Assembly (NCBI GenBank): GCA_950022655.1
Contig: OX465580.1
Coordinates: 43,212,028-43,276,027 of the forward strand
Reading direction: 5' to 3'
Length of the DNA stretch: 64,000 nt
Source of the DNA: Alentia gelatinosa
Lineage: Eukaryota; Annelida; Polychaeta; Phyllodocida; Polynoidae
Shown here: one piece after another, positions 1-64,000 of the stretch
How the letters are laid out: every line of letters begins with the position of its first letter
Numbering within the stretch: position 1 is the stretch's first letter
The notes under the pieces: generated by a model
Database searches by the model: none
Told to the model about the DNA's origin: nothing
Seen by the model: the letters and a program-made list of their open reading frames with translations, nothing else
Translations under genes and position numbers: made by a program

Positions 1-1153
1 AACCGAGGTATTAAGTTAATACCTCGCTTCACTCAGGTATAACTTGGTATCAATAATAAGCAGAAATTTAATTTAGTTAATAAAAAAGCATGTTTTAGAA
101 CTTAAGCTGATACATTCTGCACATTACAATAATGGTTCCCTCATTCCTCTTTAGGTCAATTATTATTACAACACATATCTTGTTAGCATACCTTTTATTA
201 TCACATGTTTCTGTTGACTGAATGACAATCTATTCAGGACTTCTCACCAGGCGAATATTGAACGGATACCAGGTCAGACAATGGAACAGCTTTTGTGACA
301 ATTTTCCTAAAAAAAATTGCAATCATCAATTGGAGTCTTTGGTTTCTCCACATTGATCCCCAACGTCTGTATAGAGCACAGGGTGAATACTACTTCCACC
401 GCGGTCCGCCAGGGAATCGGACGTGTTCAAGTGCTACCTGTGAAGCTGGCACCACTGCAGTTGGCTGACAACCACTGCTGCTGGCTGTTAAAGTCCATGT
501 GTAGCAGCACCCTCCACATGGTCTTTCTTTTGGGGGCAGGATGGCTACACACATGGCCTGATAGCTATCTGCCCTATATCATGATCCTGTGACGCCACTC
601 TCACATTACGTCGTGCCTTAGACGCTCTTATCTTTGTTAAGTTCATTCGTCATAGTGACTAGCGCATATTTTTGGTTATCATCACGTACTTTCAGAGTTC
701 AAAGGATAATTTTATATCTGCTCATACCTACTACTGATATCTGAACTAAAATATTAGCACATTGATAACCTTTTCCACAATTACTTATTTCTCGAATTAC
801 GTGATCACACGTTACATCCTGGCGTATAATACATACCCAAATACTATTCAACTTATTTACTTGATAAAACCATAAAACTAGAAAAGAACTTCTAAATAAA
901 GCATATAGCAAGTATTTAGCTTTAAGTTCACCTCTTTTTTTAAGCACACGAAGATGAACTTTGTTTTAGAATAAAAGCTGAATTGAACAATATCCTAAAT
1001 GCGAGTCTACCACAAATCAAATTTCATGAGTTTCTAGAGTCATCCAGAACACTAGATTTACGTGGTATTCATAATATTCCCGATATGAACGGATTATTTC
1101 CAGGTATTCTTATCAAGATGCTGTCATGGCTACATTATGGTGTCATTCTATTC
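1..1153. other. Downstream of WDR77, no gene recognised
   Basis: AT-rich sequence that should hold the WDR77 3' UTR (minus strand) and intergenic DNA. A minus-strand AATAAA (TTTATT at about 194-199) is the only simple poly(A) candidate seen and is distant. No other exon-like open frame with family resemblance was found. Confidence 0.5.
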
Positions 1154-1343
1154 CTAGCTTGGAGAGGGAGACAACGTATCCATATCCTCGTCGCACGCTG
1201 TTTTGGTTTCCATGGAGACAGGTTGCGGTTTGACGACGTGGCTGCGAACCGAGAAGTCCCAACCACACGTCACGAGATTCTCGTTATTGGTGGGATTCCA
1301 TGAGATCCCACGAACAAAGTCTTTGTGTAGGTCTGAACGCCAT
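1154..1343 (-). CDS. WDR77: WDR77 terminal exon
   Basis: 190 bp, acceptor TTTCAG, stop TAG at 1156-1154. It encodes RSDLHKDFVRGISWNP, CGWDFSVRSHVV and an acidic tail ending SPSPS. The human counterpart reads AHRDFVRDATWSP and VGWDHQVVHHVV. Confidence 0.94.
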
Positions 1344-4300
1344 CTGAAAAAAGATAAAAATAAAATTTATTCTTGAATATCCTGTAAACAATAAGCTTTC
1401 TCTCGTGTTTTATTTGCAAGCGAACAAATCAGAGGTTTATAAAGTCTATTCTCCATGTACAGGTCATATTCCCTACCTCCTTTGATGATGGTAAGGCACT
1501 TTTGCATTTTGATAAAAACACGACAGAGACAACAGACTATACTGAACACAATTTCCCCATATGCTATAGGTTTTTTTTAATGATAAAAACAGCCTAATGA
1601 GGCAGATCCAGATAAAACTTGGAATTTCAGCCATCAGAAAATACATTTTTTTCTAGCCACCATACTAAATATTGCTATGGGTTGGTGACTATAGTCGACA
1701 CCACCCGTTACAATGTGCTCCGAGGATGTGGATTCAGACTTTGTTCTGTTTCCAGGGGGACACCAACATTGTTGATTCATTTCAAAATGGTTTCGAGGAA
1801 CTTGGCAACAGATTGGTATCATATTGAAGGTAGATTCAAGGTAGCGTCGGCGGCTGATGAGGTGTTCTTGCCTCATCCTAACATACATATATGCTGATCC
1901 AGTCATAAGGCAGGTCTTCATTGTTCATTGTTTGTTCACACACAAAGTACCTGAAATTTATAAACTTTTTAACTTACATCACACTGCAGCTGGATGAGAA
2001 GTCAGATACGGCCACTTGACAGTCGTCAGAAGCGGAGGCTATCCAACCAGATCTGCTCGAGAGAATACATTTAGGGATTCAGGTATATAGGGTGTAAAGA
2101 TAAGTTATTTCACAGTAGACAACAAGCTGGTGGTGCCATTACACAATATACATGTGGTAAATTGATGTTTATCTAGAAATACCATACTAGTTACTTCACT
2201 AAAGGCTCTTTATAACAACAATAAACCACATATTGCACGTTAACTCTTCTCCACTTTCATCAAAATCATCTAACTGCACCTGGCTTTATATTGTCACATA
2301 ATAGCAATATATAGAGCAATAGTTCTTTTACTGGTACGTAATACACTGTTATAATTTTTTCCATTATTCTCGTTATCTTCTCTTACTTGACTAAGCCTTA
2401 GAGAATGCTGGAACATAGGGTTATCTTTTTTATCAACACAAAGTCGGCCGTACTCTCTGGCCTTTAGACTACAAGCAGTAACTACCAAGAGGTACAATGT
2501 ATATTCGACCGCAAGAAGAAACGACATCTCCTTCAGTTTATCTTGTCATTGTATGATACTATAAATATCAGAGAGAAACTCACTTGTGCGGAGAGAATGC
2601 CAGTCTATGAACGATTCTTGTGTGAGGTTTGACGATCTGTGGCGCCGTTTCCCGGTTACTGTGGTCAAAGAGACCGACTGCCCCGCCTTCACTGCCCACG
2701 GCGAAAGAGCACTGCTGCCCCGGCTGCCACGCCACGACCGTCGGGTGCGACTTCAGGGTAGAGACATCTACAAATACAGGAATAAAATCTCAGTGTGGGT
2801 TCATTTAGTGCATTTCTTCTGGCAGAATTGACAGTTAGTAGACGAGTGTAGATTTAATCTGATATGAGCTTCTGCCGGTTACATACTGAATAAATTGTTT
2901 TGTAGTATTTATTGACTATATTCTCCTATCTTTTAACTTGATCGGTTGAGACGCAATATCCTGTGAAGTTAAATGTCTTAAAGTTAACAAGAAACGTGAG
3001 CGTGGAGAATATTTTGACCAAGAAAATCAAACTAAATAATTCCACACTATGACCAACGATGGTGATTTGGGCACAACTATTATCAGTCAAGCATCAAGTG
3101 GGTCCATTACCAGTAGTTGGCATACACATCGGCACTACTGAGCCTCGTACCCCAGGGATCCAAAGGGCAGCGCACTACCGGCCAAGTCATTCCGTCACCA
3201 TCACAGAAAATAAAACCAACAAGGAAACCTACCTATGATAGATGCTGGCTTTGGTTTTCTCGTGTCCCATAACAATAATCTGCCGTCCTGTTAAGAATAT
3301 GAAATACAAACCATCAACTCAGTCAGCCTGGCCAACAAAAGAGTATGAATCTACATAATTGAACAAATCATTATCATTTAAGAAACTCCATGTTTTTCAA
3401 TTATATATCAAATTTACTTTTTTTTCTTATTGGTAGTATATTACATTTACAGTGGTATAGAGAGTGTAATACCTACCTGTCCACATGAGAGGAATACGTT
3501 TGGCTCCGTTGGGTGGCAGGCTACGTTGGTGACAGCGCCGTAGTGGGCTGCAAGCAAATGTACAATTCCTATGGTCACATACTTATGAAACACCACGGAG
3601 TCTCGTGCTTCTATTGAGATTAAATATCTTGATACAAATACAAATCTAGTGGGAATATGATAATGGGAAAATTCAAATGAAACCATTTCGTCGGAATTAA
3701 ATATCTAACCTCATCATTAGGGCGGACATTAAAACCGCTTATTGGTATCACTTTTCCAGGCTCCATGGAGGGTGGGGGCTCATTACATGTATTTACAGTG
3801 TACTGTGTAAAGAAAAGAGGAAAGTAAGTCTTGGTACTTGATTACTAAATTTATTATGACTGAAGTATTAATCAGTGATTACCTGTGAAACTTTGTGTTG
3901 AAGTCATTTCCTCAAGGTCCCATAACTTAACACTGAAATAGAATATTAATGACTTTTGTATCAAGGACTAGGGACAGTCAAGCCACAAGAAGAAAGGAGG
4001 GTGGGATTTGTCATGTAGCGCCCTGTCATGCAGGAATGTTACAGACAGATGTAATGTGTGAGTCATATCTTACAGATATTGTCATGCACAGACCTGTAAT
4101 ATCATATTGAGATCACAGCATATAGGATCATGTCAACTATGGATGTCATGCCATCGATTATACACTGTACATGGTTTGTTTGAGTAGTTTAACGTCCACT
4201 ATGTTCTATCAACTTGCTTATGCATGGATCGCGTGATATTGGCTAGTGGCTAACAGGTACATGACACAAAATAGCATGAATCGACACAATATCAATGTAT

Positions 4301-5361
4301 ACAGGGTTGGGAGTTGCTTATATAAATTTATGTTGGATGAATTTGCAAAGCAACCCTATCTAATAACTACGACAGGGTTAAAATTTATTGTGGCTTTAAT
4401 GGTACAAGGCTCAGAGCCTGGTTCTACTATACTAATATAAAATCGTACATTAGCTCTTCCTAATTTTGTTTCCTAGTTTTACTATATCGACGATAGCTGA
4501 CCCTCAGCGACGTAATATGTTTGTAATAGGTTAGCTGGCTGTTTTACCTCCTGTCGTTGCTACCACTGACAGCTGAGTTTGCGGTGGCGCCGACGGACAC
4601 AGAGGTGACGGTGCTGTCATGGCCCTCCATGTTTGCCACCCGGGTCAATGTAGCCTCTTTTTCGTTAAGGTCCAGTATCTGCACCATGCCTGCAGGTCAT
4701 AAAGGAAGAAAACAACTCTAATGACAATGAATGAATTAACATTTCTTATTCATAACTGACAATACCATGTATCCTTCATAAATGAGTGAAATCTTCAGAA
4801 ATTCATTGAGGAGATATTCGTATCAAAGTTTATGATGAATGTGGTATATCGTCTGTGCTTAGATTAAACACCTATACCCCTGGCCTCTACAGCGACTGAG
4901 TGTGCCTGACTTGTCATGGTCGAAAATAACATTGTTGAAGTCTATTAACACGCTGGCAAATATTTTTTTTATTCTTTTCAATTTCCACCCCCCCCCCCCC
5001 CTATCGGATGGTCTTTTCGAAAGGGGTCTGCTTATCATGGGCCATAACAGGAGCCCCGGAGTAGGTATCCATAACATAATGCATAAGACCTACGCCATAA
5101 TACTGGCATCCAATATCAACACTATATAAACGGCATTGTATTTTAACTTTATCAGAGAACGACGAGAGTAATTACCCGAGTCTGTGCCCAGTAGAACCTG
5201 GGTGTCGGATAGGAGTTTGATATCATTGACGCCCGTGTCAAGCTCAACTCCAGCTGAGCATTTTTCCACGTCCGGTGCATTTTCTACTTTATCAAAATAC
5301 CATAACGATCCTGACCAGTAGCGGCCCGTCAAGCTGGAAGCCGCTAGGAACAAAGAGCCAT
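1154..5361 (-). CDS. WDR77: WDR77/MEP50-like methylosome WD-repeat protein, 5' partial (8 exons)
   Basis: Orthologue of WDR77/MEP50 (Valois in flies), the beta-propeller cofactor of PRMT5 that presents histones H4/H2A and Sm proteins for symmetric arginine dimethylation in nucleus and cytoplasm. Eight minus-strand exons join in phase to 317 residues plus TAG: 5361-5176, 4689-4548, 3932-3883, 3547-3477, 3287-3233, 2767-2584, 2052-1978, 1343-1154. Diagnostic strings are LAASSLTGRYWSGSLWYF and CSAGVELDTGV at the start, SGSNDRSVKLWDLEE, LLLWDTRKPKPAS, and KDFVRGISWNP followed by CGWD near the end. These match human WDR77 blade by blade. All introns are GT-AG. The human protein is 342 aa, so only about the first 40 residues are missing. 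Their exon ends in phase 1 and should lie above 5361 but was not recognised. Identity is very secure; the start is absent. Confidence 0.95.
1978..2052 (-). CDS. WDR77: WDR77 exon: SASDDCQVAVSD
   Basis: 75 bp, acceptor GAGCAG, donor GTAAGT. It encodes SGWIASASDDCQVAVSDFSS, aligned to the human segment reading LASLSEDCSLAVLDSS. Confidence 0.92.
2584..2767 (-). CDS. WDR77: WDR77 exon: fourth and fifth blades
   Basis: 184 bp, acceptor TTGTAG, donor GTGAGT. It encodes SHPTVVAWQPGQ, then FAVGSEGGAVGLFD and IVHRLAFSPH. Both phases agree with the neighbouring exons. Confidence 0.93.
3233..3287 (-). CDS. WDR77: WDR77 micro-exon: DGRLLLWDTRKPKPAS
   Basis: 55 bp, acceptor AACAG, donor GTAGGT. DGRLLLWDTRKPKPASII matches the human ILLWDTRCPKPAS block, the most recognisable peptide of this family. 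Confidence 0.95.
3477..3547 (-). CDS. WDR77: WDR77 exon: AHYGAVTNVACHP
   Basis: 71 bp, acceptor TTGCAG, donor GTAGGT, ends in phase 0. It encodes AHYGAVTNVACHPTEPNVFL and SCGQ, aligned to the human segment that reads HAAQVTCVAASP then VFLSC. Confidence 0.95.
3883..3932 (-). CDS. WDR77: WDR77 micro-exon: SVKLWDLEE
   Basis: 50 bp, acceptor TTTCAG, donor GTAATC. It encodes SVKLWDLEEMTSTQSFT, the D strand of a WD repeat. Too short to stand out alone, but it is needed to join its neighbours and keeps phase exactly. Confidence 0.92.
4178..4212 (-). repeat. SINE 3'-end fragment
   Basis: The plus strand reads AGTAGTTTAACGTCC, the complement of a GGACGTTAAACT-type 3' tail also seen in the fuller SINE at 19651-19932. 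It lies in a WDR77 intron. Only the tail is recognisable. Confidence 0.4.
4548..4689 (-). CDS. WDR77: WDR77 exon: second blade
   Basis: 142 bp, acceptor CTGCAG, donor AG|GTAAAA. It encodes MVQILDLNEKEATL, then the blade start GHDSTVTSVSV and AVSGSNDR. The last codon is completed by the next exon to read SNDRSVKLWD, a standard WD ending. Confidence 0.93.
5176..5361 (-). CDS. WDR77: WDR77 exon: first propeller blade
   Basis: 186 bp. It begins with two bases of a split codon (previous exon ends in phase 1) after a TTACAG acceptor and ends in phase 1 at GTAATT. It encodes the blade with AASSLTGRYWSGSLWYF and ends LLGTDSG. The preceding residues DG or NG and the N-terminal tail come from an exon not found. 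Confidence 0.93.
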
Positions 5362-8300
5362 CTGTAATACAGTAAAAAGTACTGATATTAGATCAATTGA
5401 GAAAGCATAGACATATACCATACGTGTATGGAGCAAGTGAATTTGATCCGAGAAACTCTGCTTGCCTTACGTTGTGTGTCACTTTCAGGACGTCAACTGA
5501 TCAGTTTCTCGACTAGTGAGTACCTGATTCTGAATCAAATAACTTCAACAAAAGCTTATCTATTGTTTTAGTTTTGTTGAGGTTGAGACATGTTTAGTAT
5601 ACCACACACTTGAATACAACTCTGTGAGCAGATTAAACTATAAGCTAGATAACCAAAACCTACGATGAAGGCTAAAGGTTTGCAATATATCTAACCACTA
5701 TCAATGATAATATCTTACTGACTCAGACTGTGTTACATACTTGTTGGAGCATAAAAATGACACTGATACGCATAATATAAAACTATAACGCAATACACAG
5801 TACATAGAAATATAGTACCGGTACATTAAATGTTCAGATTTTAAATCAGATTAATGATACGAGGCACATACACTTCTTCACAAAACCAATGCAAAAATAG
5901 AAGAAGAAAAAAAGATCTTAAATGAGATAATTGACTAAGAATAGGAGTAGTGTTCTCCTTGCAGTAGTGTAAAATTTCTGCTTTCTTCACTAAAAAATAG
6001 ATGATACTCATTACCAATCACGTTTAGTTCGCACATGTGACATATTAGTAGCTCCTTTTCAACAGCTTTCCCCTTTTTAGTATATCCCATCCTTATTTTG
6101 GGCAATCTGTTGTTACCAGTGCATAACCCAGTTAAAGCTATTCTATTGTTCTTGACAATTCAATTAAATATAGTTCAAGTTCAAAAATAACCTTTGAATT
6201 CCTTATCCAAAATGCAAGATGTGCGTTCTGCAATATAGCTGCACCATTGTGACATAATCATGGTCGTCAGACATCTATTGGTAATTCGGAACTTTATTTA
6301 CTCAACAATCAGATGGCATTATATATGATCCATCTCTGGTAGTGAATGTTGGTACAGTGCAGGGGTTATGGATCTCTTATGAGAAAGATAACACTCATTT
6401 CCTCTCACTCATTAGATACACCCTCAATCCCCTACTCACAGGTTCTCTACATCAACTAAACTTGGTACGCACAAGCATAAAATCCACACATGAGACATCT
6501 CAAGAGAATTTAATCCCTTTCATTGACACACTAGTCAAACTAGAACACAATCGCCTGTACGAATGCTGGACGATAAGCTTCGGAGCCGGCACGCCTCGCT
6601 TTTCCGCGCGTGAGCGGCGGACCATACGATTTTTCGGGTGTGGACGAACCGCAGTGGACTGTCAATCTGGCTAAGCATATTATTCTTCAGAACGGTGAGG
6701 CCGATTGTCTTCATATTTGGAAGGCTTATAGGTCACATATGTGCCTAACTCGTCTAAAAGTTTCATTGCTTAATTCCTATGGGAAGTGCGGAAAATGCGG
6801 AAAATTCTGTGACATTTTCTTCCGATCGCTATGTGCACCTATTATCACTCATGTGCGATCCTGTCAAGGACCCCACCTTTTCCGGGTGATTTCACTCATT
6901 TCTCATAAGAATTAAGACATGAAACTTTAACATAAGGTAGGGAAATATGTATCCTATGTTCGTTTCAAGTATGAAGAAGATTGGCCACTCCGAACTACCG
7001 AAATTCGAAAACAAAGCTCATCGTCCGAGGCGGCCACGGCGCCAAGTACCAAAACCGAATCGTATCGTCCAATTCGCGAAGCTTATCGTCCCAAGCGTGA
7101 AGGCTTCAAGTCGTATGGTCCAAGTACCGCCTGTACAATGACCTGTACTCCAAACCCACAGATGCGAACAACTATTTACATTTCTCTGCCCATCCGAAAT
7201 ATTGTAAGGAGAGCATCCCATGAAGTTAATCCCTGCCCATAAAGGGAATCTTTACAAGAAGATAATATGACAGAGACTTCCCTACACATACAACTGAGGA
7301 AGGTTATGGCACGACAATTTCTGTGTCTTCTTATTCACCTTTCAATCTTCATATGGCCATTATGGGGACTATTATACCCTAGGTAAAATATCCAATCCCT
7401 CATCTCAGTTGTGGACAGGGCTGGTTATAGTAACTTACACTGGCTAACCATACCCATTCTTTGTTAGTGCTCCTGTCCTGAGGATGAGGAAATCTTGTTG
7501 CAAGGGGACCGTCCATATTAAAATGACGTTATACAACGGGGGATGGAGAAGGGGGGGGGGGGGGGGTGCTGTCTCCATGACCAAGAATGCTAAGGGTTAT
7601 TTGACAAAGCATGACAAAGTGTGTGTGTAGGGGGGGGGGGACTCAAATGGTCAAAAATAACATGACATCATTTGTGGACACCCCCCCCCCCCCCACCACA
7701 CACACACACACACTAGTACCTTTTAAAAATATAAGTTTAACACTTTCCTCTCATCGAAAGTAATTTTTGATTTCAAAGCCTAGAAGTTATGCCGATTAAT
7801 TTGCTGGAGTGGAGAATGCATCATCGCATACGGATATAAAGTAAATCATCTTTAGAAGCCAACAGAAGTAGCTAAATCACTAGATGTAATACGTAAAAAA
7901 AGAAAAAGCCGGTATCAGTACAGTACTCTCTCACTCAGTAGCACTAGCACTAGCAGTTAAAAGACGAGTACTTCTTCATTCATCAAGAATGTTTTCACCA
8001 AAAGATGAACTTGCTCTCGGCCCATATGCAATCAATAGATGTTCGAAATAAAGTAATTGCCTGATCTATGGAGAGTTGAATCTAGATGATGGTGGACCAT
8101 GGCTGGTATGTGTGCCATTCTGGAATAAACATCTCCATTTGTGTCCTTTTCCGAAGTCATCTTCATTTTCTCTCGCAAGTTTTCGCCGCTAGTGCACGTG
8201 CAGTGATAACCTGGTACCTAGGTGTGTATTATTTGGCCATATTGTAGCATTGGGAAGGGCTGCGGTACCAGCTTAGAGAAACAGTTCAGTTACCTCCGAT

Positions 8301-8430
8301 AGAGGACTCTTTAATTATTCGAAAAATATATCCTTGCTCCTTATGATTTATTACAATGATTAAATGGTATTCCATACGTGTTTTTGAAAATAGCAATTTG
8401 TGATTATAACTTTTTGGTCTCTATCATCTC
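5362..8430. other. WDR77 5' side: no exon found
   Basis: The WDR77 first exon is expected on the minus strand here or beyond. No donor preceded by a plausible N-terminal frame ending in phase 1 was found. The stretch is AT-rich, with GC-rich patches at about 6570-6680 and 7015-7140 that share a word such as ACCATACGATTTTTCGG in inverted, diverged form, and poly-G/poly-C tracts at about 7546-7694. Confidence 0.5.
7547..7695. repeat. Poly-G / poly-C tracts
   Basis: A G run of about 19 at 7547, a G run of about 10 at 7630 and a C run of about 14 at 7681, followed by a short CA repeat. Similar pure tracts occur at about 4987 (C), 13951 (G) and 60170 (G). Confidence 0.8.
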
Positions 8431-8464
8431 GGAAATACATGTCGCAAACTCAACCGTATTACGA

Positions 8465-8763
8465 GCAGCGGTACGATTAGCCATGCGTGAGTAGCCCTCA
8501 AGTATACAACGCCAATGTAGCCCTGAGGTCTACTCCGCTGCCAGCCAATCACGCGGCAGCAAGTCTTGCACCCGGCCGCATTACCTTCGCTTCTGTTATC
8601 TACACGCAATAAAGTAGTTCCCCATTGATACTCAATTATAACTTGGAATATTGCAATATGTCATTATATATAATAAATTTTCACGATCACAGACTATACA
8701 AACTAGAATTTGTCTGCCTTTGACCTATCTGTGCCCTATATGGATTCACAATTCGCAGCTCTG
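8465..8763 (+). repeat. Dispersed repeat, copy 1 (related to 17778-18080)
   Basis: Direct, diverged copy of 17778-18080. Shared words include AGCGGTACGATT, GCCAATGTAGCCCTGAGG, CACGCAATAAAGTAGTT and CACAATTCGCAGCTCTG. It starts with a piece that also occurs inverted just upstream of TMEM9 (24437-24500). Confidence 0.75.
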
Positions 8764-8999
8764 TTACAAGTCATTCCTGGAACTCACTTGCTTAGTTGCT
8801 AACGTTATCATCACATCTAGATCTCCTCTAGAGCCCAGACCCTCCTTTGCGGCAAAACATGCAGTAGGTTTGTATCTTAAAGCTGAGCTTCAGCAGACCA
8901 TTCACATTACATATTCTTGTTTTTTTAAATTTACTATTTGGTTTCATTTTGACAAGTGGTCAAGACTTGACACTGACTGTATGGTACTAACTTACTATT

Positions 9000-9168
9000 G
9001 TAAAACTGGATGAGGTTTAATCTTGGCCACCGTATTCCACGACTGGAGTTTGGCAAAGTGACTTCATGAGGCGAAGCCGAGTGAAGTCCGGATCCAAAAC
9101 TTCAGGAGTGGAATGCGGTGGCCAAGATCAAAACGAATCAGGTTTTGGTTTTATCCTACCCTATCTCC
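9000..9168. repeat. Foldback MITE-like element, copy 1
   Basis: Long imperfect palindrome. The left arm TCTTGGCCACCGTATTCCAC pairs with the right arm GTGGAATGCGGTGGCCAAGA around an inner hairpin with core GAGGCGAAGCCGAG. It is an inverted, diverged copy of 12730-12886. Confidence 0.8.
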
Positions 9169-9448
9169 TCGATTTTGGGATATTACGTGATAACAATGCT
9201 GTATGCCACTAGAGTAGTACTAGTGGCGTGTATTATCGGCAGGCGTGTATTATCGGCACCTCTGATATATTTTATCGATTTATTCAATAGAAACATTTTA
9301 TAGAAATGATTTCATATACATGAATCAGTGTGTGTATCCTTGCGTTACCTTTGATTTAATAGGAGACGATTGCAACCCTTCTTGGTCAATATATTTTATA
9401 TTTCATAATTCCTTGTTAATGCTCAACTGAGATATAAATTGGGAAATT

Positions 9449-9572
9449 GTAAAACTTTAATTACATGTTACACAAAGTGGTAAAAGCGCAGATCCGGGAG
9501 GCCCCAGATCGTAATACTTTAATTTCATGTTACACAAAGTGGTAAAAGCGCAGATCCGGGAGGCCCCAGATC
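9449..9572. repeat. Tandem duplication of a 62-bp unit
   Basis: Two adjacent, nearly identical 62-bp units (9449-9510 and 9511-9572). Each contains TTACACAAAGTGGTAAAAGC and ends GGAGGCCCCAGATC. Confidence 0.9.
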
Positions 9573-9581
9573 TGCTCTTTT

Positions 9582-10282
9582 AAGGGGGGCGTCCACCAGA
9601 GCAGACACGCCTCCCGACACTTCCGACACGCCCTCTGCGACACAGATTTCGTTTATCGCTGACGTTTTATTTGGTTGATCACGGTTCTACGACACACCCC
9701 GACACGCCCCGATAAGAAGGGCCGTGTCGGGAGCCTCCCGACACACTGTGACAAGATCGTCACAGACCGTGTTGCAGCGTGTCGCAGCATGTTTATACAT
9801 ATTTACATAAGAGAACTAGAATGTATTCACTTTATTAGGGATGTCCGATAGTGTCAGTGGGTCAAGGATATACACATATATTTTTTTAGGCTCTAAAAAC
9901 TCATTTTGATGTCAAATATAGGAATAATTGATTTCAGATATCTAGACCCTATCAAAAATGTCCATATTTACAGTGCATAAGGCCCTTTATATCTGCTATC
10001 TAGTTTCAAAATTTCATAATTTACTGTTGAGTATTTCTCACATGAGAATGTTTTTCCGGCAGAATACCCTACGATGCTCCCGTATGCACTGTTTTCCGCC
10101 GTTTTTGTGTCGTAGTGTGTCGGTACCTATGATCGCTATTTTTTGGGTAACCAGCAGTGTCGCAGAGTGGCACCGCCATGTCTGCGACAGAATCTCCCGA
10201 CACGCTGCGACACTGAAGTTCTGTGTCGCAGCTTGTCAGGAGGACTATCGTAGCGTGTCTGCTCTGGTGGACGCAGCCCTTT
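9582..10282. repeat. TIR element with GTGTCGGGAG-type subrepeats
   Basis: Terminal inverted repeats of about 29 bp. GCGTCCACCAGAGCAGACAC (from 9589) is matched on the other strand by the end near 10254-10282. Both subterminal regions are built from short words around CCCGACAC / TGTCGCAG, in opposite orientation on the two sides. About 700 bp, no transposase frame, so a non-autonomous foldback or MITE. Confidence 0.8.
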
Positions 10283-10927
10283 ACCCACAAAGTGACCCGG
10301 GAGTACGGAATATTGCTGTATATTCTGTCTCCACAATACACAGAGATCCATGTATGTATACATCTAACCCAATCTGGACCCCAGGTATACATCTGTAGCG
10401 TTCCCTCTAGTCGCTGAAAGTGTATGACCACTTTCCGCGATCGTCAGCTGACCAGAGGTTCCGAGACGTCAGTCGCTACCCTTTACTTACCGTGCCAGTA
10501 CAGGTGGGTGCGGCTTGACCCACTGGAAAGGGCAGGGAGATGCAGAATCTACCAACTACCACGTCACTATGAAAACAAAACCAGATTCCGGACTGTTTCA
10601 GTTACCGAGCTTTTATTACGGTACAACTTTGTACAACATTGATGCTATGGGGCACCAACTAGCACGTGAAGAGATACTGGTCTCTTCAACGTTGAAAAGG
10701 TGCTACAACACAACCTTACCAACACGTGAGGCTCCAGGTGTTCACTCTATATAGAGGCTCCGCGAGAAGTCCTGTCAACCCGCTGTGGACTCAGCCTTAT
10801 ATGGTGGCTGAGTTACATAATGCGGGCGACCCCGTGGCATTTGCATACTGCGGGTCCGCCGGCTTTACCGCACAGCAAGGATCGGCTCTCGCGCCACCTA
10901 GTGTAAAGTGAAACAGACACTGCATGA

Positions 10928-11810
10928 CTACCCTGACCCCTACACATCCAACCCCATCTAGACTCCAGGTATACAACTATACCCACTTGTAGACCTCAGG
11001 TATACATCTAACCCAATGTAGACCTCAGGTATACCTCTAAATCAATGTAGACCTCAGGTATACATCCAACCCCATGTAGACCTCAGGTATACATCTAACC
11101 CCATCTAAACCCCACATATACATCTAACCACATGTAGACCTCAGGTATACATCTAACCCCATGTAGACCCCTGGTATACATCCAACCCCATCTAGACCCC
11201 AGCTATACAACTAACCACTTGAAGACCCCAGGTATACAACTATAACCACTTGTAAACTTCAGTTATACATCTAACCCTATGTAGACCTCAGGTATACATC
11301 TAAATCAATGTAGACCTCAAGTATACATCCAACCCCATGTAGACCTCAGGTATACATCCAACCCCATGTAGACCTCAGGTATACATTCAACCCCATGTAG
11401 ACCTCAGGTATACATCCAACCCCATGTAGACCTCAGGTATACATCTAACCCCATCTAGACCCCAGGTATACATCCAACCCCATCTAGACCCCAGCTATAC
11501 AATTAACCACTTGAAGACCCCAGGTATACAACTATAACCACTTGTAGACTTCAGGTATACATCTAACCCTATGTAGACCTCAGGTATACATCTAAATCAA
11601 TGTAGACCTCAAGTATACATCCAACCCCATGTAGACCTCAGGTATACATCCAACCCCATGTAGACCTCAGGTATACATTCAACCCCATGTAGACCTCAGG
11701 TATACATCCAACCCCATGTAGACCTCAGGTATACATCCAACCCCATGTAGACCTCAGGTATACATCTAAACAGATGTAGAACTCAGATATACATCAAACC
11801 AAATGTAGGC
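10928..11810. repeat. 29-bp minisatellite array, largest block
   Basis: About 30 copies of a 29-bp unit containing ATGTAGACCTCAGGTATACA followed by TC(T/C)AACCCC. Variants alternate between CTCAGG and CCCAGG. The same unit recurs, mostly inverted, at six other places up to 23.5 kb. The flank at about 10790-10927 (GGGTCCGCCGGCTTTACCGC) is repeated at 22045-22138. Confidence 0.95.
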
Positions 11811-11819
11811 ATTAGATAT

Positions 11820-12060
11820 TGTAGTACAGAATACGAACACACCGAAGTACAGTTACAAAGGTTTATTCTACCACAAACAGATAAGCCTCAAGCAGCACAA
11901 GGTAATGTATTATGGCTAATAGGCCCCGGAGGCAACGCGCACGGTAAGGTAAGTGGTATTAAGTCTCTAATCAGGAGTCTCTACACGGGTCTCTCACACA
12001 GGTCTCCCGGCCGGCGCCTCGTCTGGTTTCCGTCTCCGCCCGTCAGGTAGGTGGTATTAT
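11820..12060 (-). mobile_element. LTR fragment, same family as 21052-21580
   Basis: Begins TGTAGTACAGAATACGA and continues TTACAAAGGTTTATTC, the reverse complement of the 3' end of the solo LTR at 21052-21580. The opposite LTR end is not recognisable, so this is a truncated or diverged copy. The right boundary is approximate. Confidence 0.6.
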
Positions 12061-12729
12061 CCTACCCCTAATATAAAATCCCATAGGCTTAACATTATGT
12101 TTCCGTATGCGCCGGTATGTCGCACACGGAGAAAAAATCGCTCCTAGGAGCGTACAAGACTTCAAGGCGTGTACTGACCCTTGACCTTAGTGTCCTAGTT
12201 GCTAACCTTTTGAAGATTTGTAAATAAAAGATTATGATGTCTTCATATGTTCATTTTCTTTGTTTATTTTTTAATATATATCAGTTAACATAAAAGATTA
12301 TGGCAAAAATGTTGTAGAACTTAAAAAAAGAATAAAAAACATAGCGACCTATATAATATCGGACAAGTAGGGCGAAGCACAACTCATGACGTCATCACAA
12401 ACATGTGTTGAGAATTCCCTAACTTGGTCGGAAAGTGTATTGTCAACAAGATATGAAGATATCTACAGCGATATAATTTCATTTCGGTGAGTTCATTCAC
12501 ATTCCCAATTAGATTTATGATATCTAGACGTGGTGGGTCAATAGCAAAAATTGTATTTTTTAGATAGTATGTTTATCGGCACGATATGTTGCCATTGCAA
12601 GTCAATGAATTTGAGCTTGACAAGTAGACTTGCGATAGTCACTCAAGAGAACAACAGAATATGATATGGCGGACTTCAGAAAGTTTGTTTTGTGTTTTTT
12701 TGTTATTATTTTCATATAAAAATATCGTT

Positions 12730-12886
12730 CACAGGGGGTAGGATAAAATCAAAACCTTATTCGTTTCAATCTTGACTCCCGGAGTTTTGGCTCCGGATAT
12801 CACTCGGCTCTGCCTCGTGATATCACTATGCCAAACTCCAGTCGTCGCATATGGGAGCCAAGATTAAAACTCATCCGGTTTTACGA
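12730..12886. repeat. Foldback MITE-like element, copy 2
   Basis: Inverted copy of 9000-9168. The outer arms remain, and the central hairpin has stem GATATCA/TGATATC where copy 1 has GACTTCA/TGAAGTC, around a conserved loop of GAGGC(G/A)(A/G)AGCCGAG type. Confidence 0.75.
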
Positions 12887-12892
12887 TAGTTC

Positions 12893-13045
12893 CGTACGAC
12901 ACTCCGGTCCATGGTTTTGAGGCCGTATAACCACAGGTTTGAATCCGTATACCACAGTTATGGTATCTGACAGTTTTTATACAATGGGCCGTGGTTTACT
13001 GAGTCCCCATATATTTTCAATGGTGACATTGTATACGATAGATAA
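12893..13045. repeat. Dispersed repeat of about 150 bp
   Basis: Inverted copy of sequence at about 16765-16885 and 17050-17175. Shared words include TGGTATACGGATT and ATATGGGGACTCAGT. Confidence 0.7.
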
Positions 13046-13429
13046 TAAGAACTCTAACATGATCGAAATTTGAGTGTTGTCCCCACATTGTCCTGTCAGA
13101 TTTGGTAAGGTGCCCCGCCAAAGTGACCCTTTAAGCGGGGTTAAGAAGCATTTTGTACCAAAATAACTGCATCCTTAACCCAATCCTTACGAACAAATTT
13201 TGTACTGCATCGTGTAGGCGGCGATGCCAGCTCATGTGTATGGTTGGTAAGGGCGAGCACCAAATTTCACAAATGGTGTCATGTGACGTGATTTTTGTTA
13301 CTATGGCAACCATTTCATATATTTTTTCAATAATTATGTTGGTCATATCTAAATACATATTTTGTGTAAAAATGGTGTTAAAGTATTAAGTATTTCATGA
13401 ATTATGGGCCTAAATTGTGAAATGTCAAA

Positions 13430-13525
13430 TGATGCCATTTGGCATCATTCGCCCGAGGCTGGGGAATGCCATATGGCATCATTCGCCCGTGGCTGGGGAA
13501 TGCCATAGTGGCATCATTAGGAAGG
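13430..13525. repeat. Short tandem repeat, about 41-bp unit
   Basis: ATGGCATCATTCGCCCG followed by GGCTGGGGAATGCC occurs twice, with a third partial unit. Inverted diverged relatives lie at 23675-23760. Confidence 0.75.
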
Positions 13526-13537
13526 AAAGGGTTAAGC

Positions 13538-13612
13538 GGGGTGTCCCCTTAAGCGGGGTGTCCCCTTAAGCGGGGTGGCCCCTTAAGCGGGGTGTCCCGG
13601 GAGAGGGGTTTT
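13538..13612. repeat. CCCCTTAAGCGGGGTG repeat cluster
   Basis: Four near copies of a palindrome-like word around GTCCCCTTAAGCGGGGT. Related forms occur at 31110-31175 and 50600-50790. I recall this class of element as common in marine invertebrate genomes. Confidence 0.7.
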
Positions 13613-13619
13613 ACTGTAA

Positions 13620-14330
13620 TTCTCAAAACAATTAGTGAAACATGATTTACACTGCGAGGCCATGGGGTGATCTGCCCACTTTGCAACCAGCATTGTAGAT
13701 TAACTGCGGGAAGGAATTGAACCATCGTACAGTGATATATCATGAGCTTTTATAATATGGTAATAAATATTGTAGTACAAAACAACGATTACACTAGAGT
13801 ACAATTACTGGCTCTTTATTACGCCACAAACAGTTAAGCCTCAGGCGGCATACGTGGGTACTCAAAGGTGAGCCGTCAGTCAAGCAATGCGTGCAAGAGG
13901 TAAGTAACATATGATACAGGTATATAACCTCAACCTCCACGCTCCACCTTGGGGGGGGGGGGGGGGGGGCTGGGTCAGCCCTCCATGTACCCCGGGTCCT
14001 CGACGGGCGCTCTATGCAAGTATATCACTCCAACCTTTGTAAGTTACACACGGGTAACAAGGTACCGGGCGGTTGCCCTGGTAGTCGCCTCCTCCAAGTG
14101 GTTAGATGTATATCTGGGGTCTACATGGGGTTGGATGTAGACCTCAGGTCTACATGTATGGGGTTGGATGTATACCTGAGGGCTACATTGATTTAGATGC
14201 ATATATGAGCTCTACATTGGTTTAGATGTATACCTGAGGTCTACATGTGCTTTGATGTATACCTGAAGTCTACATGGAGTTGGATGTATACCTGAGGTCT
14301 ACATGAGGTTTTTTATTTGTAAACCTGAGG
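13620..14330. repeat. Composite minisatellite element, copy with LTR insertion
   Basis: Head module at 13620-13770 (AGTGAAACATGATTTACACT onward), then a sequence starting TTGTAGTACAAAACAACG that resembles the reversed LTR family (about 13772-14095), then the 29-bp array at 14096-14330. The other composites run straight from head to array, so the LTR-like part is an insertion. Confidence 0.65.
13950..13969. repeat. Poly-G tract
   Basis: Uninterrupted run of about 18 G, potentially quadruplex-forming and prone to sequencing error in length. Confidence 0.85.
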
Positions 14331-14501
14331 TGCATGGCATGTCGGGATTCGTACGGGAGCACTAAGAGCTTGTCAATTTTGCTTTGATTTCTATGTTACT
14401 TTGTCATTTTGAAATGATTTATTTCAAAATTCTATAATAATAGCTCCATATTAAGTTTTATGTTTATTGAGCCATTATTTTCAATTTTATTTTAAAAAAA
14501 C

Positions 14502-16225
14502 GACAATTATTGAAATAGTTAGTGAAACATGATTTACACTGCGGGGCCACGCGGTGATCTGCCCACTTTGCAACCAGCATTATATATAAACTGCGGGATG
14601 GAATTGAACCATCGTACAGTGATATATCATGTGCTTTTAAGGTAATAAATGTAGAAACACAGTAAAACATCCTTACGACAATATGGGGTTACAAGTATAC
14701 CTGAGGTCTACTTGGGGTTAGTTGTATAACTGGGGTCTACAAGTGGTTAGTTGTATACCTGGGGTCTAGATGGGGTTGGATGTATACCTTGGGTCTACAA
14801 GTGGTTAGTTGTATACCTGGGGTCTAGATGGGGTTGGGTGTATACCTGGGGTCTACAAGTGGTTAGTTGTATACCTGAGGTCTACATCGGGTTAGTTGAA
14901 GAACTGGGGTCTACAAGTGGTTAGTTATATACCTGAGGTCTACATGGGGTTGGATGTATACCTTAGGTCTACAAGTGGTTGGTTGTATACCTTGGGTCTA
15001 GATGGGGTTGGATGTATACCTGGGGGCTTCACGTGGTTAGCTGTATACCTAGGGTCTAGATGGGGTTGGATGTATACCTGGAGCCTACAAGTGGTTAGTT
15101 GTATACCTGGGGTCTAGATGGGGTTGGATGTATACCTGGGGTCTACACGTGGTTAGCTGTATACCTGGGGTCTGCAAGCGGGTTAGATGTGTGGTGGTCG
15201 CCGCCTGTCTAGCAGGTTGGATGACCCCTATCCGGAATACTAGTTCCAGGCAGGATCCCACCCTACGTTATCTACGTAGGTTGGTTCGGTTTTCGGTGAG
15301 TTTACACGGACCTAGTCACACACATGAATGTTTATTAACAACTACTTATATACTTATTTAATAGTCAAAATATAATCGACAGATGAATTGCATGCCTGAT
15401 GGGGCTATCTAGATGTACCTCATTGAACTGAAGTATAAGCATAAAAGGGTATAGTGGTAGACCGCTAAATGTACTTCATTGGCGAACTATATCAATAAAA
15501 AAAACCAAAAAAAACAAAAACAACACAGCACACACGTTTAATAAACAGGAATGTTTATTAACAACTACTTCCCAGAAAGATCTGGAAGATCTTTCCCACA
15601 GGTACAGTACCCCAGCACAACGTGCCAGGTAACGCTGGAGAGGCTTATCTAAAAGACTCGCCTAAAGACCAGGAAGGTTATGAGAACCCGCCTACAAAGT
15701 GAGGGCCCAAGGGTCTGTTCCGTATAAGAGACGCGCTAGGACAGCCTGTCGACCTACTGTGAACGCTGAGTATATATACCCAGCGTTACGTAATCCCAGT
15801 CTCCGCCGCGCCACTCTCGTGTGCGGCGTTGCCCGGAATCACTACACAGTAAGGAACGGCACGTCGCGCCTCCTTCCGTAGAACACACGAACACTGCTGG
15901 ACTCCCACCCCATTACAGATGTATACCTGGGGTCTAAAAGTGGTTAGTTGTTTACCTGGGTTCTAGATGGGGTTGGATGTATACCTGGGGTCTAGATGGG
16001 GTTAGATGTATACCTGAGGTCTACATGAGGTTGGATGTATACCTGAGGTCTACAAGCGGGTTAGATGTATACCTGAGGTCTACATGGTTACGAGTTGGGT
16101 TGTTTTCTTTTATTGTTGGTGATTCTCTCATCGGCTTTGGAGTCATTGAATCCTGTAAATATAACCATTGAAATATCTCAACTTATTAGTCGATGCATCA
16201 CTGAATACAAAAAAAATAAGTTTGA
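14502..16225. repeat. Composite minisatellite element interrupted by a solo LTR
   Basis: Head 14502-14655, 29-bp array 14685-15189 and 15918-16085, tail 16085-16225 (GTTACGAGTTGGGTTGTTTT onward). The same order occurs without interruption at 22633-23650. The array is split by the insertion at 15190-15917. The head contains, on the minus strand, a perfect tRNA T-arm-like hairpin GATGGTTCAATTCCATC. Confidence 0.85.
15190..15917 (-). mobile_element. Solo LTR-like insertion, 728 bp, 4-bp TSD GATG
   Basis: Starts TGTGGTGGTCGCC and ends CCCATTACA (TG...CA ends). It is flanked by GATG at 15186-15189 and 15918-15921. The paralogous array at about 23337-23350 shows the empty site (GGTTAGATGTATACCTGGGG). 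On the minus strand a TATATATA box (near 15775) precedes AATAAA signals (near 15550 and 15332), which suggests minus orientation. No internal coding region remains, so this is the usual product of LTR-LTR recombination. Confidence 0.75.
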
Positions 16226-16242
16226 ACTTTCACAGATCTTAT

Positions 16243-16391
16243 ACGGAAACTGGCTTACTGTCTTCATACGTCAAAAATATGCGGTGAAATTGTTGATCAC
16301 ATACATCCCGATACCATAGGCAGAGGGATGTATGTGATCAACAATTTTACCAAGTATTTTGACGAATGAAGACAGTCAACCTGTTTTCGTA
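16243..16391. repeat. Long hairpin, variable-stem family, copy A
   Basis: About 66-bp imperfect stem. Arm ends such as GTTGATCACATACATCCC pair with GGGATGTATGTGATCAAC. The loop is GATACCATAGGCAGA. Immediately downstream comes TATTATTATATACCT, and near 16520 its inverse AGGTATATAATA, with a shared word AGCGGGCAGTAT between them. Compare 20746-20891. Confidence 0.85.
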
Positions 16392-16540
16392 TTATTATAT
16401 ACCTAAAAATGGCGAAATTTTACCTGGTCATGTGATCACATACCCCATACGTCACAGTGTGGCGTACGGGTATAAATACGCCATGGGTAGGAGCGGGCAG
16501 TATGTGTGGGTTATACGGCCACAGGTATATAATAATCCAG
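16392..16540. repeat. Body of the hairpin element, copy A
   Basis: Bounded by TTATTATATACCT (about 16390) and AGGTATATAATAA (about 16523), a 13-bp inverted repeat. It contains AGCGGGCAGTAT. Probably one mobile unit together with the hairpin at 16243-16391. Nothing coding. Confidence 0.6.
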
Positions 16541-16764
16541 GTTATAGCACTGTTGTTTAATGAAATTTTGAAATAAATGCAGGATTATTCACCCTCTGCT
16601 CTACTTGATGCCAATTACAGTGCCATAATCTGTTCCTGCAGTTATCACAGTGTCACCTTCTGTAACAAGTCCATTGCAAGCTGATTGAAATGCCTTGCAT
16701 TGTGGCATTTATCAAACAGCTGTTTTGATCAATGGGAGGCTGTTAACTTTCCCTTTATTTTCCA

Positions 16765-17046
16765 TCATATACAAAGTACCCAATGAAAATGTATGGGGAC
16801 TCAGTAAACCACTACCCATGTCAGATACCATAACCATGGTATACAAATTCATATCTATGGTATACGGCCTCAAAGTCATTGTATGTATGAAAATAGTCCC
16901 TTTGTGTAAACGCCTCGGTCCGTACAAACGGTAAAATAGCATCTCGTTCTGTGACTTGTACAGCATGGTCAGGACGTTCTATATAATTATTTTCTATGTA
17001 TACCTGGGGTCTACATGGGGTTGGATGTAGACCTGTGGTCTACATG
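16765..17046. repeat. Dispersed repeats with a two-unit minisatellite
   Basis: Holds GTATGGGGACTCAGTAAACC (also at 12893-13045 inverted and 17090), a half copy (16905-16990) of the foldback at 17361-17515, and two 29-bp minisatellite units at 16996-17046. Confidence 0.6.
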
Positions 17047-17360
17047 CCATTAAATTTTTTATCCATTGTATACAGAGCCCCCATTGAAAATGTATGGGGA
17101 CTCAGTTAACCACTACCCATTGTATAAAACCTGTTTAAAAACTGTTACTGTGGTATACGGATTTAAACCTGTGGCTTACTATATATACCCATGCCGTATA
17201 TACTGTAAATAAGCACTGTTTTGGCATATGACGTAAAAATACTGTACGGACCAGTGGTCCGTACACTATTATACGGACCACCTAGCCATACACATTTTTC
17301 AAATTTTGGTTGTTAAGAAAAATGAAATTGATTTTTTCTTTAAATTTCGGGTATATAGTA

Positions 17361-17515
17361 AATATATAACGTCCAACCATGCTTGTACAAGCCACAGAAC
17401 TCGATGATAATTTACCGTTTGTACGGAACTCGGCGTAAACGCCTCGGTCCGTACAAACCGTAAATTAGCATCTCGTTCTGTGACTTGTACAGCATGGTCA
17501 GGACGTTCTATATAA
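17361..17515. repeat. Foldback palindrome, about 70-bp arms
   Basis: The left arm (ATAACGTCC...ACCATGCTTGTACAAG...CCGTTTGTACGGA) is nearly the reverse complement of the right arm (TCCGTACAAACCGTAAATT...CTTGTACAGCATGGT...GGACGTTCTATA). The spacer is only a few bases. A single arm recurs at 16905-16990 and, diverged, at 31515-31610. Confidence 0.85.
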
Positions 17516-17528
17516 TTACTGCCTCAAA

Positions 17529-17778
17529 ACGAGCCCTGCATAAATGCTAAAAATACTTTACCCTCTCCAAATTTTGCCAAAATCAAGCCTAACTACATGG
17601 CCAAATCAATAATCATACTCACATACACATTGTCAGAAGCAGGATTGCGATTAGCAGTGTTTCATTTAGCAGCGGATCACAGCAGCACAAGCAGGACGGT
17701 GGCAGGGCGCCAGAAAAGCTTGTAGAGGCCTTCGCGGCCGTTCGTATCACGTTTGAAAATGGCGGCTGTTGACATCCG
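17529..17778 (+). repeat. Segmental duplicate of the TMEM9 upstream region
   Basis: Direct copy of 24149-24400 at high identity with small indels. Shared words include CAAATCAATAATCATACTCA, GTCAGAAGCAGGATT, GCCAGAAAAGCTTGT and GGCCTTCGCGGCCGTTCGTA. Both copies keep AAAATGGCGGC, a YY1-type promoter motif (17756-17766 here). The frame open at 24200-24391 is broken here by an indel, which argues against coding. Confidence 0.85.
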
Positions 17779-18080
17779 CAGCGGTACGATTCACCATGCG
17801 TGTGTACCCCTGAGGTATACAACGCCAATGTAGCCCTGAGGTCTACTATGTTTTCAGCCAATCAGCAGGCAGTGCGCCTTGCACCCGGCCACATCACCTT
17901 CACTGAAGTTCTCTACACGCAATAAAGTAGTTCTCCCTTTACAGACTCAATTCATAACTAAAAATATTACAATCTGCCAATATATATAAAATAAACTTCT
18001 GCATTTATAGATTATTCAATCTTGATTTGTCAGTCTTTGATCTAACAGTTTCCTATATGGAATCACAATTCGCAGCTCTG
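17778..18080 (+). repeat. Dispersed repeat, copy 2 (related to 8465-8763)
   Basis: Direct diverged copy of 8465-8763, directly abutting the duplicated TMEM9-upstream segment. The first 70 bp resemble, inverted, the immediate upstream sequence of TMEM9 (24437-24500). Confidence 0.75.
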
Positions 18081-18691
18081 CCTAGTATTACAAGTACAAC
18101 AACATTGTCATTTCAGTTTATCACTAGCTTCTGTAGCATCAAAAACTTGAGCCTTGCTTTTAAAACAATCTGCTGCCTTCATAGCAATACATCATCATCG
18201 GTAGATTCCAGACTGCTCGACCCAGGCATTATATAGAGAAGGTCTGTCTATCCATGATAATTGATATAGCTAAGGTACGGTAGGTTGTTTACTAATTAGA
18301 TGGGGTATAGCAATTAGCATCGGCCGTTTTTGCGTTCGCGGCACCTATCGTCGTGGCGACCGAAACAAGTTAGTTTTTAATGTTATTTTTATAGATTAAT
18401 AATATAAGAAGGTGACTTTTCTGCTCCCCATTATCTAGCGCATAACCCATATCAAGGTACATACGTAGACAGTCCAATAAAATCCCAAATCCCATAGCCG
18501 AGTGAATATTCTGAAGCGCACCAAACATGATGGTGAACAGGGACTAAGACCAAGCACGAATATGTTTCTGATTTTATCTTAGCCTGGAAATATTCATCTC
18601 TTTATCACCTGTTGAGAACGAGTTACCGTTCTCGCAAGCCTGTTGAGAACGAGTTCGTAATGCTAAGCCTATGGACGTTTATACCAGGCTA

Positions 18692-19200
18692 AGATAATGT
18701 ATCTAACTCCATGTAGACCTCAGGTATACATCCAACCTCATGTAGACATTAGATATATATCTAGCTCCATGTAGATGTCAGGTACGCAGCTTACTTCATA
18801 TATGCCTGAGGTTCTGTGTATTCTAGAATAGCTACTAGAAACACTATACTATTATGTCTCCTAATAAATTATATGAAAAAAGCCTTGGTGTAAAAAAGAA
18901 GAGTAAATAACATAGATATATGAATGTCACAAATTCTTTATCCATACAATGTTATGACAGTTATGGCTCCTGGTATCTAGGTTCAATTCCTAGCCTGGTC
19001 TTCAATATTGCTGGTGCGAAAGGGAACAACTTGGCCAGTGGTTCCTACAGGAGTCATAACTTGCATCTAATCCACAGCAGAAGTTCTCGCAGTATTCTGA
19101 AATTGAATACTTTATTTCACATGTGTATCAAACCAGTATTGTTATTAATCTTACAAAGGATGTACATTATAATTACACACGACACAGGACTGCAATTATT
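18692..19200. repeat. Composite element: short 29-bp array plus tail
   Basis: About three minisatellite units, then a tail with AAAAAAGCCTTGG (about 18878) and a T-arm-like hairpin CTAGGTTCAATTCCTAG (18977-18993) inside a 12-bp inverted repeat TTATG(G/A)CTCCTG. It is paralogous to 20345-21810 and shows the empty site of the solo LTR found there. Confidence 0.75.
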
Positions 19201-19650
19201 ATTTCATTTCAATAAAAGCTTCACATTGAGCTGGTTAAAAAAATAAACATGAGTTTTTAAAAATCTAGACTAATCTCCCTATGTCTTGTGTGTTGGTGGA
19301 ATCAGCACTTTAATGGTGTATGATTTTCTATTACATCAGGCTTGTTTCTAAGTGTGTTTCAGGGTGTGTTGTGACCTATTTTTCTGAGTTGGGAAAGGCA
19401 ATTCGCAGTTGTGTCATGAATAACAAGCCAATATTTATAAACAGATACAAGTAAGTAAAAAACGCCACAACTTCACAACCGGTGTACTTTTTTGAAGACA
19501 GTTTATTGTATAAGATGTTTAATCACAAGAAAGACATTAGATGTCTGGACCTATAGTGAACGTTTCAGTGTTAGTAACCTTCTTCTGGACATAGAATGTC
19601 TTCATAAAGCTTAGACTTTCTCCTAGTTGTTGGTGTACTTTTTCTGTTGT

Positions 19651-19932
19651 TTTTTTTTGTTTTGGTAGTTTAACGTCCAATTTGTTCAATTAGACTTACT
19701 TTGGGTTTGATCGAATCTATGAGATGAATGTAGGAGAAATCCCACCCCTACACATTTACCGAGGTGAGAGTTCTTTTACTTCCCACACCACATAGACATG
19801 GTATGAGAAGGATTGGCCTTTGATATAGCAGTAAATCTACCACTGCTGGGGGGTGAAGGAGAAAAGTGGCTGCAGTGGGATCTGAATCAACAAAGTCCCA
19901 TGCTCCTTACCACTGAGCTATCTCCCTGCCCA
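19651..19932 (-). mobile_element. tRNA-derived SINE
   Basis: On the minus strand it starts GGCAGGGAGATAGCTCAG, with A box TAGCTCAGTGG followed by a B-box-like GATTCAGATCC, a unique body of about 200 bp, then GGACGTTAAACTACC and an A-rich end. Length, tRNA-like promoter and poly-A-like tail are typical of a pol III SINE. The tail sequence is a type I associate with mollusc and other lophotrochozoan SINEs. Confidence 0.8.
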
Positions 19933-20344
19933 CGCCGGTCGCTTTAGTTATGCTTGCGTGCAAGCATATCCAGTCTGCACCACGAGGAGGCGAGGCGACC
20001 AAGAGGGTGAACAGATTGGTAATTTCTGTCCACCCCAGCAGACCTGTTGGTGTACATATCATATAGATGTGTCATGGCTACGGTTCTCTGGCGTTGATTG
20101 AATATCGGAATGAATATTGAACAGTTTCTTTTTAAAAAGCACTGTATGATGGTTTGATTTCATCCTGTGGTTCACCAATACTGGTAATGCTGCTTGAAAA
20201 GTGGGCAGCTGACCACATGGCTCCGCATGGCTCCGCAGTGAAAATCAAATTTCACTCTTCCTTTCTATTACTCATCATGTTTTAAGTCATGATTCAATGC
20301 GAGTTACTGTCTTCCTATATAAACCCATAGCAAGGCACAAGCCT

Positions 20345-20740
20345 GAGCTATACATCTTATCACATGTACACAAGAGATATACATCTATCCATGTGTAGAC
20401 CTGAGGTATACATCTAACCCCATGTAGACCTGAGGTATACATCTAATCCCATGTAGACCTGAGGTAGACATTTAAAGCCATGTAGACCTGAGGTATACAT
20501 TTAAACCATATGTAGACCTGCGGTATACATTTAAACCATATGTAGACCTCAGGTATACGTCTAACCAAATGTAGACCTCAGGTATACATCTAACTATATG
20601 TAGACCTCAGGTATACATCTAACCACATACACTATACTCTAAATTATGTCCCCCAATAATTTAGATGAAAAAAGACTTGGGAGTTAAAAAGTAGAGTAAA
20701 TAGCACTAATATGTGAACATCACAAATGCTACATCTGTAC
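20345..20740. repeat. Composite element: 29-bp array plus tail (5' part)
   Basis: About ten minisatellite units (plus-strand ATGTAGACCTGAGGTATACA), then a tail with ATGTCCCCCAATAATTTAGA and AAAAAAGACTTGG. The tail resumes at 21585 after two insertions. Confidence 0.85.
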
Positions 20741-20745
20741 TATTA

Positions 20746-20891
20746 GGAAACATCCTTACTGTGGACGAAACGGTTCCTGTTCGAGGTCAGTCATTGATTT
20801 CATACTGCCTGATGCCATAGGCGGAAGGCAGTATGAATTCAAAGACTGGCCGAGAACAAGAACCGTTTCGCCTACAGTGAAGACGTTTGCT
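20746..20891. repeat. Long hairpin, variable-stem family, copy B
   Basis: About 65-bp stem. GACGAAACGGTTCCTGTTC pairs with GAACAAGAACCGTTTCGCC, and ATTTCATACTGCCT with AGGCAGTATGAATT. The loop GATGCCATAGGCGGA is nearly identical to the copy A loop, but most of the stem sequence is unrelated to copy A. Confidence 0.85.
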
Positions 20892-21040
20892 TATTATTAT
20901 ATACCTTAAATCGATGAAAAAACATTATTTTGATGACTTACTAAGTCACACTCACAGCGGGCACGCACATAATTATTACTGCACCCCTAGCAGCGGGCAG
21001 TATTTCATAGACATTTGCACACAGGTATATAATAAAATCA
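20892..21040. repeat. Body of the hairpin element, copy B
   Basis: Bounded by TTATTATATACCT (about 20893) and AGGTATATAATAA (about 21023), with AGCGGGCAGTAT between, as in copy A. The rest is largely diverged. Comparison with the empty paralogue near 18935-18950 indicates that hairpin and body inserted together (about 300 bp). Confidence 0.65.
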
Positions 21041-21051
21041 TGTTATGATAG

Positions 21052-21580
21052 TGTAGTATTAATAGGATTAATACTCCCGGAGGAGAGACTCTTGCCTCTG
21101 GCTAGCCGGAGGTGCCGGAGGGAGTGCCGGAGGCACCGGAGGAGGAGCGCGGAGCCTCCTCCTGGGGCCGCTAGGGGTCGCCCGGACCAGTAGTGACGTC
21201 ATGACAGCCTGGGGCGAGCCTCCTATAAAATTGGTGACTGACCCTCCGGGAGTCAGTCTGGACTGGGACTAGATGCGGTACACCTCCGGGAAACTTGGAC
21301 TGAGTAGCTGAGACCTCCGGCAGACCGGAGTGTTAGACGAAACCACCACGTACCTGACAGACGCAACGGGAGACGGGCGCGCCGTCGACCGGGAGACCAG
21401 AGGAGAACAGACTGAGAAACTCACTAACCTTAGATACAGGCGTAGCCTCCGGATCGTACTTCTTAGCCTCCGGCTCGTCCTTACCTTAGTCATACTTACC
21501 ATGTGCCGCATGAGGCTTGACTTGCTTACCTGAATAAACCTTTGTAAATATACTCCGGTGTGATCGTATTCTGTACTACA
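21052..21580 (+). mobile_element. Solo LTR, 529 bp, 4-bp TSD ATAG
   Basis: Starts TGTAGTATTAATAGG and ends TTCTGTACTACA, with ATAG on both sides (21048-21051, 21581-21584). A TATAAAA box at about 21225 and AATAAA at 21532 give U3-R-U5 order on the plus strand. The GC-rich interior repeats the word CTCCGG/CCGGAG many times. The paralogous locus at about 18940-18960 lacks it. Relatives lie at 11820 and about 13772. Confidence 0.85.
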
Positions 21581-21584
21581 ATAG

Positions 21585-21810
21585 TTATGGCTCCTGGTAC
21601 CTAGGTTCAATTCCTAGCCTGGTCTTAGTATTGCTGGTGCGAAAGGGAACAACTTGGCCAGTGGTTCCGCCAGGAGTCATAATTTGCATCTAATCCTCAG
21701 CATAAGTTGTCACAGTATTCTGAAATTTTATTAATTTCTTTATTTCACATGTGTATCAAACCAGAATTTTTATAAAACTGACAAAGGATGAACATTTTAA
21801 TTACACAAGA
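21585..21810. repeat. Composite element tail, resumed after insertions
   Basis: Matches 18949-19180: GTTATGGCTCCTGG, CTAGGTTCAATTCCTAG, GCGAAAGGGAACAACTTGGC, CAGGAGTCATAA, then an AT-rich stretch. Confidence 0.85.
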
Positions 21811-22044
21811 ATGGACTGCACATAATAGAATCTCCACATTGAGCTTGTTAAAATGATGAATATGAGTTTTTGAAATGTAGATACATGACATGAGAATATA
21901 AACTCTAACATGATCAAAATTTGAGTGCGAGAACTCAGCACAATAATTGAATAATTGCACATCAGCACTGCACATGATAAATTAATATTGTATGTGCAAT
22001 CAATAGGGCATGTATTTGATAAGGGGTCCCCGTAGTATTTGCAT

Positions 22045-22138
22045 ACATGGGTCCGCCGGCTTTACCGCACAGCAGGGATTGGCACTTGCACCATCTAGCA
22101 TTAAGTGAAACAACACTGCTCGACTACCCTGACCCCTA
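22045..22138 (+). repeat. Copy of the 10.8-kb array flank
   Basis: GGGTCCGCCGGCTTTACCGC through CTACCCTGACCCCTACA, as at 10850-10935, where it directly abuts the minisatellite. Here no array follows. Confidence 0.75.
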
Positions 22139-22632
22139 CAGTATCATTAAATACCACCTTTAATTTAAAACTAGCGACTTCGTCGAATCGTATTTGGCTA
22201 AATGGAAAACCATCGTAAAAAAACAGGCACAACGCCATCTGGTGAAAATCAGCTGCAGTTAACCACAGGTCCTTACAGCTCCTATTATTTCGATGACACA
22301 GGTATTTTGCCAGCAACCAGCACAATTATTCTCGTAGCTGATCACGGGGCAAGGTATTTGGAAAACTATAGTTCTAAATTATGATTTCAGTACAGATAGA
22401 AACAAATCCTAAGGATAGAAGTACATCTGTGTAGACAAACACAAAAAAGAGTAGCAGGATTCAGTTAAGAATTGCACGAGATTCTCACTCTCGTGGCTCT
22501 TCAATCTCCATGCCTAGGTCTGGTTCACTTTGTCTCTGTGTACGGCAGCAACTCCATGCGGATATCACAAAATTCTACCGTTTTAGATATAGTAGGTAAT
22601 CAGGAGTTCTTGGTTTTGTGATGTAATCTATG

Positions 22633-23650
22633 CAATTATTGAAATAGTTAGTGAAACATGATTTACACTGCGGGGCCACGCGGTGATCTGCCCACTTTGC
22701 AACCAGCATTATATATAAACCGCGGGATGGAATTGAACCATCGTACAGTGATATATCATATGCTTCTACGGTAATAAATGTAGATATAACTGAGACATCC
22801 TTACAAGTACATGGGGTTAGAAGTATACCTGAGGTCTACATGGGGTTAGATGTATACCTGAGGTCTACATGGGGTTAGATGTATACCTGAGGTCTACATG
22901 GGGTTAGTTGTATACCTGGGGTCTACAAGTGTTTAGTTGTATACCTGAGGTCTACATGGGTCTAGATGTATACCTGAGGTCTACATGGGGTTAGATGTAT
23001 ACATGAGGTCTACATGGGGTTAGATGTATACCTGAGGTCTGCATGGGGCTAGATGTATACCTGAGGTCTACATGGGGTTAGATGTATACCTGAGGTCTGC
23101 ATGGGGCTAGATGTATACCTGAGGTCTACATGGGGTTAGATGTATACCTGAGGTCTGCATGGGGCTAGATGTATACCTGAGGTCTACATGGGGTTAGTTG
23201 TATACCTGGGGTCTACAAGTGTTTACGTGTATACCTGAGGTTTACATGGATCTAGATGTATACCTGAGGTCTACATTGGGTTGGATGTATACCTGGGGTC
23301 TACACATGGTTAGCTGTATACCTGGGGTCTACAAGCGGGTTAGATGTATACCTGGGGTCTACAAGTGGTTAGTTGTTTACCTGGGTTCTAGATGGGGTTG
23401 GATGTATACCTGAGGTCTAGATGGGGTTAGACGTATACCGGAGGTCTACATGAGGTTGGATGTATACCTGAGGTCTACAAGCGGGTTAGATGTATACCTG
23501 AGGTCTACATGGTTACGAGTTGTGTTGTTTTCTTTTATTGTTGGTGATTCTATCATCGGCTTTGGAGTCATTGAATCCTGTAAATATAACCATTTTTTGA
23601 AGAAATATATCAACTCAACTTATTAGTCGATGCATCACTGAATAAAAAAA
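22633..23650. repeat. Intact composite minisatellite element
   Basis: Reference copy: head 22633-22785, about 24 units of the 29-bp array at 22800-23515 (CCTGAGGTCTACATGGGGTT unit), tail 23515-23650 (GTTACGAGTTGTGTTGTTTT...ATTAGTCGATGCATCACTGA). The head carries the minus-strand T-arm-like GATGGTTCAATTCCATC. The layout (unique head, central minisatellite, unique tail) resembles non-autonomous Helentron-type elements, but no terminal motif was proved. Confidence 0.85.
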
Positions 23651-24148
23651 ATATTCCATTGATTTTTTAACCCATTAAGGGCGAATGATGCCTTGAGGTA
23701 TCATTCCGCCAAGGGTGGATGATGCATTGAGGCATCAACCGGCCCAGGGCGAATGCATTTCTCAAAAAACGCACAAATTCGTTTTTAAGAAGGAAATAAT
23801 GGAGCAATATTAATCAATTTCTACAGAATTTAGATCCGATACCACAATTACTATTTCAAAAGGAAAAAAACATCTAAGATTATGCTTTGTATCACATGAT
23901 TAAAGATTCAAATTATGAGTTTTAACCATAACCCTACAGGCTACACTACCAAATTCATCACCAAATTTAGTTAAAATCTTCCACTAAGCTAATAATGACC
24001 AGAATTTCATAGACTGAAAAAATTGTTTTCTGCAAAACGAAATTTTCTAGGCCCTTCCAGGTTTTTCCAGGCTCTCTGTGAGAATTTTTCAGTACTGGAA
24101 AACGCAAAAGCATAATTCCAGCTTTTCCCAGGTTTCCCAGGCTCGCTA

Positions 24149-24400
24149 CGAGCCCTGCATAAAAGCTAAAATACTTCACCCTCTCCAAATTTTGCTAAAA
24201 TGAAGCCTAACTACATTGCCAAATCAATAATCATACTCACATGTGTATTGTCAGAAGCAGGATTACGATTAGCAGTGTATTATTTAGCAGCAGATCACAG
24301 CAGCGCGAAGGGACACGGTGGTAAGGCGCCAGAAAAGCTTGTGGAGGCCTTCGCGGCCGTTCGTATCAGGTTCGAAAATGGCGGCTGGTGACATCCACAG
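24149..24400 (+). repeat. TMEM9 upstream segment, duplicated at 17529
   Basis: Second copy of the 250-bp duplication, ending about 200 bp before the TMEM9 start codon. It contains AAAATGGCGGC at 24375-24385. A 63-codon open frame (24200-24391) spans it but is not conserved in the other copy. Confidence 0.8.
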
Positions 24401-24435
24401 GCGGCGGAAGAAATGATTGAAAGTAGTGCCCAGCG

Positions 24436-24521
24436 CTGATTGGCCAGTAGGTTGTATACCTGAGGGCTACACACGCATGGTTAATCGTACCGCTCCGTAT
24501 TGCGACTTCAGCCACTTCCGG
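24436..24521 (+). promoter_or_regulatory. Putative TMEM9 promoter elements
   Basis: ATTGG (inverted CCAAT box) within GATTGGCCAG at 24436-24445 and an ETS-type ACTTCCGG at 24514-24521 lie 80-165 bp before the TMEM9 ATG, with the YY1-type AAAATGGCGGC further up at 24375. No TATA box. This motif set is typical of broadly expressed, TATA-less genes. Part of it (24437-24500) is an inverted copy of the dispersed repeats at 8465 and 17778. Confidence 0.5.
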
Positions 24522-24598
24522 TGAACAGGAAAATGTGAAGTGTCACCTGACGGATTTATTTTCTTTTATTCCTTACGCCCATCTGAACCAAGAAAAAC

Positions 24599-24655
24599 AT
24601 GATTAGGTTACTTATATTTGTAGGGATTTGCCTTATCCTTATAATAGGTGCTGAG
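24599..24655 (+). CDS. TMEM9: TMEM9 exon 1: signal peptide
   Basis: 57 bp from ATG to GAG|GTAAGT, phase 0. Encodes 19 mostly hydrophobic residues. The start context is AAAAACATGA. No in-frame upstream ATG was seen in the nearby leader. Confidence 0.85.
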
Positions 24656-27600
24656 GTAAGTGTATTACTGAGTTTTAATCGCTACAGTATTGCCTCAAAG
24701 TGTCAACTTGACGTAATCCTGTAGCCTTGGCCCAACCCCCTAGTCCGAGAAATTGGCTGTGAGTGTTGTTGGTAGTGTTGGTCTAACTTTTACAGTCAGA
24801 CGCTTGGACTACTTCGGCTCTAGCCCAGGCAAGGGGCTTATATGTGTGCAGTGTGGTTCAGAGAGGGCGGGATAATGGTTCGAAATCTAGAATGACACAA
24901 GATAAGTGACATACCATACGCGAAGACAGTTTGTCAGTTGTCTCACCCTTGTCAGCTTGTGTTGGGTGTTTAACAGGACGAATGCCTGACGATTCGCGGT
25001 GGCGGACGATTCGCGGTGGTGTTTTGGCCGTTCGCGGCGGACGATTCGCGGTGGGAATACAGACTATTCGCGGTCATATTCTGACGGGAGCAGGGGGCCA
25101 CAACTCGGCCAGGCTATATATATAGTCCTGAGCGTTTAATATGGGACAAAAAACTATTATTCACATAAAGACACATAAAAACGTGTAGGGTGTCCGTTGG
25201 CATTTGGAAATTGAGCTGGTTATTGAGTCTGTTAGGCACCAGCAAAAAGTAATGGCGGACGCCTGAAGCCAGTGAGATCGATTCACTTAGGAAGATAAGC
25301 TGTTCTGGGTCGTTGTAACTTGTAGGGGTGGCTCAACATTTAGAATATCATATCTGGTATATATATACAGATTTATTTTGTGTAGAAAGTTTAGAAGGAC
25401 GATGTATTTGAGCCAAAATATGTCCACCGCGAATGGTCTTCCCGGTCTCTGTGAGCCGTCGGGGATTTGACCGCGAATAGTCAGGGTTTTACCGCGAATG
25501 GTCCGCCGCGAATCGCCCGCCACCGCGAATGGTCTGCGAACCTTTAACAGTGTCTCACATATTATATATGCTCATTCTGTGTGAACCAGCATAATAAGAC
25601 TATGGCATTTTATGAATATGCATGTCATACATATGGAAATTTCATCATCAAATATCTTTTAATTTGATTACATATTTCTGCCTGAAAAATCCAATTTGTG
25701 ATCAGGGGACCGTTGAATAAACTACGAACGACGAAAAGGTATCTTAGAATTGTCTATGTGGCCTTAGTGTTGCATAAAATAATGTGTTGTAAGCATAAGA
25801 TATTTTGATGATAAAGGTAATCTAAAGCCTTTACAAGGTGTTGTATACAAATACTTTCATTTAGATAATATCTTCTGGCTTATCATACAATACTGAATGG
25901 ATAAAAATCGTCCAGAATGTCGTTTATCGTTGGAGATATCGTACCGTTCAGACCAACACCAGAAACAAACGAGCTTTATTCAACAGCCCCCAGAAGTAGT
26001 ATGGTTACGATCCGCTAGGGGCACTGCAGTCGTTTTGCCAGCACTTTTTCTGCGCCAAAGTTACCCTGAGTGGGCCAAAGTAACTCCGTTTTATGGTTCC
26101 TCATTTGTAAGCGTACATTAGACAATTAAACTTGTGTTACTATCATATATGGATCCCACCCTAAGTGGGCTAAAGTACCTTATTTTCAAAGTACATTAGA
26201 CAATTAAACTAATGTTACGGAACTATCATATAGATCTCAGTGCTCTGGTTAATATACTTTTTGAATTTTGTTCGTACTCCTAGTATTAGTTGAGAAATTC
26301 AAAGTTTGTGATCTGATATTCTTGGTGCTGGAGCGTGAAAACGGCCGAGAGGGCCGGTTTAGTAGGGTGCTCAGCGGGTATAGAGCCTCCAGAGGTTACT
26401 AAACTCCCAATTATCGCCCCGGGTAAAGCAAAGTTCCGCTCCCGATAGACAAAATGAACCACAGTTTTCTGATTTATAATTGGAGAAACTGAATATAATT
26501 TCGGATTCTCATGTAGAAATGGCTGAAATTTCCATTTCTGACATCAGAATTTCAATTTGAGGATGTCTGAAAACCGTTAAACTGCATAAATTCTGGGTTA
26601 CGAGTAAGGGGTCTATCACTATACTACGTCGGTAACCAGCGAAACCCGGAACTTGTCAACAGACTGAATTACGGGATACCTCAATAGGGTCTATGTTTGG
26701 CAGTGACCTGGCCGGTTTAGTACCGCCACACGGGGGCCGCAGTGGCAAAGGGGCCGGTTCATCCGTGTACCGTGTATACATTGGGTGCATCTGAGGTCGT
26801 AATTCTCTGAATATTTAGCGTAGAAACACCAGGTACTGACTAATAGAAACCTGAATACATGTATGCAACAGTCGTGAAGCTTATATTTTGAATTACGAAA
26901 GGTAACATGTTAATTTCCCGGTTTTCATGAGGAAGTTTGCTGCTGTCAGATTTCCTAGGCAGCAGATTCAGAGTGTCAAATTTCTTCGTCGATGTGTCAA
27001 TACAGATGTTGCCGTTCAGCGCCGCCTAACGGCCCACTGCCTAGTTAAGCGGCCGCTCGGACAAGCACTGCTAGGTCTGGCCAATGTGTATAGGGAACAC
27101 AGCAATCACACCTAAAGTGTGAACGGTGGGTGTGATTACAGGAGTGTTGTTTTTTCACAGATTAAATTGTTGGAGCAAACTAGGGCATTGTATTAACAAG
27201 TCTGGGCTGTCTAAACTTTATAATTGATAATCATCTTGGTTTTAACTTGGAAAAAGATAAGCATATTAAAGCAAAACCTGCCAATGTATTAGTGTGTATG
27301 CAGTTTTGGTGTCCCTGTGTTATCTAAGGTATATCTAAAGTATCATTGAAGTGATATGCATGTATGATACATCAAATTGTAGCTGGAATACCATAGAATA
27401 CGATGAAATCATTGTTATTTCTCTGAAAATGAGATACATGGGTCTTATGATCGTATTACGCTCATATACAGATAGATCCAATGCTAAAGAATACGTTGCG
27501 AAGTGAATGTTTGGCTTCAGCCGTGGCGTAGCTAGGGAGATAGGGTGCGACACTGGCCTACGGAAAAAGGCCTATTGTCCGACATAGGAGTGTCTCAGTT

Positions 27601-30600
27601 GAAATTTAGGTCAGTTGTCTGATATTCCATTAGAGAAAAACCGGTAAAACTAGAGACATGCTCCCTATCTTATATAAAAAAAAAAAGGAATTCTCAAGTC
27701 AACCTACCGTGTTTATTTACCGTCCCACTGGTGAGATGCGATCGTCACACATGCTTTTTGACCCCATAAACGCCACGTGGATTAATCGCACTCGATCTAA
27801 GGTATGCTCCACTGACGCGATGGTATCGTCGCATCACTTCAGACACCACCGATGTATATAGACCTAGGTTTAGAATTGAATTTCTAATATTTATGAGGTA
27901 CACACATCTAATTATAATTATATCATTTCTCAACCCTCACATACAAGGTGTCAGAATAACACCTAGACCACAGCCACATCCTACTATTTTCACAGCTTTC
28001 ACACCTCTTGATACCTGGCACCCAAATGGGTGCTGTATTCAGCCCCAGGTACCTGTGATCAGGGGGAATTGGTCGCCTTGAGCCTTTTACCGTTTGAGCC
28101 TCCTGTCAGCGCGAAAACGTGGACGCCTTGAGCCTACCCCGTGGACGCCTTGAGCCTACCTCATTTTAGTTCCAATTAGCGGGTTAGGGTTAGAAAAGGG
28201 TTGGGTAAGGGTTAGGGTTGAGTATATATGACTATAAACCAGTATAAGTACACTTTTCAAAGTTTTTTACATCTAAATGCTCAAGGAAACCAAAATGGGG
28301 TAGGCTCAAGGCATCTACAGGGTAGGCTCAAGTCGTCCACAGAAAGGCTCAAGGCGTCCAGGGCTCGAATCGTCCCGGGCTCAAGGTGTCCATGAACCTG
28401 GTCAGGTTAGACTGTTTCTATACAAATTCTACAGTTTCTATACAAATACAAGATAAAGTTAACAGAAACTGTGCGATGAATGCGTAGGAAACCATGAACA
28501 TTTGAAGATGTGCTATGCAATGAATCTAGTGCATCACACACAATTGCACATGTGTGCAATCCTGGCCCCATTGGTGCGATTGTGTGCGATGCGACGGGCG
28601 GCGCCATTTTTATGACCCTCGCTGGCCATTTATGACTTTTCATGGACTTGTGATGAATCCATCGCACCAGTGGGGCCAGGCATTCAATATTTATGGCAGG
28701 CTGGGGTGTGGGTTTTGCTTGGTGAATCCTCCAAATTGATGATCTCCTGATATACTCCCCTAGGCAATAGCTTCAAATCGATTTTTTTTCATATACTCAT
28801 GTATATGTATACATATATAGTAAAGTTAAGTAAATAACGCCAGGTGAAATCTGGTGGCAAATTTTAAACTTCTATAATCAGATCCTCTAATACGCAGCTA
28901 TCCAGCCCTTGAGAAATGTAGACATTGTGATGGGTTAAGAGCAATGACTGCAAACTGGGTAGCATAGATATAGGAATAGATTTTCACCATCTAGGAAGTG
29001 AACCCTTAGCCTGTCAGGAAATGTTAGCACTGGATCTTATGTACCTGCTTCTCTCTCTTAAGGGGGTTTTCTATTCAGACAGTGGAGGCATCAAAAAGAC
29101 AACTTGTATGTGCTAAGCTACATTGCATGGGGATCACCTGATATTGACCATTGCGATGAGTATAGATACTAAAGGGGTTATTCCACAAAAAAACTGCTTT
29201 TTCTGAGCAAAAAGACATTCCAGCCGAACTTTCGACAGATGTCAGCTGAAATGTTTGGCCAAAATGTGTCGCAGCTCCACCGAAACCCCCAACAGACGCT
29301 CATGTGGTCACCATACGAGCGTCTGGTTCCAGCAGATCCTCTAGCCGATGCCCCAGCTGTGGTGCTGACTAGTGGACCTTAGCCGCATTTTACATAGTAC
29401 TCAAGTTCTCCGATAGGTGGCGCTGCGTGCGGCGATACACTGCGACGCTCTGAACCCATGAAATCTACGTATAGAGCGGAGCAGTGTGCCGCTATGTTGG
29501 ATTTTGTACGGGAACGTTGAGAGATTGTAAAATATTCGCGAAATACTGCGGTAAACTGAACAATAAAGGTAAATATAGATAAGGATTGATGTTATGAATG
29601 TGTATGGCATGCTATGGTGCTAGAATTCTGCCGAAAGTGTTGGAATGTCCGTTCGCGGCTTTGGGTATCGCCGGTGTCGGCCGCGCCGGGTTGGTGGCCT
29701 TCCCTCGCCGCGGGTCCAGCAGAGCTCGCGGGCGGGCGGGTGCCATGTCAGGATTTGTACGGGAACGATCAGAGAATGTTAAATAACCATGGAATTCCAC
29801 GTTAAATTGAAAAATGAAGATAAATAAAGATAAGGAATGATTTTATGAATGTGTATGGCACACTATGGTGCTAGAATTCTGCCGAAAATACCGAAAGTGT
29901 CGGAATTTTCTATGTCCGTTTGCGGCTTCGGGTATCGCCGGTGTCGGCTGCGCAGTGTTGGCGGCGTTCCCTCGCTGCGGGTCCCGGCAGAGCCCGCTGG
30001 CGGGTGTCGTAGTCTACAAAGTCATCGGCCAGACGCCCAATTCCAGCAGACACAAAACTAATAAATCAGTTATTTGGCCGATGCTATAATTCTATCTTGT
30101 GGAGGGTTGTTGGAGGATCGGTTGTGACATTGCATGTAAATTCTGGTGGGTGGAAGCTCATTTCAGCTGGCAGATGGCCAAACACCCCAGCAGACGCTCA
30201 ACAACTCTGAGGCAACGTTCAAACAACCACCAATATCCTCCAACAGACATCATAACTTAGACCAGACGTCTGTTGGAACATCTGGCGGGATAGCCAACGC
30301 CTGCTGAAACGTCTGGTGTGTACTTCCACCAACCCGACAGATGATTCAAATAGAGCAGATCTGCCAGCAACCGCCATATGGGTGCTGTACAACGTTTTTT
30401 GTCTTGTTGGTGGAAGACCCCCTTAATACAGTGGAGCTGCACCGTATAAGGTCATAGATTCTCCTGACAGCGGTATTGCCTTTGATAGTCTTAGCATATT
30501 CATGCACAACCCACAAACTCTAAAATCATTGCAATTTTCTTTTGCAGAAAATAGTCCTGGTTTGTTTTTCATATATTTGAAGTTTTTAAAAGATTGTGAA

Positions 30601-33600
30601 TAATGGACCATATTAGTTTTGACATCATTATTGATAGATGGTGTTCTGGTGTCAAACTTACAAAACTCTGCAAGGCACCGCTTTCGCATTGTGGCTTAGC
30701 AAGTCTGATACTTTCTAATAACAAATGTTTTCAGTAAAATGGGATTCACATTGAGACTCAGTGTGTAATTTTTTCTCTGTTTGGTTCTGGTTCTTTGATC
30801 AGTTTCCAATCGGAAATTTTTTTTTCACATTGAGACTCATGTGCTTGAGACTGGCTTACTTTATTATGTTATATATGTTATATGTTACATACTCATAGTA
30901 AATTAGTGGTGATGAAGGATATCTGCTAGCAAAATAAGGGTCATGAAGAAGCAATTGAAGGTATTATCTCTTGGGTAACGTTACTGTGGTGATTTTGGAG
31001 TTTGTTCAATGAATTTCATCAAAATAGTCATTCATCACAGCAACTGGCATTTACTTTACATTTTCTTCAGGCAGCTGTTGTTTTATCAGGGTTTGGTTGT
31101 TGAAAATATGTACAGTAAAACCCCGCTTAAGGAGACACCCTTCGTTCCGGGCCAAGTGTCCCCTTGTCCAAGTGGGTTCCTACAGTTTAATCTTTCAAAA
31201 AACAACACTCCTGCAATCACACCCACCATTCACACTCTCTGTGTGATTGTTATGTGTCTATGGACAGGAGGCCACACTTGGCCTTGTTAGTCCGAGTGAT
31301 GGCCTAAATATACAGCGCACATTAGGTGGCGTTGAACAGCAACACTTGTACCTATAGTGCATTTAATAAGATGTCTCTCCAAACACACTACCTCATATCT
31401 CCAGGAAAAATTGAAGTAGGGACACCAAATAAAAGGTGAAATGTAGGAAATAACTCCAGCATACAGAGGGTATGTAGATGTACCATATACCCTATTATAA
31501 TTCACGGTTCATACAGTACTCGGCATAAACGCCTCACTTTATAGGAACAGTAAATTATCACCTCATTTTGTAGCTTGCACAGCATAGTCAGGTCGTTCTA
31601 TATAAGTACTTACAAAACTAAGAAGCATTCAATTATTTCCGTTTTTCACGAGGATGTTTACATAAGTTCTGTGATTGTCAGTCTCTCACCCGCCTCTGTC
31701 GAATCAGAGAAGTATAGTAGGTCCATTGGTCAAATTTTTTTTGTATACGTTTATTCACTTCTGTTGTAATAACAGTGAAGATAATGTATTGTACATCTAG
31801 ATTCCGTCCACATGAATCAGTTGGAATTACAAAATGGTTAATGAATTGGATTAGTAGTGTTAAACTCAATGGTTCAGCGACTGTCTGTATAGTCTCAACT
31901 CCTTCTTAAATGAGCCTTTGTCACTTGCCTTCTGAACATGTTCTGTTAGATGGTTCCAGAGTACTATCCCCCTCTGAAATGGGCTTTTCTTATACGAACC
32001 TCTCTTATATGCTCGTTCCTTAGACCTAATTTTTGAGTTCGATCTAGTCCGTAGTTCCCTTTCGTCTAGTAAATCCCGCCTCTTAGACATTTTAAAGATA
32101 ATTACCAAGAGTTGTTCTATCCTCCGTTCTTTAAGCGTTGGAATATAGCACCTTTCATGTAATGTTACTGTCGATAGCCTGTCGTTCCAAGATCTCAATA
32201 TTGCCCTCATTGCACGGTTTTACAGCTGCTGTAGTTTATTAATTTCCCGTTGGCTTGACTATTCAAACAAAAAGCGTACACATGAACAAATAACTTATTG
32301 GCAAACCCCTCACAGTGATCTATATACTATAAAATACTTTTTGTATTAAAAGCACCGAAAAAATGCCAAGAATGTTACTAAAAGAGGGGGAGGCTCGAGA
32401 CGTCCCGCAAATGGACTCAAGGTGTCCACGTTTTCGCGCTGACAGGGGCCTCAAACGATAAAAGGCGCTGGGCGTCCATTTCCCAATATGTATATTCCCA
32501 GAATATGGCCAAATATGTATAAGATGCTTTAAAAAAGAAAGTATCAAAACATGGGAGTCTAAGTGGATTGTGGCACATGGCTAACATGTAATACTCTATT
32601 AAACTTGATTCTCAAAAGACGCATTTATATCTCTAGGCACAGTACCAGGACGTACGGTGTAAGTGCGTGTGTTCACCCCTAGCTCCACAGAATGGAACCA
32701 CCACAACCAAAAGTGTTTTCATCGGACAGTTCACAGAATCCAAGAATTGGTACGTATGAAACATTCATCGTCAGATCTAAATCTATCAGAGTGCTATTAC
32801 CTTACAATAAGTCAATATTTGAATTAAAAGCTCAAAATTTTAGATCATATTAAATATTCGGAATCCTGCATAGAAATTGCACTGAAATTTCATGAACTAA
32901 CAATTTATTACGTACCATTTTACAGTGAATGTTTGAACGTGGTCACACCTGCGACGCTGTGTCCCCGATGTGAGTGTAAATGGCAACACAGAAACACGGC
33001 GACTATCAAGGTAAGCTTATTCATTAATTTTGAAATTCAGTAACTTTGATTCCAGAACCTTTTTGTTTTGTTATCCTGGATAAAACTTACCCCCAAGAGC
33101 TGGTCTCAACATGCATCCAGCTTTAGTTCGTTGAATCATTACATCAATCTTTTCTTTTGGCACGTATTGCATGCAACGTATATACATATGGTGTGATATG
33201 CAAAAGCACAAAATTTGAAATTAAAACTTGAATTATGAATTCCAGTTATCCCCTATTTAGAGTGGCGTATTTAAAAACCTGAAGATGAATTGCGAATAAA
33301 TAAGATTTCTTTTTCAACTTTCTTCATTGTCCATTCATGTGTATGCATTTTCTTCATTTTCAGACTTTTTGTGGGTTTTTTTGTTTCATAGGCTCTTTCA
33401 CACAAAATAAAGAAGATTTGCTGTCAGCAGCACCATAACAGATATTCCAAGGATACTTTGAGAATGAGTTTTATAACTGTTACATAGTTAGAATGAAAAC
33501 ATTTTTGTATAGTCTGCATGCAGAAATGAAAAGAATAGAATACAAAAGAATCGTGTATCTATCGTAATTTTCATAGAGTCCTATTTCTGTTGCAGGTGGT

Positions 33601-36560
33601 GGTTATCATCATCATATGCATCCTGTCGCTACTTGTTCTCTACATGCTGTTCCTGCTGTGCCTCGATCCGCTCATGTCACGCCGTCCAAAGACCTACCTA
33701 GAACAGCACAATGAGGAGGTGAATTTGGTAACTATCTTGGCCTGTAGGCCCCAGGCCAGACCCACACACCTTAAAACACCTCTAGCATCCGTGCTAGAGT
33801 GTTTCTATGTTCAGTTTTTTAAATTTATGTTGGCTTGAATGTGTAGCTATATATGTATCCTCGCGCTCACCAATACCAGGTTCATACAGTACTTGTGATG
33901 ATTTGCCTGTAGCACTAGAAACCCAATACTGTATTGATCCATTTCTATTCAATTCTATTTTCTAGATTCACTTAGTTTTTGAAATGTCTTCATAATGCAT
34001 GTGTTTTATTATGTGATTTATAAATTATAGAAACGATGATTATCGAGAATGATCCATAATATTCAGAAATAAAAGCTATTTCTTCATATAAGAGCTTTTT
34101 CTTACCATATGGCTAAATGGTAATCAGGAATCTAAAATTCAACACTTTATTTTCCCAGCTCGATGACACTGATCGGGTAACATGATATTATAATTTCCAT
34201 AGACGAAGATGTTAATTCAACTGGCTTACTAACAAAACAAGTCTGTTTAGTAACTCCGTGGGTTTTGAGACACATGGGTGTGCATAATGTTTGAAAATAA
34301 CATTTTCCAAAGATAGATATTAATTTCTGAGTTTACATCAATGTGGATATATCTTGAGAATGAATCCAAATTTGGAACCTCATTCACGAAGGACTCCTTC
34401 AAATTGATCAAGCAAACATTAAGAATTTTGCATCTTCATCATTTGACAAAAGGCTAGGTTAGAGAATATTCCTATCTAGAATCTGGGGATTGTACTTCGT
34501 CGCTTTGTCTGTCTTCTAAAGGAATTGGACATTTTGTAGTTCGGTTTTCTTTTGGTGTTTATTGCGCATTTGATTGCTTTGTTTATGAAAGCTATCCCAA
34601 AATTAAGACCAAATTTCTCTGATTTTTCCTTTTGGGGAAATATTCATATTTGATGGACTAGAAAATAAATATGTAGGAATTTATGGTAAATCCTTCAAAA
34701 TCCTCTATAATCAGTGTATAGACAATGAGACTCCATACCTCTATTTATCAGTACTGTTTCGTAGATTTACTAACACAAATTAAATTGTCTGAAAGGAAAG
34801 TAAAAGAATACTCATATCAAAGAAGACTGTTTCATAAAAGAATCGAGAAACAAATGTTGGTCTGGCCTGAGACGCTTACTCAGTATGTATACAGTGCATT
34901 TCTTAACTTTCTTTGTGTTGTTTTATTTTCTTTGTGTGTCCCTCTAGTGTATTTTTTGTTTACATCCCAATAGATGACACTAGATACGTTTTTTTTCTCT
35001 GTACACTGATTCTGTTTGCTTTCGGTTCCTCTTCTCTGCCTTGGGAAAATCTCCCGTACTACAGGAGCATTACCAGGTAAAAGTATTCATATTGAACGCC
35101 CTAAGTTAGCCTGATGGATCAAGAAGAAATATGTTCAGTAATATCTAAGAACCTATTTAATGGTCAAGTATATGTAGGCCGTCTATAAATCTATACAAAT
35201 TACTCTGATACTATTGTTTGTTTAAGTTTTAAGTCGTAAGGAAAAGCCTATTGTATTCCGTAGTCTCATGTAGCTCCTGATTTAGAGGAGCGAGACTTTT
35301 TTCATATGTAATTGACAAATTAAGATAGTTCTGTTAGTGGATTTCTATCACAACCATCATATAAAATGTTCCCCCTCTCCAGTTATTATTTAAGCTAAGT
35401 TCAATTTGTGATAGTTACGGTCCATCATGTTGACTTAGGAATACGTACCTACGTTTGTAATAAAGGTTCCACAAGGACAGGTATGTGGACGAAAATTGAT
35501 CCACATAGTACATCGTTTATTCCTCGTAAGGATGGAGTTTTAACCTTTGTTTTGTTGGTAAACTTCGGTTATTGAAATGTAAAACGCTTTTTACATGTAT
35601 TCACAATGTATGCTTAAAGTGAAGTATCATAATAATTTGCAGTATTGTAAAATGAAAGTACACAGAGAAAACTATGATTTCAACAGATTGTGACAATATT
35701 GTGTCATTTAGGAATTTCTTCTTGGTTTTCTATCACAAAATGAGATTATATAAGACCGCTTCTATTATGCATTTTACCCGTCAATGACATGCAAACCGTC
35801 GTAACCTGTGTGATGACCGTTATAGGTGCACCGAGTATGTTGTTGACTTTTAGTTTTAAAAGGTCTAGTGAACAAAAAATTCCCGCACATGCTCTGTACA
35901 ATGATTTCTACATATTTCTGAATTCCGACTCGGCCAAGTATCTCTCCATTGTTATACAGCAATAACTTCATTATGATTTGTCGGTCTATAGTATCCTAAA
36001 TACAAGTCTCTAGTATATGCACATATCGAATTGTGATATCTTTTCATTTTTACCATCTGTTAAAAATAATGCAAATAATTCTAGTCTGTATACGATTTTC
36101 TACATAAATACATTTATGAATAAAAAATAATCAACTATCACTTTACCGCATGCGATTGAATAAGGATGATTAATTAGGTAATGAAGATAAACCGTTTGCA
36201 TACCACTTAAATATGTTATTGGGTCTTCTTCTGACCCATACCTTTAATATTTAATGTGGCAATATTTACTTTTATCGCGGTAGAAAATCCTGTGGTAGTG
36301 TGCTTATTGTTAATGAGAGATACTCACCACACACGCTGCACTTTTAACTTATTTGTCTACCACTGCTTTGCTAGGACACACAGAGCGTCACGCAGCAGCG
36401 CATCGTGGAGGAGCCGTCAACGTCCCGGGCCCAGAGACACGGGGTCATCTCCAGGGTCAAGCACGAGGTCAACCGCGTCAAGGGTGAGCAGGCCAAATGG
36501 AAGGGCACGGTTCAGGAGCAGAGGCGCAACATCTATGACCGGCACACCATGTTGAACTGA
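24599..36560 (+). CDS. TMEM9: TMEM9 family lysosomal membrane protein, complete, 5 exons
   Basis: Single-pass type I membrane protein of late endosomes/lysosomes. Vertebrate TMEM9 has been linked to V-ATPase assembly and Wnt signalling. Exons 24599-24655, 32637-32749, 32926-33010, 33596-33718, 36375-36560 give 188 codons (187 aa; human TMEM9 is about 183). Residues 1-19 are a signal peptide (MIRLLIFVGICLILIIGAE). Then come a cysteine-rich lumenal part with CKCVC, an NGT sequon at residue 38 and CPRCECKW, a TM helix at about 86-110, and a cytosolic tail with LDPLMSRRPKTYLEQHNEE and the hallmark end VQEQRRNIYDRHTMLN. Human TMEM9 aligns along its whole length. All introns are GT-AG and phase is kept throughout. 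Intron 1 is 8 kb. Confidence 0.96.
24958..25545. repeat. Foldback element with GACGATTCGCGGTGG subrepeats
   Basis: The left arm (24958-25110) carries about four copies of a word around GACGATTCGCGGTGG. The right arm (25415-25545) carries about five inverted copies (CCACCGCGAATGGTC type). The spacer of about 300 bp is AT-rich and non-coding. Confidence 0.85.
26340..26775. repeat. GGCCGGTTTAGTA repeat pair
   Basis: GGGCCGGTTTAGTAGGGTG at about 26353 and GGCCGGTTTAGTACCGCCAC at about 26711, plus GGGGCCGGTTCATCC at 26751, look like dispersed parts of another subrepeat-built element. Boundaries unclear. Confidence 0.4.
27020..27155. repeat. Repeat with inverted relative at 31130-31262
   Basis: GTGGGTGTGATTACAGGAGT (27124) is matched by the inverse ACTCCTGCAATCACACCCAC near 31208, and both lie beside AAGCGG/CCGCTT-type words. 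Probably one MITE family. Confidence 0.6.
28070..28400. repeat. Foldback element with GGCTCAAGGCGTCCA subrepeats and TTAGGG core
   Basis: The left arm has GTGGACGCCTTGAGCCTACC twice and a variant. The right arm has inverted copies (GGTAGGCTCAAGGCATCTAC, AAGGCTCAAGGCGTCCAGG). Between them, 28183-28226 contains degenerate telomere-like repeats (GGGTTAGGGTTAG, GGGTAAGGGTTAGGGTTGAG). A related arm lies at 32387-32480. Confidence 0.8.
29058..30426. mobile_element. TTAA-flanked non-autonomous element carrying a satellite
   Basis: The ends are TTAAGGGGGTTTTC and the inverse of TTAAGGGGGTCTTCC. TTAA at both edges suggests a piggyBac- or Kolobok-type target site. Inside are words around CAGACGCTC / GACGTCTG(T/G)TGG and two tandem copies of a satellite of about 251 bp (29510-30010). 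No transposase frame survives. Confidence 0.6.
29510..30010. repeat. Two tandem units of a ~251-bp satellite
   Basis: GAATGTGTATGGCA(T/C)(G/A)CTATGGTG recurs with a spacing of 251 bp (29595 and 29846). Each unit includes CTAGAATTCTGCCGAAA and a GC-rich stretch with GGTATCGCCGGTGTCGGC. Inverted, diverged copies are at 39490-40015 and 40690-40945. Confidence 0.8.
31110..31262. repeat. CCCCGCTTAAG-type MITE
   Basis: ACAGTAAAACCCCGCTTAAG at 31111, then TTCCGGGCCAAGTGTCCCC. The same architecture occurs at 50600-50790 (ACAGTAGAACCCCACGTAAG, TTTCGGGCCAAAGTGTCCGC). Confidence 0.7.
31515..31610. repeat. Half copy of the 17.4-kb foldback arm
   Basis: CATAAACGCCTCACTTTATA ... GCACAGCATAGTCAGGTCGT ... 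TCTATATAA follows the order of 17435-17515, with substitutions. Confidence 0.65.
31869..32255 (-). pseudogene. LINE reverse-transcriptase C-terminal remnant
   Basis: The minus strand reads INKLQQL, a stop (TAA), then NRAMRAILRSW, RRIEQLLVIIFKM, KKSPFQRGIVLWNHL and GSFKKEL. This pattern (LQ.QNRA.R..L, later FF.R....WN.LP, then FK..L) is the usual C-terminus of non-LTR retrotransposon ORF2 proteins of the Jockey/CR1/RTE-like groups. An in-frame stop and the loss of everything upstream show a dead 5'-truncated copy. It sits antisense in TMEM9 intron 1. Confidence 0.75.
32387..32480. repeat. Single arm of the 28-kb foldback family
   Basis: CTCAAGGTGTCCACGTTTTC, GCGCTGACAGG and CCTCAAACGATAAAAGGC are the inverse of words at 28085-28125. 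Confidence 0.75.
32637..32749 (+). CDS. TMEM9: TMEM9 exon 2: CKCVC lumenal segment
   Basis: 113 bp, acceptor CTCTAG|GCACAG. A second AG six bases on could be used instead and would drop AQ in frame. It encodes YQDVRCKCVCSPLAPQNGT, matching human YEDIRCKCICPP. Donor TTG|GTACGT. Confidence 0.93.
32926..33010 (+). CDS. TMEM9: TMEM9 exon 3: second cysteine cluster
   Basis: 85 bp, acceptor TTACAG, donor AAG|GTAAGC. It encodes ECLNVVTPATLCPRCECKWQ then HRNTATIK, matching the human CECRYEERSTTTIK block. Confidence 0.94.
33596..33718 (+). CDS. TMEM9: TMEM9 exon 4: transmembrane helix
   Basis: 123 bp, both ends phase 0, acceptor TTGCAG, donor GAG|GTGAAT. The hydrophobic run VVVIIIICILSLLVLYMLFL is followed by LDPLMSRRPKTY, the conserved membrane-exit motif. 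Confidence 0.95.
33719..36374. other. TMEM9 intron 4
   Basis: AT-rich, 2.7 kb. No exon, RNA gene or clear repeat recognised. Confidence 0.6.
36375..36560 (+). CDS. TMEM9: TMEM9 exon 5: cytosolic tail and stop
   Basis: 186 bp, acceptor GCTAG, TGA at 36558-36560. It encodes a basic, coiled tail (RVKHEVNRVKGEQAKWKGTV) ending in DRHTMLN; human ends DRHKMLS. The exon is markedly more GC-rich than the surrounding intron. Confidence 0.95.
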   Translation, partial: DTQSVTQQRIVEEPSTSRAQRHGVISRVKHEVNRVKGEQAKWKGTVQEQRRNIYDRHTMLN

Positions 36561-39489
36561 GAGCGGCACCCGGGGCATTCGGGTCGGCCTCTCCCAGCAG
36601 AGAGAGATGAAGCATTATCGACGCGGGTCTACGGGACCACACAGAGAACCGTAAAGAAGCAACACCGCCCTGGGGCGCAGCACTGGCCATACTCTGTGTC
36701 GGTGTATGTGTATCTACGAGTAACATACCAGCTAGTCAGATGTTATTTCATTTGAGTATAGCGAGCTTGGACGGCTGCGCTTCTACAAGTTGTGGTCCCC
36801 ATCTCTAACAGCTCACATGATCCCGCGATCCAGTGCGTTGTCATCATCTCACTTCTTTCAAATATGGGGCGCCGGGTCATCAGCTTAAAGCCTAGACAAT
36901 AATTCATTTGGAGGTACTAAGCTTAGGATCCGCTCAGATTTCTGTGTTGAAGTCAAGCATTGCATCTTTACTGGATTGGATATGCTGGTGAAAGTAATAT
37001 CCGGATCATAGTTTGGTTAATATTAATTCTTTTAAAACGAATATTAATTTTTTGATTGTGTATTAATGTTCAAAGGCCAGTGTCTTTTGCATCAGCTTTC
37101 AGTATTTATTGAAAATATCAGATACTTTAGCCTGACAGGTTAAAATTCAGGTTGATTTAGACAAAAGTTAGTATTAAGAATTGACCATGCAACAGTGGGA
37201 TCAATATCATATTTTCCAACAATTCTAAAACAATCACCTGTTGATTTGTATGTATCAGTTGGTTAGCAATTAACTCATAATGATACAGATTACCAGGAGT
37301 TTAAACATTTGAAAGGAGAATTATTTGTCTTACAATTCCCAACTTATTATGTGGTAATATATTGAGTAAGATTTACAGGGGCAAAACCTGTAATTAGGAA
37401 TTGACAAGTAATGCAGCATTGACGTTAACGTTGTATTTTTTGTCATTGCAGCTTTAAAACAAACTTATAAATCGTGTTTGTGTGTATATTTGGTATAGTG
37501 ATACACATGAAACGGTAACTCTTATAAGGACCTAGAGTAGAAAGAGATCTGAAGAGAAGTGGACAGGATCATTGTAAGAGCTACTTGTTTACAGATGTAA
37601 TGTTTATTCAAGAATAGACCATCGCCAGAACAGAAATACATTTTATATACAGGTCTCTTCGTAAATATTGGTTGTTGGCTAAGCCTTCTTTATAAGTATA
37701 AAACATGCTCACAACCATTTGAAGTTCAATGTACATAGCTCGTTTCTAGGTTGAGCTCTGGTCATAGCTAGATGGAAGATTTCTTTAAAATCCCATGCCC
37801 TTCGTTGCTTTAATGAGAGCAATGTCCATGCCCAGTTGTACCATATTGTAGACATGTGAGATACATTTTGTACGTTAACTGATAAAATTCCATTCCACCT
37901 CAAGTCCTACCTGGTTTGGCTTGAGGATGCAGTTGCTTTCATTCACGATTGTAATAATCAATCCTAATTTCTACATGGGATATTATGTAACATACTCTGT
38001 ATATATACTTGTAAAAAAGTTAAGACTGTCTTGGTTGAAACAAAGTTGTATCCTATTTTAACCAACCTTACAATCAACAGTGTCAGCAGGATGACCTGGT
38101 CCCAAAATTGCATATTTATTTTGTAGGTCAGAGTATGAAAGCGTGAGGGTTATACCTCATTTGTCATGATTCTCATTCGCAGAGTGTGCAGAAAATCATC
38201 ATGTTTGATTATTGGTAATGAATTCCAAGATAGTGCGTATTGAAGCGGAATCTATCTGGCTCAACTAATTAGGAATGAAAACAAGAAGATGCCTAGTAAC
38301 TAGGTATCTATTCATAACGAATACGATATTAAATAATGCAGTAATTGAGTTAGGAACAGCTTTCTGGGCTTATATTTTCTTAACGTCGAAGGTTTTATTT
38401 CACAGGATATGATTAATCATTCAGAATTATGTGAACCTTTACATAAGATAGGAGACAAGATAATTGGTGAATTTACAAAAACATCTTGGAAGATGTGCCT
38501 TTTCACATGCATATTACATGTTGGGCTTGGACTGTTCTGGTTAAGTAGGAGTCGTGAATAGATCCTAAGAACCAGACGGTTTGACTTACCATTAGAGTTT
38601 CTTCTAAGTCCATTTACTAGCAAGGACTTCGCTTTTTCAGACATCCTAGGTTTAATAATAGACCTTGGTCATAAGACAAGCCTGTGCGTGCCTTTCGGCG
38701 CATTTCATAAATGTTCACTCAATATTATGTAACCCCTCACTAGAAACTATTGGGTTTATGGGGTGTTTTTTTCTCATCTTATACAATCCCCACGGGTTTG
38801 ACAGTCCCCATGGGTTCAGTATAAATTAACATGTGAATGATGAACTGTTATTGCACCCTGCTTTGCAGTCAGTGTCGACGTTTTTATGAGGTGGTTTATT
38901 GTTCCACTTACATTCGTTTTAACACACTTCACATAATATCACGGAGTGAATAAATGTAGAAGAAAGCATATAACATTTCATAATTATCTATTGATACTTA
39001 TCAGTCAAATGTTATCTAAGATCAGTGATTTAAAGACGAAAATCAAGATTTGATACAGAAGTTGATTGAGAGTGATATTTAATAAGGATCTAACATTATA
39101 TAAAATGAAAGTAAAACTCATTTCAGGGCAGTGCGTATCTACTGTACGATCCACCGATATTGTAGCAATGCAAATTTGAACCTGCTGTATATTTGAAAAA
39201 TGCCTAATTGCATTATCGATTAATGCATAATATTGATTGCTCCGAACGAACTGCATGGTGCACATGTGTCAACAAATCAAGTGTGTTTGCATCGTCGTAC
39301 ATGCTAAATATTAAAAGTGATGTATATAATGTTATGTGTCTTTGTCCTTGTCTTTTGGGTGCATAATATAGTTATCATGCTTGAAGCCATTTTATCCGAA
39401 TGTGCTGATCACAGTATGATCTCCATTGATTTCTGACTAGTTCTTGACTAGTTCTTTCACTGATTGCACTACCATCACTCCATTCAGCT

Positions 39490-40015
39490 TTGTTTTACCC
39501 CTCAAGATGCAGGGAAGAATTGCTTGAGACTTCATTAGAAATTCCTGCGATATTCCCCCTCAAATGGGCTTTCCCTGCACCCACGTTGACTGCTTCCCCG
39601 GCTATACTGGAAGAAGGATGGATTCCCGGTGATACCCAGGCACTGCAAACCAGTGAGCGGAAACCGAAAGTTGGGACAGTTTGGTAGTTTGGGCAGAATT
39701 ATAGCAACAGAGCATGCCATACTCATTTATAACATCAATTCTGATCTTTATTTACCTTCAATTATTTGATTAACTGCAGTATTCAGCACATGACTGAAGA
39801 TACACATCCGTGAGTTTTCCTGGCATCAGCATTGACAGCATGCTGCCAATACTGCAACAGACACCGTCAACATGAATGGTCGATACCCGCGGTGCACTAA
39901 CCAGCAGAGGCTAAATGTTCGGACAGTTTTGAAAGATTGGCAATAATTTAGAACCAAAGTGTTCTATAAACATTCATAACATCAACACTTATCCTTATTT
40001 ATATGGGAACTCGTC
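39490..40015. repeat. Inverted copies of the ~251-bp satellite
   Basis: GCATGCCATACTCATTTATA, ATCTTTATTTACCTTCAATT and TTAACTGCAGTATT mirror 29520-29620. A second diverged copy (TTGGCAATAATTTAGAACC, AACATTCATAACATCAACAC) runs to about 40005. Confidence 0.65.
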
Positions 40016-40689
40016 CGGAAAAAAATCGGAAGAGTTCACATATAATTTTTGAAACACGGTATCTGAAAGTGAGACTATACAGCAGTTTCCCCCAAAGGTA
40101 AAAACCTCGGATCTAAGACATAACACCACAAAAAAGTGCGCTGTAACACACTTTTCTTAACCCAAATCGGTGTTTATATATAATACGCACACCACCCCAA
40201 AACTCTTGAGAAGTACATTCAGGATATGGGACAAAATAGACAATAATTTGATGCAGCACCAAGAAGCCTGATGAGATTAAAGTTACTATCGAAACCACGA
40301 GCAAAAAAAGATCCCTATTAAAAAAGCGCTCAGGTTGGAGTGTTGCTTGAGAAACAGGCCCCTGATTCTAAGCCAGACTAATGTAGACACACCAGCCGCG
40401 GGCAGACAGCTACGGAACCAGGGCACAAACCAACCCACCTTCTCTCCCAGTTGGGAGACTCCACCGAAAATAGGACAGTGGGTCGTGTTGCTAGGCAGCG
40501 AGCGATGCAGGCGAAAAAGTGCATTTGAGTTACCCAATAACAGTGGATGACGCTGGAGTAATGAACCAATAGTGCTACCAATGGTGTGAGGGAAGAGGCA
40601 GGCAGCTGGAATCCGAGGTTAGAAAACCGAGAGGGGACACTCGTGGTCACTCTCTTCTATGACACGCAACATCTTGCAATATACTTATC

Positions 40690-40945
40690 CTTATTTACAG
40701 GTCTGCATTATTTGATTAACTGTACGCATCTGTGAGCTTCCCCAGCACCCACATTGATGGCTCACCATCAACACAGCAAGAGAGGCAGTTAGGGACTCAG
40801 GGACCTGGGAACTGCAAACCCATGAGCAGAGACCAAAAGTTTGGACAGTTTTGAAAGATTGGACATAATTTCTGAGCCAGAGTGTGCTATAAACATTCAT
40901 ACGGTAACATCAACGCTTATCTTTATTTACCTTCATTATTCAGTT
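40690..40945. repeat. Further ~251-bp satellite copy
   Basis: GACAGTTTTGAAAGATTGG and ATCTTTATTTACCTTCATTA match the units at 39490-40015 in the same orientation. Confidence 0.65.
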
Positions 40946-42769
40946 AACCACAATATGTATCGGAGATTGAAGAGTTGTCGATTAACCTTTTGTACAAATC
41001 CAAGATGGTGAAAACTTCGCTGCTCAAATAGTAGTGGCAGTGCTTGAAAACAAACATAGTTTTGATATAAAAAAGATGAATAATTTCATCCAATTTAAGC
41101 AAAGAAAGCAAATGATAACCAAAATAGGTGGATTGTGACTGCAAAAGAGACAAACATTATTCCACTTTGACAGAAATAGCCGGGTGCGGCCAACACACCC
41201 TCTAGTGACTGAACAGGGAACTCATCCATTGCGCATTATCCCTGCATCGCTCGAGCAATCTATGGAAAACTCATCACTGCTATCACAGGCTTCTGGGTAG
41301 GAAATACTTTCTGTGGAGAATTGATGGGAACCACATTATCAATTTAAAATCAAACTGATTTGACAAATCTAAAGAGTGACAACACTAGTACTATCAATCA
41401 TGAGCAAGATTACATTGTATTGCATATTTCTCAGTGACATAAAAGAATTTTATATTTAATAGAAACAAGAAGTTAGAGATGGTATTACTCGGCTATCAAT
41501 GACTTCAGAAGATGACAGTTGAATACTTCAAATCATAAAACTCTTATGGTCTAATCTTATCATTTCCAAACTGATCAAGAGGTTGCTACTAGAGTAATTT
41601 AAAAATCTATCTATGACATTTACAAATCATAGTGGGAAACCGGCTAGATACACTATACTAGTCTTTCTTGGGTAGTACCACATCGCCCATAAAAAGGCAT
41701 GGAGGGAACATCTTAAAATTCTTAGAATGTAAACAGTCCATCATTGCAGAAACAAGTATTGCCTACAACAAGATGGAGCGGCGCAGTGTGGTGCGTAATG
41801 CAGCCAACGTCCACCAGACAGCGTGATGGACGGCTCCCGATTGTGGGGATCTATTTTGAAGTGATCGCGTTAATTGAATCACAGAGTACCTCTCTACTCT
41901 GTGATGGAGCCCACTGGAACAGGTGCATCGCTTTTAGTAATGATAATAGATCAGTACCTGACCTCCATCTTCAGTAACCTTGTAAGCAACATTCTTAAGT
42001 CCATTAGTAATAAAATTGATTAGTACTGAAGTTGCAAAAGTCATCTGCTGTGTCCCTACCTGCCCTGTAATTGAATACTGTAGCTATATCATACATGGAA
42101 CCTTACAAAAAGGAAGACATTACCTGGCTATAAAGAGCGGAAAACTGAGCGTTGCGCATTTTCCTGAGAGAAAACAACTGCCAAAGGTTATACATGTACC
42201 AATAAACGAACTGCATATATTATGTAATGGTGAAGTCCTAGACATCCATAGGAAGAGGTAAATAGTTCAATTAATGTATAAAAGATCTAAACAGCATAAA
42301 CAACATTGACCAAACAAAAAGGAACACTAGAAGTGACAACAAGGTGAAATTGTTAAAACGCAGTCATCGGGGCACCAAATATGAGAAATCACCACTCTCT
42401 ATAAAAGCATCCGAGAATAGGACAAACTTTACTCAGATATACCATAATTAGAATCAATCATCTGTTTTAAAAGAACAATACTAAATACAGTCAATTAGGG
42501 CTGGCAACACTATAGATGCTCTAACATCGCCGGCACATAGTAGACATCGTCCTTGCTACCATCAACTGTAAGTAGTATAATATTGTCGGAATTTGTCAGG
42601 CAACATGACTTTCTTCACTTAACACAAGTAGATTATGGATGAATGGTTCTGTAGTTCTGGCTACATCGTGATTAGAAAAAAATGTATGTCACTTGTTAGA
42701 TAGGCCTATATATAAGCAGTACGTGGGGACTTGCGACCACTGCCATGGTTTCTGTAATGGCTCAGCTGA

Positions 42770-43060
42770 AAAGTGCCCCGGCACGCTCTCCTGTGTACGG
42801 TTACCGAAGAGCTCGGTACCCGGGCGTTCTAGGAGAACCCGTCACCGACCGTTTTGGGCGAACCCGGCCCAAAGGAGAATTCAAAAATAAATATGAATGC
42901 AAGATTTAACAAACATACAACAAAATAATTTCTCCCGTTCGTTGTTATAAAGAAGTTTTACTATATTCATATACATTATTTACACATTCATCTTAAAACA
43001 TAACATTACAAGAGAGGGGCCGGGTTCTCCGCGGTGCCGGGTTCTCTGATATCCCTGGGC
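42770..43060. repeat. Foldback with GCCGGGTTCTCC subrepeats
   Basis: Left: AGGAGAACCCG, GCGAACCCGGCCCAAAGGAG. Right: GAGGGGCCGGGTTCTCCGCG, GTGCCGGGTTCTC. The AT-rich spacer is about 120 bp. Confidence 0.65.
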
Positions 43061-46000
43061 ATCAAGTAGAATTTGAAACTGCATGACTCAAAACCTTTAT
43101 TCAAGCTGACACCGGAAAGTGTTTAGGCTACCTAGGCACAAAATGGCTTGGTAATTGACGAGGGCCAGATGCAATTAAGCGGCTCAGAACGCGCAAGTGA
43201 ACTTCTTGTGTAATTTCAACGCACTTGAGCGCTCAATGGCAAGAACTCTGTGTTTGAATTCCTGCCCAGGCACTTATCCTTCACACATCTCTCCACATGC
43301 GTTTTCACGAAAAATTATAGCTTGTGTGTCGTACTTAAGCAGAACTGTCTTTAGAAACGTATTTTGAACCACTACGCCACGAATTTGGATGCGTAGTAAT
43401 CGTCACGAAAGCGTTTCTGTTTTTATCTCACCCCCAACACGGACCTTACAGTCGATTTTAAGCAATAATATAATCATGTATTGAATTGTTCAAACAATAG
43501 CGTCGGAACTATTGTTGCTGCAGCTGCGGTTCAAACAATGGCACCGGAACTATTTTCTTTTCCGCGACGTTCATTGGTCGCACCATACATAGATTCTCCG
43601 CCACTGCAATGGCAGAGAATTGACACTCTACGTAGGTGAGCGTGGCGTATTTTATTTCAACGTTAACTCAATGGCACAACCTGTACCAGGGGTGGGATAA
43701 AGGATGGAATGACTCAGCCACCTGTGAGGCGGGGCCATGCACAAAGTACGTATCCACTGAGGAGTAATGGGTGGGGGTAAAAATTTTGGAAATTTTGCGT
43801 ACGCTCCTTCTTAGTGCTATTGCGTACAACATTGGGAGGGGACGGGGTGGGGGTTAAAATATTTAGGAAATTCTGCTTACATGCTTTATGGATGTCCCCC
43901 TCCCTCCCCTACTTGACACAACATCACGGCTCTCACCGAAATTATTTTTGAAGAACGGGCGCGCAATTTACTGCATATTTTAATTAGTACTTTGGAATCG
44001 ATTTGGAATCGTTCTTCCATACAAAGGTAAAAAAATGTATCCAACGACAACCACGGATTGTATCGAACACATATAATTATATATATAAGCAGAGATTCTG
44101 AACATGTACTCTCACATCAACTGATCAGGGACTGAGTAAGAGCGAGTTTATCAATGAGGAAACAGACATGATAGTATCCATGCTTATAATTGGAGACCTT
44201 CAAAACAATCGGGGCCAAATATTTCTGTGACTGTGCGGTCCCCTATTTCTGTGCCTCTGTGTGTATTTCTAAAAGTTGAAATACAGATACATTCTTTAAT
44301 GCATTCAAGTTTGTTTTGATACAACGGAGGCCTCTTACGAATATTCCAAGTAACTTTGGAAAATATCTTCCGCAATCAGATTAGCTGAAAAGTTGATGAT
44401 TCTTTAATAATGGGACCATTAATGACTGCTTTTTAATGTTCATTTAAATTTATCAGTGATTATGCAATAACACTGGCTTTTGGTCAGCGCAAGTGTAAGT
44501 CAGGTGAATCTAGCCTCTGCAGAAACACAACTTCGTCATTGATGCAACAAAAGTTTTATTCACGTCAGTGAAGTTAGAAGCGTATTAGTAATATGCGTAC
44601 ACAGGAAGAGGGAATACCCATGGCAAAAAACATGTTTATTTAACAATGGGAGAGAGGTTGATGCAATACCTATTCTCCTTTAATATATCTGTGAAATATT
44701 TAACAACTTTGTCTTTGTCTACATAATTCATTTGTATGCATGTCCACATGTTGTCCTTGATACGAATGTCTTATGAATAACGTCCAATTTCTAGTTGCAG
44801 TTGCAGAAGCAGTTTCACACACGTCTAACTGTTGATATCATATATAGTCAGTACGTTAATGATTTCGTATTATGGTGCAATCTGGTTCGCAGTATTTCTT
44901 ACAAGCAACCATGAAGGCATTGTGTCTTTTAAACACAGATAATGTCAACTGGATCATCTACATTAGTAATACCCTGACGAAATAAGCATACTGATGATCA
45001 ACGATCAGGACCCTCTCTTAGCCCGTTGAGAATAATTTTGTGAACAGGATGAGACTATAGGTAAGATACGTACTATTACTGGATATTGTATTATGTATAT
45101 CATTACAATATACTGTTACCGCGAGTTGCATACGAAATGCGAACGCAATATTTAGGAGTTGCACCGCAGTTCATAATGATTTTTTTTCATTAATACATGT
45201 TTTAATGACAGTGACATGTGTATCAGTTTTAGTTAACTACAGCATATCTAATGTCATAAAAAGCGGGCATATATTTAGCTACAGGACATTACTGGGACTA
45301 TAGTGTTTCCCCTTCAAGTTGTATATATTACCTTATGACGACATATACAATACGGAATGGTTATGACGTGATTCTCTCCACACGACAATAATAATTGTAT
45401 CATTCGAAAAGTGACAAAACTCTTCTTTCGTCAATGTCATTATGAGAAAGAATTCAAATTACACGGTTCTGATTGTCTATGTTATGAAAGCTATATTTCT
45501 ATTTCGACCAAATTTGGAGAAATTCTCTAGCATTAATAGTTAAACCGGTGTATTAGGAATGATAAATACATCATAGAGGTTTATCATCACCTTTGGTGTG
45601 TAAACTTGAGATGTTTGGAAACGAATGTTGTCAGAATATCTACCGCTTATGGATCCAAATCGTGTTTATTTAATTGCATGTATGTTTGTGTAGCACCTTG
45701 CTGTGGTTGTATTTCAAAAAATAAAACACTTAGGAATTTGTATAGTTTCCCTCAATGCAGTTCGTGACCTATCTCCCCATTTATACATGTGACCTAATTG
45801 TTCAGTATTCCATTCATATTATTCATAATCGTGTTTTGAATATCATCTGAAAGCTTCTATCCACAGATAGAAAAGTTGTCATCTGAGACATAAACCTTTC
45901 TAAAGAGCGTTGCATAACACTGATACCGTGGACACGTTGCATTGGTTTAGGATGAGCACATAAAACGCACATCATCACTACAAACAGATGCTTATTTACC

Positions 46001-48949
46001 CTCTAAAATATGGTAACTCCAGCCCCCACCCCAGAAATATCCATGAAAATCTATCTCCTACTGCCACTGCTAGAAACAGACACATTCCCTTTGCTCTAAG
46101 ACATAAAAAATAAGGAAGTATCAAACTTGCAAACTGCTTGTAAAGGCAAGCTCGAATATATACTCTTTGTTTTGATTGTCTAAATGATTGCTAATAACAG
46201 CAAACTTGCCCCTTTGACTACATTCATGATTCCATCCTAGCGAAGGGTTCTGGTATCTTCCAGAAATTATACCTATTGAGAAAGATTTCAGTATCTAGAT
46301 AAATTAAGTAATTATAACTTTCCAGGCATTCATCACAAATTCCACCTGTTAATCAACCCCTTTGGATCCACATATAATCGAAATAACACAAATTGTACAT
46401 TTTGTAATCACAATTCAGTATTGCATTTCTGATATAATGCAGTTTCGTGACAAGTATGAACATTATAGAACTAAATGTAAACGTATCTAAACTGCTTTGT
46501 CCCCATATTTCACAACTGACATTGGGAAAACACCACAAATACTATTTAACCCCCTGCTTAGAATACTCACTGCTGTCATTATTTACATATTTCACGTATC
46601 TATGATACCTACTAGGAGCTAATGTCAGGTCATGACACAATCACACCACAAAAAGAGACTCAAGGAAACAGCTACTGAGGAATAGGAATAGCAGATAACA
46701 ATCTTCGAGAGTATAACGACCTATCATTCTTGTACAAGAAGACACTTATGTCAAAGAGACCATAATAAATAATACATAGTGAGGTGTCAGTCAATATTCA
46801 TTGCCTTGATTACGCACATATGATTCTATTTTACTGAAATATACCTTTGCAATTTAATCTAAGGAACAATTCAATTTTTAAGAGATTAACAACATTATGT
46901 CACGAATCAGATTTCATTAAACTGCAATTATACACGGCAGGGATAGAACTGGTCTCATGTTCCTGAAATAATACCACACATTAGAATTATCGAGATTCCT
47001 AATTGTTTCAACGTGAAGTGAATGTGCGCCGGTCATTTTAGATGAAACATTTCATGATACAGACAGGACACACGGTACGACAAGTATTAAATCACTTAAC
47101 ACAAGAACCCACAGGTCATGTGTTGCTCAGTTTTAAAGTAGTTATGTATCAAGCATGGGTGGATTAGGCAGTCTTCCTAGAGGCCACAACGCTTGTATAA
47201 ATAATTCCACATAGGACTTATCTTTCAGAGCCAGTTTCTATTCTTTAACGCTTACACCTTATGGAGTTTTATCTATCAATATATGCTGAACCAAAGTTTT
47301 CACTGTAGTCATTTAGATTTCTTGTACATTTATATTACATTACAATCGTCCCGATGTGCGTACGCAAACATTTCTTTTCCGTGAACTTTTTTTTATCGTG
47401 CTCAACTATAACGCTTTATCCTCTCATGAATATGAACGTGCAATATTACAATTTGATTCATTATAATCCATCACAATATCATCTTTTGGCACAGTTTATG
47501 GTTGTACGGCTTTTGTACTTAGCCTTTGGTGTGCTGTCCAGCATTTTGTTTACATGGTATTGATAACATATGGTGATATCAATGGAGAATGTAAAGAAAA
47601 ATAGAAGGAGGTTTCAAAGAATACGAATGAAAAGGAGTGAAGAATACAGATAGAGCTTGAAAGTAGATCAGGGTGAAAGCTTGAACTCATCGCAGAATCT
47701 CGATCATCACAGTCTTTCAATCACATGTTTCATTCCATGAAGTCCATCACACATTCCCAATGCTATACTGTTGGTTCCATAATACATATATACAATGGGA
47801 TCTGATAATTACATACACTTGCATCACAACATGTCTCCCAACCTTCATTTTTATTTTTGTAGATCTTCTTAGAGCGAGTCCAAATCATTTCAACAGGAAG
47901 CGACGGTCGGACTACCATAGTTCAGCTCCATATCAGAAACATAAATGGTTATTAAACTTAAACTTAACATTTTGTCACTAGAACCAAACTAATCCTTGCA
48001 AATTTCTCGATGGCAGGATATTTCAGCAAATTTAACTTTGTCATAGAATTTTACTTTTGCCAAATCGGTCATGACACCATGTCATCATGGTACACACCTA
48101 TGAAATAGATTTTGTTTCCGTATGCGTGTTATAAATCTATATCAGTGGGAAAGTCATAAACAAATAAAATAAAATATATAACATAAACAGCATTGCCTTC
48201 ATTTTCTTGGGACAGCTTATATGAAACATATCCTAAATTCTATTATAATGATTGTATACATATCATGATCCTTTGCCACTTTCAAATTCCTCCCTAAGAA
48301 TATAAGCAATCGATATATCGATCTTGTTTGATAAATTAAAGAGGCATATATGTGTAATATCAATGCCACTGGGTTTATTCCCACAGGGTGCAATGTCAAT
48401 GTAGCTTGAAGGTTGACAAAATGAACTGTATCAGCGGTTAAGGTCAGCATTATTGAGTGCACTCCCAACTTGTTGTAGCAAACAGGATCCGTCCTTTTTG
48501 TCCGCAGCCCTAGCGTCTCAGTGGATTCATATACCTTTCTACATCGTATTTATATGAGATGCAACTCAGGATTGTAGAGAGGTATTTAAAGGCTTGGTTA
48601 AGCAACCATGGCTGCATCTTGCCATAGATGCATTAACTGTTGATATAAATGCAATATGACTTCCTCGATTCATATTTTATCTAAAGTTTTTACGACATGG
48701 TGATTATAAATGTCCACTGGAACGTGCAAATTGGTTGTTGGGAGAGATTTTGATTTGAATTATTTTATCACGGAAGTACAAGCAAGGCAATCTGTTGAGA
48801 ATCCATAATCATCTGCATTGAGGAAACAGCCTTTGCAAACGCGTCATTGCATGCAGGACTCAAAAATACGAAATCCATTTCGAATAAATCTAACACTGCG
48901 TGGTCCTAGAGCATAGCAGTTCCAGACGAGTTTCCTAGCAACAAGTGAG

Positions 48950-49025
48950 GAGCGCGTGACGTATGACGCATGACGTAGCGTATGACGTCATGCGTTGCAC
49001 GTGATGCGTAGCGTGTTGCACAGCA
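48950..49025. repeat. ATGACG-rich short repeats in JIP1 3' UTR
   Basis: Tandem variants of GCGTGACGTATGACGCATGA, then AGCGTATGACGTCATGCG, including the CRE-like palindrome TGACGTCA. It lies within 150 bp downstream of the JIP1 stop codon. Confidence 0.7.
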
Positions 49026-49099
49026 CGTGGCGATGGTGTGGCTGGTTGGTGCACAGCAGGCTCGGGTGCGGTTCTTGGTCCTATGTGGGGGCCTCAAGG

Positions 49100-49172
49100 T
49101 CATTCGATGTAGATGTCCTCAGTTGGGTGCACAAAGGCCATATACTGACTGTAGAATTGGCGGAAAGCAGTT
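49100..49172 (-). CDS. MAPK8IP1: JIP1 terminal exon k: kinesin-binding tail
   Basis: 73 bp, acceptor TTTCAG at 49175-49173, stop TGA at 49102-49100. It encodes [13 protein letters not shown] then [10 protein letters not shown]; human ends FVEYTCPTEDIYLE. The conserved tyrosine near the C-terminus, needed in vertebrate JIP1 for kinesin light chain binding, is present. The usual Cys before Pro is His here. Confidence 0.95.
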
Positions 49173-52100
49173 CTGAAATCAGCAATAGGAGACCGATGAA
49201 TCTTTATCGTCGATAATCATAAATTGTTTTTATCGTACATTAGACCTAAAGAGGTACTTGATTTCGATATCAATATTTCCAAAGAGCTGTTCGGTACATT
49301 CAATAGATAGTTAACTATGTTTCTACGTATGTTCAAGGGTTATAACTATGGCGACTAGTTTAATTAAAATATCCAGATAACTTAACCGCTTTTCAATTAC
49401 AGAATATAGAATATATTAGAGCATTATTGCAAGTGCCTGGTCTATGATCAATAATCACCATATGTCTCATTCCTATTGCAAAAGGAAGAAAACCAGCACT
49501 ATTATGATAACCATGAAACACTTAAGTCTACATAACAGGCGTTTGTTTACATGGTGTTGATGATATTAAGAATTGAATGAGGGTCTAACAGTGACGGACA
49601 TATACTTACCCGACTGCTTCAGCTATTGTCTTGGTCGAGTGCTCCCCGAGGAAGACATGACAAGCAAAACGCATCTCAAGTGGATGTTTGGTGATGAACG
49701 CAAAATATCTACAGAAAAAATAAACAAAAGTTAAAACCAAGGAATAGACTCCTCGAGGAAATACTTCAATATGTCATAAGTTTAACTCACCCATGGAATA
49801 ACATTTGCGTTTACCCATATCCATTACATGGTACGATTCAAACCAATATCAATTTATAAATCGATACCGTGAACATTGACTAATCGACCGGAATATGTGT
49901 ATTTAGGTGTGAGAGTCATCGAGAATCTTTATCATTTACATGTTTACATACTTATACATTTATATGCTTACATTTGGTTAAACTAGTGGAAATATGGATT
50001 TTGGACTTATATCATATCTATAGATTTTACCAGAACAGAACGTATAGCTGATATACATACCTTTCATTCCTCGGATGATAACCACAAAAAGAAATGTTTT
50101 TCAGGGTGAAGAAATGATCAAGACTCTTGTCCTTCTCCTGTGATAATATGAAATATAAAAGGGGTTAGTCAGCAGGAAAATAGGAGAGAAGGGAAATTAT
50201 CATGGTCTGAAATCAGTGGTACATGTGCAGCCATCAAGGGTCAGGAATATCGATTGGCTGGCACCCTGTATCCTATTACAACACATTTCTCTTGTGAACA
50301 GGCCAACTAGCAATTAACACCTACCCACTACAAATAGTCCTAATTCGCGAGAAGCCTGCTAGTGCTGAAAGTATTCTGCCAGGGCAGGATGAACTAGGAG
50401 CAAATGGTATGTTCAAAAGCCAATGACGAATGGTCTTGAGTGATTGGTCATGGTCAGCTGGGCATGCCTCTAGGACCCCGAGACACTGAAACCCTGCTCC
50501 TTTCCCAATATCATAATAAATAGCACGCAAATAGGGAAGGGATGCTTTTTGCAGCATGCTGGAAGTCTATATGGGACCACTCTATCGTTTAGGTAACGTA
50601 CAGTAGAACCCCACGTAAGTGGACACCCTACGTTTCGGGCCAAAGTGTCCGCTTACGCAGGGTCACCACTTACACGGGGTAAAAATAAACAACTAGGCCT
50701 AATAGATGGATTCATTCCGATCAGAGTTGTAGTACGTTAACCCTGGGTGTCCGCCTACACGGAGTGTCCGTTAGACTGGGCTCTAATATATATTATATAT
50801 TAATATATATATAGCGCGTGCAAGCACGCTCTATTTACGTTCTGTAGATAAATGTGAGTAGTATATACGAATCCGAGTTTGTATATGGCGCTCTCACCCT
50901 CATTACACATCTATGAATAGCATACCAATATTAGATTTGTGAATCGATTTACAGACTCGAAACTCATGCTCTAGAAGGTTCGAACACGTTTAGACAATAG
51001 ATAAGGGTAACTGAATCACCAGGTCAGAGCAAAATGAACGACTACCTACATAGCATACTAATACTACACTATTGCGTAACGTATGTTGTTTATCTGTATG
51101 TTGATGAACTATGTATACCATCTAGATGTAAAATGCCATATCATAAAGAAGTGCCTGAGAAACTCGACCATTTGATGAGAGGTACTAAAAAGTACGTATT
51201 GTGTTTGTAAGTCCTAGTGACTGAGGCTTTAGAACTGTCTTTTCTTAGCAAGGTTCCTGGAATAGAGGCTGATGATAGCGTTCCGGATATTACCGCTAAT
51301 ACTATTTACTTATGATATCTATGTATATATTTATCCCAGAAAACCGGCTGCGTTGTCAATTGTAAATTCAATGAAAACCTTCGATTTTGAATTCAGGGGG
51401 AGCTATCATAAATACATGGTAATCTCTCAACTAGTCTTACACGAGAGTAACGTAGACACATAGGTCAGAATCTGAACACAAATAGGAAGCACACTCCATG
51501 TACGATCATCATAGGACTGTAGGGTAACTGAGATAATACATTATCAGATTGATAGCTACCTACCTTCGACATGATCTTGGCCAGGCGGGCCCGGATGGAG
51601 GCGGCCCGCTTTGAAGGTGACATTGGGATATCGCTGCCCTCACTCACTTTCTCCTTTTTCTGAAAATATTTGGAAAGCATGATATCATAATGGAAAGATT
51701 AAAAACGGGGGAAATGAAAATTAAGTTTGATTTCTCTCCTCTTTGTCGGGACAAGGCATACTTTTCTTTTATTTCTGAAGTGACCTGACAATAGATTCTA
51801 ATGTGATCTTCACGATGGCGCTGAGATGGTTCTTAGTCATACACTAAGTTTCTACATATATACAATTCCTCCTCTCCGACTTCCTCACAACCCTGAACCT
51901 GTTACTGAGTGGCCTGTCCACTTACCTTCGTCCTCTCTGACATCTTCACGCCCTGTTCATTGATCTCTAATAGCACAACAGGCGCTGGCTTTGCGTTCAG
52001 CGTTTGTCGCCGAGACAGAGCCACCTGGAATACAAAATATGTTTAAGCTTTAATATCAGTACTCATACGTGCAGAAACGGGGAATTGATTAAGATAAAGT

Positions 52101-55100
52101 CTATTTTTCCTGTTCAGTTACTATATATGCATTCACGAAAACCGACATTCAAAGCATATGACTTTCATTTTCCATTGGCAATATATATAGTGTGTCGCTT
52201 TGTAACAAACAAATCGATATTTAAGGATTTATCTCAGAAGGATCTTGGACATGGTTTAGAAAAAATAAGTAGATTCGAAAGCTGGCTCCAAACACGGAAA
52301 TACATAGCAGAAAAGTCTCTGTTCCATATTGATATATTCTAGCCTTTCTGCCTGCTGTTTTGTGTGTGTGGAGTTTTACCTTATTTATGGCCTGTGCTAA
52401 AACCTCAGTGCCCCGATGGCAGGATACCTCAACCGACCCGAGGAACCTCAGAATAAACTTGATGGGTCGCATGGAACCATCTGAAACAGGAAAGTCATTG
52501 ACTCATTAATATAGACAAGGAAATGTTATTTTCATCATAAGTGAAATATTGTGAAGCATATAAAATAAGTTTACAGTGAATAAGGTTGGATATAATTCAG
52601 CATTGCCCTTGGATGGACTGGTTGTCCAATTCTTTTTGAATGGTGGAAAGATATTCATCCAGAGACGACCGGGTAACTGCATGTTGGCAATCTAGGATTT
52701 GTATTTCTACAGTATCTCTACATCTAAACTCATTGGTATTTTAAGGTCGATTATTATAGGTTTGATGGACTAGTAGAATTTCAAGCATAGTTCATTACAG
52801 AACAGGGAGAGTAGGATGCGGAAATCAAAGGTTAACGTATTTGCATATGTATATAATTGTCTATGGGTACTCATGTGATGAAAGGCCCTAGTCAAATCTT
52901 TAAAATACTCACCATCCAACTCGAGAATGCTGAGATCGGTGGCATATGCAGATGGGAAAATGCCATACTTTGTAGTTCGCAGGTTGTATCCTGAAACAAA
53001 GCACATAGAGTTAAGCCTGACATAAGATATCGTATGAAGTACTAAAATAAACGAGACATGTATTCCGCGTTCCTACGTCTCCATATGCTTATAAGCCATA
53101 CAACGGTATATATTAGTTGAAGATTATTAATTTTGCTATGATTGTCATATTGTATAGTATAACATCTTAATTATTAAGTTTAGGCACTGAATGCTCGTAA
53201 TAAAATAAAGAACGGGGCCTCTATTCCAAGTTATGAAAAAGGTTTCCTTGTGATTTTTGTTATATGTATCCTTTCCGATATTATCATTAACGAAAGTATG
53301 ATAACAGGATAACGAGAGTTCCCTGAACTAATGTAAAGAACAACATTTTCAATCTGCCCTTGGAATATGACCGCAACCCAGCTGTACTGGTTCAAGGAAA
53401 TCTGCTTCCAACTATATCAGGTGACTTAATGCATTAAGTTAGCTTGATCTTAAAATGTCCATTGTGCCTATGTACATTTTCCTACAATGTGCATTTTGCT
53501 GTCCAATAGATAGGAGAAGCCGACTTTGGCTTTCTAACAGTATTGCTGGACTCCCTGTTAATGTATTGCGAGAGAGAAGTGGTAATGGATAAGGTCGGTG
53601 ACTGCTGTATGGAGATATAACATACACTAATTTTCCATTAGTATACTACTAAAAACCAAGCACTGTTAATGCCTACTGACTGACCTGCACACCAGAGGTC
53701 ATCGTCCTCACACTGCACGGCGATGGGGTCGCCTATCTCGATGAACAGTTCGTCAGAGTGACGCGGAATGAACTTGTGGCATCCTCTGTGAGTGGCGTCC
53801 AGGTCCTCCACTCCCAGTGACAGAGAGCTGCATATTGACGACCGCCGGTCTGCAATCACCACACCACAACTTAGTCACCATAATCATCACGGAGAACCAG
53901 GAGCTCGTTTAATGATTTAGGATCGTACATGTAGTCCCTTTTCTTTATGCCATAGAGACCCAGGGACGATGTTGGTCAACTTTATTCAACACTTATGGAC
54001 GACTTTATGGATGGCTAATACTGTCTTAGTGAACAGACTTATATATCATCAAACGATAACCCTAGTTCGAGTTACAGAAAAGGGTCTTCATGTACGATCC
54101 TAGATTATCAAATGGGCCTAAGGCATTGGCAAAAGAGAAGTTCGTTCATACATTGCAAGATGATTGTTAATTGAGAACCTATATCATTAATATGAGGTAG
54201 ATATCAGTGAGGGTTGTTGAAGATCAAGTTGGTGTTTCTTAAGCAGTCGTCTTAAAGTAGCCCTGCATGTGACACAAGCGGTATCAGATACAAAATAGGA
54301 TATCAATTTCTGAAGAGGTAGGTGCAGGGGATAAGGTATACCTGGAGGATGGATGTAGTGGAGGAGAAGATCTACAGTTATGGGAATTGGAAATTTGGGT
54401 TGGGACGGGTGGGACCGACATGCGTAAGCGGTAGGATTGATATTATTATTGTCCAGCAATGTAGAATCTGGAGGTCATCTAAAACTTTAATTTCATAGTC
54501 TCAAATTTATGAATATAGGTCATTTCTAACTTAAAACAACGAATACGAGAACGAAATTTGTTTACAAATACAAACATATTAAATGTGTGGACTAGATATA
54601 CGAGACACATTCGTGTTCAATAGACACAATCATAACGAGAACTTGCCTGCAGTTGCAATATCAAAGCTCTCTGCCCGAATAGGTCTACTTTGTTGTTTCG
54701 TCCTATGTTTCTCGTCCAGTGAGAAGTCCTCCCTAAAAACGCCATCATTACCGCCATTGGCACCAGCTCCAGCACCGCCGCCTCGTTGTGAGCCGCTCAT
54801 GAAGGACTCATCCAGGTGGCGTGGTGCTGCCCTCTGTGGGGTACGTCGGGGACTACTTGGTACGTCATCCATACAGTTTACGTCATAATCGCGGCTATCT
54901 CGCTTTAGTAGCGTCTCTCGTGCACTCTCCTCAGCCCTGACCTTGACCTCGCTGTCTCCTTGTGAGCCGATGGTGGAGGTGCTCATGGACATAATGTCTC
55001 TTTCCGACTCCGTCTTGGAAGCCGTGCTACGCTGACTTCCGCCGCTCGAGTGGCGGTTACGCGCGCACGGCTGCTCGAATTCCACATTGCTATCTGGAGA

Positions 55101-58100
55101 GGACTCGTCGCTCCGGGGACACGTTGGTGGTGCAATGTCACTGGTCAGCTTTAATGATGGATCTGCCTCACTGAGTTCGTCAGCAAGCGAACGGTCGACG
55201 CTACTCAGGGAACGTTGCAGAAACTCTGTCTCTGAAAGATGTTCACAGGAGTTTCAATTATATTGTTTGTAGAAAATATGCGCAACATCACCCAATTGGT
55301 ATATCAGCATAAAGTAAATGGAAATAGTCTGCGTATCGATCAGACTTTTGTCATCTTTCTCTGGAAATAAACGAATTTTGTTAAAATATGTATACCACTA
55401 GGTTATTCATTCGTGGTATGAACAAGACTAAATATTTTTCAGAATGTGAATTTCCTACTCCTTCAGAATCATCTGGTAACCGTTCTGACGATATGACAAT
55501 GTAATCATTCAGCTGTATACTGCGGGTAGAACCTCAAAGGTAATAAATAATTGACAGTTTCGTTAGGTATTCTGCCAATTCCAACAAAAAAGACAAAATT
55601 TGGCATGCTTACAAAGAGAAGATATACTGATAGCTCAACAGATACAAGACATTTAAATAGACGGATGTTTCCTAGAGCAAAGAAAGATGTTCCCGTATAT
55701 ACATTACACAGACGTCACCAAGGGTTTCAGAGTGCATTAATGAGAAAACGTAAATAGTGTTCTGTGTATGTACATCACAATCCTGCAATATTCACTAATT
55801 TCGAATATATCTGAATTAGTGAATATGACTTTTATGATTTTAGAACATCTGCATATGTCGAGCTCGCGACCACAATTAAACATAGGAGACCCTTGTTGCG
55901 GATTATTTCCCGCTCATTTAAATTAGGTTAAAAACTCGGATTCTATTGGTTTTCACACAAGACATACAGTGAGCAGATTGGCGATCGGTTTCAAACTGTG
56001 TACTGCCCCTGTCTGCGTGATATATGATCCAAGAAGAGATCTGAGGATCTCTCCTTGCTGAGGGAAAAGAGGTAACTTTTTAAAAGGAGAATAGGTTTCT
56101 TTCCCCTTTCTCCTATTATTTTTTTTTTTGGTGAGCCCTGGGGATCTACCTCCTAGGGTGATGTGGTAGGATTTATTTCTTTCGGTCAGAGGGGAGCAGT
56201 TTTCCATATCTTGGAAAAAATCTTTTGACGTGGCATTTCTTGATGGAGGGCTTCCCGGTTAGTCACATCTGCTATCTCGATAGCAGATATGGTTAACCGG
56301 GGAAACCCTCCATCAAGAAATAAACCTTTAATCTAAAACTAAAGATCATATTCTATGCGGAGGGTTTTTAGAACACTGAAAAGGACACATTTTCTTAATT
56401 CGCTTTATATAATTTCTAAAATTATTCTTTGGCAGTTGAGAATGAATATCAGAAACTATGATCTTCATTTGTGGTGACGTGCCTAGGAGGTGTTCAATTC
56501 GGATGTGTTCACCCATAGTTAACCAAATACACTGACTGACCAATCAATGGAGCTAAAACGACAAGTCAATTTTGAAATCATGAATACGAAACAGAACTCT
56601 CAACGTTTGATCACTGGTTTTATTGGAACATGTCTCTTAGTAAATAGATAATTGTCTCATGATATGTAGCAAGCCCAGCTACAGGGAAAGGGAAATGTAC
56701 CAGACTTCCTTTTCAGGTTTCATGCAATTACAAAGTAGAAGCTAGCTATGATAAGCTACACAGAAGGCCGATATGTCACAAGTATACTTTACAAAAAATG
56801 ATATTTTCTCGCCGGTCAAGATTTAGTTATAAGCATATGACAAACCTGGAGATTTAATCAGGGCATGCTCTTATAATATGCTGGCCTTGATGTGGCAGAA
56901 GAAAGGGTATCCAATAAACAGTTAGTATTAAAATGATTTCATGGCAGAATAGATTCACATTTAGCCAGCCATAGGAACTGCTTATAGATTACCGACAGTT
57001 TGAAATTCAAGGATGAATAAGGCCTCAGATTACCAATAAATATGACATGCACAGAATTCACACCGATATAAGAAGGATGAACTGAACAGGGTTACGGCAA
57101 CGAATATCAAAACGGAAGTAGTATTCGGAGGAGGTTGTCTACAAGGCGCATGCGTGCTGACCTTTGTTGTCCCTGACCTCGGTGAGGAGGTTACTCAGCT
57201 GGGTAAGAGAGCAACTCTTGAGCGCCCCACTAGCGGTCATGAAGGTTATTGTAGCAGCTGCTGCAAAAAGGAAAAACTCAATCTACATCCCAGTACTGAT
57301 CATTTAATGGCCGATCTTCAGTTTAGGAGCAGGACCACAGATTTGGTGGCCGGGAAAAGATTTCTGATATGTTGGTAAAGTCATAAATCCACACTGGAAT
57401 ATCGATAGCGCTAAGGAAGATGGTAATCGTTTCCATGCTAGACCGTAGATTACATCAGATATTAAGATGGTTGTCACAGAGTGAAAAGCCAATGCCTGCG
57501 GTGTTGGACGCCAGCTGCCGTACGAGTGATTCGCATTTAGCATCATGAGCAGATGGTATTGTAGGTCAATGAAACACAGTTCCTTTAACATTCCTCGACG
57601 CTACACTTATGGGATATGGCATAATTTGTTTTGTAATGCACGAGAAAAATACCCAATAAATTAGTCGGTTTTTCCGATGCTCTGCCGATAATCCATTTAT
57701 ACTACATGTGTATCGGGAATGTAACTTAGTCTAATCCCCTTCATGTGAAAATATATATATCTTCAGATGGAAAAGACTGTACTTGTAGTTCTTTATTTTA
57801 AATGTGCCTAGAACTAAAATAGACCCATAGCTATTAGGGCAATGAGTAAATTATTCCTGAAGCCTTTGGTATACGTATTGGTAAAGACTCGATTCAATAT
57901 AGGATCATACATCATTTAAAATCAAGAGACATTCAGTTTCAATTTACAGCTCAGCAGGGACAATTACAAAACTATACCATGATATTGATATCATCAAATT
58001 GATCATATGTTGAATAGAATGATTTTATGAAAAATGCAGTACCAACAATACCGAATGTTCACCGCTATCATTTCTATTAAGACTAGGTTAGTATGATATG

Positions 58101-61100
58101 GACAGAGCTCTATACAATCATGTGGAACAATTCTCCCTACGTCATATGAGAGCTGGCGTGATGCCTCAGGATGCCAATGTGGGGGAGGGACTGAAGTAGG
58201 TGGTAGACGGTTAATGTGAATAGACCAGGCGGCGTCCGCTCCGCTTCTCATCGCAGCTTCCGGTTAGCAACAAAACCTGCTGAGGTGGAGGGGAATGGTG
58301 CGGCAGGGTTCTGTCATCGTCCGGCCATGCTGGTCGGGCGGTCATGAAGCAAAGCGATACTGTTTTCGCCTCTGCCCACACACAGAAAAAGGTCGTCTGC
58401 AGTTTGCGCCAAAAAGTCTCGTTTGCCTACGTCACATAACTGTCAAACACCTTCGGGTACCTTCTTCTATAATATGATGTTCTGCTCTATGATTGTACCG
58501 TACCTTAGGTGACAGGATATATATGGTCATATTGCTTTAAAGGAAACATTGTTGACAAGTGTGGGCGCAGTTTTGCAATAACGTCCAAAATGAATTTCCT
58601 CGAAGAGACGAAACTTTCTCTACCACCAACATACATGCTCACCAAGACGAGAGTCACTTAACCATTGAGCATTATCTCTTCCCCATAAAAAATAATTGCT
58701 TTTCACATTTTTCAGCATATTCCTCCAGTTCCAAGACGTAAACTACCTTTTGGTATGTCAATAGTGAGCTAAAATGAACTTTCAAGCACGGCATTTAAGG
58801 GGGTCAATGGTAATGAATATTTACGGTAAGGCTGCCTGAGGTTTGCGGGAAAGGCCATAGATCGAGGTCACGGATTAAGGTTAAACCATAATTATCGAAC
58901 CTGACACAAATGACAGTCAATTATGTTGTGAATGAAGGGAAGATGACGGACGACCACATCAAGACCTCCAGTCTCGAAGGAGGCCCCCAGTTAATTTGTC
59001 TAAGAATTAATATTAAATGTCAATTCCTTCCGATGACCTGTTTTCTTCTGACATTTTGAAAACGGCGGCAATGAACCACGCTCACCTCATTTCAAATTTG
59101 ATGAATAATTAGAAAGGAGCTAATTCTTGCACGCTACTGCTGAAAGCTTACGTTGTTCCGTTTTCCAATGATGTAGAGCACTGGATGATAATTCAATGTT
59201 TGAGCCTCATCAAAGGAAGAGGTATAGGAAAAGGTGGTATTGGAGGGGAATTACTTCACGAGGCAAGATGAAGGGTGAGGCGGAAGATGAGAGGGTAAGT
59301 CATCCCAGAAAATGTCTCAAAGTAGGGGGTACTACATAAGATTTTGAACTTCCATATACCTGTGGTTCTAATGATAGGCCTATGTGCGCATTTCGCTGCA
59401 GATAACACACTGAATAAAGATTCGCAGTCACATAGTGGAATGGTTGTAACAAGGTGTATCTATGTACTGTAGTTTCGCAGAGGTTTATATATATTCTAGA
59501 TATAGTTTGAATGTGCACAGCAGTCTCCTGACGGTACCGTGGCTTGGAAGGAAAGGCAATCTCTGCAATCTCAGCCTTACAATCAACGCAGACCTTTGAT
59601 CGCAATTTCATGAAAGAGATGTTCATTAAGATACTAGTAGATGATAGAAACAGTGGTGATTGTACTTGTCTGCTGAGGCCTACAGTAAATGAGAGTTGAA
59701 TCTGATGTTCATGTCTTTATATTCAAATGAGGTCTAGCTCGTACTGAAGTATTCTTCTTCATAGTCTCCCCACAGGCATTAGCCAATTTTTGTAAGTTCT
59801 TTATCATTCTAGCCGTGAAGCTATAGATATGTTAGCGACGTATTTGAGCCAGCCTTGTACAAGCAAAATGTTCAGCAGTAAATCTCAATGGCAATTCATT
59901 AACATGGGAGAATCATCACTTGCTATCAATCTTTCCGTATTGCTGGTAGGCATACCATACATTGAACCTCTAATGCTAGTACCTGATCCTTAATGATGTA
60001 TTTTTATATTCTCAGTATAGTGTGCTATTTCGTTTGGTATTCTGTTCCCAACGCGGAAGGTTACAATAATCTTCCACAATATTACACCCTTGGGCATTAT
60101 AACGTTCATACCGCAGACAGGCACAAATGTATGTAGACAATGACCAGGCCATAGGAGGATAGGGTTGGTGGGGGGGGGGGGGGGGGTATATAGACCAGGG
60201 TGTTCGTGCCAAAGGCGCCAGGCAGAACGATCAATAGAGGCGGAGAGCGGGAGGTTTATCTCCGCTACATGTCCGAACCGCCCCGAGGCCCCGGCATGTT
60301 TGCTGGAGCCTCGTACGGCACACTTCATAGATCACAGCACCACATACTGATTACGTGCGATCAGCAGCAAATATTGCCACCGTGTATGTGCTCCAATATT
60401 ATGTACTATAAATGTTAAGACATCCTCTAATCATATACAGAGTGGACAAGGGGTTCACCTAGAAGTCAAGGGATTTGATCCGTCTCTTTCCTACTCATGT
60501 ATATATATATATATATAACGAGCAGCTGTCATAAAGATTTAGAATAGATAATATGCTAAATCCAGTCGTCACTACGGAGGTGTGAATGAATAAATTAGCA
60601 TTAAGTGAAGGACAGAATATGTGATCTAGACAACGAAAACTGTATATTGCCCCATAATATCGTTCACTATCGTAGCATATCTTGGATTTCATCTTCAATT
60701 GAGCCTGGTCTATTGGAGATACCCGTCACATATAGAGAGTGGACTAAAAGAGTATCCCTCACTGGACCAGCGGAATACCACCTGCCAGCTGTCTATGCGC
60801 TATAGATAATCATGGTGATCCTTGCTTTAAAAAGACCTAAACATCAAGCGCGCCTCAGTGGTGAGTGGATTCCGGACTCAACTCATCAAATCAGTATCGA
60901 TTAACTGGAAAAATTACGGGCGCTCCTTCCTCCTCAGACACTGCCAGCGCCACACCAAGGCCAGGCTCTTAGCAAAGTCAATATAGCTTCAGTGCGGAGC
61001 TGCCCTTCCGTCTCAGACGCCGTCATAGGCGCCTTGCCAACCTGAACCAATCAGATGTGGACTGCGTCGGCAATTTGTGCCTGGAGAGGACTGAATTTAT

Positions 61101-63834
61101 CCAAAATGGAAGTGTCTATAGGAAAAGGTTAAGGGTAAAGATATTTAGGTCACACTGTTGATATTTTTTTCAAGTTTTCTTTAACGTAACCTGTTAAGAG
61201 AGTGGGTGGTATATGGTCAGTCTTCCGATCTGTTTTCTTCCCACTGAGAGGATATATGAAGCAGAAGAGGCCGAAACCTTTTCATACACAGTATGATCGG
61301 ACAATTATGTGGATTATGAGGCCTTTGCATGCAACCTCATACACTCTAATTCACCGGGTCATTTTGAAGCATGATATTCTCCATTACCATCACTTAGCTT
61401 ACGAAGTATATGTTTGCACGCAGTGAAAATGAACCTTAGATGATTATCTACATAAGTACCATACAGCCCCGGTAATCACTATAGTACGACCCTTATAACA
61501 CGTCCCTTTAGAGGAATTACTACTTACAATATTTTTTGCTACCTCCTCACTAAGCATCTCAATGTATTGCTAGCAATCCACTTAAAAATCTAAGATACGA
61601 GATAATCTAGCCAGTCATAGAATACTCAGTGAACAATTAGTAGGTCAATTCTATTTTAATAAGATGGCCCTCTGATAATCAATAGCTTGGCTGTACCCTT
61701 TCGTGCCATTACCCTGGGTCATTACCAATTCATCAAACAAGTTTTTAAAAAAAGCCGCTAACATGATACTTTCAAAACCTACATGGGGCGCAATCCTTTA
61801 CATACGCATTGGTTCTTGACCGAATAACATTCTATTCCGGAATGTATCCATGAATATTATGAATAGAGCCGACTCAACGGTATGATATTCGATATCCACG
61901 AATCATTACCAAGGCCTGAACCTATTGGTGCGGTAGTGGACTTATGCCGATTCGAATATGACCGTGTCAGCGTTGTACAAGTAGGATTTTTTTCACTGGA
62001 ATGAATAACGAAAAGTGATCAGATTTCTTTTATCATTCTGAACGGTCTAGTCTGCTCTAATTGGTAAATGAATCAAGAGAGCGCCGCCTACTGAAAACAG
62101 GGAGAACCCTTGCTGTATTATTATTTAATAGAGCATAGTTTCTTGCGTGATTGCATAGTCCCTGTTTAAAGTATGGGCTAAATCAAGAAATGGCTAAATA
62201 CATGTTTTCAAGCATGTCATTCTGCATACCGAAATAGATAATACTCATTCGTCCATCGATTTTATTATCAACTATTTATTCAAATAGCAAAATAGTCCTG
62301 AACTACGTCCGTTTTTTTTAGTTTTCCTGATGCTCGCTTCCATCAACAAGTGAAATATTCACTGGAATCAGTTATTTTTCGTTTGGTTTTTGTTAATCCA
62401 TTTTTTCCATTACAATACACAAATCTAATAATGCTTCACTGCTAGAGAGGCATGCTAAGCTTTTGGTCTCCTCATTTATATCAAGTTATTGAATTCGGTT
62501 GCAGATTGTTCGGTGTTGTTCTAGCATCATCAATTCCAGGCTAAACGCATTGATGTCAACTTTTCATATAAATGGTTTTTTTTTCAAATTTCGTTTTTGG
62601 AAATTCGTTTTTGACGAAAGCCATACACACATCTCTTCTGTTTTCAGATGAATTTGATGGTTCAGGCTGGATCTGATCTAGGAAGCAGGGTAAGCTTTGA
62701 ATATAAGTAATATATGTGTCTACAATAGTTGAGAATCGGATTGGTGCCATTTACTGTCGGATTATTCACCAAATATGTACCAAAGTTGATAGTACATGTA
62801 TACTTCATGCGACATGCTGTCGCTATTACATGAATAGTGAAATACATGATAAACATGTTGTATTCAATATAGGAATATACGATTATTGAAAGGGTTGCTG
62901 AAACGAAGCCAATCTTCTTCACCACCATCCCTTCCCGGAAATGATCTGTGCATAGTCCAATGTTGAAATACATACCAGTCAACAAAAAATATCGCCGAAT
63001 AACTTCCTACTGTTTATCTTTTTGCGGTTCTGTGGCCTTGCTATGCCCTTGGGTAAATCGATTACTTATGTGCCTCGCCACAGTAAAACATTGACCTCTA
63101 GCTCCACAACCCGCATGTTTTTATGGGCGAGGTCTGGCAGGGTCTCGAGCGGCACGAGACCATTTCCAGCCGTCATGTTTGCACACTCAGGGGACTGGAG
63201 AGCGTATACATAGGCAATATTGAAGACTAATCGAGAGTGATTTATATATACGCACTCTCGGAAGATATTTTCATTTAGTGTCGATGATGAAAATAAACAC
63301 CCGACACTTTAAGGGTGATAATCAATGACGGAATATTCTCAGCTTATATAATTATTTTCGATATTCTATAGGGTTTGAATAAGCTAACTGTTTCATGAGG
63401 AGTAATGTATATGCTTATAATAGTTCGATTCCCCCCGCATGACCTAATGGACCAAAATGTTTTCTCATAGGGAATGGGGAGTCTCCAATATTTACAGATT
63501 AGCCAGGCCTAAACACTTACGCTGCATTCTCTTGAGCACAGGCATAAGCATTACACAAATATGTACAATAGCTTAGTTCCTCACATATAAGACAGTATAA
63601 GGTCACTTTAGATGACCTATAGCAGGCATCAACAGATATTGCCATTCAGATTAAGGCGTACACTCTATAGTACAGACACAAGCCGGAATTAATTCACCTA
63701 CATCTCTGCGGATACTTACTGGCTTTGGCACTTGACGGGATCTCGGGGAGTTTACGCGGCCGCCGACCTTTGCGTGGGGTCCGCCGGCCTGCGGCTCGCA
63801 CCGAACGCTGACTCTGACACCCATCACTTCCGTC
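49100..63834 (-). CDS. MAPK8IP1: JNK-interacting protein 1 (JIP1)-like scaffold, 5' partial (11 exons)
   Basis: Scaffold that binds JNK pathway kinases and links cargo to kinesin-1 (Drosophila Aplip1). Eleven minus-strand exons give 528 residues plus TGA; human JIP1 is about 711 aa, so the N-terminus continues beyond the right edge. In order: a basic run [11 protein letters not shown] (about 23-33), which may be a docking motif; a long serine/acidic disordered exon (about 71-266); an SH3 domain (about 285-343: [37 protein letters not shown]); and a PTB domain (about 355-520: [45 protein letters not shown]) ending [11 protein letters not shown]. The final peptide, human CPTEDIYLE, is the kinesin light chain-binding tail of JIPs. 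Phase is unbroken across all ten junctions. JIP1 rather than JIP2 is a loose choice, since invertebrates usually have one gene. Confidence 0.95.
49610..49708 (-). CDS. MAPK8IP1: JIP1 exon j: PTB, end
   Basis: 99 bp, acceptor CTGTAG, donor GG|GTAAGT. It encodes [20 protein letters not shown] then [13 protein letters not shown] (human [20 protein letters not shown]). Confidence 0.97.
50061..50137 (-). CDS. MAPK8IP1: JIP1 exon i: PTB core
   Basis: 77 bp, acceptor TCACAG, donor AAAG|GTATGT. It encodes [20 protein letters not shown] and HPRNER, nearly identical to human [20 protein letters not shown]. Confidence 0.97.
50138..51563. other. JIP1 intron between exons h and i
   Basis: Holds a MITE with ACAGTAGAACCCCACGTAAG at about 50601 and inverted-type words to 50790 (GTGTCCGCTTACGCAGGG, GTGTCCGCCTACACGG), then an AT microsatellite. 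Nothing else recognised. Confidence 0.6.
50600..50790. repeat. GTGTCCGCTTACGCGGGG-type MITE
   Basis: Repeated words AAGTGTCCGCTTACG, GGGTGTCCGCCTACACGG and GAGTGTCCGTTAGAC beside ACAGTAGAACCCCACGTAAG. Same family as 31110-31262 and 13538-13612. Confidence 0.7.
51564..51659 (-). CDS. MAPK8IP1: JIP1 exon h: 32-aa insert in the PTB domain (possible cassette)
   Basis: 96 bp, phase 0 at both ends, acceptor TTTCAG, donor AAG|GTAGGT. It encodes [20 protein letters not shown] then [12 protein letters not shown]. It falls between the GVK strand and the SHFF strand, where human JIP1 and JIP2 have only about a dozen residues. SPSKRAAS looks phosphorylatable and the second half helical and basic. Exons g and i would join in frame without it. 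Confidence 0.85.
51926..52024 (-). CDS. MAPK8IP1: JIP1 exon g: PTB domain
   Basis: 99 bp, phase 0 to 0. [24 protein letters not shown] corresponds to human [20 protein letters not shown] RGVK. Donor AAG|GTAAGT. Confidence 0.94.
52380..52480 (-). CDS. MAPK8IP1: JIP1 exon f: PTB domain start
   Basis: 101 bp, acceptor TTTCAG, donor AAG|GTAAAA. It encodes [20 protein letters not shown] then LAQAINK (human [20 protein letters not shown]). Confidence 0.95.
52913..52990 (-). CDS. MAPK8IP1: JIP1 exon e: SH3 domain, end
   Basis: 78 bp, acceptor TTTCAG, donor [30 protein letters not shown] corresponds to human YNMRTGARGVFPAYYAIEV. Confidence 0.95.
53685..53849 (-). CDS. MAPK8IP1: JIP1 exon d: SH3 domain, first part
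   Basis: 165 bp, acceptor TTGCAG, donor GCAG|GTCAGT. It encodes [40 protein letters not shown] and DDDLWCAG, matching human [20 protein letters not shown]. Confidence 0.96.
53850..54646. other. JIP1 intron between exons c and d (GC-AG)
   Basis: 797 bp with a GC donor (minus-strand GCAAGT at 54646-54641) and a canonical acceptor TTGCAG. No repeat recognised. Confidence 0.7.
54647..55231 (-). CDS. MAPK8IP1: JIP1 exon c: long Ser-rich disordered exon
   Basis: 585 bp, acceptor TTTCAG at 55234-55232, phase 1 to phase 1. It encodes [20 protein letters not shown] at the start, phosphorylatable [10 protein letters not shown] and [13 protein letters not shown], a Gly/Ala run GGGAGAGANGG, and ends [10 protein letters not shown], next to the place where human JIP1 has SSSAESFG. 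The donor is GCAAGT, a non-canonical GC-AG intron; the reading frame requires it. Confidence 0.9.
55232..57161. other. JIP1 intron between exons b and c
   Basis: AT-rich, 1.9 kb. The one clear structure is the strong hairpin at 56235-56321. Confidence 0.6.
56235..56321. repeat. Strong 87-nt hairpin, miRNA-precursor-like or short foldback
   Basis: ATTTCTTGATGGAGGG and CATCTGCTATC pair with GATAGCAGATATGG and CCCTCCATCAAGAAAT. About 36 of 42 positions pair, with a loop of only a few bases. Length and bulges are compatible with a pre-miRNA, but the 16-bp perfect base and tiny loop also fit a miniature inverted-repeat element. No known miRNA was recognised. Confidence 0.7.
57162..57260 (-). CDS. 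MAPK8IP1: JIP1 exon b
   Basis: 99 bp, phase 1 to phase 1, donor AAAG|GTCAGC. It encodes [20 protein letters not shown] and VRDNK. The acceptor is a tandem GCAGCAG, so the exon may start at 57260 or 57257 (one residue differs). No clear homologue segment is remembered; support is from splice sites and phase. Confidence 0.65.
57261..63719. other. JIP1 intron between exons a and b
   Basis: 6.5 kb. A G run of about 17 at 60170-60186 and a TA microsatellite at 60498-60518 are visible. No further in-phase exon with JIP similarity was found, although small unconserved exons could be missed. Confidence 0.5.
60169..60187. repeat. Poly-G tract
   Basis: Run of about 17 G in a JIP1 intron. On the transcribed RNA (minus) it is poly-C. 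Confidence 0.8.
63720..63834 (-). CDS. MAPK8IP1: JIP1 exon a: basic docking-like segment
   Basis: 115 bp, acceptor TTGCAG, donor A|GTAAGT, starts in phase 0. It encodes [20 protein letters not shown] and [15 protein letters not shown]. The cluster of basic residues followed by L-P-x-I fits a MAPK docking (D) motif loosely; vertebrate JIP1 uses RPKRPTTLNLF for JNK. Exon status rests on good splice sites and phase, not on alignment. Confidence 0.7.
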
Positions 63835-64000
63835 CTGCAAAATACACAACGGAGTCTTAAAACACGTGAAGATTATGATGTTATAAAGGTCTTTGTAGAC
63901 ACAGTGTTCAATTATTGTGCATAATAATCGATATTCTGGTGGATTCTGTCATTAAACCATGAGCGTTTTCCACATGAATCGTTCATCAAAAATCAAGATT
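63835..64000. other. JIP1 intron, running off the window
   Basis: AT-rich sequence upstream of exon a on the minus strand. The N-terminal JIP1 exons lie beyond. Confidence 0.6.

Follow-up and report, generated by a model that had tools for sequence, protein, structure and literature searches.

Hairpin-ended units in the Alentia gelatinosa genome as probable non-autonomous CryptonA-type transposons

How can a long DNA hairpin keep its tip and its fold while the sequence of its stem is exchanged on both arms, and what kind of element would be built in this way? The question is raised by two units, A and B, in a window of 64,000 nucleotides (C2:43212028-43276027 of the 1.23 Gb host genome), which had initially been described as hairpins with a conserved loop and replaced stems.

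Two units of one design and their copies

Unit A (~297 bp; 16240..16536, forward strand; perhaps 1-2 nt longer at the right), a probable non-autonomous CryptonA-type element, is delimited by its matches to the A consensus, Ah (16240-16391) and Am (16392-16536). It opens with a hairpin (16240-16391) of 65-70-nt arms and a 15-nt tip (GATACCATAGGCAGA, 16310-16324), directly adjoined by an inner inverted repeat (subTIR; TTATTATATACCT, 16392-16404), and carries near its right end the conserved word AGCGGGCAGTAT (16492-16503), in a region that aligns with the right end of the autonomous element L142, followed by an outer inverted repeat (AGGTATATAATAA, 16523-16535). Unit B (~298 bp; 20741..21038, forward strand; Bh 20741-20893, Bm 20894-21038) has the same design with a different stem and interior, viz., a hairpin (20741-20893) with the tip GATGCCATAGGCGGA (20811-20825), the subTIR (20894-20906), the conserved word near the right end (20992-21003), and the outer repeat (21023-21035), with the spacing between shared parts equal to that of A to within 1-2 nt. 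The shared start word GGAAAC (16245 in A, 20746 in B), the loop with its two differences, the 13-bp inverted pair, and the common word reported in the initial annotation are thus all in place, and the high self-complementarity that it noted in both stems is borne out by DNA folding, which is more favourable than that of shuffled sequences by about 12 standard deviations (z -12.0 for A and -11.9 for B).

The further claim that most of the two stems do not align holds as to low identity, and fails as to unrelatedness. Between A and B, the 5' arms have 32/65 identical positions without gaps and a gapped score reached by 0/500 shuffles; the 3' arms have 23-24/67 and a gapped score reached by 2/500. 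Because these gapped scores beat nearly all shuffles, the stems look like deeply diverged homologues and not like unrelated replaced sequence.

Exact matches to the loop number 364 in the 1.23 Gb genome as against none for the reversed pattern, and its recurrence is therefore not due to chance. We read a sample of 90 loop occurrences (88 genome loci and the two window copies), among which 25 are near-full hairpins of type A (mean 93.4% to consensus), 36 are of type B (mean 92.2%), and 29 are truncated or other, including three that resemble chance loops (L015, L024, and L029). Given these values, copies inside one family read as ordinary diverged repeats; stems aligning in this ordinary way, the outcome that was to speak against an exchanged-stem family, are thus found within the families (25 A-type, 36 B-type) and not between them. 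Two exact pattern matches in bacterial MAGs (L001, L002) were taken as chance and left out of all counts, and viral contigs searched with two patterns gave no match. Ten further loci (L096-L105) stand outside the 90 and were used in the flip count and the BLAST-based family consensuses, L096 also in the analysis of autonomous elements. The non-autonomous families comprise thousands of copies. Both ends are present in 37 of the 90 occurrences, from which the limits of the unit were defined: the left end is TAT, 5 nt before GGAAAC, and the right end lies at AGGTATATAATAA or 2 nt past it, both slightly outside the bounds first drawn, for an overall layout of TAT, hairpin, inner inverted repeat, about 120 bp, outer inverted repeat, and ATAA.

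Other units of these families are present in the window. A C-family hairpin with subTIR (8994..9161, forward strand) forms a 65/15/65 inverted repeat, the unit's right end not being recognised here; a second C-family hairpin (12736..12890, reverse strand) is 79% identical to it, the family being defined from 24 near-full hairpins. A D9-family unit (17175..17514) and two D9 fragments (16907..16985 and 31518..31604) lie on the reverse strand. A 29-bp satellite (AGATGTATACCTGAGGTCTACATGGGGTT-like) forms arrays of both orientations at 10944-11808, 14100-14310, 14683-15190, 15917-16087, 18701-18775, 20342-20628, and 22808-23512; units A and B start 153 bp and 113 bp, respectively, past the end of such an array, and the 7-mer TATACCT is common to the satellite and the A/B inverted repeat, perhaps by chance. 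A 206-aa open stretch (54630-55250, reverse strand) has three homologues, all unnamed (best E 3e-43), and no Pfam domain; it is probably a host gene exon.

Insertion sites and autonomous partners

A paralogous copy of the flank of B that lacks B (18841..18961, forward strand; ~77% alike) provides an empty site near TAC^A, exact to a few nucleotides only, and to within that limit there is no target-site duplication for B. Another insertion to the right of B (21052-21578), with TGTAGTA/TACTACA ends and an ATAG-type duplication by eye, is absent from the paralogue at 18959. Duplications are likewise lacking in family C, as seen in nested insertions (L020, L088, and L124) and 20 units. Sites that contain TA are preferred as targets, TAY^ in C and TAN^ in A/B; one set of flank logos was set aside, because hairpin and inner-repeat bases, read from the opposite strand, had entered it. 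Spanning empty sites for A/B were sought among the genome loci retrieved at that stage, and none was found. A guide pairing of the hairpin foot with the target fits B (TAA) and C (TAC), fails for A, and was dropped.

Exact head-to-tail joins occur at L019, L051, and L078; they agree with a circular intermediate but are no proof of it. Integrons, too, carry their units in head-to-tail arrays. The arrangements at L025 (a solo hairpin), L040 (a hairpin with two modules), and L052 (hairpin-hairpin-module) suggest that either inverted repeat, inner or outer, can act as the end of a unit. At L073 (806-1383), positions 82-139 of the A module recur in tandem about nine times with a 60-bp period, a satellite growing from a non-autonomous Crypton.

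Partners of ~3.2-3.5 kb have a recombinase gene between such hairpin and inverted-repeat parts. The motifs of R, HxxR, and Y type in L142, L140, and L136 we take to be those of a tyrosine recombinase. ORF stretches of L142, L140, L135, L139, and L143 match PF12012 (E 1.9e-30 to 3e-16), by which DUF3504 was recognised, and PF00589 (E 2.2e-15 to 4.8e-14), while a sixth stretch (L141, N-terminal part) has only a sub-cut-off match to QRICH1. Both ends are common to the non-autonomous A and the autonomous L142, and other D9 units likewise match both ends of the autonomous L152. Unit B aligns with L139 in two stretches, one of 63 bp (77.8%) that covers the base of the hairpin and the inner repeat, the other of 43 bp (79.1%) close to the right end, the L139 hairpin itself being replaced by an AT repeat. 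Unit B also aligns with the right end of L151, over 69 bp at 76.8%. A further hairpin family, with the tip CTGAGCTCTACGAGCTCAG and no G.A node, occurs at an autonomous Crypton after an A unit (L146+L096); GGGGCAGTAT words flank this hairpin at the left and make up a tandem array at its right, and the hairpin may sit inside the array. L074 is followed, 2 kb downstream, by a Penelope-like reading frame, which was taken as a coincidence, since the L074 module starts like that of B (by eye); reading frames at L094 (2048-2551 and 5520-6202) presumably resemble a Penelope-like reverse transcriptase.

Constraint on the hairpin

In 30 B and 24 A hairpins, hand-picked and including four A rows that are neighbouring hairpins without the exact loop, compensatory changes between the arms lie far above shuffled and slid controls. 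Tandem G.A mismatches stand at fixed places in most families despite very different stems, and among family-consensus mismatches G.A and G.T are far above T.C and A.C. These three observations uphold the initial proposal that structure is kept while sequence is replaced, through attC-like selection on the fold. In the four complete autonomous cases with G.A nodes (L142, L140, L147+L136, and L152), the nodes lie on the strand complementary to the recombinase mRNA. From this analysis, this group of animal Cryptons may transpose via a folded single DNA strand, with the CryptonA recombinase reading the shape of the hairpin, its tip, and the tandem G.A nodes much as IntI reads attC, a proposal to which we would give slightly less than an even chance.

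It is rather unlikely, though worth weighing, that the hairpin instead acts double-stranded, as a palindrome or cruciform that clusters sites for the recombinase or an accessory protein and stays paired since half-sites must match. PMC3212892 gives typical tyrosine-recombinase sites as two inverted repeats of 11-13 bp, 6-8 bp apart, which suits such a function, as do the palindromic arms and the short words around the mid-stem node common to families C and F; but stems of different families have little else in common, the G.A nodes interrupt the palindrome at fixed places, and the excess of G.A and G.T over T.C and A.C is relevant only to a folded strand.

We consider it unlikely that the hairpin works as RNA, whether as a transcript that is structured or yields dsRNA or as a structure for priming. 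While G.U and sheared G.A pairs would also suit RNA, the strand with the nodes is, in the four autonomous cases just named, not that of the recombinase mRNA but its complement, a G.U bias is absent in single copies, and the A and B consensus ends have no poly-A tail. A lax Rfam search does place miRNA models on the hairpins, all below gathering scores: at gathering cut-offs the whole window yields nothing, and the 14 sub-threshold rows in 16000-21200 are mostly such models.

Still less probable is a likeness of the arms maintained through copying of one from the other, by template switching or gene conversion, in place of selection; copying was the other option of the initial annotation. The tip is flipped in three of the 78 judgeable A/B hairpins (L053, L059, and L063; over 100 occurrences, 75 same, three flipped, and 22 not callable), and arm-arm exchange therefore happens occasionally. 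By eye L119, too, has its tip inverted relative to the stem base; in all four loci the tip runs opposite to stem base and module, as would follow from recombination between the arms. Double changes found in at most two copies also exceed shuffles. Against copying as the general cause, consensus mismatches persist family-wide, restored double changes private to a single copy are no more numerous than shuffles can give (A 8, shuffled mean 3.9, maximum 10; B 8, mean 6.1, maximum 12), and copying would not predict strand-biased mismatches.

Relation to known systems and a possible mechanism

We take A and B, with a probability of about 0.9, to be ~300 bp non-autonomous derivatives of a large group of animal Cryptons (CryptonA), a class of DNA transposon that a tyrosine recombinase moves; this reading covers the hairpin end, inverted-repeat pair, recombinase partners, lack of duplication, preference for TA-containing sites, compensatory hairpin evolution, and strand-biased mismatches. 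The initial statement that no named eukaryotic family has this design is thereby revised as to the family; as to the hairpin end itself, we found no earlier report among the listed matches to literature searches combining Crypton with hairpin, attC, or palindrome (by title and abstract start; Repbase and most subscription papers outside this scope), and literal motif searches of the literature, judged by title and abstract start, returned no report of such a repeat. In Kojima and Jurka (2011; PMC3212892), the CryptonA elements of animals similarly have a tyrosine recombinase with DUF3504, no target-site duplication where resolved, and non-autonomous copies that share ends with and outnumber the autonomous ones. 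Animal Cryptons are described there as without terminal repeats, a reported trait and not a defining one, whereas one end of the present elements is a 65-70-bp hairpin, in most cases with G.A nodes, and an inverted repeat of 11-14 bp has its partner at the other end.

It is very improbable that the elements are instead Helentrons/HINEs or Helitron2, which combine subterminal inverted repeats with a 3' palindrome. As described (PMC4067079, PMC7492417, PMC3627910), those ends share asymmetric short inverted repeats, an end palindrome, and usually no target-site duplication with ours, and compensatory changes are noted in Helitron2; read on the other strand, the part order and the 13-bp inverted repeats fit as well (PMC4067079, PMC3627910), as do the tandem copies and the internal tandem repeats of L073. 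However, theirs is a short palindrome with a T^T target and a RepHel enzyme, whereas our hairpin has 65-70 bp, not 5-10, insertion is at TAY^ in family C and at TAN^ in A/B, there is a Crypton partner whose ends match, and about 10 kb to either side of the single RepHel locus (from three initial candidates) gives no match to any of the eight family hairpins. That locus, the only one with Helitron_like_N (PF14214; G000:C7:36825292-36825621; L091-L093), has helicase-like frames interrupted by another repeat, and an unrelated long palindrome lies near 8,720 of L093. REP/BIME elements with TnpAREP are also high-copy hairpins with variable stems, a conserved two-by-two mismatch, and strand-specific recognition, as given in PMC8266576, the only paper to which broader literature searches pointed, but those of E. 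coli have about 29-37 nt and an HUH Y1 enzyme, and an IS200/IS605- or REP-like origin can practically be dismissed, with a tyrosine-recombinase partner found and no match to PF01797 (Y1_Tnp) in this genome (5/14 controls positive).

The folded-strand transposition proposed above finds its closest likeness in the folded recombination sites of integrons, which the hairpin-ended Crypton design resembles. In PMC2727003, attC/IntI likewise pairs a tyrosine recombinase with a palindromic site whose structure is kept, whose sequence is poorly kept, and whose unpaired or extrahelical bases mark the strand; the attC-type trait found here is a folded hairpin with a variable stem and conserved strand-marking unpaired bases. 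The present system differs in its eukaryotic genome, CryptonA recombinase, longer stem, and scattered insertion, and single-strand use is here our proposal. The enzyme would recognise the folded single strand bearing the G.A pairs, i.e., that complementary to the recombinase mRNA, by its shape and tip and not by stem sequence, as IntI does with attC; the element would leave its site as a circle and be joined to TA-type targets, after which each inserted copy would decay neutrally. In source lineages the hairpin evolves by compensatory change. The conserved loop with an exchanged stem would then arise because the stem is free to change provided that both arms change together.

These results bear on how the ends of animal Cryptons are defined and how the elements move: ends, target preference, high-copy non-autonomous families, and enzyme are now linked, and the strand-marked hairpin is a proposed, testable recognition element. 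If the proposal is true, integron recombination would have a counterpart in eukaryotes, and the free exchange of stems among families with different combinations of tips and inverted repeats would be explained; an enzyme working on the folded strand would offer a fast-evolving, shape-constrained DNA site for study and possibly a tool.
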